The notes beneath the pieces were generated by a model. It saw nothing but the letters and a program-made list of their open reading frames with translations. It was not told the origin of the DNA and searched no databases. From contig JAJSAC010000050.1 in NCBI GenBank assembly GCA_024274915.1, positions 1-56,391 of the forward strand: a DNA stretch of 56,391 nt. Reading direction: 5' to 3'. The position numbers and the translations under genes are program-made. Source of the DNA: Thermodesulfobacteriota bacterium. Lineage in GTDB: Bacteria; Thermosulfidibacterota; Thermosulfidibacteria; Thermosulfidibacterales; B14-G1. Positions 1-56,391 of this stretch are shown piece by piece. Position 1 is the stretch's first letter; each line of letters starts with the position of its first letter.

Positions 1-59
1 AGTTTAAAGCGATTTCTGAGATTGGGGAGTTGTCTTTTGGGAGAAGTGACAATGCCCCC

Positions 60-90
60 TTGACTTATAGCCATAGGGGGTATACCTATT
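60..90 (+). promoter_or_regulatory. copper-responsive promoter with CsoR-like operator
   Basis: A -35 element TTGACT (60-65) is followed about 17 bases later by a -10-like TATACCTA (81-88). The spacer holds the imperfect inverted repeat TATAGCCATAGGGGGTATA (66-84), whose arms read TATA(g/c)CC from both ends. G/C-tract inverted repeats between promoter elements are typical of CsoR operators in front of copper exporters. This fits the copper ATPase that follows. No csoR gene is in the window. A MerR-type (CueR) site is less likely because the spacer is not lengthened to 19-20. Confidence 0.5.
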
Positions 91-135
91 ATTCAGAAAG
101 TCGCGTTTGGAGCGGTTATACTGGGGGTGGTCTTG

Positions 136-2268
136 ATGTTAGGGAGTGGCGACAAGCTTGGGAGGGAAAAGTCTGAGAAAGGCCATGAGCTCCATGCCCG
201 AAGTCATGGGGCTCATGCAGGGAGGAGTCACCAAGCCCATTCTGGTCACGAACATCACCACCATAGGGTGATGGATCCAGGTCATGAGAACCACGGGGGA
301 CACGGGGACCATGGTCGCTCTGATCACCATGCCCATATGGTGGCCGACTTCAAACGAAGGTTTTGGGTCTCCCTAGTCCTCACTCTGCCTGTTCTCCTCC
401 TTTCACCCCCCATTCAGAAGTTTTTGGGGTTGGTAGGGGTGGTTCGAATTCCAGGGGATGTCTATCTCTTGTTCGGCTTTTCTTCTCTGATCTTCTTTTA
501 TGGGGGGTACCCCTTCCTCAAGGGGCTACTGGATGAGCTGAGGGTTATAAAGCCAGGCATGATGACCCTTATCGCCGTGGCTATCACAGTGGCCTATGCC
601 TACAGTGGTGCCGTGGTTTTTGGGCTACCTGGAAAGATGTTTTTCTGGGAACTGGCTACCCTCATCGACATCATGCTTTTAGGCCACTGGATTGAGATGA
701 GGTCTATAATGGGTGCTTCTCGGGCGTTGGAGGAGTTGGCCAAGCTAATGCCCTCTCATGCCCATAAACTTATGCCCGATGGGAGCGTAGTCGACGTGCC
801 CTTGGGCTCCCTGAGAGCAGGGGACAGGGTTTTGGTGAAGCCTGGGGAGAAGGTGCCGGCTGATGGGGTGGTGGTAGAGGGGGACAGCTCTGTAGATGAA
901 TCCATGCTCACGGGGGAGTCGAGGCCGGTTCATAAAGTGACGGGGGCAAAAGTGATAGGAGGGGCCATCAACGGCGAGGGGTCCCTCGTGGTGGAGATCC
1001 AGAGGACGGGGAAGGATTCTTTCCTCTCTCAAGTGATTGAGTTGGTGAAGGAAGCCCAGGAGAGTAAATCCAAGACCCAGGACCTGGCCAATCGGGCTGC
1101 TCTATGGCTCACCATCATCGCCCTCGTGGCCGGTGCCATCACCCTGGTGATTTGGTATGTTGTAATGAGCAAAGACCTCGCCTTTGCTTTGGAAAGGACG
1201 GTTACCGTCATGGTGATTACCTGCCCCCATGCCTTGGGATTGGCGGTACCTTTGGTGGTAGCTGTCTCCACCGCCATTGCGGCCAGACAAGGTCTTCTCA
1301 TCAGGAACAGGGTGGCTTTTGAAAGGGCCAGAAATGTGCACGCTGTGATCTTTGACAAGACGGGGACTTTAACGGAGGGTAGGTTCGGGGTCACCGATGT
1401 TATTCCTTTAGCGCCAGACATAAGTGAGGATGAGGTCCTGAAGTATGCCGCCTCGGTGGAGGCCCATTCTGAGCATCCTATTGCCAAGGGCGTTCTCTCC
1501 TCAGCTCGTGAGACCCTCCCCGTGGAGGGTTTTACAGCCATTCCTGGCAAAGGTGCCCGGGGATTGGTGAATGGGAGGGAAGTGATGGTGGTGAGTCCGG
1601 GATATCTAAGAGAGAAGGGGATCGATTGGAACCATGAGAGGATTGGTGAGCTCTCATCCCAGGGGAAGACGGTGATTTTCGTTGTGATAGATGGGAGGCT
1701 GAAAGGTGCTGTGGCCCTGGCGGATATCATCAGGCCCGAGTCCAAAGAGGCTGTGGACAGGCTTAAAAGCATGGGGGTTAGGTGCATGATGCTTACGGGG
1801 GATAATTCTTTGGTGGCCAAGTGGGTGGCCCAAGAGCTGGGTTTGGATGAGTATTTTGCTGAGGTTCTTCCCCATGAGAAGGCCCGGAAGGTGAAGGAGA
1901 TTCAGGAAAGGGGTCTGGTGGTGGCTATGACTGGTGACGGGGTGAACGATGCCCCAGCCCTGGCCCAGGCTGATGTGGGTATAGCAGTGGGTGCTGGCAC
2001 CGATGTGGCGGTGGAGACTGCGGACGTTGTTTTGGTTCGGAGTAATCCCCTGGATGTGGCTTCTGTTATGAGGTTGGCCCGGGTCACTTACAAAAAGATG
2101 GTCCAGAATCTCCTATGGGCCACGGGGTACAACACCTTCGCCATCCCTCTTGCGGCGGGGGTTTTATATAAATACGGCGTTCTCTTGAGTCCGGCAGCCG
2201 GGGCGGTACTCATGTCCCTCAGCACCGTGATAGTTGCCGTCAACGCCAGGCTTTTGAGGTTGCAGTGA
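136..2268 (+). CDS. copB: CopB-type heavy-metal P1B ATPase
   Basis: This is a 710-residue copper-exporting P-type ATPase of the inner membrane. The N-terminus is a His-rich metal-binding tail (about residues 18-67, runs such as HEHHHH) instead of CxxC domains. Hydrophobic segments follow, then the actuator TGES loop (T259), the transmembrane metal site CPH (363-365), the phosphorylation motif DKTGT (D407) and the hinge GDGVNDAP. CPH with a His-rich tail is the P1B-3 (CopB) signature, associated with Cu+/Cu2+ or Ag+ export; CopA has CPC. A GTG at 127 is an alternative start. ATG 136 is preferred because GGGGGTGG lies five bases upstream. It is co-oriented with a Met-rich exported protein, and the promoter carries a CsoR-like operator. 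Confidence 0.93.
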   Translation: MLGSGDKLGREKSEKGHELHARSHGAHAGRSHQAHSGHEHHHHRVMDPGHENHGGHGDHGRSDHHAHMVADFKRRFWVSLVLTLPVLLLSPPIQKFLGLVGVVRIPGDVYLLFGFSSLIFFYGGYPFLKGLLDELRVIKPGMMTLIAVAITVAYAYSGAVVFGLPGKMFFWELATLIDIMLLGHWIEMRSIMGASRALEELAKLMPSHAHKLMPDGSVVDVPLGSLRAGDRVLVKPGEKVPADGVVVEGDSSVDESMLTGESRPVHKVTGAKVIGGAINGEGSLVVEIQRTGKDSFLSQVIELVKEAQESKSKTQDLANRAALWLTIIALVAGAITLVIWYVVMSKDLAFALERTVTVMVITCPHALGLAVPLVVAVSTAIAARQGLLIRNRVAFERARNVHAVIFDKTGTLTEGRFGVTDVIPLAPDISEDEVLKYAASVEAHSEHPIAKGVLSSARETLPVEGFTAIPGKGARGLVNGREVMVVSPGYLREKGIDWNHERIGELSSQGKTVIFVVIDGRLKGAVALADIIRPESKEAVDRLKSMGVRCMMLTGDNSLVAKWVAQELGLDEYFAEVLPHEKARKVKEIQERGLVVAMTGDGVNDAPALAQADVGIAVGAGTDVAVETADVVLVRSNPLDVASVMRLARVTYKKMVQNLLWATGYNTFAIPLAAGVLYKYGVLLSPAAGAVLMSLSTVIVAVNARLLRLQ

Positions 2269-2310
2269 GTAGGAGAGAACGAAAAACGAATGGGAGAAGG
2301 AGGTAAAGAA

Positions 2311-2856
2311 ATGAAGAACGCTATTGTGGCTGTATTGCTGAGCTTCGCTTTGGCTTTGGGTGTAGTGGGAGAAGGCATGGCTCGTATGAATCAGGGTGGG
2401 ATGATGGGCCCGCAAAAGGGCATGATGCAGAAGAGTGCGGGGATTGCTGGACAGCAGAACCCGTGCATGATGAGCAGCATGCGGGGTATGATGGGCATGG
2501 GGCAGAGCATGATGGGTTCCGTGGGCTTTCATGGGATTTTTAAGAAGGCTATGAAGGTTGCAACGACCGACGATAAGAGGCAGGCCCTTTCGGCCCTGGA
2601 GAGGAAGGTTGCCTCTAAGTGTGCCGCTCTAATGGTGGAGATGATGCAGCAGAGGGATTTATGGCGGGAATATATGATGAAGGAAGGGTGCAGCTCTCAG
2701 AATACCCAGAAGCACTACCAGCTTATGCTCCAGGCCAGGGACAAGCTGGCCAAAGTGAGAATGAAGACCTTGGCAGATATTGAGAAGATCATAGGTAAAG
2801 AAGAGATGAGGGGGATCCTGGGCCAGGCTGGCATGATGGGCATGGGGCATAATTGA
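2311..2856 (+). CDS. Met-rich exported protein, probable periplasmic copper binder
   Basis: This 181-residue protein has a clear signal peptide (MKNAIVAVLL..., cleavage near GEGMA). The mature region is crowded with methionine (MMGPQKGMMQ, CMMSSMRGMMGMGQSMMG, AGMMGMGHN) and flanks a charged helical middle. Methionine clusters bind Cu+ in periplasmic copper proteins. Its place 42 bases after a CopB-type ATPase suggests periplasmic copper buffering or hand-off. I recognise no named family; the helical middle recalls CpxP/Spy-like small periplasmic proteins without a confident match. The start at 2311 has an ideal AAGGAGG seven bases upstream, better than the in-frame ATG at 2290. Confidence 0.8.
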   Translation: MKNAIVAVLLSFALALGVVGEGMARMNQGGMMGPQKGMMQKSAGIAGQQNPCMMSSMRGMMGMGQSMMGSVGFHGIFKKAMKVATTDDKRQALSALERKVASKCAALMVEMMQQRDLWREYMMKEGCSSQNTQKHYQLMLQARDKLAKVRMKTLADIEKIIGKEEMRGILGQAGMMGMGHN

Positions 2857-2890
2857 TGTAAAGGTCAATTTCAGGGGATTGATGACTTCA

Positions 2891-2919
2891 ATGGGGCCTG
2901 GCAATAAGCCAGGCCCCAT
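2891..2919. terminator. bidirectional terminator hairpin
   Basis: A perfect 12-bp stem (2891-2902 with 2908-2919) closes on a 5-base loop (AATAA), followed by GTTGTTTAT. It lies between the convergent Met-rich protein gene and the thiolase gene, so it can serve both strands. Confidence 0.85.
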
Positions 2920-2924
2920 GTTGT

Positions 2925-4112
2925 TTATAGCATCAGGTTTTCCACGATGAGAGCGCTGCCCATGCCTCCCCCCTGGCAGAGGGTGGCCAAGCCGTATTTG
3001 ACGCCCCTTCTTTTCATCTCGTAGAGGAGGGTGACCACTATGCGGCATCCTGTGGCCCCCACGGGGTGGCCCAGGGAGATACCCGATCCGTTGACATTGG
3101 TGATCTTCCAGTCCAGTCCCAGGCCCTTGATGACGGCCAGGGCCTGGGCGGCGAAGGCCTCGTTGAGCTCGATGAGTCCTATGTCCTCTAGCTTCATCCC
3201 CGCCTTCTTCAAGGCTATCTTGGTGGCGGGGACTGGCCCCCATCCCATGATGCTGGGGTCCACTCCGGCTAAACCGCAGGCCACTATTCGGGCCATGGGT
3301 TCAATGCCCAGTTCTTGGGCCTTCTTTTCTGACATGATGACAGTACATGCGGCCCCGTCGCTGATGGCCGAGGCGTTGCCCGCCGTCACCGTTCCGCCCT
3401 TCTTGAAGACGGGGGACAGCTTGGCCAGACGTTCCAGGGTGGTGTCGGCCCTGGGGTGCTCATCGGTGTCGAAGGGGATGGGATCCCCTTTTCTCTGGGG
3501 AACCATGACGGGTACGATCTCCTCTTTGAATCTGCCCTCCTGGATGGCCTTGATGGCCCTCATGTGGCTGTCGTAGGCCAGTTTGTCTTGCTCTTCCCGG
3601 CTGACGTTGTGCTTTTCCGCCAGGTTCTCGGCAGTTACTCCCATGTGGTAGTTGTAAAAGGCGTCGATAAGCCCGTCGTAGAGGAGGGAATCCAGTACTT
3701 TGCCGTCTCCCAGGCGATAGCCGAAGCGGGCTTTTTTCAGGACATAGGGTATCTGGGTCATGGACTCCATGCCCCCGGCCACAATGATCTCGGCGTCTCC
3801 CGCCTTGATCTTCTGCATACCCGCCGTCATGGCCCTCATGGCCGAGGCGCACTGGTTGTTGAGGGTGAGGGAGGGGACCTCCACGGGGAGACCTGCCTTC
3901 AGAGTGGACTGGCGGGCCGGATTGGCCCTTTGGCCTGATTGAAAGATGTTCCCCATGAGGACTTCGTCCACCATGTCAGGATCTATGCCTGCCCTTTTTA
4001 CTGCCCCTTTTATTACCAGGGCACCCAGCTCCACAGCGGAGACGTCTTTCAAGGCCCCCCCGAAGTCGCCAATGGCAGTCCTCACCGCGCTAACGATGAC
4101 CACGTTTTCCAT
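2925..4112 (-). CDS. acetyl-CoA acetyltransferase (thiolase)
   Basis: This is a 395-residue thiolase, the usual family length, which condenses or cleaves acyl-CoA (acetoacetyl-CoA type). The acyl-accepting Cys88 sits in NNQCASAMRAM, the catalytic His in GHPVGATGCR, and the second Cys in ATLCQGGGMG near the C-terminus. It is the last gene of a minus-strand run: crotonase, TetR regulator, thiolase. ATG 4112 is preferred over GTG 4118 because AGGAGG lies five bases upstream. Together with the crotonase it points to beta-oxidation of fatty or aromatic acyl-CoA, or to acetoacetyl-CoA formation. The exact substrate cannot be read from sequence. Confidence 0.93.
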   Translation of the reverse strand: MENVVIVSAVRTAIGDFGGALKDVSAVELGALVIKGAVKRAGIDPDMVDEVLMGNIFQSGQRANPARQSTLKAGLPVEVPSLTLNNQCASAMRAMTAGMQKIKAGDAEIIVAGGMESMTQIPYVLKKARFGYRLGDGKVLDSLLYDGLIDAFYNYHMGVTAENLAEKHNVSREEQDKLAYDSHMRAIKAIQEGRFKEEIVPVMVPQRKGDPIPFDTDEHPRADTTLERLAKLSPVFKKGGTVTAGNASAISDGAACTVIMSEKKAQELGIEPMARIVACGLAGVDPSIMGWGPVPATKIALKKAGMKLEDIGLIELNEAFAAQALAVIKGLGLDWKITNVNGSGISLGHPVGATGCRIVVTLLYEMKRRGVKYGLATLCQGGGMGSALIVENLML

Positions 4113-4161
4113 CTCCACCTCCTCGTGTTTTGAGTGGGGAGATTATAAAGGAGAGCTGGGT

Positions 4162-4761
4162 TTAAGGGAAGGAGAGCCCAGGGGATAGTATGCCATGGGT
4201 CACCAGGTGGTAGAAGGTATGGCTCACTTTTTCCACAGGGAGTTCCTGATGGGAGGGGAGCCAGTGAGCGGCCCAGTTGCACATACCCAGAATGGCCAGG
4301 GTGGCCGTGGATATGTCGGATAGACGGAAAATTCCCTCCTCTGCGCCCTCATGGAGTATCTCTTCCACTATTCGGATCATGAGGTTGCATTCTCGGTGGA
4401 TGTGCCTTTGATGTTCCCCTTTAAGCTCTCGGCCTTCACTGACAAAGACCCGGAAGGCTTGGGGATGCTCGGAAAGAGTGGCTATGTAGGCATGAATAAC
4501 CTCTTTGAGCTTTTGGGCGGGAGAAATGGGTCGTTTCATCACCTCTCTGAATTTGCGGATAAGGAGGGAACAGATGGTGTCGAAAATGGAAAAGAGCAAT
4601 TCTTCTTTACTCTCCATGTGATAATAGAGGGTGGCCTTGTTGAGACCGGCTCGGTCGGCAATCTCCTGGACTGTCACGTTGGCGTACCCCTTTTCACTGA
4701 AAAGGGCGGTTGCAGCTTCCAGAATATGGTTGATTCTCTCTTTCTTCTTGTTTGGCTCCAT
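4162..4761 (-). CDS. TetR-family transcriptional regulator
   Basis: This is a 199-residue TetR-like repressor. The N-terminal helix-turn-helix is clear (VTVQEIADRAGLNKATLYYH, about residues 23-42), followed by an all-helical ligand and dimer domain with no named subfamily. The gene lies between crotonase and thiolase genes, a usual place for acyl-CoA-sensing TetR proteins that control fatty-acid degradation; that role is inferred. An in-frame TTG at 4764, just after the crotonase stop, has better spacing to AAGGAG than the ATG, so the true start could be either. Translation is probably coupled to the upstream gene. Confidence 0.88.
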   Translation of the reverse strand: MEPNKKKERINHILEAATALFSEKGYANVTVQEIADRAGLNKATLYYHMESKEELLFSIFDTICSLLIRKFREVMKRPISPAQKLKEVIHAYIATLSEHPQAFRVFVSEGRELKGEHQRHIHRECNLMIRIVEEILHEGAEEGIFRLSDISTATLAILGMCNWAAHWLPSHQELPVEKVSHTFYHLVTHGILSPGLSFP

Positions 4762-4766
4762 CAAGG

Positions 4767-5546
4767 TTAAGCTCCTTTAAAGTTTGGACTCCTTTTTTGG
4801 AAGAAGGCTTCAAGGCCTTCCTGGAAGTCTTTGGTGGTACCAAGCCGGGCTATACTCCTCCTTTCCGCTTCTAGATGGTTCTCTAAATCAGGGAAGAGGG
4901 CCTTATTGATGAGTTCCTTGGACGCGGCCAGGGCTATGGGAGGGCCCTGGTTCAGTTGTCTGGCCAGTTCCATGGCCTTTTCTAATGTCTTACCTGGAGG
5001 GGCAACTTGGTTTATGAGTCCCAGTTCCAAGGCTTCTCGGGCCTTCACCATGCGGCCGGAGAAGATAAGTTCTGAAGCCTTCTTCAGACCTAGGATTCGA
5101 CTCAGGATGAGGCTTCCTCCTCCGTCGGGTGACGCAGCGATCTTAATGTAGGCCATGTTGAAGGAGGCGTTCTCATCGGCCACGGCCAGATCGCAGGCCA
5201 AAACCAGGCTCATCCCTGCTCCACTGGCCACACCGTTGACAGCGGCTATGACGGGTTTGGGTGCCCTTCTTATGGAGGTTACGCACTGGTGAAGGGTGCC
5301 GGCCAGTTCCATTATATAGCTCCAACGCTCATGTTTTTGGTAAAATTCTTTGACGTCTCCTCCTGCACAAAACCCTTTGCCTTCACCTGTTATCACAATG
5401 GTTTTTATCTCTTGTTTTCTCTCTAGATGCACCAGTATGGCATAAAGCTTTTTTGCAAGGGAGGTGTTAAGAGCGTTCAGGGACTGTGGTCTGTTGAGAG
5501 TGACTAGGGCAGTTCCTTCTTGTTCTTCCAAAATGACCTCTTCCAT
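4767..5546 (-). CDS. enoyl-CoA hydratase/isomerase family, PaaG-like
   Basis: This is a 259-residue crotonase-fold protein. The oxyanion-hole segments are present (AGGDVKEF and GVASGAGMS). The two glutamates used by true hydratases are not: the GCEL position reads GMSL and the QPE position reads MAY. Instead it has IAASPDGGGS, the place where PaaG-type isomerases keep their catalytic Asp. It is therefore more likely an acyl-CoA isomerase of the PaaG type than a classical hydratase (inference from motif alignment done by eye). ATG 5546 has AAAGGA eight bases upstream. The open frame extends 43 codons further upstream, but that part overlaps the promoter. Confidence 0.87.
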   Translation of the reverse strand: MEEVILEEQEGTALVTLNRPQSLNALNTSLAKKLYAILVHLERKQEIKTIVITGEGKGFCAGGDVKEFYQKHERWSYIMELAGTLHQCVTSIRRAPKPVIAAVNGVASGAGMSLVLACDLAVADENASFNMAYIKIAASPDGGGSLILSRILGLKKASELIFSGRMVKAREALELGLINQVAPPGKTLEKAMELARQLNQGPPIALAASKELINKALFPDLENHLEAERRSIARLGTTKDFQEGLEAFFQKRSPNFKGA

Positions 5547-5593
5547 TCTGTCTGTCCTTTCTCTTTTTCCTGTTCTCCCTTCGGTATATGTAA

Positions 5594-5622
5594 ATCTTAT
5601 GAAAAGTTTTACCGAATTACAA
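5594..5622 (-). promoter_or_regulatory. promoter of crotonase-TetR-thiolase operon
   Basis: On the minus strand TTGTAA (5617-5622) and TAAGAT (5594-5599) are separated by 17 bases, about 50 bases ahead of the crotonase ATG. It lies inside the divergent gap with the AtuA-like gene. I saw no clear TetR palindrome over it. Confidence 0.5.
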
Positions 5623-5663
5623 CCTGGAGTCAGTTCTTTATGTATTTTTGCCAATCTTTGTGC

Positions 5664-5669
5664 TATAAA
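5664..5669 (+). promoter_or_regulatory. extended -10 box for the AtuA-like gene
   Basis: TGCTATAAA (TATAAA at 5664-5669 with an upstream TG) lies only nine bases before the ATG at 5678. The -35 region (TGTATT, 5641-5646) is poor. If this is the promoter, transcription begins within a few bases of the start codon and the message is nearly leaderless. That agrees with the lack of a ribosome binding site. Confidence 0.35.
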
Positions 5670-5677
5670 GTACACTC

Positions 5678-7030
5678 ATGAATGAGTTAAAACTCCTTTC
5701 TCCTCAAGGGATGCTCGGTTACGGTTATCCAGAGGAGTCTCTTAGAAAGGGCATTGAGGCTTCTCCCCACATGATAGGGGTAGATAGTGGTTCCACCGAT
5801 GCTGGTCCCTATCGGTTGGGTTCTGGTAGACCAACGGTGCCGAGGGAGGCAGTGAAGAGGGACCTTTCCCTCATGCTTTGGGGGGCTATGGAGCTAGGGG
5901 TTCCTCTTCTGGTGGGTTCGGCGGGGGGAGCAGGGGCTAAAGAGCACGTAGAATGGGTCTTGGGGATCCTGGACGAGGTGGTTCAGGAGCGGGGTGAAAG
6001 GGTATCCCTGGCGGTTGTCTGGTCTGACGTGGATAAGGACTGGCTGCTGGAAAAGTTGAGGAGAGGTGATGTAAAACCTTTGGGGCCAGTGGAGCCCTTG
6101 AAATCTGGGGATGTGAGAAGGTCCAGGCGGATAGTGGCCGTAATGGGGGTGGCCCCTTATATTGAGGCCTTGGAAGCTGGCGCCCAGGTGGTCGTTGCGG
6201 GTAGGTCCAACGACCCTGCCATTTTTGCCTCCTATGCTCTGTGGAAAGGATTCCCTCCGGGTCTGGCCTTTCATCTGGGGAAGATCCTGGAGTGCGGTGC
6301 TATGGCATCGGTGCCAGGGAGCGCCTCCGACTCTATGTTGGGCGTTCTGAGAAGGGATCGGTTCTTGGTGGAGCCCCTCAATCCCGCCAGGAGATGCACG
6401 GAGGTTTCAGTGGCGGCCCACACCCTTTACGAAAAGTCTGATCCTATCCACATTCCTGGTCCTGAGGGGGTGTTGAACTTGGAAGGAGTCACCTTCCACC
6501 AGCTGGACGAACGGAGGGTGGAGGTCAGGGGATCGGCCTTCGAGCCTGCCCGTGAGTGTTGGATTAAACTGGAGGGGGCTTGTCAGGAGGCCTATCGGTC
6601 CATTTTTATTGCCGGTATTCGAGACCCCATTATGATCTCCAGGGTGGAAGAGTGGCGGGAAGCCACAGAGAAGGCTTTAAGGGATTATTATGGTTCTGGG
6701 GAATGGCAGGTCCTCTTTCATATTTACGGCAAGGACGGGGTTATGGGTCCCCTGGAGCCTGTCAGAGAGGTCACCTCCCACGAGTGGGGGCTGGTCTTCG
6801 AAGCCGTGGCCCCTACCCAGGAAAGGGCTCAGGCCATTTGTTCTTTTGCTCGCTCCTTTCTCATGCATTACCATTACAAAGGGAGAAAAGCCACTGCAGG
6901 GAATCTGGCCCTCCTGTATTCGCCTTCGGACATTCCCATGGGACCTGTCTATTCCTTCAACATCCACCACCTGGTGAGGGTGGAAGACCCAATGGAGCCC
7001 TTCAGAATAGAGTTCTTGGAGATGGGCTGA
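5678..7030 (+). CDS. AtuA-family (DUF1446) protein
   Basis: This 450-residue protein belongs to the acyclic terpene utilisation AtuA / DUF1446 family. The family's Gly-rich start (GYGYPEESLRKGI), IGVDSGSTDAGP and LLVGSAGGAGA are visible, as is the later VVAGRSNDPAIFA stretch. Members accompany acyl-CoA carboxylases or isomerases in terpenoid and branched acyl-CoA breakdown. Their own biochemical activity is not settled. The usual DUF4387 partner is nearby at 7754 but separated by a minus-strand LUD gene. There is no ribosome binding site before the ATG, so a leaderless transcript is possible. The divergent crotonase/thiolase operon supports a role in acyl-CoA catabolism. Confidence 0.85.
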   Translation: MNELKLLSPQGMLGYGYPEESLRKGIEASPHMIGVDSGSTDAGPYRLGSGRPTVPREAVKRDLSLMLWGAMELGVPLLVGSAGGAGAKEHVEWVLGILDEVVQERGERVSLAVVWSDVDKDWLLEKLRRGDVKPLGPVEPLKSGDVRRSRRIVAVMGVAPYIEALEAGAQVVVAGRSNDPAIFASYALWKGFPPGLAFHLGKILECGAMASVPGSASDSMLGVLRRDRFLVEPLNPARRCTEVSVAAHTLYEKSDPIHIPGPEGVLNLEGVTFHQLDERRVEVRGSAFEPARECWIKLEGACQEAYRSIFIAGIRDPIMISRVEEWREATEKALRDYYGSGEWQVLFHIYGKDGVMGPLEPVREVTSHEWGLVFEAVAPTQERAQAICSFARSFLMHYHYKGRKATAGNLALLYSPSDIPMGPVYSFNIHHLVRVEDPMEPFRIEFLEMG

Positions 7031-7035
7031 AGAGC

Positions 7036-7686
7036 TCAGAGTCCCAGGCTCTGGGCTATGAGGATGACATGGATGGGGGTGCGGGGTGGGCACTTCTCCA
7101 GGATGGTGAGTATATTGCAGATCCTTCTGGGTGAAGAACAGTCGGCACAGAATCCCGTATTGGCACAGGGGGTGTCGAAGCCCAGCCTTTTGGCGTTCAT
7201 GGGGGCGGCGTACTCTTTGATCCTCTGGATGGCTGCGGAGACGTCGGGGACTATCTTGTTTGCTCCCGCCACTACCACCACCTTCTCGGGTCCGAAGGCC
7301 ATGGCACTCACCCTGTTTCCAGTGCCATCCATGTTTACTAGCTTTCCGTCTAGGGTTACAGCATTGGTGGATGTGAGGAAAAGCTGGCAAGTCTGTTGCT
7401 GGCGAAGGATTTCCATTCTTTCTTGGGGGGAGAGATGGGGCAGGCCATGGTTGAGGAGGGTCTTACCCGAGCCCTCCAGGGCCCTGTAAATCCCCAGTTG
7501 GGCCAGTGTTAGGGACCCCCCGAAGCCGATGCTCTGGACCTCTTCACAGGTCTCCAGTATGTGGTCAATGGCAGTGGGTAGATCTGGAAAGACGCGGGTG
7601 TGGAAACCGTTCTTCTCCAGGGCTTGGGCACATCTTTCTGCCCGTTTTTGGAGAAACCATTGGTATAGCACCTCAACCTTCCCCAT
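7036..7686 (-). CDS. LUD-domain (YkgG/DUF162) protein
   Basis: This is a 216-residue LUD-domain protein, the family that includes LutC of lactate utilisation. It shows SIGFGGSLTLAQLGI, NAVTLDGKLVNMDGTGNRVSA, VVVVAGANKIV and the Cys-rich C-terminal motif PCANTGFCADCSSPRRIC. Members with that Cys motif are often stand-alone proteins in anaerobes. The ligand is unknown, and a role with lactate cannot be inferred without lutAB neighbours. The gene ends five bases from the convergent AtuA-like stop and sits between that gene and DUF4387. Confidence 0.88.
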   Translation of the reverse strand: MGKVEVLYQWFLQKRAERCAQALEKNGFHTRVFPDLPTAIDHILETCEEVQSIGFGGSLTLAQLGIYRALEGSGKTLLNHGLPHLSPQERMEILRQQQTCQLFLTSTNAVTLDGKLVNMDGTGNRVSAMAFGPEKVVVVAGANKIVPDVSAAIQRIKEYAAPMNAKRLGFDTPCANTGFCADCSSPRRICNILTILEKCPPRTPIHVILIAQSLGL

Positions 7687-7753
7687 GGTTGTCTTTCCCC
7701 CTTTTTTTCTCCAAGATTAAGGGTGCGAAGGAAGGATGGCAAGGGGGTAGGTA

Positions 7754-8104
7754 GTGCAGAGGCTCAGGCTGGTGGATCTGGCGGAAGTTATAAGGAGCAA
7801 GAATGCAGGTCCCTTTGAACTCACCTTCGATATCATCTTTCCCGATATGGAAACCTTCGAGGGGGTGAGATCTTCAGAGATCATAACCCGGGAGTTGGTG
7901 GCCCGTCTCTATGGTGTGCCCTTGGAGCATGTTCTCCATCTGGTTTTTGTTCCCGCTGCCAGGGCTGTGAAGGCTACCATAGTGAGACCTGTCCCTTCGG
8001 GAGGGATTGGGGATGCCGATGTTTACGGTGCCCAGCAACACGTACCTTGGTTGGAGGTGGAGGTCCCTTTACCAGAGCCAGAGGATGAGGAAGTAGAGGG
8101 TTAG
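7754..8104 (+). CDS. DUF4387 protein, AtuA partner
   Basis: This 116-residue protein has the DUF4387 pattern: LVDLAEVIRSKNAGPFELTFDIIF near the start, then a C-terminal stretch around GDADVYGAQQH. DUF4387 genes are regularly beside, or fused to, AtuA/DUF1446 genes, so the two probably act together in the same acyl-CoA pathway. Here a LUD gene on the other strand separates them. The start is GTG with AGGGGG upstream. The 3' end overlaps the convergent membrane-protein gene by 36 bases. No enzymatic residues can be pointed to. Confidence 0.8.
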   Translation: MQRLRLVDLAEVIRSKNAGPFELTFDIIFPDMETFEGVRSSEIITRELVARLYGVPLEHVLHLVFVPAARAVKATIVRPVPSGGIGDADVYGAQQHVPWLEVEVPLPEPEDEEVEG

Positions 8105-9007
8105 CACCATAGAGACCCTGATGCCCTGGGTGCATAGGATGATGGTTATAGCCAGTTTGGGGGGATAAAGGGCCAGATAGCGGGGTAGAGCCATTCTTAG
8201 ACTCCTAAAGGGTGTTCCCACGGCGTTTCCCAAAACCATGGCCAGGAGGGCCTCTTTGGGGGTTACCAGGCCGGCCTTAAGGAGTCCCCCTGCTACGGCT
8301 GCACCTCCAGCGATGTGAAGGGTATGAGCTGCAGTGATGGCTAGGGCTTGAGGGGGGAGACCGGGGAAGCGGATGTATGAGGCCAAGCTTTGCTGAAAAC
8401 TTTGGAAAAAGCCCCTGTTCACCAGATAGAACACCAATCCCATAACGGGACCTGCGATGATGAGGATTCTGAAGGTCACTTTAGCGGCGTCCAGAGAGGC
8501 TTTCCTGAGGACTTGGTGGATAGTGGGCTCCGGTTTTTCCCCTCCGTTCTCTGCTACCCCATTGGAAACGGGGGGAAAGGTGAAGCGGCCTATGCCCATG
8601 GCCACCATCATGAGTCCCAGACTGGCGGTGATTTGGGTTCCCAGGTAGGCCAGTCCTACCCAACCAGTGAGGGGGTATACGATTCCCACGAGGAGTGGGA
8701 CGAAGGATAAGAAGAGGGGAAGATTGAGGAGCATGGATGCCAAAACCACTTGCCTGGGTGTTAGTTCTTGCTCCCGGTAATGGAGGGAGAGGAGGGCGTC
8801 TCCAGCGAACCCTGAGACCAGCGCCGTGATGAGGGCGCCTTCGCAGCACAAGGGAAGGTGTGCCTTCCTCAAAATGGGTCGGGTGAAGTAGCGGAAAAAA
8901 CGGGTCCAACCCTTCTCTTCCAGGACTTTCCCTAGGATCACACCTCCAAAGACCATGAGGGCTACTTTGGCCAGAGTGGTGACGTAGAGATGAAGGGAGA
9001 GGTCCAT
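8069..9007 (-). CDS. nucleoside-recognition (Gate) domain membrane protein
   Basis: This is a 312-residue polytopic membrane protein of the nucleoside-recognition/Gate-like type found in SpmA/SpmB relatives and permease-like proteins. Eight or more hydrophobic segments are seen, including TTLAKVALMVFGGVILGKVL at the start. Polar Gly-rich re-entrant stretches such as VSGFAGDALLS and GGAAVAGGLLKAG follow, and a C-terminal helix ends FLILWLW. The transported or sensed solute is unknown. ATG 9007 (MDLSLHLY) has AGGAG five bases upstream and is preferred over the longer frame to 9055. It follows the MBL-fold gene by eight bases, so they form an operon. Confidence 0.75.
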   Translation of the reverse strand: MDLSLHLYVTTLAKVALMVFGGVILGKVLEEKGWTRFFRYFTRPILRKAHLPLCCEGALITALVSGFAGDALLSLHYREQELTPRQVVLASMLLNLPLFLSFVPLLVGIVYPLTGWVGLAYLGTQITASLGLMMVAMGIGRFTFPPVSNGVAENGGEKPEPTIHQVLRKASLDAAKVTFRILIIAGPVMGLVFYLVNRGFFQSFQQSLASYIRFPGLPPQALAITAAHTLHIAGGAAVAGGLLKAGLVTPKEALLAMVLGNAVGTPFRSLRMALPRYLALYPPKLAITIILCTQGIRVSMVLTLYFLILWLW

Positions 9008-9015
9008 AGTTTCTC

Positions 9016-9864
9016 CTATAGCTCCAGGGCCCTTCTCACCAGGAGCCGGGCGCACTCCTGGATCACTTCTTTTTGGTAAAAGGTGACCAGTTCATCTTGG
9101 TGGATGGCTTGAAAGACCATTTCTTCGGCTTTTTCAGTGGATCTCTTCACCTTCTCGACCAGTTTTAGTGCCTCATCCCGGGATTTCTGGAAGATTCTGC
9201 TCACCTCTTCCCCCCCAAAATACCGGAGGTGTCCCAAAATTAAGATGGTTGGGCTTAGCGCCCTCAACTTTTCTATAGATTCCAGGTATAGTTCCAGGCT
9301 TTGAAAGAAGAGGGGAAAGTGTTTGCCCTGGGAAGAGTAGTAGCCCATGGAGTCGGAGACAAAGAGGATGCCTTCTCCTTCCCAGAAAAGGGTGCAGGAG
9401 CCCGGGCTGTGGCCTGGAGTGGGCAGTATTTGGATACCGGGTGGAAGAGAGTCTTGGTCCAGGGAAAGGATAGAGGGAAAGTTCTGCCAAGGGATCTCTT
9501 TTCCTTCTCCGTGCTCCTTTAGCACCTTGGTGAAAAATCGGTCGGTTTGCCTATAGCTTTCTATCACCTTCTCCTTGGATAAAAGCTGGACCGTTTCGGT
9601 GGTACCCCAGACATCCAAGGTGGGTAGTGCCCTTTTTAAAGGGGGGACTCCCAAAACGTGGTCGTTGTGTTCGTGGAGGAGGATTAAGGCTTGGGGTGGA
9701 GCCAGTCCTAGTTCTTTCATCTGTTTTAAAGCGGTAGGAGCGACGGCTGACACCCCTCCTTCTACCAGGATGGGAGGGTCTGTGGCTAGCCAAAACAAGG
9801 GAAAGTACTTAGAGCCCAGGGCCACGCATCGAGGTGTTAGGTGTAAAGGTGTTTTTATGAGCAC
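9016..9864 (-). CDS. metallo-beta-lactamase-fold hydrolase
   Basis: This is a 282-residue MBL-fold hydrolase with the full metal-binding set: HEHNDH (HxHxDH), TPGHSPGS for the next His, SDSMGYY for the bridging Asp and LILGHL for the last His. A two-metal hydrolase of the glyoxalase-II-like class is expected; the substrate is unknown. The C-terminal 80 residues are helical and charged. GTG 9864 (VLIKTPLHL) is chosen because the longer frame to 9993 runs into the divergent CsgG-like gene and lacks family similarity. Its only close partner is the downstream Gate-domain membrane protein. Confidence 0.82.
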   Translation of the reverse strand: MLIKTPLHLTPRCVALGSKYFPLFWLATDPPILVEGGVSAVAPTALKQMKELGLAPPQALILLHEHNDHVLGVPPLKRALPTLDVWGTTETVQLLSKEKVIESYRQTDRFFTKVLKEHGEGKEIPWQNFPSILSLDQDSLPPGIQILPTPGHSPGSCTLFWEGEGILFVSDSMGYYSSQGKHFPLFFQSLELYLESIEKLRALSPTILILGHLRYFGGEEVSRIFQKSRDEALKLVEKVKRSTEKAEEMVFQAIHQDELVTFYQKEVIQECARLLVRRALEL

Positions 9865-9959
9865 GGGTCTCCAACCTCCATCTTGTTTTGAAAACGATTC
9901 TAGTGTAGTCTTCCATGGGAAACAATGGATATGAGACCACTCTTTGCAAGGAGGAAGGG

Positions 9960-10952
9960 ATGAAGAGAGTAGGCAAGGTCCTTTTGCTGGCAATGGCAGC
10001 CCTTTTGATAACGGCGTGTACCGAGACTACCACCAATGTGCAAACAGGAGGACCAACCGTTCAGGAAGCCCTCACCTATCAGGGACCTAAGGCTAGGATT
10101 GCGGTGGCAAGTTTCAAGTGTAAGGCGGCCCAGTGCGGAGGCCAGATTGGTGATGGTCTAGCAGATATGCTTGCTACGGCCCTCTTTCGTACAGGGCGTT
10201 TTGTTGTTCTGGAAAGGGGCGAGGGGTTTGAAGAGGTCAAGAAAGAATTGGAGCTAGCCCAGTCGGAATATGTGAATCAACGCAAGGCTGCCCAGAAAGG
10301 ACAAATCGAATCTGCCGATGTTTTGGTGGTTGGGGCCATCACCGCCTTTGAACCTAACTACACAGGTGGTGGCGGTGCTGTGGGTGGCCTTTTTGGCACC
10401 GTGCTAGGCGGGGTGGGGGCCAAGATGAAGAATGCCTATATCGCGGCCGACCTCCGTTTGGTGGATGTGAGGACAGGTAGGGTTATCAACGCCACCACTG
10501 TGGAAGGGAAGGCTACAAGCTGGGGTATTGGTGGCGGTCTTGGGGCCAGGGTGAGCAGCCATGTCTTTTTGGGTGGAGCCCTGGGCGCTTACAAGAACAC
10601 CCCTATGGAGAAGGCTATCCGGGTCATGCTTCAGAACGCTGTGAATGCGATAGCCCAGATGGTTCCCCAGACCTACTACCGTTACGGCGAAACGGGTCAG
10701 CCCGTTGGTGCTTCTGCTCCTGCCGCTGTTTCCAGCCCTACCGCTGGGTATGTGAGCTTTCCCCAGGTGAGAGTGATGCATGTAGTGAGAACGGCCAATG
10801 TGAGATCGGGTCCAGGGACCAATCATTCCATCGTTACCAAGGTGACAGCGGGCACTGTACTGAAGGCTATGGGTAGGCAGGGGAGCTGGTACCAGGTCAC
10901 CCTGCCCGATGGCAGGATTGGGTGGATCTACGGCACTTTGGTGAGTGAATAG
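9960..10952 (+). CDS. CsgG-family lipoprotein with C-terminal SH3 domain
   Basis: This 330-residue lipoprotein has signal peptide MKRVGKVLLLAMAALLITAC, where Cys20 is the lipobox residue. A CsgG-like domain follows (about 40-235): AVASF, IGDGLADMLATALF, FVVLERGEGFEEV, ADVLVVGAIT and a Gly-rich stretch in the position of the CsgG pore loop. A bacterial SH3 domain closes the protein (about 265-330: TANVRSGPGTNHSIVTKVT, RIGWIYG). CsgG proteins form outer-membrane export pores. SH3b domains usually bind peptidoglycan or glycans, so this may be an envelope-anchored pore or scaffold. No curli subunit genes are nearby. ATG 9960 has AGGAGG upstream. Confidence 0.85.
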   Translation: MKRVGKVLLLAMAALLITACTETTTNVQTGGPTVQEALTYQGPKARIAVASFKCKAAQCGGQIGDGLADMLATALFRTGRFVVLERGEGFEEVKKELELAQSEYVNQRKAAQKGQIESADVLVVGAITAFEPNYTGGGGAVGGLFGTVLGGVGAKMKNAYIAADLRLVDVRTGRVINATTVEGKATSWGIGGGLGARVSSHVFLGGALGAYKNTPMEKAIRVMLQNAVNAIAQMVPQTYYRYGETGQPVGASAPAAVSSPTAGYVSFPQVRVMHVVRTANVRSGPGTNHSIVTKVTAGTVLKAMGRQGSWYQVTLPDGRIGWIYGTLVSE

Positions 10953-10967
10953 CCCTAGATACCGCTT

Positions 10968-10997
10968 GGGGGGACCTTTTCGCGGTTCCCCCTTTTT
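10968..10997 (+). terminator. rho-independent terminator after CsgG-like gene
   Basis: A nine-bp stem (10968-10976 with 10984-10992, one mismatch) is followed by TTTTT at 10993-10997. It lies 16 bases after the stop codon. Confidence 0.8.
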
Positions 10998-11013
10998 GTC
11001 AGGCCCTTTAAGG

Positions 11014-11042
11014 TTGACAGTGAAACCTTTGGAAATTATAGC
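11014..11042 (+). promoter_or_regulatory. promoter of tRNA-Sec
   Basis: TTGACA (11014-11019) and TATAGC (11037-11042) are separated by 17 bases. The predicted start is 6-8 bases before the tRNA 5' end, a strong stand-alone promoter for the tRNA gene. Confidence 0.7.
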
Positions 11043-11056
11043 ACCCTCTGCCTCTT

Positions 11057-11151
11057 GGAAGTGGCTGGTGGCTGGTGCTGCCCCCGGACTTCAAATCCGG
11101 TGAGCCTCCCAAAAGGGGGCTGGTGGGTTCGATTCCCACCCACTTCCGCCA
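11057..11151 (+). tRNA. selC: tRNA-Sec (UCA anticodon)
   Basis: This is a 95-base selenocysteine tRNA with encoded CCA. The acceptor stem has eight base pairs (11057-11064 GGAAGTGG with 11140-11147 CCACTTCC) and the discriminator is G11148. The anticodon stem-loop CCGGA-CTTCAAA-TCCGG presents TCA. A long variable arm follows (GAGCCTCCC-AAAA-GGGGGCT region). The T arm is GTGGG-TTCGATT-CCCAC. An 8+5 acceptor/T helix, long variable arm and UCA anticodon together are diagnostic of bacterial tRNA-Sec, which reads UGA through SelB. The genome should therefore encode selenoproteins and selA/selB/selD elsewhere; none is in this window. Confidence 0.96.
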
Positions 11152-11167
11152 GGCTCTCTTTTCTGCG

Positions 11168-11196
11168 TTGTAACTTTCCCTCTGTTGTTGTACTAC
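11168..11196 (+). promoter_or_regulatory. promoter of murG operon
   Basis: TTGTAA (11168-11173) and TACTAC (11191-11196) are spaced by 17 bases. The predicted start near 11203 lies after the upstream in-frame codon at 11185, which supports TTG 11233 as the murG start. Confidence 0.5.
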
Positions 11197-11232
11197 TTCT
11201 CTAGTAGTTTCATCCCTTCTGGAGGCATTGGT

Positions 11233-12330
11233 TTGCCTGAAAGAGTGGTTATGGCCGGAGGAGGCACAGGGGGCCATCTCTTCCCTGCTATTGCTGTGGC
11301 CAGGGAGTTGGAGGATATGGTGCCTGCAGTGGAGGTCCATTTCATTGGCACTTTCCATGGTATCGAGGCCAGGATACTGCCCAGGGAAGGTTTTCCCCTA
11401 CATGTGGTTGAGGCCGAGGGGTTTCGGGGGAGAGGTCTCAGGAGAGGAGTGGCCCTCCTCAAACTGATTGTGGGTTTCCGTCAGTCTCTGAGGATCCTGA
11501 GAGTGGTGCGGCCTCGATGGGTACTGGGTGTGGGGGGGTATGCTTCTTTACCAGCGGGATTGGCCGCCGTGGCCCTTAGAATTCCCCTTTTTCTCCACGA
11601 ACAGAATGCTGTGCCTGGGTTGGCCAACAGGGTGTTGTCTCGTTGGGCCCGGGAAGTTTTCCTCTCCTATCCCAGGACTAAAGGACTTTCTCAAAGGGCT
11701 CGAACGAGGGTGACGGGCAATCCCGTGAGGAGGGAACTTGCAGGGGTCTCCAGGGACCCCGCTTTTTTTGGTATTGGCCGGGACAAGAGGGTGGTCCTGG
11801 TCTTCGGAGGCAGCCAGGGGGCCAAGTCCATAAATAGAGCTTTGATGGGAGACTTGGGACTTTTCGAGGAACATAGGGAGAGGATGGCCTTCATTCACCA
11901 AGTGGGTGAGGGTATGGTGGAGGAAGTGAAAGAGACCTATGAGAGGGTAGGCCTGGAGGCCCATGTGACTCCTTTCATTCATGAGATGGGGAAGGCCTAT
12001 GCTACGGCCCATCTGGTGGTGTGCAGGGCTGGTGCCACAACCCTGGCGGAGGTGACGGTGTTGGGGAAACCGTCCATTCTCATTCCCTTTCCCCATGCTG
12101 TGGGTGACCACCAGCTTCACAACGCCAGGGCCTTGGAGGCGGCTGGTGCCGCCCTGGTCATAACAGAGTTGGAGTTTGAACCGGGCCTTTTAGGTGGTAA
12201 AATACTAAGTCTTCTCTTCGATGACAGTGGGTTGGAGGCCATGGGTATGGAAGCTAGAAAGCTGGGCAAACCCCGTGCAGCTAGGGCGATAGCTGAGCGG
12301 TGTTGGGAGGTGGTGGGTGCTGGAGGGTAG
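11233..12330 (+). CDS. murG: UDP-GlcNAc--lipid I GlcNAc transferase
   Basis: This 365-residue MurG is the peripheral inner-membrane GT28 enzyme that adds GlcNAc to lipid I to make lipid II. The N-terminal donor loop VVMAGGGTGGHLFPA, GVGGYASLPAGLAA, HEQNAVPGLAN, VFGGSQGAKSIN and CRAGATTLAEV are all canonical. The proposed start is TTG 11233 with GGAGG seven bases upstream; the open frame reaches back to 11185 but overlaps the promoter. It is the first gene of the cell-wall run, and its stop overlaps murC by 14 bases. Confidence 0.95.
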   Translation: MPERVVMAGGGTGGHLFPAIAVARELEDMVPAVEVHFIGTFHGIEARILPREGFPLHVVEAEGFRGRGLRRGVALLKLIVGFRQSLRILRVVRPRWVLGVGGYASLPAGLAAVALRIPLFLHEQNAVPGLANRVLSRWAREVFLSYPRTKGLSQRARTRVTGNPVRRELAGVSRDPAFFGIGRDKRVVLVFGGSQGAKSINRALMGDLGLFEEHRERMAFIHQVGEGMVEEVKETYERVGLEAHVTPFIHEMGKAYATAHLVVCRAGATTLAEVTVLGKPSILIPFPHAVGDHQLHNARALEAAGAALVITELEFEPGLLGGKILSLLFDDSGLEAMGMEARKLGKPRAARAIAERCWEVVGAGG

Positions 12331-13669
12331 AGTACATTTTGTTGGTATGGGAGGAGTGGGCATGAGTGCTCTGGCTCGCATACTCCTCTCCATGGGAGTA
12401 GAGGTGAGTGGCTCCGATATCCAACGGAATGTGCTCTTAGACCAGTTGGAGGAGTTAGGGGCCAGGGTTTTCATGGGCCACAGGGCAGAGCAGGTGGGTG
12501 ATGCTCGATTAGTGGTCTACTCCACGGCCATAAAGGAGGACAATCCTGAGCTGGTAGAGGCTAGGAGGAGGGATGTCCCCGTGGTGCACAGGGGGGAGAT
12601 GCTGGCCAGGATCATGGCTGAAAAGGAAGGGGTGGCTGTGGCTGGCTCCCATGGCAAGACCACCACCTCGGCCATGGTGGCGGCCATTCTCATAGAGGCC
12701 GGTTGGGAGCCCACAGTGTTGGTGGGAGGACGTCTTCTATCCATGGATACCAATGCCCTTTTAGGAAAGGGTAGGTTGATTGTAGCTGAAGCCGATGAGA
12801 GTGATGGGTCTTTTCTCAAGCTGTTTCCCCATTACGCCGTGGTCACCAACGTGGACATGGAGCACTTGGACCATTACGGAGACTTTCCCACTTTGGTGGA
12901 GGCGTTCCGAACTTTTCTCGGCCACGTTCAGGATTTGGCCCTCGTCTGTTGGGATGACCCTGTACTGAAGGGGATGGTTGGGAAAGGTCGGGTCACCTAT
13001 GGTTTCTCCCCTGGGGCTTATTACAGGGTTGTGGATGTGAAAAAGGAAGGAGATGGCCAGTCTTTCACTTGCCTCAGGGGAGGAGAAGAGCTTGGCAGGG
13101 TGAGGATTCGTCTTCCCGGTCAACATAACACCCTTAACGCATTGGCCGCTTTGGCCCTTTCTTTGGAGATGGGAGTGAAGTGGGAGGAGGGCGTGGAGGC
13201 CTTGGCCACTTTCTCTGGGGTTGATAGGAGGCTCACTCCCAAAGGGGAAGTGAAAGGGGTATTGGTAGTGGATGATTATGGTCACCATCCAACGGAAATA
13301 AAGTGTACTCTCCAGGCGGCCAGGCAGGAGTGGCCCCACAGGAGGATGGTGGTGGTCTTCCAGCCCCACAGGTACTCCCGAACCAAAGCTCTCCTGGAGT
13401 CTTTCTGGGAGTCTTTCCATGGGACGGAGGAGCTGGTGGTTATGGAAATCTACTCTGCAGGGGAGAGTCCCAATGGAGTGACGGGGATGGATCTCTGGCA
13501 GGGGGTGAAGGAAAAAAGCTGTCCTAGAGCCCTCTTTCTACCTACCAGGGAGGAAGTGGTGGGACATCTGGTGAGGACCCTTCGAGAGGGAGATCTCCTC
13601 ATCACTCTGGGAGCGGGGGACGTGTGGAAGGTGGGAAGGGAAGTGTTGCGGGCTTTGGAGGAGAGGTGA
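12317..13669 (+). CDS. murC: UDP-N-acetylmuramate--L-alanine ligase
   Basis: This is a 450-residue Mur ligase that adds L-Ala to UDP-MurNAc using ATP. Seen are the Rossmann start HFVGMGGVGMSALA, the P-loop GSHGKTTTSAM, EADESDGSFL, NVDMEHLDHYG and the C-terminal DDYGHHPTEI and FQPHRYSRT motifs. The start is GTG 12317, inside the end of murG, with GGGAGG upstream. Such overlaps continue through the operon, pointing to translational coupling. Confidence 0.96.
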   Translation: MLEGRVHFVGMGGVGMSALARILLSMGVEVSGSDIQRNVLLDQLEELGARVFMGHRAEQVGDARLVVYSTAIKEDNPELVEARRRDVPVVHRGEMLARIMAEKEGVAVAGSHGKTTTSAMVAAILIEAGWEPTVLVGGRLLSMDTNALLGKGRLIVAEADESDGSFLKLFPHYAVVTNVDMEHLDHYGDFPTLVEAFRTFLGHVQDLALVCWDDPVLKGMVGKGRVTYGFSPGAYYRVVDVKKEGDGQSFTCLRGGEELGRVRIRLPGQHNTLNALAALALSLEMGVKWEEGVEALATFSGVDRRLTPKGEVKGVLVVDDYGHHPTEIKCTLQAARQEWPHRRMVVVFQPHRYSRTKALLESFWESFHGTEELVVMEIYSAGESPNGVTGMDLWQGVKEKSCPRALFLPTREEVVGHLVRTLREGDLLITLGAGDVWKVGREVLRALEER

Positions 13670-14526
13670 AAGGGGTTTTGGAGAGAGGCGTACTCCTGGG
13701 ACAATACACCACTTTCAGGATAGGAGGTCCTGCAAGATATCTGGCTACCCCCTCTTCCATTGAAGAGTTGGTCCGGTTGGAGAAGTGGGCAGGGAAAGAA
13801 GGGGTTCCTTTATTGCTTTTGGGAGGTGGGTCCAATCTTCTGGTGGGGGAGGGGGGATTTCCTGGGCTGGTTGTACTCACCAGGGGGTTGATGGAAGTGG
13901 AGGTTGATGGGGACAGGATAAGGGCCCAGGGGGGGGTTTTCCTGGGGCTTCTCTCCGCCCTTGCCATGAAGTACAGGCTGTCAGGTCTGGAACCTCTGGG
14001 GGGAATACCTGGTACTTTGGGTGGAGCCTTAACTATGAACGCGGGGGCGTTTGATCGGACCTTGGGTGAGCTGGTGGAGGCGGTGGAGGTCCTGGTGGAT
14101 GGGAGGGTGGAAGTCCTCAGAGGAGAGGAGGTGGATTGGGGCTACCGGACTTCTTCTCTCAAAGGGTCCACAGTGGTGGGGGCTACCCTTAGATTGGTCC
14201 CCGGGGATAGGGATAAGATCCGAGGGGAGATGGTCCGTTTCGCTAGGTTGAGGCGTCAGAAGCAGCCTTTGGATTTCCCTTCTGCGGGCTCTGTTTTTAG
14301 AAACCCGCCAGGTCACAGTGCGGGGGTGCTCATAGAGGAGGTGGGTTTGAAGGGGGCTAGGGTGGGGGATGCCATGGTTTCTCCCCTCCATGCCAATTTT
14401 ATTGTCAACCTGGGCCGGGCCAAGGCCCAGGATGTGAGGGCACTGATAGAGATGGTGAAGGGGAGGGTGTGGGAGAGGTTTTCCATTTCTCTGGAGGAGG
14501 AGATAATCTATGCGGGAGTGTTTTAG
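13666..14526 (+). CDS. murB: UDP-N-acetylenolpyruvoylglucosamine reductase
   Basis: This is a 286-residue MurB flavoprotein that reduces UDP-GlcNAc-enolpyruvate to UDP-MurNAc. The FAD motifs TTFRIGGPARYLA and LGGGSNLLV are present, as are GIPGTLGGALTMNAGA and the catalytic region around YRTSSLKG and SAGSVFRNP. The C-terminal segment is the short type (EEEIIYAG). The start is GTG 13666 in GTGA overlap with the murC stop, preceded by GGAGG. The longer frame from 13624 would overlap murC by 46 bases and adds a non-conserved Gly-rich stretch. Confidence 0.94.
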   Translation: MKGVLERGVLLGQYTTFRIGGPARYLATPSSIEELVRLEKWAGKEGVPLLLLGGGSNLLVGEGGFPGLVVLTRGLMEVEVDGDRIRAQGGVFLGLLSALAMKYRLSGLEPLGGIPGTLGGALTMNAGAFDRTLGELVEAVEVLVDGRVEVLRGEEVDWGYRTSSLKGSTVVGATLRLVPGDRDKIRGEMVRFARLRRQKQPLDFPSAGSVFRNPPGHSAGVLIEEVGLKGARVGDAMVSPLHANFIVNLGRAKAQDVRALIEMVKGRVWERFSISLEEEIIYAGVF

Positions 14527-15454
14527 TTTGGAGAAGATGAGGGTTGCGTTGCTGCTGGGGGGGCCTTCCTCTGAGAGGGAGGTGTCTCTTAAAACTGGTG
14601 GGGCAGTGGCCTTGGCCTTGAGAAAAAAAGGCCTGCACGTGGTGGAATTGGATGTGGGGGAGAATCTATCAAAGCTAGTGGAAGATCTGAAAAGGGTGGA
14701 ACCCCAGATAGTCTTCATTGCCCTTCACGGTGCTTTTGGGGAGGACGGAGTGATCCAGGGAGTATTGGAGTATCTGGGCCTTCCTTACACAGGGTCTGGG
14801 GTGTTGGCCAGTGCCCTGGCCATGAACAAGGTGGCTTCCAAGCGCCTCTTCTCTTATCACGGGATCCCCGTGCCCCGATATACCATCTTTCGCAGGGAAG
14901 GCTGGACCCTTCCCGGGGAGGTGCCTCTGGAGGAACTCACCTATCCCTTGGTGGTTAAGCCTGCTGCCGAAGGATCTACCATTGGGGTGAGCATAGTGGA
15001 GGAGGGAGAGGGATTGGAGGGGGCCTTAAGGGATGCCTACAAGTACGGAGACACGGTGCTGGTGGAGGAATTTATAGAGGGCAGGGAGATTACTGTAGGC
15101 ATCCTGGGAGATGAGCCTCTCCCAGTTATAGAGATCATACCAGAGACGGGATTCTACGATTATCGGTCCAAGTATACACCGGGACTCACCAGATACGAGG
15201 TTCCTGCCAATCTGCCCAGGGATACTGCCCTACTGGTCCAGGACATGGCCCTTTTGGCCCATAGGGCTTTGGGTTGTAAAGACGTTTCCAGGGTAGATTT
15301 TCGTCTTTCGGAGGACGGGATCCCCTATGTTCTAGAGGTAAACACTATTCCCGGCATGACAGAAACCAGTCTCTTGCCCAAGGCTGCTGCAGCGGCTGGT
15401 ATATCTTTTGAAGAACTGGTATTGCGTATCTTGGAGTCGGCTTTGAAGAAGTGA
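14510..15454 (+). CDS. ddl: D-alanine--D-alanine ligase
   Basis: This ATP-grasp ligase makes D-Ala-D-Ala for the peptidoglycan stem. It shows LLGGPSSEREVSLKTG, ALHGAFGEDGVIQGVLE, the ATP-grasp PLVVKPAAEGSTIGV, VEEFIEGREITVG and the Mg site VLEVNTIPGMTETSL. Two starts are possible. ATG 14510 has a strong GGAGGAGGAG seven bases away but adds nine residues. ATG 14537 (MRVALLLGG) matches the usual family N-terminus but has only GGAG three bases upstream. The gene overlaps murB by 17 bases in the first case. The normal dcw order would place ftsQ and ftsA next; here ftsZ follows directly. Confidence 0.94.
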   Translation: MRECFSLEKMRVALLLGGPSSEREVSLKTGGAVALALRKKGLHVVELDVGENLSKLVEDLKRVEPQIVFIALHGAFGEDGVIQGVLEYLGLPYTGSGVLASALAMNKVASKRLFSYHGIPVPRYTIFRREGWTLPGEVPLEELTYPLVVKPAAEGSTIGVSIVEEGEGLEGALRDAYKYGDTVLVEEFIEGREITVGILGDEPLPVIEIIPETGFYDYRSKYTPGLTRYEVPANLPRDTALLVQDMALLAHRALGCKDVSRVDFRLSEDGIPYVLEVNTIPGMTETSLLPKAAAAAGISFEELVLRILESALKK

Positions 15455-15463
15455 GGAGGTGGG

Positions 15464-16594
15464 GTGGTGCTCTTGATAGAGCTGGATGAGGACCTGACCA
15501 GGGGTGCGGTCTTAAAGGTAGTGGGTGTGGGAGGCGCTGGAGGCAACGCTGTGGACAACATGATAGAGCATGGCCTCCAAGGTGTGGAGTTTGTGGCCAT
15601 AAACACCGACGTTCAAGCCCTGAGCCGCTGCAAGGCTCCCGTGAAGGTCCATATAGGATCCAGTATAACCCGGGGGTTGGGGGCGGGGGCCAATCCTGAT
15701 GTGGGACGCAAGGCGGCTGAGGAGGATGGGGACAGGATAAAGGAAGCCCTTGCAGGGGCCGACATGGTCTTTGTCACGGCGGGGATGGGAGGTGGTACAG
15801 GAACTGGTGCCGCTCCTGTAGTGGCCAAAGTTGCCAGAGAATTGGGGGCGCTGACCGTGGCTGTGGTGACCAGGCCTTTTCTCTTTGAGGGTAAGCAGAG
15901 GATGCGAAACGCCGAGGATGGGTTGAGGGAGCTCAGAGCCTGTGTGGATACCATCTTAACTATTCCCAACGAGAAGCTCTTTGAGGTGGTAGACGAAAAG
16001 ACGGGTTTTAAGGAGGCCTTCAGGATAGCCGATGACGTGCTGCGTCAGGGCGTTCAGGGCATCTCCGACATCATAACTGTTCCGGGATTAGTGAATGTGG
16101 ACTTTGCCGATGTGAAGACCGTTATGGAGGGCCAGGGGTTGGCTCTCATGGGTACCGCTTCGGCCATGGGAGAAGAGCGGGCGAGGAAGGCGGCTCTGGG
16201 GGCCGTTTCCAGTCCCCTTTTGGAGGATGTGAAGGTGGAGGGGGCCCGGGGTGTGCTCATCAATATTACCGGGGGCTTGGCCCTAACTCTCGTCGAAGTG
16301 AGGGAAGCGGCTAGGGTGGTCTATGAGGCGGCTCACGAGGATGCCAACATCATTTTTGGGGCGGTTATTGATGACAGGGTGGGGGAAGAGGTGAGGGTGA
16401 CAGTGATAGCTACCGGTTTTGACGAGGTACGGGAAGAGTTGGAACTTACTCCGCCCGAGGAGGTCAAGCTTAAACCTCAGAGGAGGGATTTGCCTGCTGA
16501 GCCTCCTCAGCCTGTTCAGGAGGAGATTGATCTAGAGGAATATGGGGATCTGCCTCCTATGCTGAGGAGGATGTTGGAGAAAGAGAGCCGTTGA
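15464..16594 (+). CDS. ftsZ: cell division protein FtsZ
   Basis: This 376-residue tubulin homologue forms the cytokinetic ring. Seen are the N-terminal [16 protein letters not shown], the tubulin signature [13 protein letters not shown], the T7-loop region [11 protein letters not shown] and a linker with many Pro/Gln. The conserved C-terminal peptide [13 protein letters not shown] is the docking site for FtsA/ZipA-like partners. The start is GTG 15464 after GAGGAGG; GTG 15467 is equally possible. FtsA, the usual membrane tether gene just upstream, is absent from this locus. Confidence 0.97.
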
Positions 16595-18246
16595 TCTGTA
16601 GGGCTCTGGCTTCCAGGTGGGACGAGCTTCTGGCTTTGGAGGAGGGTGAGAAGCTCTGCACCAGGGGTTGGGATCTCTCCTTGCTCCTTTATTTTCCCAA
16701 TCTCTACCGGGTGGGCATGGCCAATATGGGCTTCCAAAGCGTTTACCGTATGGCCAACACCATGTCGGGTGTGGCTTGTGACCGCTGCTTCCTTCCAGAT
16801 CCCTCTTTACAGCCTCCTTTGGATAAGGGAGAAGAACTGGTCTCCATGGAACTGAAACAGACCCCCAGAGAGTTCCATATTCTGGCTTTTTCTGTCAGTT
16901 TCGAGTTGGACCTCCTAAATGTGGTGCGTCTCCTGCTGTGGTCCAAGGTGCCACCCCTGGCTCGGGAGAGGGGGGGAAACGATCCCCTGGTGATCTTTGG
17001 TGGAATAGTGCCTTCAGCCAATCCTGAGCCCTTTGCTCCCATGGCCGATGTGGTGGTGGTGGGTGAAGGGGAGGAGACCTTTCCTTCCTTGTTGAGAGTT
17101 CTCTTGGATGAGGGGGGAACCAGGAACCCCGGGCTTTTTCGGCGCCTGGCCCAGATTCCTGGGGTGTATGTACCTCATCTTTACGAACCACGTTTCGATG
17201 CCTTCGGCCGCTTCGTCTCTGTGGAGGCCCAGGCCGACGTTCCTTTGCCGGTGACCTGGAGTTTTTGGCGGGGCTTTGCCGAAGAGGGGAATACGGTTTC
17301 CCTGGTGACACCTGAGAGTTCATTTTCTAGAGCCTATCTAGTGGAGGTGAGCCGGGGGTGTCCTCATCTTTGTAAGTTTTGTCTATCTTCCCATATATGC
17401 CGGCCTTTAAGGGTGGTGAGTCGGAGGAGACTTCTGGGTTATCTGGAGGCCCCCTATGGCAGGCTGGGATTTGTGGGAACCTCTCTCTCCCATCATCCTC
17501 ACCTGGCGGAGGCGGTGGAGGGGGCTGTGGCCAAGGGGAAGGGTGTTACCTTCTCTTCCCTCCGGGTAGATTCACCCCTTCCCATTCTCAAAGTGGTCTC
17601 TCAGGAAAGTGGGAGGGTCACCTTTGGGATAGAGGCTGCCACGGAAAGGCTCAGAGGAGGGATTGGAAAGCCCTTTCCCCAGGACTTCATTATGGAGAGG
17701 CTGCTCTACTGTGTTGAGAACGGGGCAGAGGTGTTAAAATTTTATTTCATGGTAGGCCTTCCGGGTGAGACGGACGAAGACCTGGAAGCCCTGGTGGCTT
17801 TTCCCAAAAAGCTCCTTCACCTTTGCAAGAAACTTGGGCTTTCTCGGCCCCGTGTCCACATCAGTCTTGCTCCCTTCGTGCCCAAGCCCCATACCCCTTT
17901 TCAGTGGTGTGTCATGGAGACCCGGGATAGCTTAAAGGAGAAGATGCGTAGAGTAGAGACAGGCCTTCGGGGGGCTAGAGGGGTCACGGTGACTTGGGAA
18001 GGCCCCAAGTGGTCCCTTCTTCAGGGTCTAATATCCAGGGGCGACAGAAAGGTGGGAGAGGCCCTTGTCCGCGCGTGGACCTCTTTTGAAGGCAATTGGT
18101 CTCGTGCCCTGAAGTTTTATAACGTGAGCCCAGACTACTACCTTCACCGTGAGAGAACACGGGAAGAGCCTTTTCCTTGGGAAATAGTGGACACAGGATG
18201 GAAGAGGGAGGTTCTCTTCTCCAGGGGGGTTTCTTCTAGGAAATGA
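16591..18246 (+). CDS. B12-binding-like radical SAM protein
   Basis: This is a 551-residue radical SAM enzyme. The N-terminal half looks like a cobalamin-binding-type Rossmann region without a recognised B12 His ([32 protein letters not shown]). The [4Fe-4S] motif CPHLCKFC (CxxxCxxC) follows SRG at about residue 257. Later [16 protein letters not shown] and [14 protein letters not shown] match the TIGR03960/TIGR03936-related group of radical SAM proteins of unknown substrate. The start is TTG 16591, overlapping the ftsZ stop as TTGA. Its coupling to ftsZ is notable but gives no clear function. The 3' end overlaps a convergent gene by 103 bases. Confidence 0.85.
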
Positions 18247-18965
18247 ACTCCCAACCTTTCTAGAGAGGGTTTAAGGGATAGCCATTGGTCTTCTTCTATG
18301 TGGAAAGTGAGGGAGTTGAGCTCAATGGTTCTCTTGATGGGGAGAATCAACACTTTCAGGTGAGCCTTTTCTAGGGTTTTCCCCAGTCTTTTGGCCCCTT
18401 TTCCGTCGCTCAGGGAGGCCGCTGCCAGGTATAGGGTACCTTTCATAGTCAGTTTCCACGGAGGGGTTCCTGTGATTTTTCTTACCACCGAAGCCTTCGT
18501 GGCAACGGTGGATGGGGTGGCCTCCACCATCACCCTCCACAGGGTGATGGTAGTTTTTCTCCTTCTTTCCTGAAAAGATATTCCTCGGAGTGAAAGGCTC
18601 TTTTTCACTTGCTGGGGCTTCTTACCGGGAAAGAGGACTACCAGGATCTTTCCCTTGGGGAGGGTTTTCATGCTGTCGGGGATTTCCCCATCCCACCTCT
18701 CGGCGGATGGAGTTTTTTGGAGCGATGTGGGTGGAGCGAGCTTTGGTGAGGTGGGGGGCTGGTGGTGTGGGATTCGAATCTCCGCTTCCCTTATCTCAGG
18801 GCCTTCGCTATTTCTGGGGGGTTTGAGGAAGGTTGAAATGGCAAGTAAAATGAGAAGCCCCACCACCAGGAAAAGTAAGCGGGACTTTCTCTTGGGTTCG
18901 TCTTCTACCACTATTCTACGGGGAATGTCCGTCCTCAGGTTTATCCCGTGGAGGAGTCTCCTCAA
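18144..18965 (-). CDS. single-pass membrane protein, possible SPOR-like domain
   Basis: This 273-residue protein is not firmly recognised. It has a short Lys/Arg-rich cytoplasmic N-terminus, one membrane helix (LLFLVVGLLILLAISTFL, about 30-47), a Pro/Ser-rich linker and a C-terminal part. The stretch LYLAAASLSDGKGAKRLGKT with LEKAHLKVLILPI following resembles the beta-alpha-beta pattern of SPOR domains. The layout (one helix, linker, SPOR-like end) is that of septal peptidoglycan-binding proteins such as FtsN or DedD. The start is TTG directly after the EF-G stop (TGATTG) with GGAGAGGG upstream, so it is coupled to that gene. The last 103 bases run antisense into the radical SAM gene. Confidence 0.6.
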   Translation of the reverse strand: MRRLLHGINLRTDIPRRIVVEDEPKRKSRLLFLVVGLLILLAISTFLKPPRNSEGPEIREAEIRIPHHQPPTSPKLAPPTSLQKTPSAERWDGEIPDSMKTLPKGKILVVLFPGKKPQQVKKSLSLRGISFQERRRKTTITLWRVMVEATPSTVATKASVVRKITGTPPWKLTMKGTLYLAAASLSDGKGAKRLGKTLEKAHLKVLILPIKRTIELNSLTFHIEEDQWLSLKPSLERLGVHFLEETPLEKRTSLFHPVSTISQGKGSSRVLSR

Positions 18966-21053
18966 TCAACCCTCTCCTTCTTCCCCCTTGCTTTTTTCTA
19001 TAATCTTTTGGGCCAGGTGGGGAGGAACCTCTTCATAGTGGGAGAATTCCATGGAGTAGGTTCCCCTTCCCCCTGTGATGGACCGAAGTTCAGGGGCGTA
19101 ACGGAGAATTTCGGCAAGGGGCACTTGGGCCCTGATGATCTGATTTTTGCCTTTGGCCTCTACTCCTAGGATTTTGCCCCTTTTGGCGTTGAGGTCACCT
19201 ATCACATCACCTACACAGTCGTCAGGGGATATCACTTCGAGGGTCATGATGGGTTCAAGCAATACGGGGTTGGCTTGGGCCACTGCCTTTTTGAAAGCGA
19301 GGGATCCGGCGATCTGGAAGGCTAGGTCCGAGGAGTCCACGGGGTGGAAGGAGCCGTCGTAGAGGACCACTTTCACGTCTACTACGGGGTAACCTGCTAG
19401 CACACCTTCCTGCATGGCTCCCCTGATCCCTTTCTCTACTGAAGGAATATACTGACGAGGAATGGCACCCCCTACAATGCGATCTTCAAACTCAAATCCT
19501 GATCCCCGGGGCAATGGCTCTATCTCGATCCACACGTCTCCGTACTGGCCCCTACCGCCCGTCTGCTTCTTGTACCGTCCCTGCATCTTCACTTTCTTCT
19601 TGACAGTCTCTTTGTAGGGAACCTTGGGGGTCTGGAGTTCCACCTCTACTCCGTATTTCCTCTTGAGCCTTTCCACGATGGTTTCCAGGTGTAGTTGACC
19701 CAGTCCAGAGATGATGAGTTCTTTAGTCTGCTCATCCCTTTTCACCTTGAGCCCGGGGTCCTCTTCCATAAGCCTCTGGAGGGCAGCGCTGATCTTCTCT
19801 TCATCGCTTCTGCTCTTGGCTTGGATAGCGAAGGAGAGGATTGGCTCGGGAAAGGGGATGGGGGGGAAGAGGAAAGGCGCATCAGGAGCACACAGAGTGT
19901 CTCCTGTGCCGGTCTCTTTCAGCTTTGCCACGGCCCCTATGTCCCCGGCTATCACTTTGTCCGTGGGCTTCTGTTCTTTTCCTGCCATAAAGAAGGGTTT
20001 GCCTACCCGTTCTTTGGTTTCCTTAGAGGAATTGTATACTGTGGAGTCTCCTTCCAAGACGCCCGAGAAGACCTTGAACAGGGTGATCTTTCCCGCATAA
20101 GGGTCAGAGATGGTTTTGAAGACTAAGGCGGCCAAGGGTTCATCCATGGAGCACTTTCTCTCTTCTTCCTCTCCCGTGCTGGGATTTACACCCTTGACAG
20201 GTGGCCTTTCCTGGGGCGATGGGAGGATCTCCACCATGGTTTCCATGAGGGAATGGACGCCTTTGTTTAAAAGGGCCGAGCCTATCAGGACGGGGAAGAC
20301 CTTTTCCTCTTTTACCCCCTGGGCAAGGGCTTCCATGAGCTCTTTTTGGGAGAGTTCTTCTCCTTCTAGGTACTTTTCCATTAGGTCATCGTTGGTTTCG
20401 GCGATATCCTCGATCAGGGTGTTATGAGCCTCCTCAACGGCGTCTTTGACTTCGTCGGGTACTTCTACTACCTCGGTGAATTTTCCCTCTTCTCCTTCAT
20501 AGACGAGGGTTTTTTTTGTCAGGAGCTCCACCACCCCTGCGAAATCATCTCCCTTGCCTAGGGGGTAAGTGAGAAGAATGGGTTTTACCCCTAGCTCGTC
20601 CTTTATTTCTTCTAGGACCTTCTCCAGCTCTGCCTGGCTACGGTCCATCTCATTGATGAAGAAGATCCGGGGTATGCCCAGCTCCTTTGCAGAGTTCCAG
20701 AGTTTCTCCGTTTGCACTTTGAGTCCATCCACGGCGCTCACCAAGAAGATGGCCCCATCTATGACTCTGAGGCAGCCAATGGTGTCAGAGATGAAATTGG
20801 CGTAACCTGGAGTATCAATCAGGTTCACCTTTTTATTTTTGTAAGAGAAGGAGGCCACGGCAGCATTAATAGAACAGCCTCTTCGATGCTCATCGGGATC
20901 GTAGTCCATTACGGTGTTCCCGTCTGTCACCTTGCCTAGACGATTTGTTACTCCTGCATTGAAGAGAATGGCCTCGGCCAGAGTGGTCTTTCCTGCCCCG
21001 CCATCGGATAGGAGGCCGATGTTCCTGATTTGATGGATTCCATACTCCTTCAT
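18966..21053 (-). CDS. elongation factor G-like GTPase (FusA2 type)
   Basis: This is a 695-residue EF-G paralogue with GTPase domain, domains II-V and normal length. The P-loop is SDGGAGKTT, unlike the AHIDAGKTT of main EF-G. The switch I region reads RRGCSINAA where RGITI is usual. DTPGYANF is intact. The G4 motif is NEMDR instead of NKMDR, so the guanine-specificity Lys is replaced by Glu. These features fit the EF-G2/FusA2 group, whose roles in ribosome translocation or recycling vary. No rpsL, rpsG or tuf neighbours are present, again pointing to the second copy. The RBS is AAAGGAG, with promoter TTGACC-17-TAGTTT upstream. Confidence 0.88.
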   Translation of the reverse strand: MKEYGIHQIRNIGLLSDGGAGKTTLAEAILFNAGVTNRLGKVTDGNTVMDYDPDEHRRGCSINAAVASFSYKNKKVNLIDTPGYANFISDTIGCLRVIDGAIFLVSAVDGLKVQTEKLWNSAKELGIPRIFFINEMDRSQAELEKVLEEIKDELGVKPILLTYPLGKGDDFAGVVELLTKKTLVYEGEEGKFTEVVEVPDEVKDAVEEAHNTLIEDIAETNDDLMEKYLEGEELSQKELMEALAQGVKEEKVFPVLIGSALLNKGVHSLMETMVEILPSPQERPPVKGVNPSTGEEEERKCSMDEPLAALVFKTISDPYAGKITLFKVFSGVLEGDSTVYNSSKETKERVGKPFFMAGKEQKPTDKVIAGDIGAVAKLKETGTGDTLCAPDAPFLFPPIPFPEPILSFAIQAKSRSDEEKISAALQRLMEEDPGLKVKRDEQTKELIISGLGQLHLETIVERLKRKYGVEVELQTPKVPYKETVKKKVKMQGRYKKQTGGRGQYGDVWIEIEPLPRGSGFEFEDRIVGGAIPRQYIPSVEKGIRGAMQEGVLAGYPVVDVKVVLYDGSFHPVDSSDLAFQIAGSLAFKKAVAQANPVLLEPIMTLEVISPDDCVGDVIGDLNAKRGKILGVEAKGKNQIIRAQVPLAEILRYAPELRSITGGRGTYSMEFSHYEEVPPHLAQKIIEKSKGEEGEG

Positions 21054-21107
21054 AGCCGACTCCTTTCTTCTCAGCCTTTGTGTGGATGGAAGCGAAAAAC
21101 CTTGGGA

Positions 21108-21136
21108 AAACTAACAGATTTTGGGGAGAGGGTCAA
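21108..21136 (-). promoter_or_regulatory. promoter of EF-G-like gene
   Basis: On the minus strand TTGACC (21131-21136) and TAGTTT (21108-21113) are spaced by 17 bases, about 55 bases before the ATG. Confidence 0.5.
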
Positions 21137-21171
21137 GAAAAGGAGGGGGAAGAGGGGCTATAGAAGGCTGG

Positions 21172-21894
21172 TTACCACCCTTCCCTTATTCTATGGGCTA
21201 GGAGGGGAGGAAGTCCCCTTTCTCTAATTTTGTTGGAGGTGATTTCGGCCGGATAGGCGAGTCTTTCCAACCTTACCTCTTCTCCTTTCAGTATTACGCA
21301 GCAGGCCCTTGGGTCTCCGTCTCTGGGTTGCCCCACGCTCCCCACGTTCACCAGGTACCGGGCTCCCTCTTCCAGTCTAAAGGGGAAAGGTACAGTCTCT
21401 ATTTCACCTTCCTTCAATCGGAAGGCTTCTGGTATGTGGCTGTGGCCCACCATGATCACCTTTTCAGAACTGTTTTCTAGGGCTATCCGAGCTGAGTATT
21501 CGTCCACAACGTAGAACCATTCCTGAGGCATCAGGGGGGAGGCGTGGACCAGGAGGATATCCCCTTCGAGGTGAAGGGTGAGGGGGAGGGAGGCAAGATA
21601 CTCCTTTTGGGTGTCATTGAGCTTATTTCGAGTCCAATACACCGCTGCCTGGGCTATTGAGTTGAAGTCTAAAATGGAAGTCTTTCCTACTACCCCCCAG
21701 TCGTGGTTTCCCGCCACCACTCCTGTACACCTCTTGCGAACTTCCTCTACGCATAACTCCGGATCTGGACCGTATCCCACTATATCTCCCAGGCAGTAGA
21801 TTTCTTCTATTGCCTGGGCGCTCAGCTTTTCTAAGGTTTTTCCTAAAGCCTCCCAATTGGAGTGGATGTCGGATATAAAGGCTTTCTCCTCCAT
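21172..21894 (-). CDS. metallophosphoesterase (YfcE/diadenosine-tetraphosphatase-like)
   Basis: This is a 240-residue calcineurin-like phosphoesterase with the full metal set: FISDIHSNWEAL, CLGDIVGYGPDP, VVAGNHDW, HASPL and MVGHSHIPEAF. GSVGQPRDGDPRA near the end is typical of small single-domain phosphoesterases that act on nucleotides or phosphodiesters. The substrate is unknown. The open frame runs 164 codons further upstream, but that part is antisense to the bactofilin gene and not protein-like. ATG 21894 (MEEKAFISD) fits the family, though the ribosome binding site is weak. Confidence 0.88.
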   Translation of the reverse strand: MEEKAFISDIHSNWEALGKTLEKLSAQAIEEIYCLGDIVGYGPDPELCVEEVRKRCTGVVAGNHDWGVVGKTSILDFNSIAQAAVYWTRNKLNDTQKEYLASLPLTLHLEGDILLVHASPLMPQEWFYVVDEYSARIALENSSEKVIMVGHSHIPEAFRLKEGEIETVPFPFRLEEGARYLVNVGSVGQPRDGDPRACCVILKGEEVRLERLAYPAEITSNKIRERGLPPLLAHRIREGW

Positions 21895-21948
21895 GATACG
21901 GGATTTGGACCATCTTTTTTCGGTAAAGGCAAGAATTCGAAGGGAAAG

Positions 21949-21978
21949 TTGACACATTCTCTGTCTATGGGATAAGAG
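21949..21978 (+). promoter_or_regulatory. promoter of bactofilin gene
   Basis: TTGACA (21949-21954) is followed after 18 bases by TAAGAG (21973-21978), about 40 bases before the bactofilin start. Confidence 0.45.
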
Positions 21979-22018
21979 AGGGTTGAAAACCACTAGGCAG
22001 GTCAGTAAGGGAGGGGGC

Positions 22019-22411
22019 ATGGGGAAAAAGGAGCAGCCGAGGGGGGAATTGCAGGCTTTCCTGGGAAAGGGCACCCAGTTTAAGGGAATTCTGATCTTTG
22101 ACGGGGTGGTCAGGCTGGAAGGGAATATGGAGGGTGAGATCTCGTCAGAAGGCCACCTCATTGTTGGCAGGGAGGCCGAGGTGAAGGCCGAGGTTAAAGT
22201 GGGTTCTATCCAGGTGGCGGGCACCGTGATAGGAAACATCACGGCCCAGGAGAAGGTGGAGATCTTGGCAACAGGCAAGGTCCAAGGGGATATTGTAACT
22301 CCCAAGCTGGCCATCGAAGAGGGAGCCCTCTTTACGGGCCATTGCCAGATGGAGTCTGAGGTGGCTGGGAGCAGGGTGATACCCATGGAAAAGGGCGCAT
22401 CTGAAAGTTAA
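22019..22411 (+). CDS. bactofilin
   Basis: This 130-residue bactofilin (DUF583) is a cytoskeletal protein that polymerises without nucleotide through a right-handed beta-helix. Repeating short beta-turn units are visible (FKGILIFDGVVRLEGNMEG, VGSIQVAGTVIGNI, KVEILATGKVQGDI, EEGALFTGHC). Short flexible ends flank the core, as usual. Bactofilins organise cell-wall enzymes or chromosome partners. ATG 22019 has GGGAGGGGG upstream; the TTG at 21983 is a longer, less likely start. It lies just before the ATP synthase operon, which has its own promoter. Confidence 0.92.
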   Translation: MGKKEQPRGELQAFLGKGTQFKGILIFDGVVRLEGNMEGEISSEGHLIVGREAEVKAEVKVGSIQVAGTVIGNITAQEKVEILATGKVQGDIVTPKLAIEEGALFTGHCQMESEVAGSRVIPMEKGASES

Positions 22412-22444
22412 AAATGCATTTCCTGTTTAGTGGATTTTCCAGCC

Positions 22445-22474
22445 TTGACATTCAAATTTTTTTTGTGCTACTCA
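22445..22474 (+). promoter_or_regulatory. promoter of atp operon
   Basis: Perfect -35 TTGACA (22445-22450) is followed by a T-rich spacer and a weak -10 (TACTCA at 22469-22474, or CTACTC one base earlier). It lies about 45 bases before atpF'. Confidence 0.5.
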
Positions 22475-22518
22475 CCGCCAGGAATTTGAGAAATAAATAA
22501 CAGGTTACGGGGTGAACC

Positions 22519-22974
22519 ATGGTAAATCTGGATTATACGCTATTCATCCAGATGGTGAATTTTATTGTTCTCGTCATTCTCATGAATTTTCTCATATTCA
22601 AACCTATCTTGAAGATCTTGGACGAGCGGAGGGGAAATATCGATGGTGCCATGGCCGAGGCCCGCCGTCTTATGGAAGAGGCGGAAAGGCTTATGGAGGA
22701 GTACAACAAGAAGGTTTTGGAAGTCCGGCAGCAGGCCCTTCAGATAGTGAATGAAGGGAGAGTCCAGGCCGTGGAAGAGCAAAGGAAGGCCTTGGCCAAG
22801 GCAAGAGAAGAGGCGGAGGCCCAGATTAAAACCCTCAGGGAGCGTATAGAACATGAGCAGGAAGAAGCTTCCACCGCCCTTAAGAGGATGGTTCAGGCTT
22901 TGTCCATAAGCATTGCTGAGAGGCTCCTGGGCAGGGCTATAGGGGCCAAGGAGGATGCAAAGTGGGAGTCGTAA
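22519..22974 (+). CDS. atpF: F0F1 ATP synthase subunit b'
   Basis: This is a 151-residue peripheral-stalk subunit. It has one N-terminal membrane helix (LFIQMVNFIVLVILMNFLIF, about residues 7-26), then a long Glu/Lys/Arg-rich coiled coil ending near ISIAERLLGRAIGA. With the second b gene next to it, it forms a b/b' pair, as in deltaproteobacteria, cyanobacteria and Aquificota-like lineages. It is the first gene of the operon; subunits a and c, usually upstream, are missing and must be encoded elsewhere. Confidence 0.9.
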   Translation: MVNLDYTLFIQMVNFIVLVILMNFLIFKPILKILDERRGNIDGAMAEARRLMEEAERLMEEYNKKVLEVRQQALQIVNEGRVQAVEEQRKALAKAREEAEAQIKTLRERIEHEQEEASTALKRMVQALSISIAERLLGRAIGAKEDAKWES

Positions 22975-23552
22975 GGATGGGGGTTTGGGGCAGGGTTTTT
23001 ACAGTTCTTCTCTTGGTTCTCTTGTGGACGGGGCTGGTTTGGGCTAGTGGAGGTGAGGGAGGGGAGCACCACGTCAGTTTCATGATGGAGGCTTTCCGGG
23101 TTATCAATTTTGTCGTTTTTGCTTTCTTGCTTTACAAGTTCGTTGGCCAGCCTGTGAAAAACTACTTCAAAGAAAGGGTCCATACGATAGAGCTGGCCCT
23201 AAAAGAGGCCAGGGAGACCAGAGAAGAGGCTGAGAAGAGGGCCCAGGAGTACGCTGCTAAATTGAAGAATGCTGAAGTAGAACTGAAAGATATGCTCTAC
23301 CAAGCAGAGAGGGAGCGGGACGAGCAGATGCGCCGTATCCGGGAGGAGACGGAGAAGATGGTCCAGAGGATCCGGGAACAGGCTGAGGCGGCGGCTAACC
23401 TGGAGGTTAAGAAGGCTCGTCTGGAACTCCAGAGGGAAGCAGCTGAGTTGGCTGTGAACATGGCGGAAGGCCTTATCAAAGAGAACTTTACCGATGAGGA
23501 TCAGCAGCGACTCCTCTCGGAGTACGCTACCAAAATCAAAGGGGTACACTGA
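22962..23552 (+). CDS. atpF: F0F1 ATP synthase subunit b (with signal-like N-terminus)
   Basis: This is a 196-residue second b subunit. It starts with a cleavable-looking signal segment (VFTVLLLVLLWTGLVWA, then SGGEGGEHHVS), followed by the real membrane helix (VINFVVFAFLLYKFVG) and a long coiled coil. An N-terminal presequence on b is typical of deltaproteobacterial-type operons. GTG 22962 is preferred: AAGGAGG lies seven bases upstream, inside the b' gene, and the overlap is 13 bases. The internal ATG 22977 has no room for a ribosome binding site. Confidence 0.9.
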   Translation: MGVVRMGVWGRVFTVLLLVLLWTGLVWASGGEGGEHHVSFMMEAFRVINFVVFAFLLYKFVGQPVKNYFKERVHTIELALKEARETREEAEKRAQEYAAKLKNAEVELKDMLYQAERERDEQMRRIREETEKMVQRIREQAEAAANLEVKKARLELQREAAELAVNMAEGLIKENFTDEDQQRLLSEYATKIKGVH

Positions 23553-24094
23553 TGAGCAGAGCTTTAGCCAGGAGATACGCCAAGGCCCTTGTTGAGAATT
23601 TGATGGAGCATAAGGAGGACTTTGAAGATGCCCTGGCCCAGCTTAGAAGGGTTTCGGATATTCTCAGAGCCAACCCTAAACTGTACCGGTATCTTTCCCA
23701 GCCCGTTGTTCCTAGAAGGAACCGTTTGGAGATGGGAAAGATACTGGTAGGGGACTTGGGCCTATCTCCAAGAATAAAGAACTTCGTGCTCGTTTTGGTG
23801 GAGAAGGAGAGGGTGCCCCTCTTAGATATCATTGTTGAGGAGTTCAGGAAACTGGCCGACGAGGCCTTGGGTCAGGTGAGGGGAAAGGTGAGGACTGCCA
23901 GACCTTTGTCCTCCAAAGAATTGGAGGTTTTGAGCAAGAGCTTTCAGGACCTGGTGGGGAAAAAGGTGGTCTTGGAGGTTGAGGAGGACCCCTCCATCAT
24001 TGGTGGTGTGGTCACTCTTCTGGGGGGAGTGGTCTTCGATGGCAGTATAAAAGGCAATCTAGAGCAGATTAGAGAGAAGCTTATAGAGGGGTGA
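23552..24094 (+). CDS. atpH: F0F1 ATP synthase subunit delta
   Basis: This is a 180-residue OSCP/delta subunit linking the peripheral stalk to the top of F1. It shows the N-terminal [13 protein letters not shown] and the C-terminal [20 protein letters not shown] typical of the family (IGG...D.SI). The start overlaps the b stop as TGATG. Confidence 0.95.
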
Positions 24095-24099
24095 AGGGT

Positions 24100-25608
24100 A
24101 TGCAGATCAGGGCGGAAGAGATCAGCGCAATTTTAAAGGAGCGGATTGAAGAGTTTGAAAGGGGAGTAGAACTGGCCGAGGAGGGTATTGTCACCTATGT
24201 GGGTGACAGGATCGCCAGGGTCTACGGCCTGGACAATGTCATGTATTCGGAGTTGGTGGAGTTTTCCCATGGTGTTTATGGTATGGCCTTCAACCTGGAA
24301 GAGGACAGCGTGGGTATCGTCATCCTCGGTGACGACGTGTACATCAAGGAGGGGGATAGGGTCAAGAGGACCAAGAGGATCGTCCAGGTTCCCGTGGGTG
24401 AAAGTCTCATCGGTAGAGTGGTGAATCCTCTAGGTCAGCCCATCGATGGCCTGGGCCCCATTGAGGCCACGGAGTTTGCCCCTGTGGAAAGGATAGCTCC
24501 AGGTGTTGTTGACCGGCAACCCGTTTGCGAGCCTCTTCAGACGGGACTCAAGGCCATCGATGCCATGATCCCCATTGGGAGGGGACAGAGGGAGCTCATT
24601 ATCGGCGACAGGCAGACGGGGAAGACGGCCATAGCCATTGACGCCATCATCAACCAGAAGGACACGGACGTCTATTGTATCTACGTGGCCATTGGTCAGA
24701 AGCGGTCTTTGGTGGCTCAGATAGTGGAGAGACTCCGGCAGCACGGGGCCATGGACTATACCATTGTGGTGGCGGCCACGGCCAGTGAGCCTGCCCCTTT
24801 GCTTTATCTGGCTCCGTATGCTGGATGCGCCATGGGAGAATGGTTCAGGGACAGGGGTAAACACGCTCTCATCATCTACGATGATCTCACTAAACAAGCC
24901 CAGGCTTACAGGGAGATGTCCCTTCTCCTGAGGCGTCCTCCGGGCCGTGAAGCCTATCCCGGTGATATCTTCTATCTCCACTCCAGGCTCCTGGAGAGAG
25001 CGGCCAAGCTCAATGAGGAGCTCGGTGGGGGTTCTCTCACGGCCCTTCCCATCATTGAGACCCAGGCGGGTGACGTCTCTGCTTACATTCCCACCAACGT
25101 TATCTCCATTACAGACGGCCAGATATACCTGGAAACAGACCTATTCTACGCTGGTGTGAGGCCCGCCATTTCGGTGGGTCTCTCCGTGTCCCGGGTGGGA
25201 GGTGCTGCCCAAATTAAAGCCATGAAGCAGGTGGCTGGTATGCTCAGGCTGGATCTGGCCCAGTACAGGGAGATGGAGGCCTTTGCCCAGTTTGCTAGTG
25301 AGCTGGACGAGTCGACGAGGAAACTCCTCATCAGGGGTGAGCGGATGGTGGAGATCCTGAAGCAGGACCAGTACCAGCCCATGCCCGTGGAGGAGCAGAT
25401 TGCAGTGATCTTTGTGGGGGTCAACGGTTATTTGGATGATCTCCCCGTGGATGCATGTCGCCGATTCGAGTCTGAATTCATCCAGTATCTCAAGAGCTCC
25501 CATCCTGACGTCCTTCAGGAGATTAGGGATAAGAAGGAGATCTCCCCTGATATGGAAGGGAAGATGAGGAAAGCCGCGGAAGAATTCAAGAAGATCTTTG
25601 TGGTGTAG
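24100..25608 (+). CDS. atpA: F0F1 ATP synthase subunit alpha
   Basis: This is a 502-residue non-catalytic nucleotide-binding subunit of F1. The P-loop is GDRQTGKTA, and the arginine-finger region is [17 protein letters not shown]. The N-terminal [19 protein letters not shown] is the segment that contacts delta. ATG 24100 is chosen with GGGGTGA upstream; GTG 24091 overlapping the delta stop is an alternative. Confidence 0.97.
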
Positions 25609-25617
25609 GAGACGGTC

Positions 25618-27934
<2,317 letters not shown>

Positions 27935-27937
27935 AGT

Positions 27938-28345
27938 ATGGCAGAGAAGGCCCTAAAGCTGGAGATAGTCACTCCCCAGCGCTTGGCCTTTTCCCAGGAG
28001 GTGGCGGTGGTGACCGTTCCTGGTGGGGAGGGGGAGTTTGGTGTTCTGCCAGGCCATACTCCATTTCTCACCACTGTTAGACCTGGAAGGTTGGTCTATG
28101 AGTTCGGGGGAAAAAGGGAAGCCATGGCCATTGGGTGGGGCTACGCTGAGGTGGGTCCTTCCAGGGTGCTCATCCTCACCGAGATGGCCAAGAGGCCGGG
28201 TGAGATTGACAGAGACGAGGTCAGGCGGGAATACGAGGAGATCTTTCAGCGCCTCCACGGTGAAGTCACTCCTGAAGAGAGGGAGGCCTTGTCCAAAAGA
28301 TTGGAAAGGGTTAAAGCCCAGTTGAAGGTCCTTGAATCGGCTTAG
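27938..28345 (+). CDS. atpC: F0F1 ATP synthase subunit epsilon
   Basis: This 135-residue subunit has an N-terminal beta-sandwich (LEIVTPQRLAFSQEVAVVTV, GGEGEFGVLPGHTPFL) and a C-terminal two-helix hairpin (RDEVRREYEEIFQRL, REALSKRLERVKAQLKVLE). The hairpin can act as an autoinhibitory arm. It is the last gene of the operon, followed by a terminator. Confidence 0.96.
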   Translation: MAEKALKLEIVTPQRLAFSQEVAVVTVPGGEGEFGVLPGHTPFLTTVRPGRLVYEFGGKREAMAIGWGYAEVGPSRVLILTEMAKRPGEIDRDEVRREYEEIFQRLHGEVTPEEREALSKRLERVKAQLKVLESA

Positions 28346-28358
28346 AGAGGATAGAGGT

Positions 28359-28398
28359 GACAGGGCCATCTCCCGATGGGGTTGGCCCTTTTTCTGTC
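28359..28398 (+). terminator. terminator after atpC
   Basis: AGGGCCA (28362-28368) pairs with TGGCCCT (28383-28389), followed by a T run. An outer GACAG/CTGTC pairing extends the stem. It also spans the end of the convergent mltG gene and may stop transcripts from both sides. Confidence 0.7.
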
Positions 28399-29446
28399 AA
28401 GGTAGATTTTCTATCCTAGGCATCTTTATGAATTTCCAGACGGCGCTGTTATGCTCAGCCAGGGTTCTGGAAAAGTGGTGGGTACCGTCTCCTTTGGACA
28501 CAAAATAGAGGTAGTTCACATGCGCCGGGTTTACAGCTGCCTTTATGGCGTCAAGGCCCGGGTTGCATATGGGTCCTGGCGGCAATCCCTGGTGTCGATA
28601 GGTGTTGTAAGGTGAATTTAAAGCGAGGTCCTTTTTGCTCAATGGGAGTTTTTCTCTACCGTATGTGAGTTTTATGGCGTAAATCACTGTGGGGTCGGCT
28701 TGGAGCCTCATCCCCCTCTTTAGCCGGTTGTGGTAGACGGCGGAAATCAGGGGCATCTCGTCCTTCACAAAGGTTTCCTTTTGGATGATTGATGCCAGAA
28801 TCACTGCGTCGTAGAGGGTGAAACCCATTTCACGGCATTTTGCTTCTAATGTGGGGGGGACCCTATCCCAGAAGGTGTAAATCATCTTTTCCACCACCCG
28901 TTGGGGCGGGGAGTTTCTGGGAAATCGATAGGTTTCGGGGAAAAGGAAGCCTTCGGCGGTTTTTCCCGGCACTTTCATCTTCTTGAGGAGGAGGGGATTG
29001 GTGGCGGCGTTGAGGAAGTCTTCCTCTCGGGACAGGATGCCCGCTCGGACCATGAGGTGGGCGATGTCGAACATATCCAGCCCTTCCCAAATCACCACCC
29101 TTCGCAGGTAGATCTTCCCTTTCACTAAGGTTTCCGTCAAGGTTTTGATGGAGTGGCCGGTGGAGATCATGTACTCACCTGCTTTGAGGTCTTTGGAGTG
29201 GCCGGTGAGTTTCAGGTACAGGCGAAAAATAAAGGGGTTTACCTTGACCCCCTTTTTGTCCAACTTTTTAAGGAAGCTTTTCAGGGATTCTCCTTTTTCC
29301 AGGACCACCAGGGCCGAGGCGTTTTCCCTTCCCAGGGGCATGTTTAGGGAGTAGAAGTAGCCCAACAGGGTATAGAGGACCAGAGTGGCTAGGAGCACAC
29401 CTATAGCCAGACCTATGATGTAGGTTTTTTCTTCCTTGGGGACCAT
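28397..29446 (-). CDS. mltG: endolytic peptidoglycan transglycosylase MltG
   Basis: This is a 349-residue inner-membrane-anchored murein lyase of the YceG/MltG family, thought to end glycan-strand growth. It has one N-terminal helix (YIIGLAIGVLLATLVLYTLL), a LysM-like region, FLFPETYRFP, the catalytic Glu in ASIIQKETFV, YHNRLKRGMRLQADPTVIY and the C-terminal YLYFVSKGDGTHHFS. It is last in the ribBA-ribH-nusB-der-mltG run; the RBS is AGGAG. Confidence 0.95.
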   Translation of the reverse strand: MVPKEEKTYIIGLAIGVLLATLVLYTLLGYFYSLNMPLGRENASALVVLEKGESLKSFLKKLDKKGVKVNPFIFRLYLKLTGHSKDLKAGEYMISTGHSIKTLTETLVKGKIYLRRVVIWEGLDMFDIAHLMVRAGILSREEDFLNAATNPLLLKKMKVPGKTAEGFLFPETYRFPRNSPPQRVVEKMIYTFWDRVPPTLEAKCREMGFTLYDAVILASIIQKETFVKDEMPLISAVYHNRLKRGMRLQADPTVIYAIKLTYGREKLPLSKKDLALNSPYNTYRHQGLPPGPICNPGLDAIKAAVNPAHVNYLYFVSKGDGTHHFSRTLAEHNSAVWKFIKMPRIENLP

Positions 29447-29449
29447 GGG

Positions 29450-30754
29450 CTATCTCCTGGGTTTAAAGGTGAGTTTTATGGGCACTCCCTCCAGGCCCAG
29501 GTTTTCTGCCAGGACCTTTTCCAGGTAGCGTTTGAAAGTGGGAGGGACTTTCTGGGGCATGTTGGTGAAGAGGAGGAAATGGGGGGCCCCCGAGGAGGCT
29601 TGGGTGCCGTAGTAGATTTTGAGTCTCTTGCCTTCCACGGTGGGGGCGTACCGGGCCATGGCCTTCTCCAAGGCTTTGTTAAGGTTGCTTGTGGTGATTT
29701 GGGCCGTGAATTTGCGGTTCAGAGAAGCGACTTCGTCCAAGATTTGGGTGATGCCTTCACCCGTCAATGCCGAGGTGTATACAGGCTCGAAGGGTGGCAG
29801 AAAATGGAACTTTACCCTGAGGAGGGCTTCTAGTCTCTTTTGGTCCTGGTGGGTAAGGAGGTCAGCCTTGCTGATGGCTATGAGGCAGACCTTTTTCTCC
29901 CTTTCGATGAGCCCGGCTATCTTCTGATCCTGGGTTGTGGGCCCTTCCTGAGCGTCTATGAGCAGAAGACAAATGTGGGCTTTTTGGATGCTCTTTACCG
30001 TTCTAGTGATGGAATAGGCTTCTAGAGGGGAGTCTACTCGAGCTTTTCTCCTGAGCCCGGCCGTGTCTATAAGGATAAACTTCTTGCCTTTGTAGGTGAG
30101 GGTCACCTCTATGGCGTCTCGGGTGGTTCCCGGGGTTTCGCTCACCACTACCCTTTCCTCACCCAGCAACCGGTTTAGGAGACTGGACTTTCCCACGTTA
30201 GGCCGCCCCACAATGGCTAAAGGGATGGCTCCATCCTTTTGAGGTGGGGCTTCGTCTCGGCCCTCCAGTTGGGAGAAGAGACTTTCCATAAGATCGTGGA
30301 TGCCTTTTTTCTGTAAGACGGAGATGGGATAGAGGTTTTCCTCTCCCAACTCGTAGAAAGCTGTGGCTTCTTCTTCCCATCGGCTGCTGTCCACTTTGTT
30401 GACAGCCACCAGGTAAGGTTTCCCGCTCCTTTTAAGAAGGGTATGGATCTCTTTGTCCAAGGGATGGACTCCGTCCCTCACATCTACCATGAAGATACAT
30501 ATGTCCGCTTCCTCAACGGCCCTTTGGGCTTGACGCTGTATCTCTGGTCCTAAATGGGATTCCTCAAGTCCCATTCCCCCTGTGTCGATAATGACGGCCA
30601 TCTTTCCCTCCCAGGTGATCTCTTCCTCCACTCGGTCTATTGTCACTCCAGGGACAGGTGCTATGACGGCCTTTCTCTTTTTGGCCAGCAGATTGAAAAG
30701 ACTGGACTTTCCTACGTTGGGCCGCCCCACGATGGCGATTTTAGGGAGCGCCAT
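29450..30754 (-). CDS. der: ribosome-assembly GTPase Der (EngA)
   Basis: This is a 434-residue GTPase for 50S subunit assembly with two tandem G domains, the hallmark of Der. The P-loops are IVGRPNVGKSSLFNLL (about residue 7) and IVGRPNVGKSSLLNRL (about 180). Each has DTGG/DTAG and NKxD-type motifs (NKVD, SKAD in the second), and a KH-like C-terminus follows. The start overlaps the nusB stop by 14 bases. Confidence 0.97.
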   Translation of the reverse strand: MALPKIAIVGRPNVGKSSLFNLLAKKRKAVIAPVPGVTIDRVEEEITWEGKMAVIIDTGGMGLEESHLGPEIQRQAQRAVEEADICIFMVDVRDGVHPLDKEIHTLLKRSGKPYLVAVNKVDSSRWEEEATAFYELGEENLYPISVLQKKGIHDLMESLFSQLEGRDEAPPQKDGAIPLAIVGRPNVGKSSLLNRLLGEERVVVSETPGTTRDAIEVTLTYKGKKFILIDTAGLRRKARVDSPLEAYSITRTVKSIQKAHICLLLIDAQEGPTTQDQKIAGLIEREKKVCLIAISKADLLTHQDQKRLEALLRVKFHFLPPFEPVYTSALTGEGITQILDEVASLNRKFTAQITTSNLNKALEKAMARYAPTVEGKRLKIYYGTQASSGAPHFLLFTNMPQKVPPTFKRYLEKVLAENLGLEGVPIKLTFKPRR

Positions 30755-31169
30755 AGCTCTTCTCCAGTTTCTCCCTCTTCACCCTGTCCAGTAGGCCATT
30801 GATAAATTTGTAGGCCTTGCTAGAGGAGTACTTTTTAGCCAGTTCTATGGCTTCGTCTATGGCCACTGCCGGCGGTACCGTGGGGTCATAGAGCATCTCG
30901 TAGAGGGCGAGTTTCAGTATCGCCTTGTCCACCAAATCTATCCTTTCCTTTCGCCATTTGCTGTACTCTTCAACGATTTTTTCCAGCTCTCTATCCTTTC
31001 CTTTCGCTCCTTTGTGAATCTCCAAGGCCTTTCCCTTTACAGGCAGGGAGATCGCTCCCTCCTGGAGAAGCTCAAGGGTTTCCTCCAGGGGGGGATTTTC
31101 CTGGAATTGGTCCTGAAATATTAAGGCCAAGGCCAGTTCCCTGGCTTTGCTACTGTCTTTTGGCTTCAT
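30741..31169 (-). CDS. nusB: transcription antitermination factor NusB
   Basis: This is a 142-residue all-helical RNA-binding factor of the rRNA antitermination complex. SKARELALALIFQDQF, VDKAILKLALYEMLY, PAVAIDEAIELAKKYSS and FINGLLDRV are family motifs. It follows ribH with one base between them, and the ribH-nusB pairing is widely conserved. There is no clear RBS, so translational coupling is likely. Confidence 0.95.
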   Translation of the reverse strand: MKPKDSSKARELALALIFQDQFQENPPLEETLELLQEGAISLPVKGKALEIHKGAKGKDRELEKIVEEYSKWRKERIDLVDKAILKLALYEMLYDPTVPPAVAIDEAIELAKKYSSSKAYKFINGLLDRVKREKLEKSYGAP

Positions 31170-31170
31170 T

Positions 31171-31638
31171 TCATGAGGGAAGCTTTTTTAGAAGATTGGC
31201 CATCTCCAAAGCTGCTAAAGCAGCGTCGCCTCCCTTGTTGCCCATCTTAGTTCCTGCCCTCTCTACGGCTTGTTCTATGGTGTCGGCGGTGATGACACCA
31301 TAAATCACGGGAACCCCTGTCTCCAGACTCACTTGGGCTATTCCTTTGGCCACCTCTGAGCTGACATACTCGAAATGGGGTGTAGCGCCCCGGATGACGG
31401 CGGAGAGACATATCACTCCGTGGAACTTCCCACTGGAAGCCAGTTTCTTAGCCATCAGAGGCACCTCGAAAGCTCCGGGTACCTTTACCAAGGTGATGTC
31501 TTCTTGGGCTACTCCGTGACGCAGTAGCTGGTCCAGAGCGCCCTCTACCAGCTTGGCGGTGATAAAGTCATTAAACCGGCTCACCACCAGGGCAAACTTT
31601 AGCCCTTCTCCTCTCAGTTCTCCTTCCCATGTCTGCAT
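31171..31638 (-). CDS. ribH: 6,7-dimethyl-8-ribityllumazine synthase
   Basis: This 155-residue enzyme condenses the RibB product with the pyrimidine intermediate in riboflavin synthesis and normally forms a 60-mer shell. Visible are [42 protein letters not shown] and [15 protein letters not shown], including the catalytic His. The RBS is AGGAG. Only ribBA and ribH of the pathway are in this window; ribD and ribE are elsewhere. Confidence 0.96.
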
Positions 31639-31657
31639 GGTTCCGCTCCTAAAGGGC

Positions 31658-32872
31658 CTATATATGACATAGATAGTGGCCCATTTTCTGTTTTTTGGCG
31701 GCTAGATACTCTCTGTTACATTCGGAGGGGGGGATTTCAATGGGAACCCTCTCCACCACTTCCAGTCCATACCCCTTCAAGCCTACAATCTTCCTGGGGT
31801 TGTTGGTGAGGAGACGAATCTTCTTCACCCCCAGATCCACCAGGATCTGGGCTCCCAATCCGTAGTCTCTGAGGTCAGGTGGGAAGCCCAGCTTTTCGTT
31901 AGCTTCCACTGTGTCTAAGCCCTCATCCTGTAGGTGGTAGGCTTTGATCTTGTTTCCCAAGCCGATGCCTCTCCCTTCTTGGGAGAGATAAACCACTACA
32001 CCTCGACCCTCTCGGGCGATCATTTCCATGGCCTTGTGGAGTTGAGCGCCGCAGTCGCACCTTTTGGAATGAAAGACGTCTCCTGTGAGGCACTGGGAGT
32101 GCATCCTCACCAAGACGGGTTTATCAGTGTCTACGTCTCCCATGACTAAGGCCACGTGGGTGAAGTTGTCTATGTGGTTATCGTAGGCGATGATCTTAAA
32201 GTCCCCAAAATCTGTGGGTAGGTCGGCCTCAGAGATCCTGTACACAAGGAACTCTTTCTGAAGTCTGTAGTGGATGAGATCAGCTATGGTAATGATTTTA
32301 AGTCCGTGTTTTCTGGCGAACTCCATGAGCTGAGGCACTCTGGCCATAGTACCGTCGTCGTTCATAATTTCGCAGATGACCCCTGCTGGATGAAGTCCTG
32401 CCAGGCGGGATAGGTCCACAGAGCCTTCCGTATGGCCTGCCCTTCTCAAGACCCCCCCCTTCCTGGCCCTAAGGGGGAAGACGTGGCCAGGTCTCACGAG
32501 GTCTTCTGGCTTGGTGTCGGGGTTGATGGCCACTTTAATGGTGTGGGCCCGGTCGGCTGCGGATATGCCTGTGGTTATGCCGTGGCGGGCATCCACAGAG
32601 ACGGTGAAGGCGGTTCCATAGGGGGTGCCGTTGTCCTGGGGGGCCATGAGGGGTAGCTGGAGTTGTTCAACCCTTTCTGGAGTGAGGGCCAGGCAGATGA
32701 GACCCCTACCATATTTGGCCATGAAATTTATGGCTTCGGGGGTCACCTTTTCTGCAGCCAGGACCAGGTCTCCTTCGTTCTCCCGATCCTCATCGTCCAC
32801 CATTATCACCATCTTTCCCACTCGGATATCTTCGATGGCCTCATCTATGGTGTTGAAGCGATAGCCTTCCAT
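31658..32872 (-). CDS. ribBA: bifunctional DHBP synthase / GTP cyclohydrolase II
   Basis: This is a 404-residue fusion that feeds both branches of riboflavin synthesis. The N-terminal RibB half shows [16 protein letters not shown] and [16 protein letters not shown]. The C-terminal RibA half shows the zinc site [15 protein letters not shown] and [15 protein letters not shown]. No FMN riboswitch is recognisable in the 130 bases upstream; a TTGACA promoter is present instead. Confidence 0.97.
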
Positions 32873-32899
32873 CTCTTTGCTCCCGTTTTTGATGGGAGT

Positions 32900-32928
32900 T
32901 AAATATAACCGCCTCAGGACGATGTCAA
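32900..32928 (-). promoter_or_regulatory. promoter of rib-nusB-der-mltG operon
   Basis: On the minus strand TTGACA (32923-32928) is followed by TATTTA (32900-32905) at 17 bases, or TATATT at 15. It lies about 30 bases before ribBA. Confidence 0.55.
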
Positions 32929-32950
32929 CTGAAGGGGTTTTTCCCCGTTC

Positions 32951-32977
32951 TTGCCCCTGAGAGTCTCAGGGTATATT
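32951..32977 (+). promoter_or_regulatory. promoter with perfect palindromic operator
   Basis: A 17-base perfect inverted repeat CCCTGAGAGTCTCAGGG (32955-32971) directly abuts a -10 TATATT (32972-32977). Weak -35 candidates start at 32949-32951. The palindrome fills the spacer of the promoter for the exported-protein gene at 33007, so a repressor bound here would block it. It is also about 30 bases upstream of the divergent rib promoter. Confidence 0.5.
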
Positions 32978-33006
32978 CTCTTTCAAAAACGTCTGGAGGT
33001 ATGATG

Positions 33007-33447
33007 ATGAATAAAAGTTGGGTGGCTGTGCTGGTCATCCTCTTGTTCTTCTCTTTAACCATACCGGTCCATGCCTTGAAGGTTCTGAGGGGTAGAGACT
33101 TCTATGACTATGTTGAGGTGAGGAAGGACAGGATAGTGGCTCCTCCTGGGGAGAGTGTCCACTGGGTACTGGTCTGGAATCATAGGAGACTCAACGCTGC
33201 CATCTTTGACATTCCTCCTCTCCTGGAGTGCAAGGGGGCAACCATCAGTCTTGAACCCCAACCCAACTTTTATCGTGGCCAGGAGGGCTGGAGGCTTTTT
33301 ATTAAACGCAAAGGTTATATTAAGGTGGTGGTAAACAACCCGGGGATTAAGGGCCAGTGTTTAGTGACCATTCCCTGTAAGAGCTATGATGGTCAGCTCA
33401 GGGATATCATACCCCTCAAGATTTGGTTGATAGAAGGAAATCAATGA
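33007..33447 (+). CDS. exported protein of unknown function
   Basis: This 146-residue secreted or periplasmic protein is not assigned to a family. It has a signal peptide (MNKSWVAVLVILLFFSLTIPVHA), then a beta-rich region with two cysteines about 40 residues apart (LLECKGAT, KGQCLVTIPC). An immunoglobulin-like fold is possible but unproven. Three consecutive ATG codons lie at 33001-33009. The third (33007) has the best spacing to GGAGG. It is translationally coupled to the DUF2520 gene (ATGA overlap), and its promoter spans a perfect palindrome. Confidence 0.65.
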   Translation: MNKSWVAVLVILLFFSLTIPVHALKVLRGRDFYDYVEVRKDRIVAPPGESVHWVLVWNHRRLNAAIFDIPPLLECKGATISLEPQPNFYRGQEGWRLFIKRKGYIKVVVNNPGIKGQCLVTIPCKSYDGQLRDIIPLKIWLIEGNQ

Positions 33448-34316
33448 TGGGGACGGTATCCGTTGTGGGTCTGGGGCGGGTGGGTACTGCCCTGGCCGTG
33501 GCCCTTAAAGAGAAGGGCTATATCGTCCAAAGCTTGGTGGATAAGGATGTTCAAGCTTTAGAAAGGGCCCAGCTCCTTCTCGGCGGTGGGGTATCAGCTT
33601 CTCCGTCCTTGGATGAAGTGGTGCTTGCCGAGACCTTTCTGATAACGGTGAAGGATGATACCATTTCTCAAGTGGCACCTATTCTTCGTTCTCGCTTTCC
33701 TCAGTCCCTTTTGGTTCACACCAGTGGCCTCCACCCTTCCCATATTTTGGGTAATGGGCCCCGTTTGGCCATGCATCCTCTCCAGAGCTTCGCCAGCGTG
33801 AAGGAGGCCTTGGAAAACCTTCCTGCTTCCCTTTTTTCTCTGGAAGGTGACACCAGAGGGTTGGAGTGGGGCAGAAAGGTGGTGGAGAGTTTTGGAGGCC
33901 AATTCATGGAGTTGGAGGCATCCCAGAAACCCCTTTATCACTTGGCTGCTTGCATCGCTTCTAACTATCTCATCACCCTTCTTCACGAAGCCCTTGGGGC
34001 CATGACTGCGGCGGGAATGGATAGGGAGAAGGTTCTGAGAGGGCTTGTGGCTCTTATGAGAAGTACTTTGAGAAACGCTGAGAACCTGGGAGTTCCCCAG
34101 GCCCTTACTGGCCCTATGGTGAGGGGCGACGTGGGGACCATAAAGGGTCATCTCCAGGCTCTAGTGGGCCATGAGAGTTTGAAGGAGTTCTATACCTTCC
34201 TGGGTAGAAAGACCTTAGAGATGATAAGGGAAGGGGGTCTCACTACTTCCCCCGAGTCTCTGGCGGCCATGGAGGCTCTTATCAACATGGAGAGTAGCCG
34301 CAGTGGGGACAGGTAA
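33444..34316 (+). CDS. Rossmann-fold DUF2520 protein
   Basis: This is a 290-residue NAD(P)-binding dehydrogenase-like protein. It has the Rossmann start SVVGLGRVGTALAVALKEKG, ITVKDDTI, VHTSGLHPS, AMHPLQSFAS and a C-terminal helical DUF2520 domain (HLAACIASNYLITLLHEA, LTGPMVRGDVGTIKGHL). The family resembles ketopantoate-reductase or F420-linked reductases; the substrate is unknown. ATG 33444 overlaps the previous stop as ATGA, with AAGGA upstream; ATG 33447 is also possible. The 3' end overlaps convergent nrdJ by 35 bases. Confidence 0.85.
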   Translation: MMGTVSVVGLGRVGTALAVALKEKGYIVQSLVDKDVQALERAQLLLGGGVSASPSLDEVVLAETFLITVKDDTISQVAPILRSRFPQSLLVHTSGLHPSHILGNGPRLAMHPLQSFASVKEALENLPASLFSLEGDTRGLEWGRKVVESFGGQFMELEASQKPLYHLAACIASNYLITLLHEALGAMTAAGMDREKVLRGLVALMRSTLRNAENLGVPQALTGPMVRGDVGTIKGHLQALVGHESLKEFYTFLGRKTLEMIREGGLTTSPESLAAMEALINMESSRSGDR

Positions 34317-36498
34317 CACAACCTTCCCCTGGAATGAGTAGGTAGCCGCATTCTGGACACAGCCCTCCGTGGCCTGAGGATTCTGTTCTTTGCCATCCTT
34401 GGGTTAGTTTCAGGTGTCTCACGATGGCTTTGGCTATAGCATCTGGACAGGAAAGGACCTGTTCCCCTTCGTCCCAAGAGGGCAGGGGACATCGGATTCC
34501 CTGGAGTTGTTTCAGTAAGGCTTCGACAGCGATGCCCGACCTCAATGCCAGGGAGATCAATCGGCTGGTGGCTTCTAACTGGGAGGCGGCACAGCCTCCT
34601 GTCTTTCCCATTTGGGAGAAGACCTCGCACAATCCGTAGCGGTCTTCGTTTATCGTGACGTAAAGATTACCGCAGCCCGTCCGAATTTTCCAAGTGGCCC
34701 CCCGGGTCACTTGGGGCCTGGGGCGGGGTTTGAGGCTCACTTCTTCCCTTCCCACAGAGATCACTTGGTCCCTGCTCCTGTCCCTGAATACCGTGATGCC
34801 TTTGCAACCCAGTTGGTAGGCCAGAAGGTAGACCTCTTCTACGTCTTGGGGAGTGGCATCGTGGGGTAGGTTGACAGTTTTGGAGACAGCATTATCGGTG
34901 AAGGTTTGGAAGGCTGCCTGCATTTCTACGTGGTCTTGGGGTGGAATTTCATAGGCCGTGGCCAAGGCCTTCTTGAGTTGGGGAGCTATGTCCAGGTTCT
35001 GGGCATTGCCTTCTTCCAAGACCCTCTTCCAGCCTTCTGGTTCCAGCTCTCCCAGTATTTCCTTGACCGTGGGGTGGATGTATTCCATGGTCTCTTCCAT
35101 CATGCGCCGGCGGTAGGCCAGGGCAAAGAGGGGTTCGATGCCGCTGGCCACCCCGGCTATGAGGCTGATGGTGCCCGTTGGAGCCAGGGTGGTGGTGGTG
35201 GCGTTTCTTATACCTTTACTCCTTATCTCTGCTGCCAGGGCTTCCCAGTCCAGGTGGGGTGCTTGGTGAGCGTGGAGAAACTCTAAGAGGTGTTTTTGAT
35301 TGTAGATGCTTTCGGTGTAGAGAGGGAAGGGGCCCCTTTCCAAGGCTAGTTCTATAGAAGCTTTCTTGGAGTGGTACTGGATGAAAGCCATAATCTTTTT
35401 TGCGAGATCCCGGGCTTGGGCACTGGCGTAGGGTATACCCAGCTTTATGAGGAGGTCCGCGAACCCCATTATTCCCAGGCCGATCTTTCTGGTGAGAAGG
35501 GTCTTCTCCTTTATAGCGGGAAGGGGGTATACGTTTACTTCTATTACATTGTCCAGAAACCTTACCCCCTTGATCACGGTTTCTTGCAGGAGCTCCCAGT
35601 CCAAGGAGCCGTCCTTAAACATAGCGGCCAGGTTTATGGAGCCCAGAACGCAGCTCTCATGGGGTAAGAGGGGTTGCTCGCCACAAGGGTTGGTACTTTC
35701 TATCTCTCCTAAGGTGGGGGTGGGGTTGTACCGGTTAACCCGATCTATAAACAGGAACCCCGGGTCTCCCCCTCTCCAAGCCATACGGCAGGCCAAGGCG
35801 AGGATTTCTCGAGCAGGGACTGTTTTGATCTTCTGGCCGCTTCTTGGGTTCACCAGGGTCCACTCTTTACCTTCCTCTAAAGCCTCCATGAATGGGTCAC
35901 TAATGGCTACAGAAAGGTTGAAGTTGGTGAGGTGCCCCGGTCTCTCTTTGGCCCTTATGAATTGGAGGATATCGGGATGTCTTACAGATAGAACGGCCAT
36001 GTTGGCTCCCCGGCGCTTGCCTCCCTGCTTAATCTCCTCGGTGGCTGCATCGAAAACCTTTATGAAAGAAATGGGGCCGCTGGAAACACCTGTTGTGGAC
36101 TTCACCACATCTCCTCTAGGCCGAAGTTTCGAGAAGGAGAAACCTGTGCCTCCTCCGCTTTTGTGGATAATGGCGGCTTCCTTTAAGGCTTGGAAGATGG
36201 ATTCCATGGAGTCCTCTATGGGTAGCACAAAACAGGCGGCTAGCTGTCCTAGTTCCGTACCGGCGTTCATTAGGCATGGACTGTTGGGCAGGAAATAAAG
36301 TTGTTCCATCATGCGATAGAACCCTTTCTCCCATCTCTCAGCCTCTTTGGTTGAGCCTCCAAATAGTCTTTCCGCCTGGGCAATGGTCCTGGCCACCCTT
36401 TGAAAAAGCTCTTGGGGGGATTCCTTCACCCCTCCTTTTTCATCTTTTAACAGGTATCTTTTCTCCAGTATCTTTATTGCCTGGGGGGTGAGATTCAT
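34282..36498 (-). CDS. nrdJ: adenosylcobalamin-dependent (class II) ribonucleotide reductase
   Basis: This 738-residue enzyme reduces ribonucleotides using a cobalamin-generated radical, independent of oxygen. It shows SPCLMNAG, the substrate loop KSGGGTGFSFSKLRP and the active-site motif NPCGEQPL (N270, C272, E274). The C-terminal zinc-binding, redox-active Cys set is CPECGYL...CVTCPHCG...C. An extra domain with CRTGCGNL-type motifs (IRTGCGNLYVTINED) is typical of NrdJ. It requires vitamin B12, but no B12 riboswitch is apparent upstream. Confidence 0.95.
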   Translation of the reverse strand: MNLTPQAIKILEKRYLLKDEKGGVKESPQELFQRVARTIAQAERLFGGSTKEAERWEKGFYRMMEQLYFLPNSPCLMNAGTELGQLAACFVLPIEDSMESIFQALKEAAIIHKSGGGTGFSFSKLRPRGDVVKSTTGVSSGPISFIKVFDAATEEIKQGGKRRGANMAVLSVRHPDILQFIRAKERPGHLTNFNLSVAISDPFMEALEEGKEWTLVNPRSGQKIKTVPAREILALACRMAWRGGDPGFLFIDRVNRYNPTPTLGEIESTNPCGEQPLLPHESCVLGSINLAAMFKDGSLDWELLQETVIKGVRFLDNVIEVNVYPLPAIKEKTLLTRKIGLGIMGFADLLIKLGIPYASAQARDLAKKIMAFIQYHSKKASIELALERGPFPLYTESIYNQKHLLEFLHAHQAPHLDWEALAAEIRSKGIRNATTTTLAPTGTISLIAGVASGIEPLFALAYRRRMMEETMEYIHPTVKEILGELEPEGWKRVLEEGNAQNLDIAPQLKKALATAYEIPPQDHVEMQAAFQTFTDNAVSKTVNLPHDATPQDVEEVYLLAYQLGCKGITVFRDRSRDQVISVGREEVSLKPRPRPQVTRGATWKIRTGCGNLYVTINEDRYGLCEVFSQMGKTGGCAASQLEATSRLISLALRSGIAVEALLKQLQGIRCPLPSWDEGEQVLSCPDAIAKAIVRHLKLTQGWQRTESSGHGGLCPECGYLLIPGEGCVTCPHCGYSPC

Positions 36499-36545
36499 GT
36501 TTCTTCCCCTCTTCCCATTTTTCTACATTCTTTACCCTCTTTTTC

Positions 36546-36574
36546 ATAAAGGCTCTTTTCTTTCAACTGGCAAG
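36546..36574 (-). promoter_or_regulatory. possible nrdJ promoter
   Basis: On the minus strand TTGCCA (36569-36574) and TTTATG (36546-36551) are separated by 17 bases, upstream of nrdJ. The -10 match is weak. Confidence 0.3.
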
Positions 36575-36588
36575 AGTGGATTGGAGGG

Positions 36589-36614
36589 GGGACGGACCCA
36601 AAAGATCCGCCCCC
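36589..36614. terminator. G/C hairpin between hsp20 and nrdJ
   Basis: GGGG-a-CGGA (36589-36597) pairs with TCCGCCCC (36607-36614) with one bulged base. It lies just after the hsp20 stop on the minus strand. There is no T run, so it is a weak terminator candidate. Confidence 0.35.
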
Positions 36615-36629
36615 TGGAGGAGCAGGGTT

Positions 36630-37073
36630 TTACTCTTCTACCTGGACAGAGATCTGCTTGGGTTTCACTTCCTCTTTTTTGGGAAGGATGAGGGTGAGGA
36701 TCCCATTTTTCAGCGTGGCCTTTATTCTTTCTCTGTCTACCGTTTGGGGGAGGGAAAAGGTTCTCTGGAAGGCACCATATACCCTTTCAGCTCTCAAGAA
36801 GTTTTCTGTTTTGGCTTCCCTTTCCGCCTTCTTTTCGCCCCGGAGGATGAGGGTGTCATCTTCTACTTTGACGTCCAGGTCCTTCTGGTCTATGCCGGGA
36901 AGTTCAGCCTTGAGGACTATCTCGTTCTCAGTTTCATAGATGTCCACGGGGGGATACCAGGAAGCCTGCCTCCACTCTTCTTTCTCCCTTCCCATGAGGT
37001 CTTCAAAGATTCTGTCCATCTGGCTACGCAATAGGTTTAGCTCTCTGAATGGGTCCCATCTCACGATAGCCAT
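36630..37073 (-). CDS. small heat-shock protein Hsp20
   Basis: This is a 147-residue cytosolic holdase chaperone. It carries a full alpha-crystallin domain (VDIYETENEIVLKAELPGI to about residue 140) and a short C-terminal tail with LPKKEEVKPKQISV. The typical I-x-I tail is replaced by KQISV. It has its own promoter and an ideal RBS (AGGAGG six bases upstream). A pair of direct repeats lies over the promoter region. Confidence 0.94.
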   Translation of the reverse strand: MAIVRWDPFRELNLLRSQMDRIFEDLMGREKEEWRQASWYPPVDIYETENEIVLKAELPGIDQKDLDVKVEDDTLILRGEKKAEREAKTENFLRAERVYGAFQRTFSLPQTVDRERIKATLKNGILTLILPKKEEVKPKQISVQVEE

Positions 37074-37101
37074 GTTCCACCTCCTCTTTTCTTTTCTTCC
37101 A

Positions 37102-37155
37102 TATAAATAATCTTTAGCTAATCATTGTCAAGATATCTAATAAAATCATAGTCAA
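37102..37155 (-). promoter_or_regulatory. hsp20 promoter with 24-bp spaced direct repeats
   Basis: On the minus strand, TTGAC(a/t)ATGATT occurs twice, at 37120-37131 and 37144-37155, exactly 24 bases apart. The nearer copy supplies the -35 TTGACA. A -10-like TATTTA follows about 16 bases on. No CIRCE element (TTAGCACTC-N9-GAGTGCTAA) is present. Confidence 0.4.
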
Positions 37156-37268
37156 ATATGCTACGGCCCTGGGACAGGATTGACAGGTCGGCTTCGGGAA
37201 TCTTATCATCGCCACCGGCAAAGGGAGGGGCCCTCAAAGGTTGCGAGGCTTTTGGGGTAAAGGGGAGG

Positions 37269-40413
<3,145 letters not shown>

Positions 40414-40421
<8 letters not shown>

Positions 40422-41388
40422 GGACAAGATCCTTGGGGTGGCTCGTAGGGTTATAGCCATAGAAGGGGAGGCCGTCCAAGCCCTCTTGGATCGTATAGAC
40501 GCCTCTTTCATAGAGGCTGTTAGGATCCTTTACCATTGTAAAGGTCGGGTGGTTGTGACTGGTATGGGCAAGTCTGGGATTATAGGACGCAAGATTTCAG
40601 CCACCATGGCTAGCACGGGTACGCCTTCCATTTTTCTCCACCCAGCTGAAGGGAGTCACGGGGATTTGGGAATGGTGGTGAAGGGGGATGTGATACTGGC
40701 TGTCTCTTATAGTGGGGAAACACCAGAGATTTTGGCCCTGCTCCCGGTGATAAAGAGATTAGCCCTTCCCCTCATCTCTTTAACGGGGAAACTTACCTCT
40801 ACCTTGGCCCGAAAGAGCGACGTTGCTTTAGATGTGTCCGTAGCTAAGGAGGCTTCCTTCCTTGAAATGGCTCCTACAGCCAGCACTACAGCAACTCTTG
40901 CCATGGGAGACGCTCTGGCTGTGGCCCTTTTAGAGATGAGAGGTTTCTCTGAGGAGGATTTTGCCCTCCTTCATCCAGGGGGGATCATAGGTAAAAAACT
41001 CCTCCTGAGGGTGGAGGATCTCATGCACACGGGAGAGGAGTTGCCCATGGTTTCCGTACGTACCTCAATGAAGGACGTAATCCTGGAAATTTCTTCCAAA
41101 AGGCTGGGTATCACTACCGTGGTGGACGATGGGGGAGAACTCCGGGGTGTCATTACTGACGGGGACCTAAGGAGAATTCTAGAGAGGCATGGCAAATCCT
41201 TCTTCGAGCTGAGGGCCGGAGAAGTGATGACCAAGAATCCCAAAACCATTGACGGAGATGCCCTGGCGGCTAAGGCATTGCAAAGAATGGAGTTATACTC
41301 CATAACCGCTTTGGTGGTTCCTGATAAATCTGGCAAACCTCAGGGAATCATCCATCTCCATGATCTTTTGAAGGCGGGCATAGTTTAA
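40414..41388 (+). CDS. kdsD: arabinose-5-phosphate isomerase
   Basis: This is a 324-residue KpsF/GutQ-type isomerase that converts ribulose-5-phosphate to arabinose-5-phosphate, the KdsA substrate. An N-terminal SIS domain (VVVTGMGKSGIIGRKISAT, LAVSYSGETPEI, MAPTASTTATLAMGDALA) is followed by two CBS domains (VEDLMHTGEELP, AGEVMTKNPKTI). It completes a kdsB-pyrG-kdsA-kdsD unit supplying CMP-KDO; only KdsC phosphatase is missing. Confidence 0.95.
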
Positions 41389-41565
41389 AACGAAAGCTCA
41401 CACCAGTTCTACAGAGTTTATTCTACTTTTTTGGCTTTTCTGTTCCTTTCGTATTGGCAAAAAGCCCCTATTTCTAGGTATAAACACCTATTGATTTGAA
41501 TTTTCTGTTGACCATTGATAAAAACCAGGTTTTATACTTAAACTTGTATTAACCCTAGGGGAAGG

Positions 41566-41673
41566 ATGCTCGATTTTGGCAAGCCCGGTTTTAAGACACT
41601 ATTTCCCCGAGAAAGGAGGTGGGAACATGATGGTAAGAGGACCACCCTTTTAGCAGATGTAATGAGTAAGTGA
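41566..41673 (+). CDS. possible 35-residue small protein in leader
   Basis: The ATG at 41566 has AGGGG about five bases upstream and is followed by 34 more sense codons to TGA. The product starts MLDFGKPGFKTLF and continues with a charged middle (PRERRWEHDGKR) and TTLLADVMSK. Its composition looks protein-like, but I know no homologue. It contains the 8-codon ORF at 41627 in another frame, so only one of the two may be real, or one may control the other. Confidence 0.35.
   Translation: MLDFGKPGFKTLFPRERRWEHDGKRTTLLADVMSK
41627..41653 (+). CDS. 8-codon leader ORF (MMVRGPPF)
   Basis: ATG ATG at 41627 follows the best ribosome binding site in the region (AAGGAGG, 41613-41619, seven bases away). 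It encodes MMVRGPPF then TAG. The Pro-Pro pair is a ribosome-slowing motif. GGTGG in the Shine-Dalgarno region can pair with CCACC at 41642-41646 inside the ORF. This looks like a regulatory leader peptide ahead of the PilZ-methyltransferase gene, but it is inferred from layout alone. Confidence 0.4.
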   Translation: MMVRGPPF

Positions 41674-41752
41674 GGCAATTCAATGTTAGGAAGGTAGGGA
41701 ACCGATTAAAAATTGTAGCTTTAAAAACAAAGATTTTTGAGGGAGGTAAGCA

Positions 41753-43159
41753 ATGGCTAGATTAGATGTAAGGCATGAAGTCAACATCCCTGTGGTGGTC
41801 AATTCTAGTGAAAGCGAAGTGAGAAGGTTTGATATAACTGCCAAGAACCTAGATCTGATAGGAATAACTCTGCAGGGAAGTGTTCCTCTGGCTGAAGATT
41901 CTTTTGTAAAAGTTAAGGTTAAGCTCCTAGATGAGGTGGTGGAATTGAAGGGTAGGATTGCCAGAAAGGAAAACGGGAGTCTGTACGTGAAGTTTGTGGA
42001 TCTGGATGATCGAAGTAGGGCACATCTCTGGAAGTTTATAAGGAGCGAACAGATAAGTATAGATAGATGCCCATTCTGTGACGGGGAGGTATTTCCAGGT
42101 CAAGAAGTGTGCGGCGAATGTGGTATGTATGTCGATGTCCACAAGGAAAGGTTCATAGAAGAATTTGAAGCTAAGAGGGTATCCGTTTTAGTTGGAAGGA
42201 TAGACGAGGTCACGGAAGAATTCAACAGGGCTATGGAAGACGCTGAACTAAGGCTGTATAAGAAGGAGGATGAGTTAGAACTTCTCAAAGACCTAAGATC
42301 TGTGATAAAGAGAGTGTGTGATATTTGTAGAGATCTGGAGGAAGCAGTTGGTTTAAGAAGCGATTTTGTTAAGAACAGAAGAAGGGTTTTTCAAGAAAGA
42401 ACAGATCGCTTCTTCTCCAAAAGCTATTTTGGCAGCCATGCGAGGGTATGGCCTAAGGGCTATCCCGGAGACTATGAGATACTGGAAAACACCTATAGGA
42501 ATATCCCCCTCTCTACCGGGATAGGGTACATCTTGGACATGTACTACCTTTCAACTACCTTGGCCAACGCTGTTAGGGGAAGACTTGCCACCCTTAGGGA
42601 GCTGTTGAGGTTAGAGCTGGAGAGTAGAAGAGAGCCTAGGGTTTTGGATATAGCGTGCGGTTCTTCTAGGGAATTGTTTGAGCTCGCTCCAGAAATAGGA
42701 AAGTCTGGTGCCAGAATCACTTGCATAGACTTCGACTCGGAGGCTCTTGACTATTCTCTAGGTAGACTGTCCTATACTAACGTGGTGGATCAAATTGATT
42801 TCAGGAAGTATAATGCCCTCAAGATGATAAGCCACTCTAGAAACTTGAGCGAGTTTGGTTCTCAAGATGTGATATACAGCACGGGTCTGTTCGACTATTT
42901 GGGTAACGACATTTTGGTGAAGATGATCAACGCTCTCTACAATTTGCTTAATCCTGGAGGTAAGCTCATCGTTTCCTTTAAAGATTGCAATAGATACAGA
43001 ACTCAGGTGTATCATTGGCTTGTCAACTGGGATGGTTTTTTGCAGAGGACAGGTGAAGAAATACACAGAGTGATAAGGCAGGCAGGTATACCTCAGGACA
43101 GCTTCTCGATTGTGAGGGAAAGCACCGGGGTGATAGTGTTCTATGTGATAAGCAAATGA
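41753..43159 (+). CDS. PilZ / zinc-ribbon / SAM methyltransferase protein, PhcB-like
   Basis: This 468-residue protein has three parts. Residues 1-100 are PilZ-like: RLDVR (3-7) matches the RxxxR c-di-GMP motif, and NLDLIG (32-37) sits where (D/N)xSxxG is expected, with Asp for Ser. Residues 106-123 are a zinc ribbon (C106, C109, C120, C123). Residues 140-215 are helical. The C-terminal part carries KGYPGDYE (235-242) and class I methyltransferase motif I VLDIACGSS (297-305). GYPGDY plus this arrangement is that of the PhcB-like family annotated as extracellular factor (3-hydroxypalmitic acid methyl ester) synthases. It may therefore methylate a fatty-acid-type signal under c-di-GMP control (inference). 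The RBS is GGGAGG. Codon use is A/T-richer than its neighbours. Confidence 0.75.
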   Translation: MARLDVRHEVNIPVVVNSSESEVRRFDITAKNLDLIGITLQGSVPLAEDSFVKVKVKLLDEVVELKGRIARKENGSLYVKFVDLDDRSRAHLWKFIRSEQISIDRCPFCDGEVFPGQEVCGECGMYVDVHKERFIEEFEAKRVSVLVGRIDEVTEEFNRAMEDAELRLYKKEDELELLKDLRSVIKRVCDICRDLEEAVGLRSDFVKNRRRVFQERTDRFFSKSYFGSHARVWPKGYPGDYEILENTYRNIPLSTGIGYILDMYYLSTTLANAVRGRLATLRELLRLELESRREPRVLDIACGSSRELFELAPEIGKSGARITCIDFDSEALDYSLGRLSYTNVVDQIDFRKYNALKMISHSRNLSEFGSQDVIYSTGLFDYLGNDILVKMINALYNLLNPGGKLIVSFKDCNRYRTQVYHWLVNWDGFLQRTGEEIHRVIRQAGIPQDSFSIVRESTGVIVFYVISK

Positions 43160-43192
43160 ATGCATAATGGGGTTCTACACAGCGCTGGCTTT

Positions 43193-43218
43193 GGCCGGTG
43201 CCCTATAGGGTATCGGCC
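43193..43218 (+). terminator. long hairpin between methyltransferase and kinase genes
   Basis: GGCCGGTGCCCTAT and AGGGTATCGGCC fold into a nearly continuous stem of about 12 bp with two G-T pairs and a 2-4-base tip, followed by TTCTCTTCTTT. It probably ends the methyltransferase transcript, since the kinase gene has a promoter just downstream. Confidence 0.6.
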
Positions 43219-43243
43219 TTCTCTTCTTTATGGCCTTTGTTTC

Positions 43244-43272
43244 TTGACATAAGCTGTCGTTTGATTTACTAC
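43244..43272 (+). promoter_or_regulatory. promoter of hybrid kinase gene
   Basis: TTGACA (43244-43249) is followed after 17 bases by TACTAC (43267-43272), the same -10 variant as the murG promoter. It is about 35 bases before the TTG start of the kinase gene. Confidence 0.5.
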
Positions 43273-43307
43273 TCGATAAGTATTACCTATGAGGGAGTAG
43301 GTGGCGG

Positions 43308-45422
43308 TTGTCTAAAAAAGAGTTCATAGAAAGTGAAATAGTTAAACTTAGAAAACAATGGATAAACATTGCGATAATTCTTGCTATATTTGTTTATTTG
43401 TTTCTTTCCCTCCTTGACCGCATCATTGCCCCTAGTGATGTAGGATACTTGCTTGCAGTGAGAGTCTCAATATCAAGTATCCTTGCACTGTTACTTCTCT
43501 TGAATATGAAGACTGACAAGAGGATCCAATACTTCATAGTTATTGCAGGATCTGCGTTGTGCGCAACTGCAGTAGAAGCCATGATAATGAAGCTAGGAGG
43601 ACACACATCTGCTTATTATGCTGGTTTAGGTTTGTTCGCTATAGGTGTTTTAGGCTTTATACCTTTAGGTTTATCTGTAGCTTTGTTAATAGTTTTTATT
43701 GTATATGCTATATACCTTGTGCCTATATTTCTCTATGATCACATCGTGAATTGGGGCATCTTCCTTAGTAATAACGCTTTCCTTATTTCTACTTTCATCG
43801 TAGCCCTTGTATGGAGATATCTCAACCAAAAGAGATTGATAGGAGAGCTCAGCTTACAGTACGATCTCAACCAGGAAAGAGAAAAGTTAAGGCAATATTC
43901 CGATGAGCTAGAGAAACTGGTGGAACAGCGGACTAGAGAGCTCAATAAATCTGAAAGAATGCTTAGGTCTATGTTCGATTATGCCAATGACGGAATATTG
44001 ATAATGGATTCTGAAGGAAAGATAGTAGATGTCAACAAAAGGGCTTGTGAAATTTACGGATTTACCAAAGAGGCTTTGGTAGGGACCAGCATTCATCTCC
44101 TGGAAGCCAAGGGGGATAGGACGTTGTGGGGGGAGCGCTTTAAGCGCCTTTTAAAGGGAGAATCTCTCCTTTTCGAAACAACCCATTACAGAAAAGATGG
44201 CTCCAGTGTGATCTTGGAGGTGAGTGCTAATGCCGTGGAGATAGAGGAAGGTGTGCTTATTCAGGCATTTATAAGAGATATCACAGAGAAGAAAAAGATC
44301 CAGGAGCAGCTCCTCCACTCTCAAAAGATGGAGTCTGTTGTGGTGATGGCGGGAGGATTGGCTCATGATTTTAATAACATGCTGTCCATCATCCTTGGTT
44401 ATACGGAGCTGGCGCTCACTGATGAGGATTTGGGGCTAGAGACTAGGCAAAAACTGGCTAGGGTAGAAAAGTCCGCTAGATCTGCTTCTCAGTTGGTTAG
44501 AAAGCTTTTGAGGTTCTCAAGAAAGGACAAAAGAGGCGAACTTCGGCCCTTCAATTTAAACCACGTTATCCAAGAGACCTTGGATCTGGTGGGCAGGAAT
44601 TTACCTGCCAACATAGAAGTAAAAACTGCTCTCTGCGAAGAAGTTCCCATCGTTGAAGGGGACATAAGCGACATTGAGCAAGTTATAATAAACCTTGTGT
44701 TAAATGCCAAGGATGCCATGCCCAATGGAGGACAGATTGTTGTCAAAACAGAGATCGGCGAGCTTCCTCTCGAGATCATTGAGGTGGAAAAGCTGAAGAA
44801 AGGGAAATATGTCCACTTAAGTGTTTCGGATACAGGTACAGGCATTCCCCCTGAGATCATTTCCCGTATTTTTGAGCCCTTTTTTACCACCAAGGAAAAG
44901 GGAGTGGGAACGGGTCTGGGGTTGGCCATGGTTTACGGCATCGTGAAGGACCACTTTGGGCACATCACCGTTGAGAGTGACCAAGGGAAAGGAGCCACTT
45001 TTCATGTCTATTTACCCTTGATTACTGAGGTTTCTCCTTCCAGTCTGGACGACCTTTCGGAGAGGAGGAGTGGTGGAGAAAACATCCTGGTAGTGGATGA
45101 TGATCCACTGGCTCTGGAGCTTATAAAGGAGGTGCTTCAGGGTAGGGGATACAATGTGATAGCCACTGATAAGCCTCTTCTTGGGGTGAAGCTTTTTAAA
45201 AGCAATTTGAGAAAGATAGACTTGGTGATCACGGATCTTGCCATGCCCTTCATGGACGGGGAGAAGCTTTTGAAGACCATAAAAGAGATGGAGCCAGGGG
45301 CTAAGTTTCTGGTGATCAGTGGATTTTTGGAAGAGTACAAAAGTTTGGAGGCTGATGGGATCTTGAGGAAACCCTTTGATCCAATAGATCTCCTAAGCAT
45401 GGTCAGGGAGATCTTAGATTGA
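43308..45422 (+). CDS. multi-spanning hybrid histidine kinase
   Basis: This 704-residue sensor has domains in order. About six membrane helices span residues 17-170 with short loops and no large periplasmic domain. A coiled coil covers 180-215. A PAS domain lies at about 218-325 ([21 protein letters not shown]). The HisKA phosphoacceptor is His353 ([11 protein letters not shown]), in the HDFNN subtype. The HATPase domain shows [20 protein letters not shown] and [11 protein letters not shown]-terminal receiver has VVDDDP and phosphoacceptor Asp in ITDLAMP. The helical sensor without an external domain suits a lipophilic or membrane-borne signal, as in PhcS/LqsS/CqsS-type quorum sensors. The preceding PhcB-like gene would be a natural ligand source (inference). 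The start is TTG 43308. Confidence 0.88.
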
Positions 45423-45437
45423 GGTGAGGTAGTTTCT

Positions 45438-47606
45438 CTACTTGATTACGGCTACCTCTATCCCTCTCTTTTTCCGGAGTAAGTTGACCACCACGTCACC
45501 ATGGTATCTTCTTAGTGAAAGATCTACTGATGTCTCTTCCACGGCTAGGCCTTTGATGTGGACCTCTTCAAGGAAAGGGGGAAGGATAGGGTGGCGCAGG
45601 AGAATCTGGTTTTCTTTGAAGGTGATCCCTAGGCAGGCTTGCAAGAGCATGAATATCGCGCCTGCTGCCCACGCTTGGGGGTTACAGGCTACTGGATAGG
45701 GGGTTGGGCCTTCCTTTGCCCTTTTGGGGAAACCACAAAAGAGCTCTGGTAGGCGATTAAAGGGGCAGAAAATACTGGCTTCGAAGAGGCCCCTGAGGAT
45801 TTTTAAAAGAGCTTCTTTGAAACCGTATTGGCTCAACCCCAAGGCTATGATGGCATTGTCGTGGGGCCAGACAGAACCGTTGTGGTAGGACAAGGGGTTG
45901 TAAAGGGCCTCAGTGGAGGCCAAGGTCCTGATACCCCATCCTGTAAAAAGGGTTTTGCTGAAGAGGGTTTCCACTAGGCTTTTGGCATGCTTCTCCGAGG
46001 CTATTCCAGAAAAAAGGGTGTGCCCTGCATTGGATGTTCTCACTCTGCAAGGCCTCTTTTCACCATCAAGGGCCAGGACATAGCAACCCAGATCTTGATC
46101 CCAAAAGGCTTTGAGGAACTCTTCTGCTAGTGTCCTTGCCTCTTTTTCCAGTCTTTGGGCTTTCTCTCCCATTCCTAAGGCCCTAGTCAGGTGAGCTGCG
46201 TGGAGCTTGGCTTGGTAGACATAACCCTGAACCTCCACCAGAGCTATGGGGGGGAGGGCAGGGGAACCGTCGCTGTGCATGACGCTATCGTAGGAATCTT
46301 TCCATCCTTTGTTTATAAGCCCGTTAGGGGAGGGTCTATATTCTACGAAGCCGTCTTTGTCTCGGTCTCCATAATGGTCAATCCACTGGAGGGCCAGTTC
46401 TATGTGGGGCCAGAGGTTGCTGATGAACTCCAGGTCTCTGATCCTCTGATAGTAGGCTCCGGCTAGTGTTATAAAAAGAGGGGTGGCATCCACGCTCCCG
46501 TAATACCTGCCAAAAGGGATTTCCCCTGTAGCTGCCATCTCTCCAAGGCGTATCTCGTGGACGATCTTTCCAGGCTCAGCATCTTCATCGGGATTTTCCT
46601 CTCGGGCCTGGGTAGTGGCCAAGTAGTTCAGCACCCCTCTGGCAATGTAGGGGTTGATCCAGAGACACTCTAGTGCAGTGATGATTCCATCTCTGCCAAA
46701 AACAGTGCTGAACCAAGGAATGCCTGCATAGGGGTAGAGCCCATGGGGGGTTTGGGTGAGCATCATGAAAATATCGCTGTATGAGCGGTCCAACCACGCA
46801 TTGAACTCTTCGTTGGAAGTGGTAATAAGGCAGGTGTCTCTTCTGAGTGCTTTAAGGGATTGCCTTAATTTTGAGAGGGCATTTTTGAAAGAGGTGGACG
46901 GGGTTGTTTCTAACTGGTTTTCTTCATCCTTGCACATCACGCCGATAAAGAGAGTTGTCTTTTCTCTGGGCTTAAGATGGACGTGGAAAATGGCGTAGTT
47001 AGGGCCTAACTCCATGGGTTGGGGCGTGAAGGATAGAATGGTCTCTCGGAGCACTCCGTCTAATCCCAAGTATCTCAGGGCCACTTGGTCTCCGCTCACA
47101 ATCTCCTGAAGGGTCTTTCCCCTCTTCTTTCTTGCGGTTCCTCTCACTTCAAAAATGTCTGCGAAGTCTCCCTCGAAAAGGATGGAGAAAGGTAGATGAA
47201 TCTCCTGGACAGAATAGTTTTCGATCACTATCTCTTCGTAGTGTCCTCTTTGGAAGAGGAGTTTGCTTCGGCGGATATGGAGGACGCCTCTTGGTAGGAA
47301 TAGCTCTTTTCCCAAGAAGATATCGGGATTGGTCATATCCACGGTGAGCAAGAGGTTGTCTCCTCTGACAGCTGAGCTGAGGAGAAAGGGACGAGTGTCG
47401 CATAGGACAAACTCTAAGCGGGAGAGGAAACGGGTTCCTTGGTGATAAAACCCTTCCTCTCCCAATCCCTCTTGTACAATATCACCGTAGCGGTTGAAGA
47501 CGGCGAAAGAATCCCCGTGCTTGAGGACCAAATAGTCCTCAAGGGACCGGGGTGTTGTGGCCAGTATGTAATATCTATAGGGGTGTAGTACGCACTCTCT
47601 GAGCAT
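45438..47606 (-). CDS. amylo-alpha-1,6-glucosidase / glycogen-debranching-type protein
   Basis: This is a 722-residue protein with an N-terminal debranching-enzyme beta domain (YLVLKHGDSFAVFNRYGDI, GLYHQGTR-like GFYHQGTRFLS) and a C-terminal (alpha/alpha)6 barrel. The barrel shows PYAGIPWFSTVFGRDGIITAL, EIRLGEMA, YYGSVDATPLFI, GWKDSYDSVMH and NPQAWAAGAIF. It is the bacterial amylo-alpha-1,6-glucosidase-like type found in GT4-linked pairs, acting on glycogen-like or storage and trehalose-type glucans. The start overlaps the glycosyltransferase stop (TAATG). Confidence 0.88.
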   Translation of the reverse strand: MLRECVLHPYRYYILATTPRSLEDYLVLKHGDSFAVFNRYGDIVQEGLGEEGFYHQGTRFLSRLEFVLCDTRPFLLSSAVRGDNLLLTVDMTNPDIFLGKELFLPRGVLHIRRSKLLFQRGHYEEIVIENYSVQEIHLPFSILFEGDFADIFEVRGTARKKRGKTLQEIVSGDQVALRYLGLDGVLRETILSFTPQPMELGPNYAIFHVHLKPREKTTLFIGVMCKDEENQLETTPSTSFKNALSKLRQSLKALRRDTCLITTSNEEFNAWLDRSYSDIFMMLTQTPHGLYPYAGIPWFSTVFGRDGIITALECLWINPYIARGVLNYLATTQAREENPDEDAEPGKIVHEIRLGEMAATGEIPFGRYYGSVDATPLFITLAGAYYQRIRDLEFISNLWPHIELALQWIDHYGDRDKDGFVEYRPSPNGLINKGWKDSYDSVMHSDGSPALPPIALVEVQGYVYQAKLHAAHLTRALGMGEKAQRLEKEARTLAEEFLKAFWDQDLGCYVLALDGEKRPCRVRTSNAGHTLFSGIASEKHAKSLVETLFSKTLFTGWGIRTLASTEALYNPLSYHNGSVWPHDNAIIALGLSQYGFKEALLKILRGLFEASIFCPFNRLPELFCGFPKRAKEGPTPYPVACNPQAWAAGAIFMLLQACLGITFKENQILLRHPILPPFLEEVHIKGLAVEETSVDLSLRRYHGDVVVNLLRKKRGIEVAVIK

Positions 47607-48658
47607 TATACCGCCTTAAGAAGTGGTTTCTCTCTTCCTCCTGTCAGCTTCTCGTAGATTTTGAGATAGTCCTTGGCCATTCTGGAGACCGTGAAACGGT
47701 TCTCAAAGGCCCTTCGGCAACTGGCACGATCGATTTTCTCCACTTTTTCCACCGCTTCTGCGGCTTGGTTCATGCTTTCTACTATAAAACCTGTTACTCC
47801 CGAATCAATAATTTCCGGCACTGAGCCATTTCTCCAAGCCACAACGGGGGTGCCGCAAGCCATGGCTTCTATCATCACAAGCCCGAAAGGTTCAGGCCAG
47901 TCAATGGGGAAGAGAAGGGCATGGGCTTCACCCAAGAACTTGTTCTTCTCTTTCTCCCCGATTTCACCGATAAATTCTACCCAAGGGCTTTGCAGCAGGG
48001 GTTTTATCACATCTTCGAAGTAGTCTTTGTCGGCTCTGTCTACCTTGGCAGCTATGAGGAGTTTCATCCCCACCATTTCAGCGATTTTTATGGCTCGGTC
48101 GGGTCTCTTTTCGGGGGATATTCTGCCCAGGAAAGCCAGGTACTTGCCGGGTTTTGGGTGAAAACTATAAAGGCCTTCAGGCAGGCCGTGATAAACGTTC
48201 CCTACCCAGTTGAGCCATGGGAGCGGTCTTCTTTGGGCGTAGGATATGGAAACTACGGGCATATCCCTGAACTCTCGATAAAGGGCCTTATGGTCTTCTA
48301 TGTCCAGCCTTCCATGAAGGGTGGTTATATGGGGAGTGGGGCATCTTCTGAAAAGGGGGTAGTGGATGTAATCGATGTTGAAGTGGATGATGTCAAAGCT
48401 GTGGGCTTTCTTGAAGACTTTTTCCACCATGAGTACATGGTGAGCTGAAGGATCTTTGCAACAGGAAGATAGCCTGAAGGCTTCTGAACAGAGAGGGATG
48501 AGCTTTGCTTGGGTCTTGGAGTCTCCACTGGCGAAGAGGGTAACGTCGTGGTCTCGCTTCACCAGCTCTTCAGTCAAGTAAGATACAACCCTTTCAGTAC
48601 CTCCATAAAGCTTGGGTGGGACGCTCTCGTAGAGAGGGGAAACCATAGCAATTCTCAT
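47606..48658 (-). CDS. GT4-family glycosyltransferase
   Basis: This is a 350-residue GT-B retaining glycosyltransferase of family 4. MRIAMVSPLYESVPPKLYGG, GGTERVVSYLTEEL, FLGRISPEKRPDRAI and the donor-site E-x7-E region (PEPFGLVMIEAMACGTPVV) are visible. The linked debranching-type gene suggests handling of a glucan or a glucosylated solute. The acceptor is unknown. It has a good AGGAGG RBS. An A/T-rich inverted repeat lies about 30-50 bases upstream. Confidence 0.9.
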   Translation of the reverse strand: MRIAMVSPLYESVPPKLYGGTERVVSYLTEELVKRDHDVTLFASGDSKTQAKLIPLCSEAFRLSSCCKDPSAHHVLMVEKVFKKAHSFDIIHFNIDYIHYPLFRRCPTPHITTLHGRLDIEDHKALYREFRDMPVVSISYAQRRPLPWLNWVGNVYHGLPEGLYSFHPKPGKYLAFLGRISPEKRPDRAIKIAEMVGMKLLIAAKVDRADKDYFEDVIKPLLQSPWVEFIGEIGEKEKNKFLGEAHALLFPIDWPEPFGLVMIEAMACGTPVVAWRNGSVPEIIDSGVTGFIVESMNQAAEAVEKVEKIDRASCRRAFENRFTVSRMAKDYLKIYEKLTGGREKPLLKAV

Positions 48659-48688
48659 GGCCTGCCCTCCTTTTAACTGGTTTTTTTG

Positions 48689-48707
48689 ATTTATTCCAAC
48701 AATAAAT
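48689..48707. repeat. A/T-rich inverted repeat upstream of GT4 gene
   Basis: ATTTATT (48689-48695), five bases, then AATAAAT (48701-48707) form a perfect seven-base inverted repeat in the promoter region of the glycosyltransferase gene. It could be an operator; no regulator is assigned. Confidence 0.35.
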
Positions 48708-48818
48708 TCTGGGTCCGTCCATGGGAAATGGCAAGGGGGGATAAGGCCTATTTTTTACTGCAGTTTCCTGGTGCTTAGGTCTTGATGTAGTTCGCTGTGG
48801 CTTTACATTTTTTGCTTG

Positions 48819-49556
48819 TTATGCGCTTACCTTTGTTCTGTTGAGTGCGTTTATAGCTTGATCTATGGAGGTTAGTTTTATGAGCTCTATGGCTTTTTTC
48901 TGTATTCTCTTGTATGACTTATATACTTCTAGGGATGGCTGTGGATTACCGTAAATGCGCCAGCCTTTTATGGCTGTGGGCTTGACCTGTTGCTGTTCCA
49001 TGTACCCCAGGACGTCCTTGAGAGGAATACCCAGTATGATGCCAGATTCGGGTGGAATGGAGTTGATAAGTTTACATCTTTCTCTTAGGGCCTTTAGAAA
49101 ATTGCTTATAGAATCAGTTGGGTATCCTATTCTATTGAAAAATCTTTTAACGTCCTCTCGCTCTAGGAGCCTTTTCAGGGATTCTGGGTTGTAGAACAAG
49201 ATTAACTCTCTGTTTTCTCCTTTGATTAGCGATATATATCTTAGGGGATATAAGCGCTGCATGATATTGTGCTTGCTATTTTCCCATGTGATTAGGCTTA
49301 GTCTTCCTTCTCTCTGTTCACTTGTGATACTAATAGTTGACGCCGGTTTTACTCCAGCTAGAGTCGGAGCTAAGAGGTATATAAGCTTCAATAGGGTGGT
49401 ATCTGTCTTATGGGTCAGTTGTGTTTTTTGGGTTTTTCCCCCTTTCTTTTTGCTCCAGATATACCACCCCTCATTTTCTAGTACCATCCAGGTGTCGGCG
49501 TCTATTTTTATTACGTCTCGGGCTCTTTTGTGCTGCATTAATTTTTTGAGGTTCAT
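48819..49556 (-). CDS. DUF3793 family protein
   Basis: This 245-residue protein matches the DUF3793 pattern: LLAPTLAGVKPASTISI, LILFYNPESLKRLL, RIGYPTDSISNFLKAL, a central SGIILGIPLKDVLGYM, then GWRIYGNPQPSLEVYKSYKR. The function is unknown. The first 45 residues (MNLKKLMQH..., DTWMVLENEGWYIW) are an extra N-terminal piece also seen in the decayed paralogue at 51235. The start MNLKK at 49556 is chosen to match that copy; upstream GTG codons at 49565 and 49568 are possible. It is last in the minus-strand island with HD-GYP and DUF2325 genes. Confidence 0.75.
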   Translation of the reverse strand: MNLKKLMQHKRARDVIKIDADTWMVLENEGWYIWSKKKGGKTQKTQLTHKTDTTLLKLIYLLAPTLAGVKPASTISITSEQREGRLSLITWENSKHNIMQRLYPLRYISLIKGENRELILFYNPESLKRLLEREDVKRFFNRIGYPTDSISNFLKALRERCKLINSIPPESGIILGIPLKDVLGYMEQQQVKPTAIKGWRIYGNPQPSLEVYKSYKRIQKKAIELIKLTSIDQAINALNRTKVSA

Positions 49557-49595
49557 CTCCTTCACCACCTGGTCTTTGTATCTAAATTTATTCTT

Positions 49596-49775
49596 CTAGA
49601 AGCAAAGTGCAAGGTACAGGTTCGCAGCTTCCTTATAGTCTTTCAAGCTGAGAAAGTCCTCTTTCTGTATACATATGCTTGCTACCTTTGTGTGGTTTGG
49701 ATCTGTGATAATAGGCACATCTGTTTCGCGCATTTTGGAGATAAGATTTTGGTATTTTTTCTGTGTTGATTTTTT
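49596..49775 (-). other. protein-like -1 frame extension of the HD-GYP gene
   Basis: Downstream of two A_AAA_AAT heptamers (minus strand; plus-strand positions 49769-49775 and 49754-49760) the -1 frame stays open to a TAG at 49596-49598. It encodes about 55 residues including NLISKMRETDVPIITDPN, TKVASICIQKEDF and LKDYKEAANLYLALCF. The zero frame instead ends in a low-complexity tail at 49682. The -1 segment has VPII...Y spacing like the C-terminal domain of FlhB/EscU-type export switch proteins, a tentative resemblance. It is either a frameshifted remnant or a programmed-frameshift product. Confidence 0.45.
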
Positions 49776-50443
49776 GGACTTTTCTCTTTATGTAGTGAAC
49801 TTTCCAGCTCATATTTCGAGAAGTATGGTGCCAAGATGTCTATCTCTTTGAGAAACAGCATGGCCAGTTCTGGATCGAACTGTTTACCTTTTTGCCTCTC
49901 AACTTCCTTCATGGTTTCTTCTATGGTTAGTGCTTTCCTGTAGGGTCTGTCTGATAGCATTGCGTCTATTGCATCTGCCACTGCGATTATTCTGGATCCT
50001 AGGGGAATTTCAGGTCCTTTTAGGTTTTTTGGATAGCCTTTTCCGTCGTATCTTTCATGGTGATGTAGTACGTATATGCTTATTCTCTCAAATCCTCTTA
50101 ATTTGCAGAGTATTTTGTACCCTGTTACAGGGTGTTCTTTCATTCTTTCGAACTCCTGAGGGCTGAGCTTCCTCTGTTTTAGTAAGATAAAATCTGGTAA
50201 GGCTACTTTGCCGATGTCGTGTAGGTGACCTGCCAGGTGGATATTTTCGACCTCATGATAGCTCAATCCCAGCAACTCCGCTATCTTTTGGCTGGCGTTT
50301 CCCACTCGAATAGAATGCCCATAGGTGTAGTGATCTCGCATGTCTATTATAGAGCCTATGGCCTCCACTAGATCATGAGCATCGTAGAGGATGGGGTCTT
50401 GTCTAGAGAGCTCAATATTTTTTTCTTTCTCGGTTAGCCCCAT
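49682..50443 (-). CDS. HD-GYP domain phosphodiesterase
   Basis: This 253-residue protein is essentially one HD-GYP domain, the class that hydrolyses c-di-GMP (or related dinucleotides) to GMP/pGpG. It shows DHYTYGHSIRVG, HDIGKVALPD (HD), LHHHERYDGKGYP (the GYP motif) and VADAIDAMLSDRPYRKA. No receiver or sensor domain precedes it. The last about 25 residues after YELESSL are Lys/Asn/Gln-rich and not domain-like. Two slippery A_AAA_AAT heptamers there could shift translation into a protein-like -1 frame. The RBS is AAGGAG. It lies between DUF2325 and DUF3793 genes. Confidence 0.88.
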   Translation of the reverse strand: MGLTEKEKNIELSRQDPILYDAHDLVEAIGSIIDMRDHYTYGHSIRVGNASQKIAELLGLSYHEVENIHLAGHLHDIGKVALPDFILLKQRKLSPQEFERMKEHPVTGYKILCKLRGFERISIYVLHHHERYDGKGYPKNLKGPEIPLGSRIIAVADAIDAMLSDRPYRKALTIEETMKEVERQKGKQFDPELAMLFLKEIDILAPYFSKYELESSLHKEKSPKNQHRKNTKILSPKCAKQMCLLSQIQTTQR

Positions 50444-50485
50444 TTACCTTCTCCTTCTTGTAGTTTAGCTTTGTTCTTTTTAGGG

Positions 50486-50797
50486 TTATACTGGGCGCTT
50501 ATTGCAGCGACTTCTAGTCTTCCATTGCTCAAATGCTCTTATTATATTGCCTAGGCTTCTTCTAGAGAATATGAGAGGGACTCCCTCTTTCTTTGCTTGA
50601 TTTTTTAGGCTTTTCAGAGTATTGTGGTTTAGGTAATCACATAGGGCCAGAATGAGATCCACCTTCTTTGGAATTCTCTTTCTTCTTTCCTCTGCTGTTT
50701 TCCTTCCCGACAAGTGGTATATTTCCTTGATGCCTCTTTTCTGGAGCTCTTTCTTTATGCTTTCTATGTAGTCTCCACCTATGATAAGTATGCTCAT
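50486..50797 (-). CDS. DUF2325 family protein
   Basis: This 103-residue protein has the DUF2325 pattern: MSILIIGGDYIESIKKEL at the start, a central IYHLSGRKT, then KKVDLILALCDYLNHNT and KNQAKKEGVPLIFSRRS. The fold resembles small Rossmann-like domains; the biochemical role is unknown. The start ATG overlaps the end of the decayed DUF3793 copy (ATGA) and has AGGAGG six bases upstream. The longer frame to 50947 overlaps that copy and is not chosen. Confidence 0.75.
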   Translation of the reverse strand: MSILIIGGDYIESIKKELQKRGIKEIYHLSGRKTAEERRKRIPKKVDLILALCDYLNHNTLKSLKNQAKKEGVPLIFSRRSLGNIIRAFEQWKTRSRCNKRPV

Positions 50798-51235
50798 GTT
50801 ATGCCTCCTATGTGCTTTGTTCTTAGTTTGTCTATCACCTGAGCCATGGGCATTCTTTTTATAATAAGTTCTGTGGTTCTTTGCTGCGCTTCTTTGTAGA
50901 GTTTGTAAACTTTTAATGATTTGTTGGGGTTCCCATACATCTTCCATCCTCTGACGATGCCTACACTATCTTTGGCGAGGCTCATGTAGCCTTTGACATC
51001 CTTGAGTGGGATGCCCAGGACAATCCCGATCTCAGGGGGGAGAATGCCGCTCATCTTGCACCTTTTCTTGAGTCTCCTAAGACCGTTTCTAGTGAGTCTA
51101 AGGGATATCTTGGGTGCTGATAAAAGGTAGAAATGTCTCTTTCTACTCCCTTTTACTGAGGATTATCCAGGTATCCGTTTCTACCTTTATTACGTCTTCG
51201 GCAGCGCTGTGCTGCACCAGCTCTTTGATGTTCAT
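50794..51235 (-). pseudogene. decayed DUF3793 paralogue
   Basis: Three pieces match successive parts of the intact DUF3793 gene at 48819. The first (51143-51235) begins MNIKELVQH, has DTWIIL like the intact DTWMVL, and ends in TAG after 30 codons. The middle (about 51065-51120) reads YPLDSLETVL like YPTDSISNFL but in another frame. The last (50794-51054 and just upstream) reads KKRCKMSGILPPEIGIVLGI and continues to the end with GWKMYGNPNKSLKVYK. About 100 central residues are lost. The C-terminal piece keeps an open frame of 86 codons and could still be translated. Confidence 0.75.
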
Positions 51236-51296
51236 GTACTCCTCCAAGTGATTAATTTGGTTAACTTTTTTCAATATGACTCCCGGGGCCCTTTAT

Positions 51297-51316
51297 AAGT
51301 TAGCCTTAACTAACTT
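51297..51316. promoter_or_regulatory. GTTAG-N6-CTAAC metal-regulator-like operator
   Basis: An inverted repeat AAGTTAG-ccttaa-CTAACTT (51297-51316) has the same core arms and six-base gap as the repeat in front of the dtxR-like gene (55889-55910). It lies just upstream of the DUF3793/DUF2325/HD-GYP run on the minus strand and after the porin gene. It is a likely second site for the DtxR-like regulator. It can also fold as a hairpin. Confidence 0.5.
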
Positions 51317-51331
51317 TTCCTGTATTGGATA

Positions 51332-51358
51332 GGGGAGTGAGTCTACCACCCACTCCCC
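51332..51358. terminator. G/C hairpin after porin gene
   Basis: GGGGAGTG (51332-51339) and CACTCCCC (51351-51358) form an eight-bp stem 14 bases after the porin stop on the minus strand. It has no T run, so it may act as an RNA end-protecting hairpin or a weak terminator. Confidence 0.5.
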
Positions 51359-51371
51359 GGAGGTAGGCAGG

Positions 51372-52784
51372 TTAGAAGTTTACCTGCATTCTAGTGCCAA
51401 GGACCCATATAGTGTCGGCATCGTCGTTGCCGTTGGGATTCCATACCACCTGGAGATCAGGGCTGAACTCCAGCTTGCCGTCAAAGAAAGAGAGTTTATA
51501 GTAAACTTCCAGGTGATATTCGTTTTCCATGTCTATGTCTCCCGGGTCTTTATAATAGTCGTAGTACACTTCTCGATAGAGCTTTTCGGCTTCATCGTCT
51601 ACTATGACTCCGCCAAAGGCCACTCCCAGCATATCGTTGTCTCGTCCCCAGTGCACTCCCTCTACCTGGAAACCCAGGCTGTAGGCGCCTTTGATGGGTA
51701 CTGTGTCCACTGATTCGTCGGTTGCGGAGCCTGCTACTACGTTGTTGTCCATGACGCCGCCTCTTACGAAGAAGGTGATACCTTTGTAGATCTTTTGGTC
51801 GAAGGAGAAGCCTACTCCCCAGTTGGTGTTGTCGTCGTCCACCCGGGACCAGACCTTCTTTCCTTTGCCCACCTTTTCCAGGTCGTCTACATCTAGGTGG
51901 TCCTTGGCGTTTACCCAGGCATAGAAGCGGTAGTTACCAGGGTAGCCTAGAAGGGTGGGCTTAAGGTCCAGTTCCAAGATGCCGAAGCCATCGTCGAAGA
52001 TGTCCTCCCAGTCTCCTTCGGCCTCGGCCCATCCCAGGCTCACATCCAGCCACTCTAAGGGACTCCAGGTGAGTCGGACCCCCGGGCCGTTGTCGTCAGG
52101 CCACTCTACGGCTAGGTTGTTGACAAAACCTGAGGACAGAAACTGGGCTGTCTCGTCGTTGGCCACTTCGTTGGCGTCGAAGTAATTGGTGAGATCTACC
52201 TTGCCTAATGTGAGCATCAGACTTCCACCTTTGCCCAGATTTACCTCCTGTTCATACCACGCTTCCGTCACTTCGGCGGCTGTATCTCCTGGGGCATCAT
52301 CGTTGAACCCTGATATGGTAGGGGCTTCTTCGTCTATTCCCTCGCCGTTACCGCCTTCTATGAGGAGGTAGGCTGTGCCATGTTCCCAGATCCGGGCCGT
52401 AACCTCCAGGTCATAGGAGAAGGTGGCATCTTGAACGTCTCCCTCATGATCGTTGTCGTCGTTGTCGATGGTTCCCTGGCCCACAAAGGTGACGTCGGCT
52501 CCTATGGAGATAGTTCCCAGGGCCTCTTCCAGCTTCCTCAGGTGTTCGGCTTTTTCGCTGATTTCTTCCTTGATTTCCCTAGCCTCTTCTACAGATGCTT
52601 TCAGTTCGTTCTGCTTCGCTTCATACTCTTGTACCCTTTTCTCTAAAGTGTCCACCTTGGCTTTGAGAGCCTGGATGGTTTGGATGAGTTGTTGAAGCTG
52701 GGCTTTATCTATCTCTGTTGCCCTCACAGCGCTGGCCATAAAGATGAAGCAGAGCAAAGCGAGCATTGAAATCCGTCTCTTCAT
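51372..52784 (-). CDS. outer-membrane porin-like protein with N-terminal coiled coil
   Basis: This is a 470-residue outer-membrane protein with a signal peptide (MKRRISMLALLCFIFMASAVRA). A coiled coil follows (about 25-85: QLIQTIQALKAKVDTLEKR), then an Asp-rich beta-barrel with alternating strands ending in the assembly signal MQVNF. The coiled-coil plus barrel layout is that of porins that also anchor to peptidoglycan. Its place 92 bases after feoB suggests metal or small-solute passage, possibly iron (inference). ATG 52784 gives a normal signal peptide. An in-frame ATG at 52853 with a stronger GGGAGG would add a 23-residue Lys-rich N-terminal extension. Confidence 0.8.
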   Translation of the reverse strand: MKRRISMLALLCFIFMASAVRATEIDKAQLQQLIQTIQALKAKVDTLEKRVQEYEAKQNELKASVEEAREIKEEISEKAEHLRKLEEALGTISIGADVTFVGQGTIDNDDNDHEGDVQDATFSYDLEVTARIWEHGTAYLLIEGGNGEGIDEEAPTISGFNDDAPGDTAAEVTEAWYEQEVNLGKGGSLMLTLGKVDLTNYFDANEVANDETAQFLSSGFVNNLAVEWPDDNGPGVRLTWSPLEWLDVSLGWAEAEGDWEDIFDDGFGILELDLKPTLLGYPGNYRFYAWVNAKDHLDVDDLEKVGKGKKVWSRVDDDNTNWGVGFSFDQKIYKGITFFVRGGVMDNNVVAGSATDESVDTVPIKGAYSLGFQVEGVHWGRDNDMLGVAFGGVIVDDEAEKLYREVYYDYYKDPGDIDMENEYHLEVYYKLSFFDGKLEFSPDLQVVWNPNGNDDADTIWVLGTRMQVNF

Positions 52785-52876
52785 AATACCTTTTCCTCCC
52801 TTCTTCTGGATATTGTCAGTTTTCACAGTTTTTAGAATGTCTCCTTTCTTCATTTCCCACCTCCCTTCTCTTTTGG

Positions 52877-54922
52877 TTAACCCAGACCTAAAAGTCTGCC
52901 TCCTTGATAGATCAGCACTGCCAGTAGCCAACCCAGAAAGAGACTGTAGCCTACAGCAAATCCAGTCCATTTCCAGGAGTTGGTCTCCCTCTTGATCACT
53001 CCGATGGTGGCGATGCAAGGGATGTAGACCAGGCTCATAACCATAAAGGCATAAGCTGTTAGGGGTGAGAAGTGTTGTGCTACCATAGCTCCTAGCTTTT
53101 CTTCTTCTGTTCCGTAGAGGGTGCCCAGGGTGCCTACCACCACTTCCTTAGCCAGGATACCGAAGAAGAGAGCCACGGCCGCCTGCCAGAAGCCGAAGCC
53201 AGCAGGTTTAAAAATGGGGGCTAGCAGGGTACCCAGACGGCCGACAATACTGTGCTGGCTGGCGTACTCTACGCCCAGGGGGAAGCTGGCCAGAAACCAG
53301 ATGAGGACCACTGTGCCAAAGATGATGGTTCCAGCTTTCTTCACAAAGATCATACTTCTATGCCAGGTGTTAAAGAGGACACTTTTCCAGGTGGGCATGC
53401 GATATGGGGGCAATTCCATGACCAGGGGGGAAGGTTCTCCCTTGAAAAAGAGGGTCTTGAACAACCGGGCTAGAGCTATGGCCAGGACTACCCCCAACAG
53501 ATACAAGGAAAAGATTACGGTCCCTTGATGAGCCGAAAAGAGGGCTCCGGCAAAGAGAACATAGATGGGCAGCCTGGCGGAGCAGGACATGAGGGGGTTC
53601 ACCAGGATGGTGATGATGCGGTCTTTGGGGTTCTCCAGGGTTCGGGTGGCCATGATGGCTGGAACATTGCAGCCAAAGCCCAGAACCATGGGAATAAAGG
53701 ATTTCCCATGAAGCCCCATGGCGTGCATGAGCCTGTCCATGACAAATGCTCCCCGGGCCATGTAGCCTGTCTCCTCCATGATGGAGATGGCCAGGAAGAG
53801 GAAGAAGATATTGGGCAGAAATACCAGCACTGATCCCACGCCCCCGATGATGCCATCCTGAAGTAAGGAGGCCAGCCAGGCTGGGCCGTGAGTTGTTTGT
53901 ATGAGCAAGGCTACTTTGTCTCCAAGAAGGCCGAAGAAGCTGTCTATGTAGTCTAGAAAGATACCACCCACATCGAAGGTTAGCTTGAAGGTGAGCCACA
54001 TCAAAAAGAGGAAGATGGGCAGTCCCAGGAAGCGGTTGGTTACGATACGATCTATCTTGTCTGACAAAGAGAGTCTTTGGTCCAGATCCCATCTTCTTTT
54101 CACAAACTCGCCCATCAAGCCTTTTATGTAGCCGAAGCGCTTTTCTACCAGAGCTGTTTCCAGGTCGTACCCTATTTCCTGTTCCAGTTCTTCCTGAAGG
54201 AGAGTGAGACGAGAGAGGACACCCTCACCGGGGGAATTTGTTCCACTTATGTGGGCTAGGTATTCCTGATCCCCTTCCAGTAGCTTTATGGCCAGCCACC
54301 TTGTGGGGTATCTCTGGGGTAGGCTTTTGGCTTCTTTTATGGCTTTTTCCAGTGCCATTATGGCCCCTTCCACCTTTTCACCGTACCTTAATGGACAGGG
54401 TGAAGGTTCTCCCTTCTTAGCCAGTTCCAGGGCCAGCACCTCTTTGAGCTTCTCTATCCCTATACCCTTGGTGGCTACGGTGGGTATGATGGGTACCCCC
54501 AGCACCCTGGAAAGGCCTTCCGTGTCTATATCCATTCCTTTAGCCCTGGCTTCATCCATCATATTAAAGACCAAAACCAACCTGCTCACACCCAATTCCA
54601 TGAGTTGCAGCGGCAAGTAGAGGTTCCTCTCAAAGTTAGAGACATCTAACACTACAGCCACTAAAGAAGGCCGTTCCTTGAGGAGGAAATCCCTGGCTAT
54701 ACGCTCGTCTATGGAATTGGCTGTAAGGCTGTAAATTCCGGGCAGGTCTACTATGGTCACTTCCTTTCCATCCCCTAGCCTTGTCTTTCCCTCTTTCCTC
54801 TCCACGGTTACTCCTGGCCAGTTCCCCACCTTCTGTCTTGCCCCGGTGAGGGCATTGAACACCGTGGTCTTGCCAGAGTTAGGGTTTCCGGCCAGGGCTA
54901 TAATGGGCACTCTGTTACTCAT
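52877..54922 (-). CDS. feoB: ferrous iron transporter FeoB
   Basis: This is a 681-residue inner-membrane Fe2+ transporter. The N-terminal G domain has the P-loop [35 protein letters not shown] and FNMMDEA (the NxxD position). A helical GDI-like spacer comes next, then the membrane part with two Gate domains ([31 protein letters not shown]). The start overlaps feoA by four bases. It is coupled with feoA and a DtxR-type regulator. Confidence 0.97.
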
Positions 54923-55170
54923 TCTTCCTTCCTCCTTTTCATCCCGTTGTTAGAAACAAAGATCTTGAAGGCCATTCCTCGTCCGATTCCTACCCTGGAG
55001 CCCTTGACGCTCAGAATAACGGGGCCACCATTGGCCAACACTACCTCTACTTCTTCACCTGGATAGAGTCCCATGGCTTCCAGGCGCCTTTTGATGCCCA
55101 TGCCTCCTGCTATCTCTTTGATCACCACCCTTTCTCCCTGTTGGCACATAGCCAGTGGCCACATATTCAC
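54919..55170 (-). CDS. feoA: FeoA SH3-like protein
   Basis: This is an 83-residue cytosolic FeoA with an SH3-like beta-barrel that supports FeoB. The core [20 protein letters not shown] and the following [11 protein letters not shown] are typical. The start overlaps the regulator stop by four bases, and the end overlaps feoB. Confidence 0.93.
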
Positions 55171-55874
55171 TTCACCTCCACCTGGACCAGTTTGGCCTCT
55201 TCTTTTCTTAAAGAGAGATGGAAACCCTTTAGTCTGAAGGACACAGGATCACCTAAAGGGGCCACCCTTTCCACCTCCAGCTCGGCTCCGGGAACCAATC
55301 CCATGACCAACATCTTCTTCTTTAATGACGGATCTCCTTTTACCGCTTTTACTACAGCTTTTTCCCCCACTTTCAGTTGGTCTAAAGTCTTCACCTTTTC
55401 ACCTCCTGTCGTATCACTAACGCATGGTGGTGGTTCTCCTGTTTCTGCGTATCTTTTGAAATGCGAGAGCCACTTGGGCTCTCTCTCTTTGTCGGGGAAG
55501 CTCTCTACGAACTCCACGAATCTCACCAGCCTCTCCAGGGTATTGGGGCTTATGTAGTGCTCCATCTTGCAGGCATCCTGTTCGGCGGTCTGGGCATCTA
55601 TGCCTAAGATCCTGTGGAGAAATCTGAAGAGGGTTTGATGGCGGTGGTATATCTCTTGGGCCAGGGCCATGCCTTTGGGGGCCAGTTCCAAGTATCCATA
55701 GTGTTCATGCTTTACTAATCCCTTTTTCACTAACCCTTTGACGGCTGCTACCACACTAGGTTTCTTCACTCCGAGGAACTCAGCCACCTCTTTCACTCTG
55801 GCCTGTCCCCGTTCCAGGGTGAGGACCAAAATGGCCTCCAGGTAGTCCTGGGCGCTGTGGGATAAGGTTTCCAT
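55167..55874 (-). CDS. DtxR/MntR-family metal-dependent regulator
   Basis: This is a 235-residue iron- or manganese-responsive repressor. A winged helix (VKEVAEFLGVKKPSVVAAVK), a metal-binding dimer domain (CKMEHYISPNTLERL, with HRHQTLFRFL upstream) and a C-terminal FeoA/SH3-like domain (LKVGEKAVVKAV to the end) are present. It heads dtxR-feoA-feoB-porin and probably represses the operon when iron is plentiful. An inverted repeat with TTGTTAG arms lies between its -35 and the start codon. The RBS is AAGGGAGGG. Confidence 0.92.
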   Translation of the reverse strand: METLSHSAQDYLEAILVLTLERGQARVKEVAEFLGVKKPSVVAAVKGLVKKGLVKHEHYGYLELAPKGMALAQEIYHRHQTLFRFLHRILGIDAQTAEQDACKMEHYISPNTLERLVRFVEFVESFPDKEREPKWLSHFKRYAETGEPPPCVSDTTGGEKVKTLDQLKVGEKAVVKAVKGDPSLKKKMLVMGLVPGAELEVERVAPLGDPVSFRLKGFHLSLRKEEAKLVQVEVK

Positions 55875-55888
55875 ATCTTCCCTCCCTT

Positions 55889-55910
55889 TTTGTTAGATTT
55901 GACTAACAAA
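55889..55910. promoter_or_regulatory. DtxR-like operator before feo operon
   Basis: A perfect inverted repeat of eight-base arms (TTTGTTAG and CTAACAAA) flanks six bases (ATTTGA). It sits between a minus-strand TTGACA (55923-55928) and the regulator ATG, overlapping the expected -10. This is the right place for autoregulation by the encoded DtxR-type protein. Confidence 0.65.
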
Positions 55911-55921
55911 TAATTAAAGAC

Positions 55922-55950
55922 TTGTCAAGGGGCTTGGAAAGGGATAAATT
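55922..55950 (+). promoter_or_regulatory. promoter of Trm112-like gene
   Basis: TTGTCA (55922-55927) and TAAATT (55945-55950) are spaced by 17 bases. The -35 overlaps the minus-strand TTGACA of the feo operon, so the two divergent promoters are back to back. Confidence 0.5.
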
Positions 55951-55990
55951 TTAGATCCGTTCTGCACCTATGGTCCTTGAGGAAGAGAAG

Positions 55991-56191
55991 ATGACGGTGT
56001 CCAAAGAGCTTCTGGAGATCCTTGCTTGCCCCAAGTGCAAGGGGGACTTGGAGTATGTGAGCGACGACAGGGGTGAAGTTCTTATTTGTCGTCCGTGTGC
56101 CTTGGTGTATTTGGTCAAGGAAGGCATCCCTGTGATGCTGATAGAAGAGGCTCTTTCTTTAGAGAAGTGGGAGACTGGGGAGACTGTCTAA
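55991..56191 (+). CDS. Trm112-family zinc-ribbon-like protein
   Basis: This 66-residue protein has the Trm112/YcaR pattern: [16 protein letters not shown], a second Cys pair ([19 protein letters not shown]) and a Glu-rich end. Bacterial members are small zinc-ribbon proteins often linked to KDO, lipid A or methyltransferase genes; the role here is unknown. ATG 55991 has GAGGAAG upstream; ATG 55970 lacks a ribosome binding site. Confidence 0.85.
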
Positions 56192-56204
56192 GTTTTTCCT
56201 TCCC

Positions 56205-56233
56205 TTGACACGTGACTGAGGTGGGAGTATTAA
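56205..56233 (+). promoter_or_regulatory. rRNA operon promoter
   Basis: TTGACA (56205-56210), 17 bases, TATTAA (56228-56233): the best-matching promoter in the window, about 80 bases before the 16S 5' end. A T/A-rich stretch follows. Confidence 0.75.
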
Positions 56234-56311
56234 TTAAATTGGTTATTTGTGGCTCTTTGACAAAGGGATATGGGGGTAGAGTAAAGGGTGAGGGGGCTGG
56301 GATCGCCATAA

Positions 56312-56391
<80 letters not shown>

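Follow-up and report, generated by a model that had tools for sequence, protein, structure and literature searches.

A PilZ-methyltransferase and an adjoining six-helix hybrid kinase, homologous to PhcB and PhcS, as a putative lipid-signal pair in a Thermosulfidibacterota bacterium

Organization of the locus

The window, meaning the whole stretch of DNA analyzed here (56,391 nucleotides, contig JAJSAC010000050.1 of assembly GCA_024274915.1), carries a methyltransferase gene and a hybrid histidine kinase gene in the same orientation, separated by a 148-bp gap with a terminator-like hairpin inside it (Table 1). A sequence-only reading had described both open reading frames with their domains and motifs, and all were present as described by the ORF list, Pfam, and AlphaFold models. 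These features are not chance resemblances, since the Pfam hits are true domain matches and full-length relatives carry the motifs as well.

Table 1. Features of the methyltransferase-kinase locus (window coordinates)
Feature	Coordinates	Strand	Basis
kdsD-type sugar-phosphate isomerase gene (SIS + CBS), conserved upstream neighbor, end of Kdo gene block	40414..41388	+	
Putative acyl-signal carboxyl methyltransferase gene (468 aa; PilZ, Cys4 ribbon, helical linker, class I methyltransferase)	41753..43159	+	ORF, Pfam, AlphaFold, structural matches
PilZ domain, residues 3-97 (RLDVR 3-7, NLDLIG 32-37)	41759..42043	+	Pfam PF07238 (E 1.9e-7), model, motif survey
Four-Cys ribbon, C106-x2-C109-x10-C120-x2-C123	42068..42121	+	Sequence; CxxC...CxxC in 11/14 full-length relatives
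GYPGDYE-type class I methyltransferase domain, residues 231-468	42443..43156	+	Pfam, structural matches, hhalign
Terminator-like hairpin between the two genes, 11-bp stem, T-rich tail	43193..43218	+	
6TM-PAS hybrid histidine kinase gene, 704 aa, TTG start (putative receptor)	43308..45422	+	
6TM sensor domain of kinase, residues 1-180	43308..43847	+	Six predicted helices, pLDDT 90; profile matches; fold; fast divergence
PAS domain of kinase, residues 218-329	43959..44294	+	Pfam
HisKA (HDFNN) and HATPase_c of kinase, residues 348-571	44349..45020	+	Pfam
C-terminal receiver domain of kinase, residues 593-700	45084..45407	+	Pfam

It is possible that the hairpin acts as an attenuator. Terminator-like sites in the region are no more numerous in total than in shuffled sequences, and Rfam returned no match at the locus. 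Upstream of the pair, kdsB, kdsA, and kdsD (read from the ORFs) make up a Kdo block, and from this gene content the organism probably makes lipopolysaccharide and contains 3-hydroxyacyl-ACP. The kinase gene is followed by genes for a glycogen-debranching-type enzyme and a glycosyltransferase-like protein on the opposite strand; genes for PhcR and PhcQ are absent there.

Domains of the methyltransferase

Three Pfam families of class I methyltransferases (PF13847, PF13649, and PF08242) matched residues 295 to 444 above cut-off, and the GYPGDYE motif occupies residues 236 to 242; NCBIfam holds no equivalog for the protein. In the AlphaFold model (pLDDT 91), a helical linker joins a beta-barrel to a Rossmann-type methyltransferase. 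Structure prediction of the PilZ half, suggested earlier as a check, gave the barrel at residues 8 to 81 and a helix at 86 to 98. In structural comparisons the enzyme most resembles small-molecule methyltransferases and the uncharacterized 3ocj from Bordetella parapertussis, which ranks at the top (Z 22.1 over 251 residues); that match is limited to residues 149 to 468 and leaves out the PilZ and ribbon parts. Across 35 relatives compared, the invariant positions include G236, G239, D240, R277, D326, Y382, W426, and R432. Relatives were found in about 1 in 20 genomes of a broad sample (20 of 386).

The RxxxR motif of the PilZ domain, RLDVR in the window, is kept in full-length relatives. The second motif, (D/N)xSxxG, reads NLDLIG, with Asp replacing Ser; most relatives have Gly at this position and three have Ser. 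Because the window genome encodes five GGDEF domains, c-di-GMP is a plausible ligand, and gating of the methyltransferase by c-di-GMP through the PilZ domain is likewise plausible from these sequence features. A gene encoding an HD_5 domain also lies in the window, at 49682-50443.

Homology to PhcB-type synthases and PhcS-type sensors

The sequence-only reading had compared the two genes with PhcB, a synthase of fatty-acid methyl ester signals, and its sensor kinase PhcS. As a stand-in for the Ralstonia proteins we used a phcBSRQ-like operon on a Paraburkholderia graminis plasmid, which encodes, in the order B-S-R-Q, a methyltransferase (468 aa), a kinase (445 aa), and two response regulators. 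Arg22 of PhcB is conserved in Ralstonia, Cupriavidus, and Paraburkholderia (PMC6989110) and is also found in the P. graminis PhcB-type protein; the phosphoacceptor of PhcS is His230 (PMC11960443), and that of the P. graminis kinase is His233.

The profile of the window methyltransferase family aligned with the P. graminis PhcB-type protein by hhalign with a probability of 99.7 (E 7e-26, 276 columns), and blastp of the window protein gave 27% identity over 252 aa. The enzyme is thus related to the PhcB-type protein and does not fall in an unrelated family. For the kinase, a 6TM profile made only from sequences of the window family and Nitrospirota, with PhcS-like members left out, found the P. 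graminis PhcS-type kinase with an E value of 1.7e-22. The same profile matched a further kinase (L040), two cyclases (L039 and L042), and a kinase on a Pseudanabaena plasmid. Judged by these alignments, the window methyltransferase is a homolog of a PhcB-type synthase and the window kinase of a PhcS-type sensor.

Orthology to PhcB was rejected. A tree of 91 methyltransferases places the window enzyme in a separate clade with Nitrospirota and Desulfobacterota sequences and the P. graminis PhcB-type protein with L040, and the window has no PhcR or PhcQ. The proposed likeness to PhcB and PhcS therefore holds as homology of both partners and fails as orthology of the synthase. On this evidence, the window pair would be a putative lipid-signal system that works like PhcB/PhcS without being its ortholog.

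Like PhcB/PhcS of Ralstonia and Cupriavidus, the pair joins a methyltransferase and a 6TM sensor-kinase module in adjacent, co-oriented genes. Unlike them, it belongs to a different phylum and has clear PilZ and Cys4 domains. PhcB itself may or may not have a PilZ-like N terminus; an hhalign comparison of the N-terminal parts gave no match. Also, the window kinase is a hybrid with a PAS domain and a fused receiver, whereas phcBSRQ encodes PhcR and PhcQ separately. The histidine kinases CqsS and LqsS, which respond to lipophilic signals, share with the window kinase an architecture of six membrane helices and no periplasmic domain, and its signal is likewise putatively lipophilic. Their cognate synthases CqsA and LqsA are PLP dependent (for LqsA, see PMC10653808), whereas the partner in the window is a SAM methyltransferase.

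Conservation of the pair

The genus and the family of the window organism both retain the adjacent pair. It occurs in the sister species (52% and 77% identity), syntenic after kdsD, and in a second genus of the family at a different genomic place; in a fourth genome the methyltransferase and the kinase are each located at the end of a contig. In another family (G005) the kinase is present in truncated form, and the methyltransferase was not found there.

Outside the order, 9 of 16 sampled genomes with the methyltransferase have a multi-helix sensor adjoining it, two of them cyclases, as read by eye from the loci; the 6TM search confirmed the sensor in five of the nine (G151, G288, G212, G275, and G223). 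Among 80 named loci, a kinase is found at position +1 in 37% and at -1 in 17%, and most positions further out score 0 to 4%; the exceptions are -2 and +5 (16% each), the latter reflecting operons with intervening acyl genes. These 80 are the loci nearest to the window, so that their taxon counts are no survey, and some of them were skipped in the position statistics or entered them with spurious ORFs.

The partner varies. Some loci in Omnitrophota, Spirochaetota, and Nitrospirota have 7TM-type kinases instead of 6TM ones, and Planctomycetes loci have a soluble protein kinase/AAA/histidine kinase of about 1800 residues nearby. The 6TM domain occurs apart from this methyltransferase in G005 and about 15 other genomes, and some methyltransferase genes have no sensor adjoining. 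Taken together, the co-occurrence survey proposed in the sequence-only reading showed kinase linkage kept in the genus, the family, and other phyla, and candidate synthase/sensor pairs of this kind appear from gene order and homology to occur in many bacterial phyla, including Nitrospirota, Desulfobacterota, a cyanobacterial plasmid, and the window's own lineage.

The 6TM domain and adenylate cyclases

AlphaFold predicts six helices within residues 1 to 216 of the kinase. Pfam assigned no family above cut-off to the 6TM domain of the window alone (MASE8 matched weakly, and in relatives only), and a sequence search of the PDB with the 6TM profile gave no significant match, so there is no detectable sequence similarity to solved cyclases. 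The predicted fold, in turn, superimposes on the membrane domain of mammalian AC9 with a Z score of 18.0 (rmsd 2.8 over 174 residues). The 11 highest rows of its structural matches are all cyclases, counting the diguanylate cyclase ImcA, and the next row scores 9.9; Foldseek E values are weak by themselves. The class III adenylyl cyclases AC5, AC8, AC9, and Rv1625c/Cya (Z 9.6 for Rv1625c) all share this membrane-domain fold. As modeled, then, the 6TM domain matches the membrane-anchor fold of adenylyl cyclases, and a common fold is not proof of common descent.

In relatives of the window pair, related 6TM domains are fused to class III cyclases, whereas the window output is a histidine kinase. 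In the phylum of G275, which from its gene content may be Bdellovibrionota, 15 of 97 genomes have the methyltransferase, one of them linked to a polyketide synthase. At 13 of the 14 other loci the adjoining gene matches the 6TM profile; the fourteenth (L178) encodes a cyclase with a membrane part that gave no significant match. By Pfam, the 14 neighbors include at least 10 class III cyclases and one histidine kinase; the remainder are two close copies of a Pfam-confirmed cyclase, themselves unscanned, and a short 6TM-only frame (L172). The 6TM domain thus has swappable outputs, kinase or cyclase, while the methyltransferase stays. The receptor function of cyclase membrane domains has been reviewed as an open question (PMC12414865), and engineered CqsS-cyclase chimeras provide proof of concept in bacteria (PMC4821796).

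Sequence divergence and base composition

Between the window and the sister species, in single pairwise alignments, the 6TM domain is 52% identical, the methyltransferase domain 63%, and the PilZ domain 34%, against 82 to 94% for the coil, PAS, HisKA, HATPase, and receiver parts and 78 to 91% for eight flanking genes. A porin gene in the same comparison was set aside because its start was wrong. Fast change confined to the synthase and the sensor domain is what would be expected of a co-evolving signal and receptor; the alternative would be relaxed constraint. A mirror-tree comparison of methyltransferase and 6TM domain (15 genomes, partial correlation 0.27) was weak and not specific.

The A/T-richer composition noted earlier is real (GC 0.44 and 0.43 for the two genes versus 0.52 for the window). 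Its reading as a hint of recent horizontal transfer is unsupported, because the sister species carries the pair at the same place after kdsD and with similarly low GC.

Acyl and polyketide gene context

In Nitrospirota relatives, genes for FabG (3-oxoacyl-ACP reductase), FabF, FabF-like, and FabZ proteins and a CrtI-like desaturase lie beside the methyltransferase, so that acyl-chain genes share its operon, in line with the acyl signal suggested earlier. The reductase, FabZ, and the desaturase occur in varied combinations, with the 6TM kinase last where the contig is long enough. L059, L061-L063, and L110 (39 to 41% identical over their full length), like several others, have two ketosynthase genes directly after that of the methyltransferase. 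One L110 ketosynthase, read by eye, lacks the catalytic His motifs, as in chain-length factors. Other family members form the C-terminal part of polyketide synthases or adjoin them, and still others have a FeeM-type N-acyl amino acid synthase and a desaturase in their vicinity. From this context, the methyltransferase probably acts on an acyl or polyketide acid. Just one FabF-like gene is present in the window genome, and the substrate there is therefore likely to come from primary metabolism.

Proposed system and alternative explanations

We think it probable that the two genes encode the synthase and the receptor of a carboxyl-methylated signal derived from lipid, for which we infer substrate, product, binding, gating, and direction of response as follows. 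The methyltransferase would use SAM to methylate the carboxylate of an acyl or 3-hydroxyacyl chain (polyketide-like in some relatives), supplied in the window organism by primary fatty-acid or LPS metabolism. The lipophilic product would partition into membranes and bind the 6TM domain of the adjoining kinase. Binding would alter autophosphorylation at the HDFNN histidine, followed by phosphotransfer to the kinase's own receiver and from there to a partner encoded elsewhere. Through the PilZ domain, c-di-GMP may gate synthesis. Several observations count against a signal: the gene context would also suit an enzyme making a structural lipid or pigment, the methyltransferase and the PhcB-type protein belong to separate clades, a hairpin lies between the genes, 6TM domains and methyltransferases each occur without the other, and the mirror-tree result is weak.

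The methyltransferase might instead tailor a structural lipid, polyene, or pigment, with the 6TM kinase sensing membrane state and regulating that product, and no cell-to-cell signal involved. The KS, KS-like, KR, DH, and CrtI-like genes of the Nitrospirota operons do resemble type II polyketide or pigment clusters. However, loci in the window, its genus, and its family consist of the methyltransferase and kinase only, and the window genome has a single FabF-like gene; the output can be a kinase or a cyclase with the methyltransferase retained; and fast divergence is restricted to the 6TM domain and the synthase. We consider this explanation unlikely, if still the strongest competitor.

Considerably less probable is a CheR-like protein carboxyl methyltransferase that takes c-di-GMP as its input and, by methylating the kinase or some other regulator, tunes the gain of that protein. 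The PilZ domain would suit such an input, and Pfam does give weak CheR matches (E 0.03 in the window enzyme, down to 1e-5 in relatives), but these do not reach the cut-off and extend mostly over a short segment, the closest structures are the small-molecule enzymes and 3ocj, and relatives have acyl-synthesis genes and polyketide synthase fusions. Least credible of all, and very improbable, is that two unrelated regulatory genes are neighbors by chance. The 148-bp gap with its hairpin and the G005 kinase lacking a methyltransferase would fit this, but adjacency in two other genomes of the family, one at a different place, and across phyla contradicts it.

Implications

A 2023 survey found phc clusters confined to Betaproteobacteria (PMC10653808), and our literature search, which covered openly accessible published papers, found no report of PhcB/PhcS-like pairs elsewhere. 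With homologous pairs beyond that class, lipid methyl-ester signaling would have a far broader range.

More tentatively, and with rather less confidence than in the lipid-signal pair itself, we suggest that these genes could be part of an ancient and modular family of lipid methyl-ester signaling systems with members in many phyla. A single 6TM receptor domain would there serve both histidine kinases and class III cyclases; it would correspond in bacteria to the membrane anchors of adenylyl cyclases, and the adjoining synthase would make their missing natural ligand. The cyclase-linked relatives are natural 6TM adenylate cyclases adjoining a candidate ligand synthase, and with them co-expression and a cAMP assay could directly test what the membrane domains of cyclases sense.

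Genomic settings of methyltransferase and kinase relatives

Relatives of the PilZ/Cys4/GYPGDYE-type methyltransferase also occur near kinases of other kinds. At locus L038 (genome G197), as judged by eye, the methyltransferase apparently carries a fused patatin-like domain, and a serine/threonine kinase gene adjoins the fusion. At loci L087 to L112 and other Planctomycetes loci, a soluble protein kinase/AAA/TPR/GAF/histidine kinase of ~1,800 residues lies near the methyltransferase, mostly in divergent orientation. Lipid and polyketide settings were seen as well. On a Deinococcus actinosclerus plasmid (L050), a family member annotated as CheR has a fatty acid desaturase nearby and lies two genes downstream of a FeeM-type N-acyl amino acid synthase. 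On an Enterobacter ludwigii plasmid (L052), a type I polyketide synthase ends C-terminally in a methyltransferase region of this family.

Hybrid kinases with the six-helix membrane sensor domain (6TM) adjoin other putative enzymes, without this methyltransferase family, at L146 (G042), L148 (G064), and L144 (G381). By eye, these neighbors are different class I methyltransferases at the first two loci; the neighbor at L144 is a protein that may contain PilZ and acyltransferase portions. In genome G005, where a search for the methyltransferase found none, the kinase ortholog (L014, on G005:C27, of a family related to the window's) is truncated within the HATPase domain.

Other features in the window

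Additional features and their positions
Feature	Coordinates	Strand	Remarks
Selenocysteine tRNA gene	11057-11151		Only tRNA gene in the window
HD_5-domain protein gene	49682-50443	Opposite to the methyltransferase-kinase pair	4 kb downstream of the pair; HHERYDGKGYP motif

The motif of the HD_5-domain protein is like that of HD-GYP c-di-GMP phosphodiesterases.
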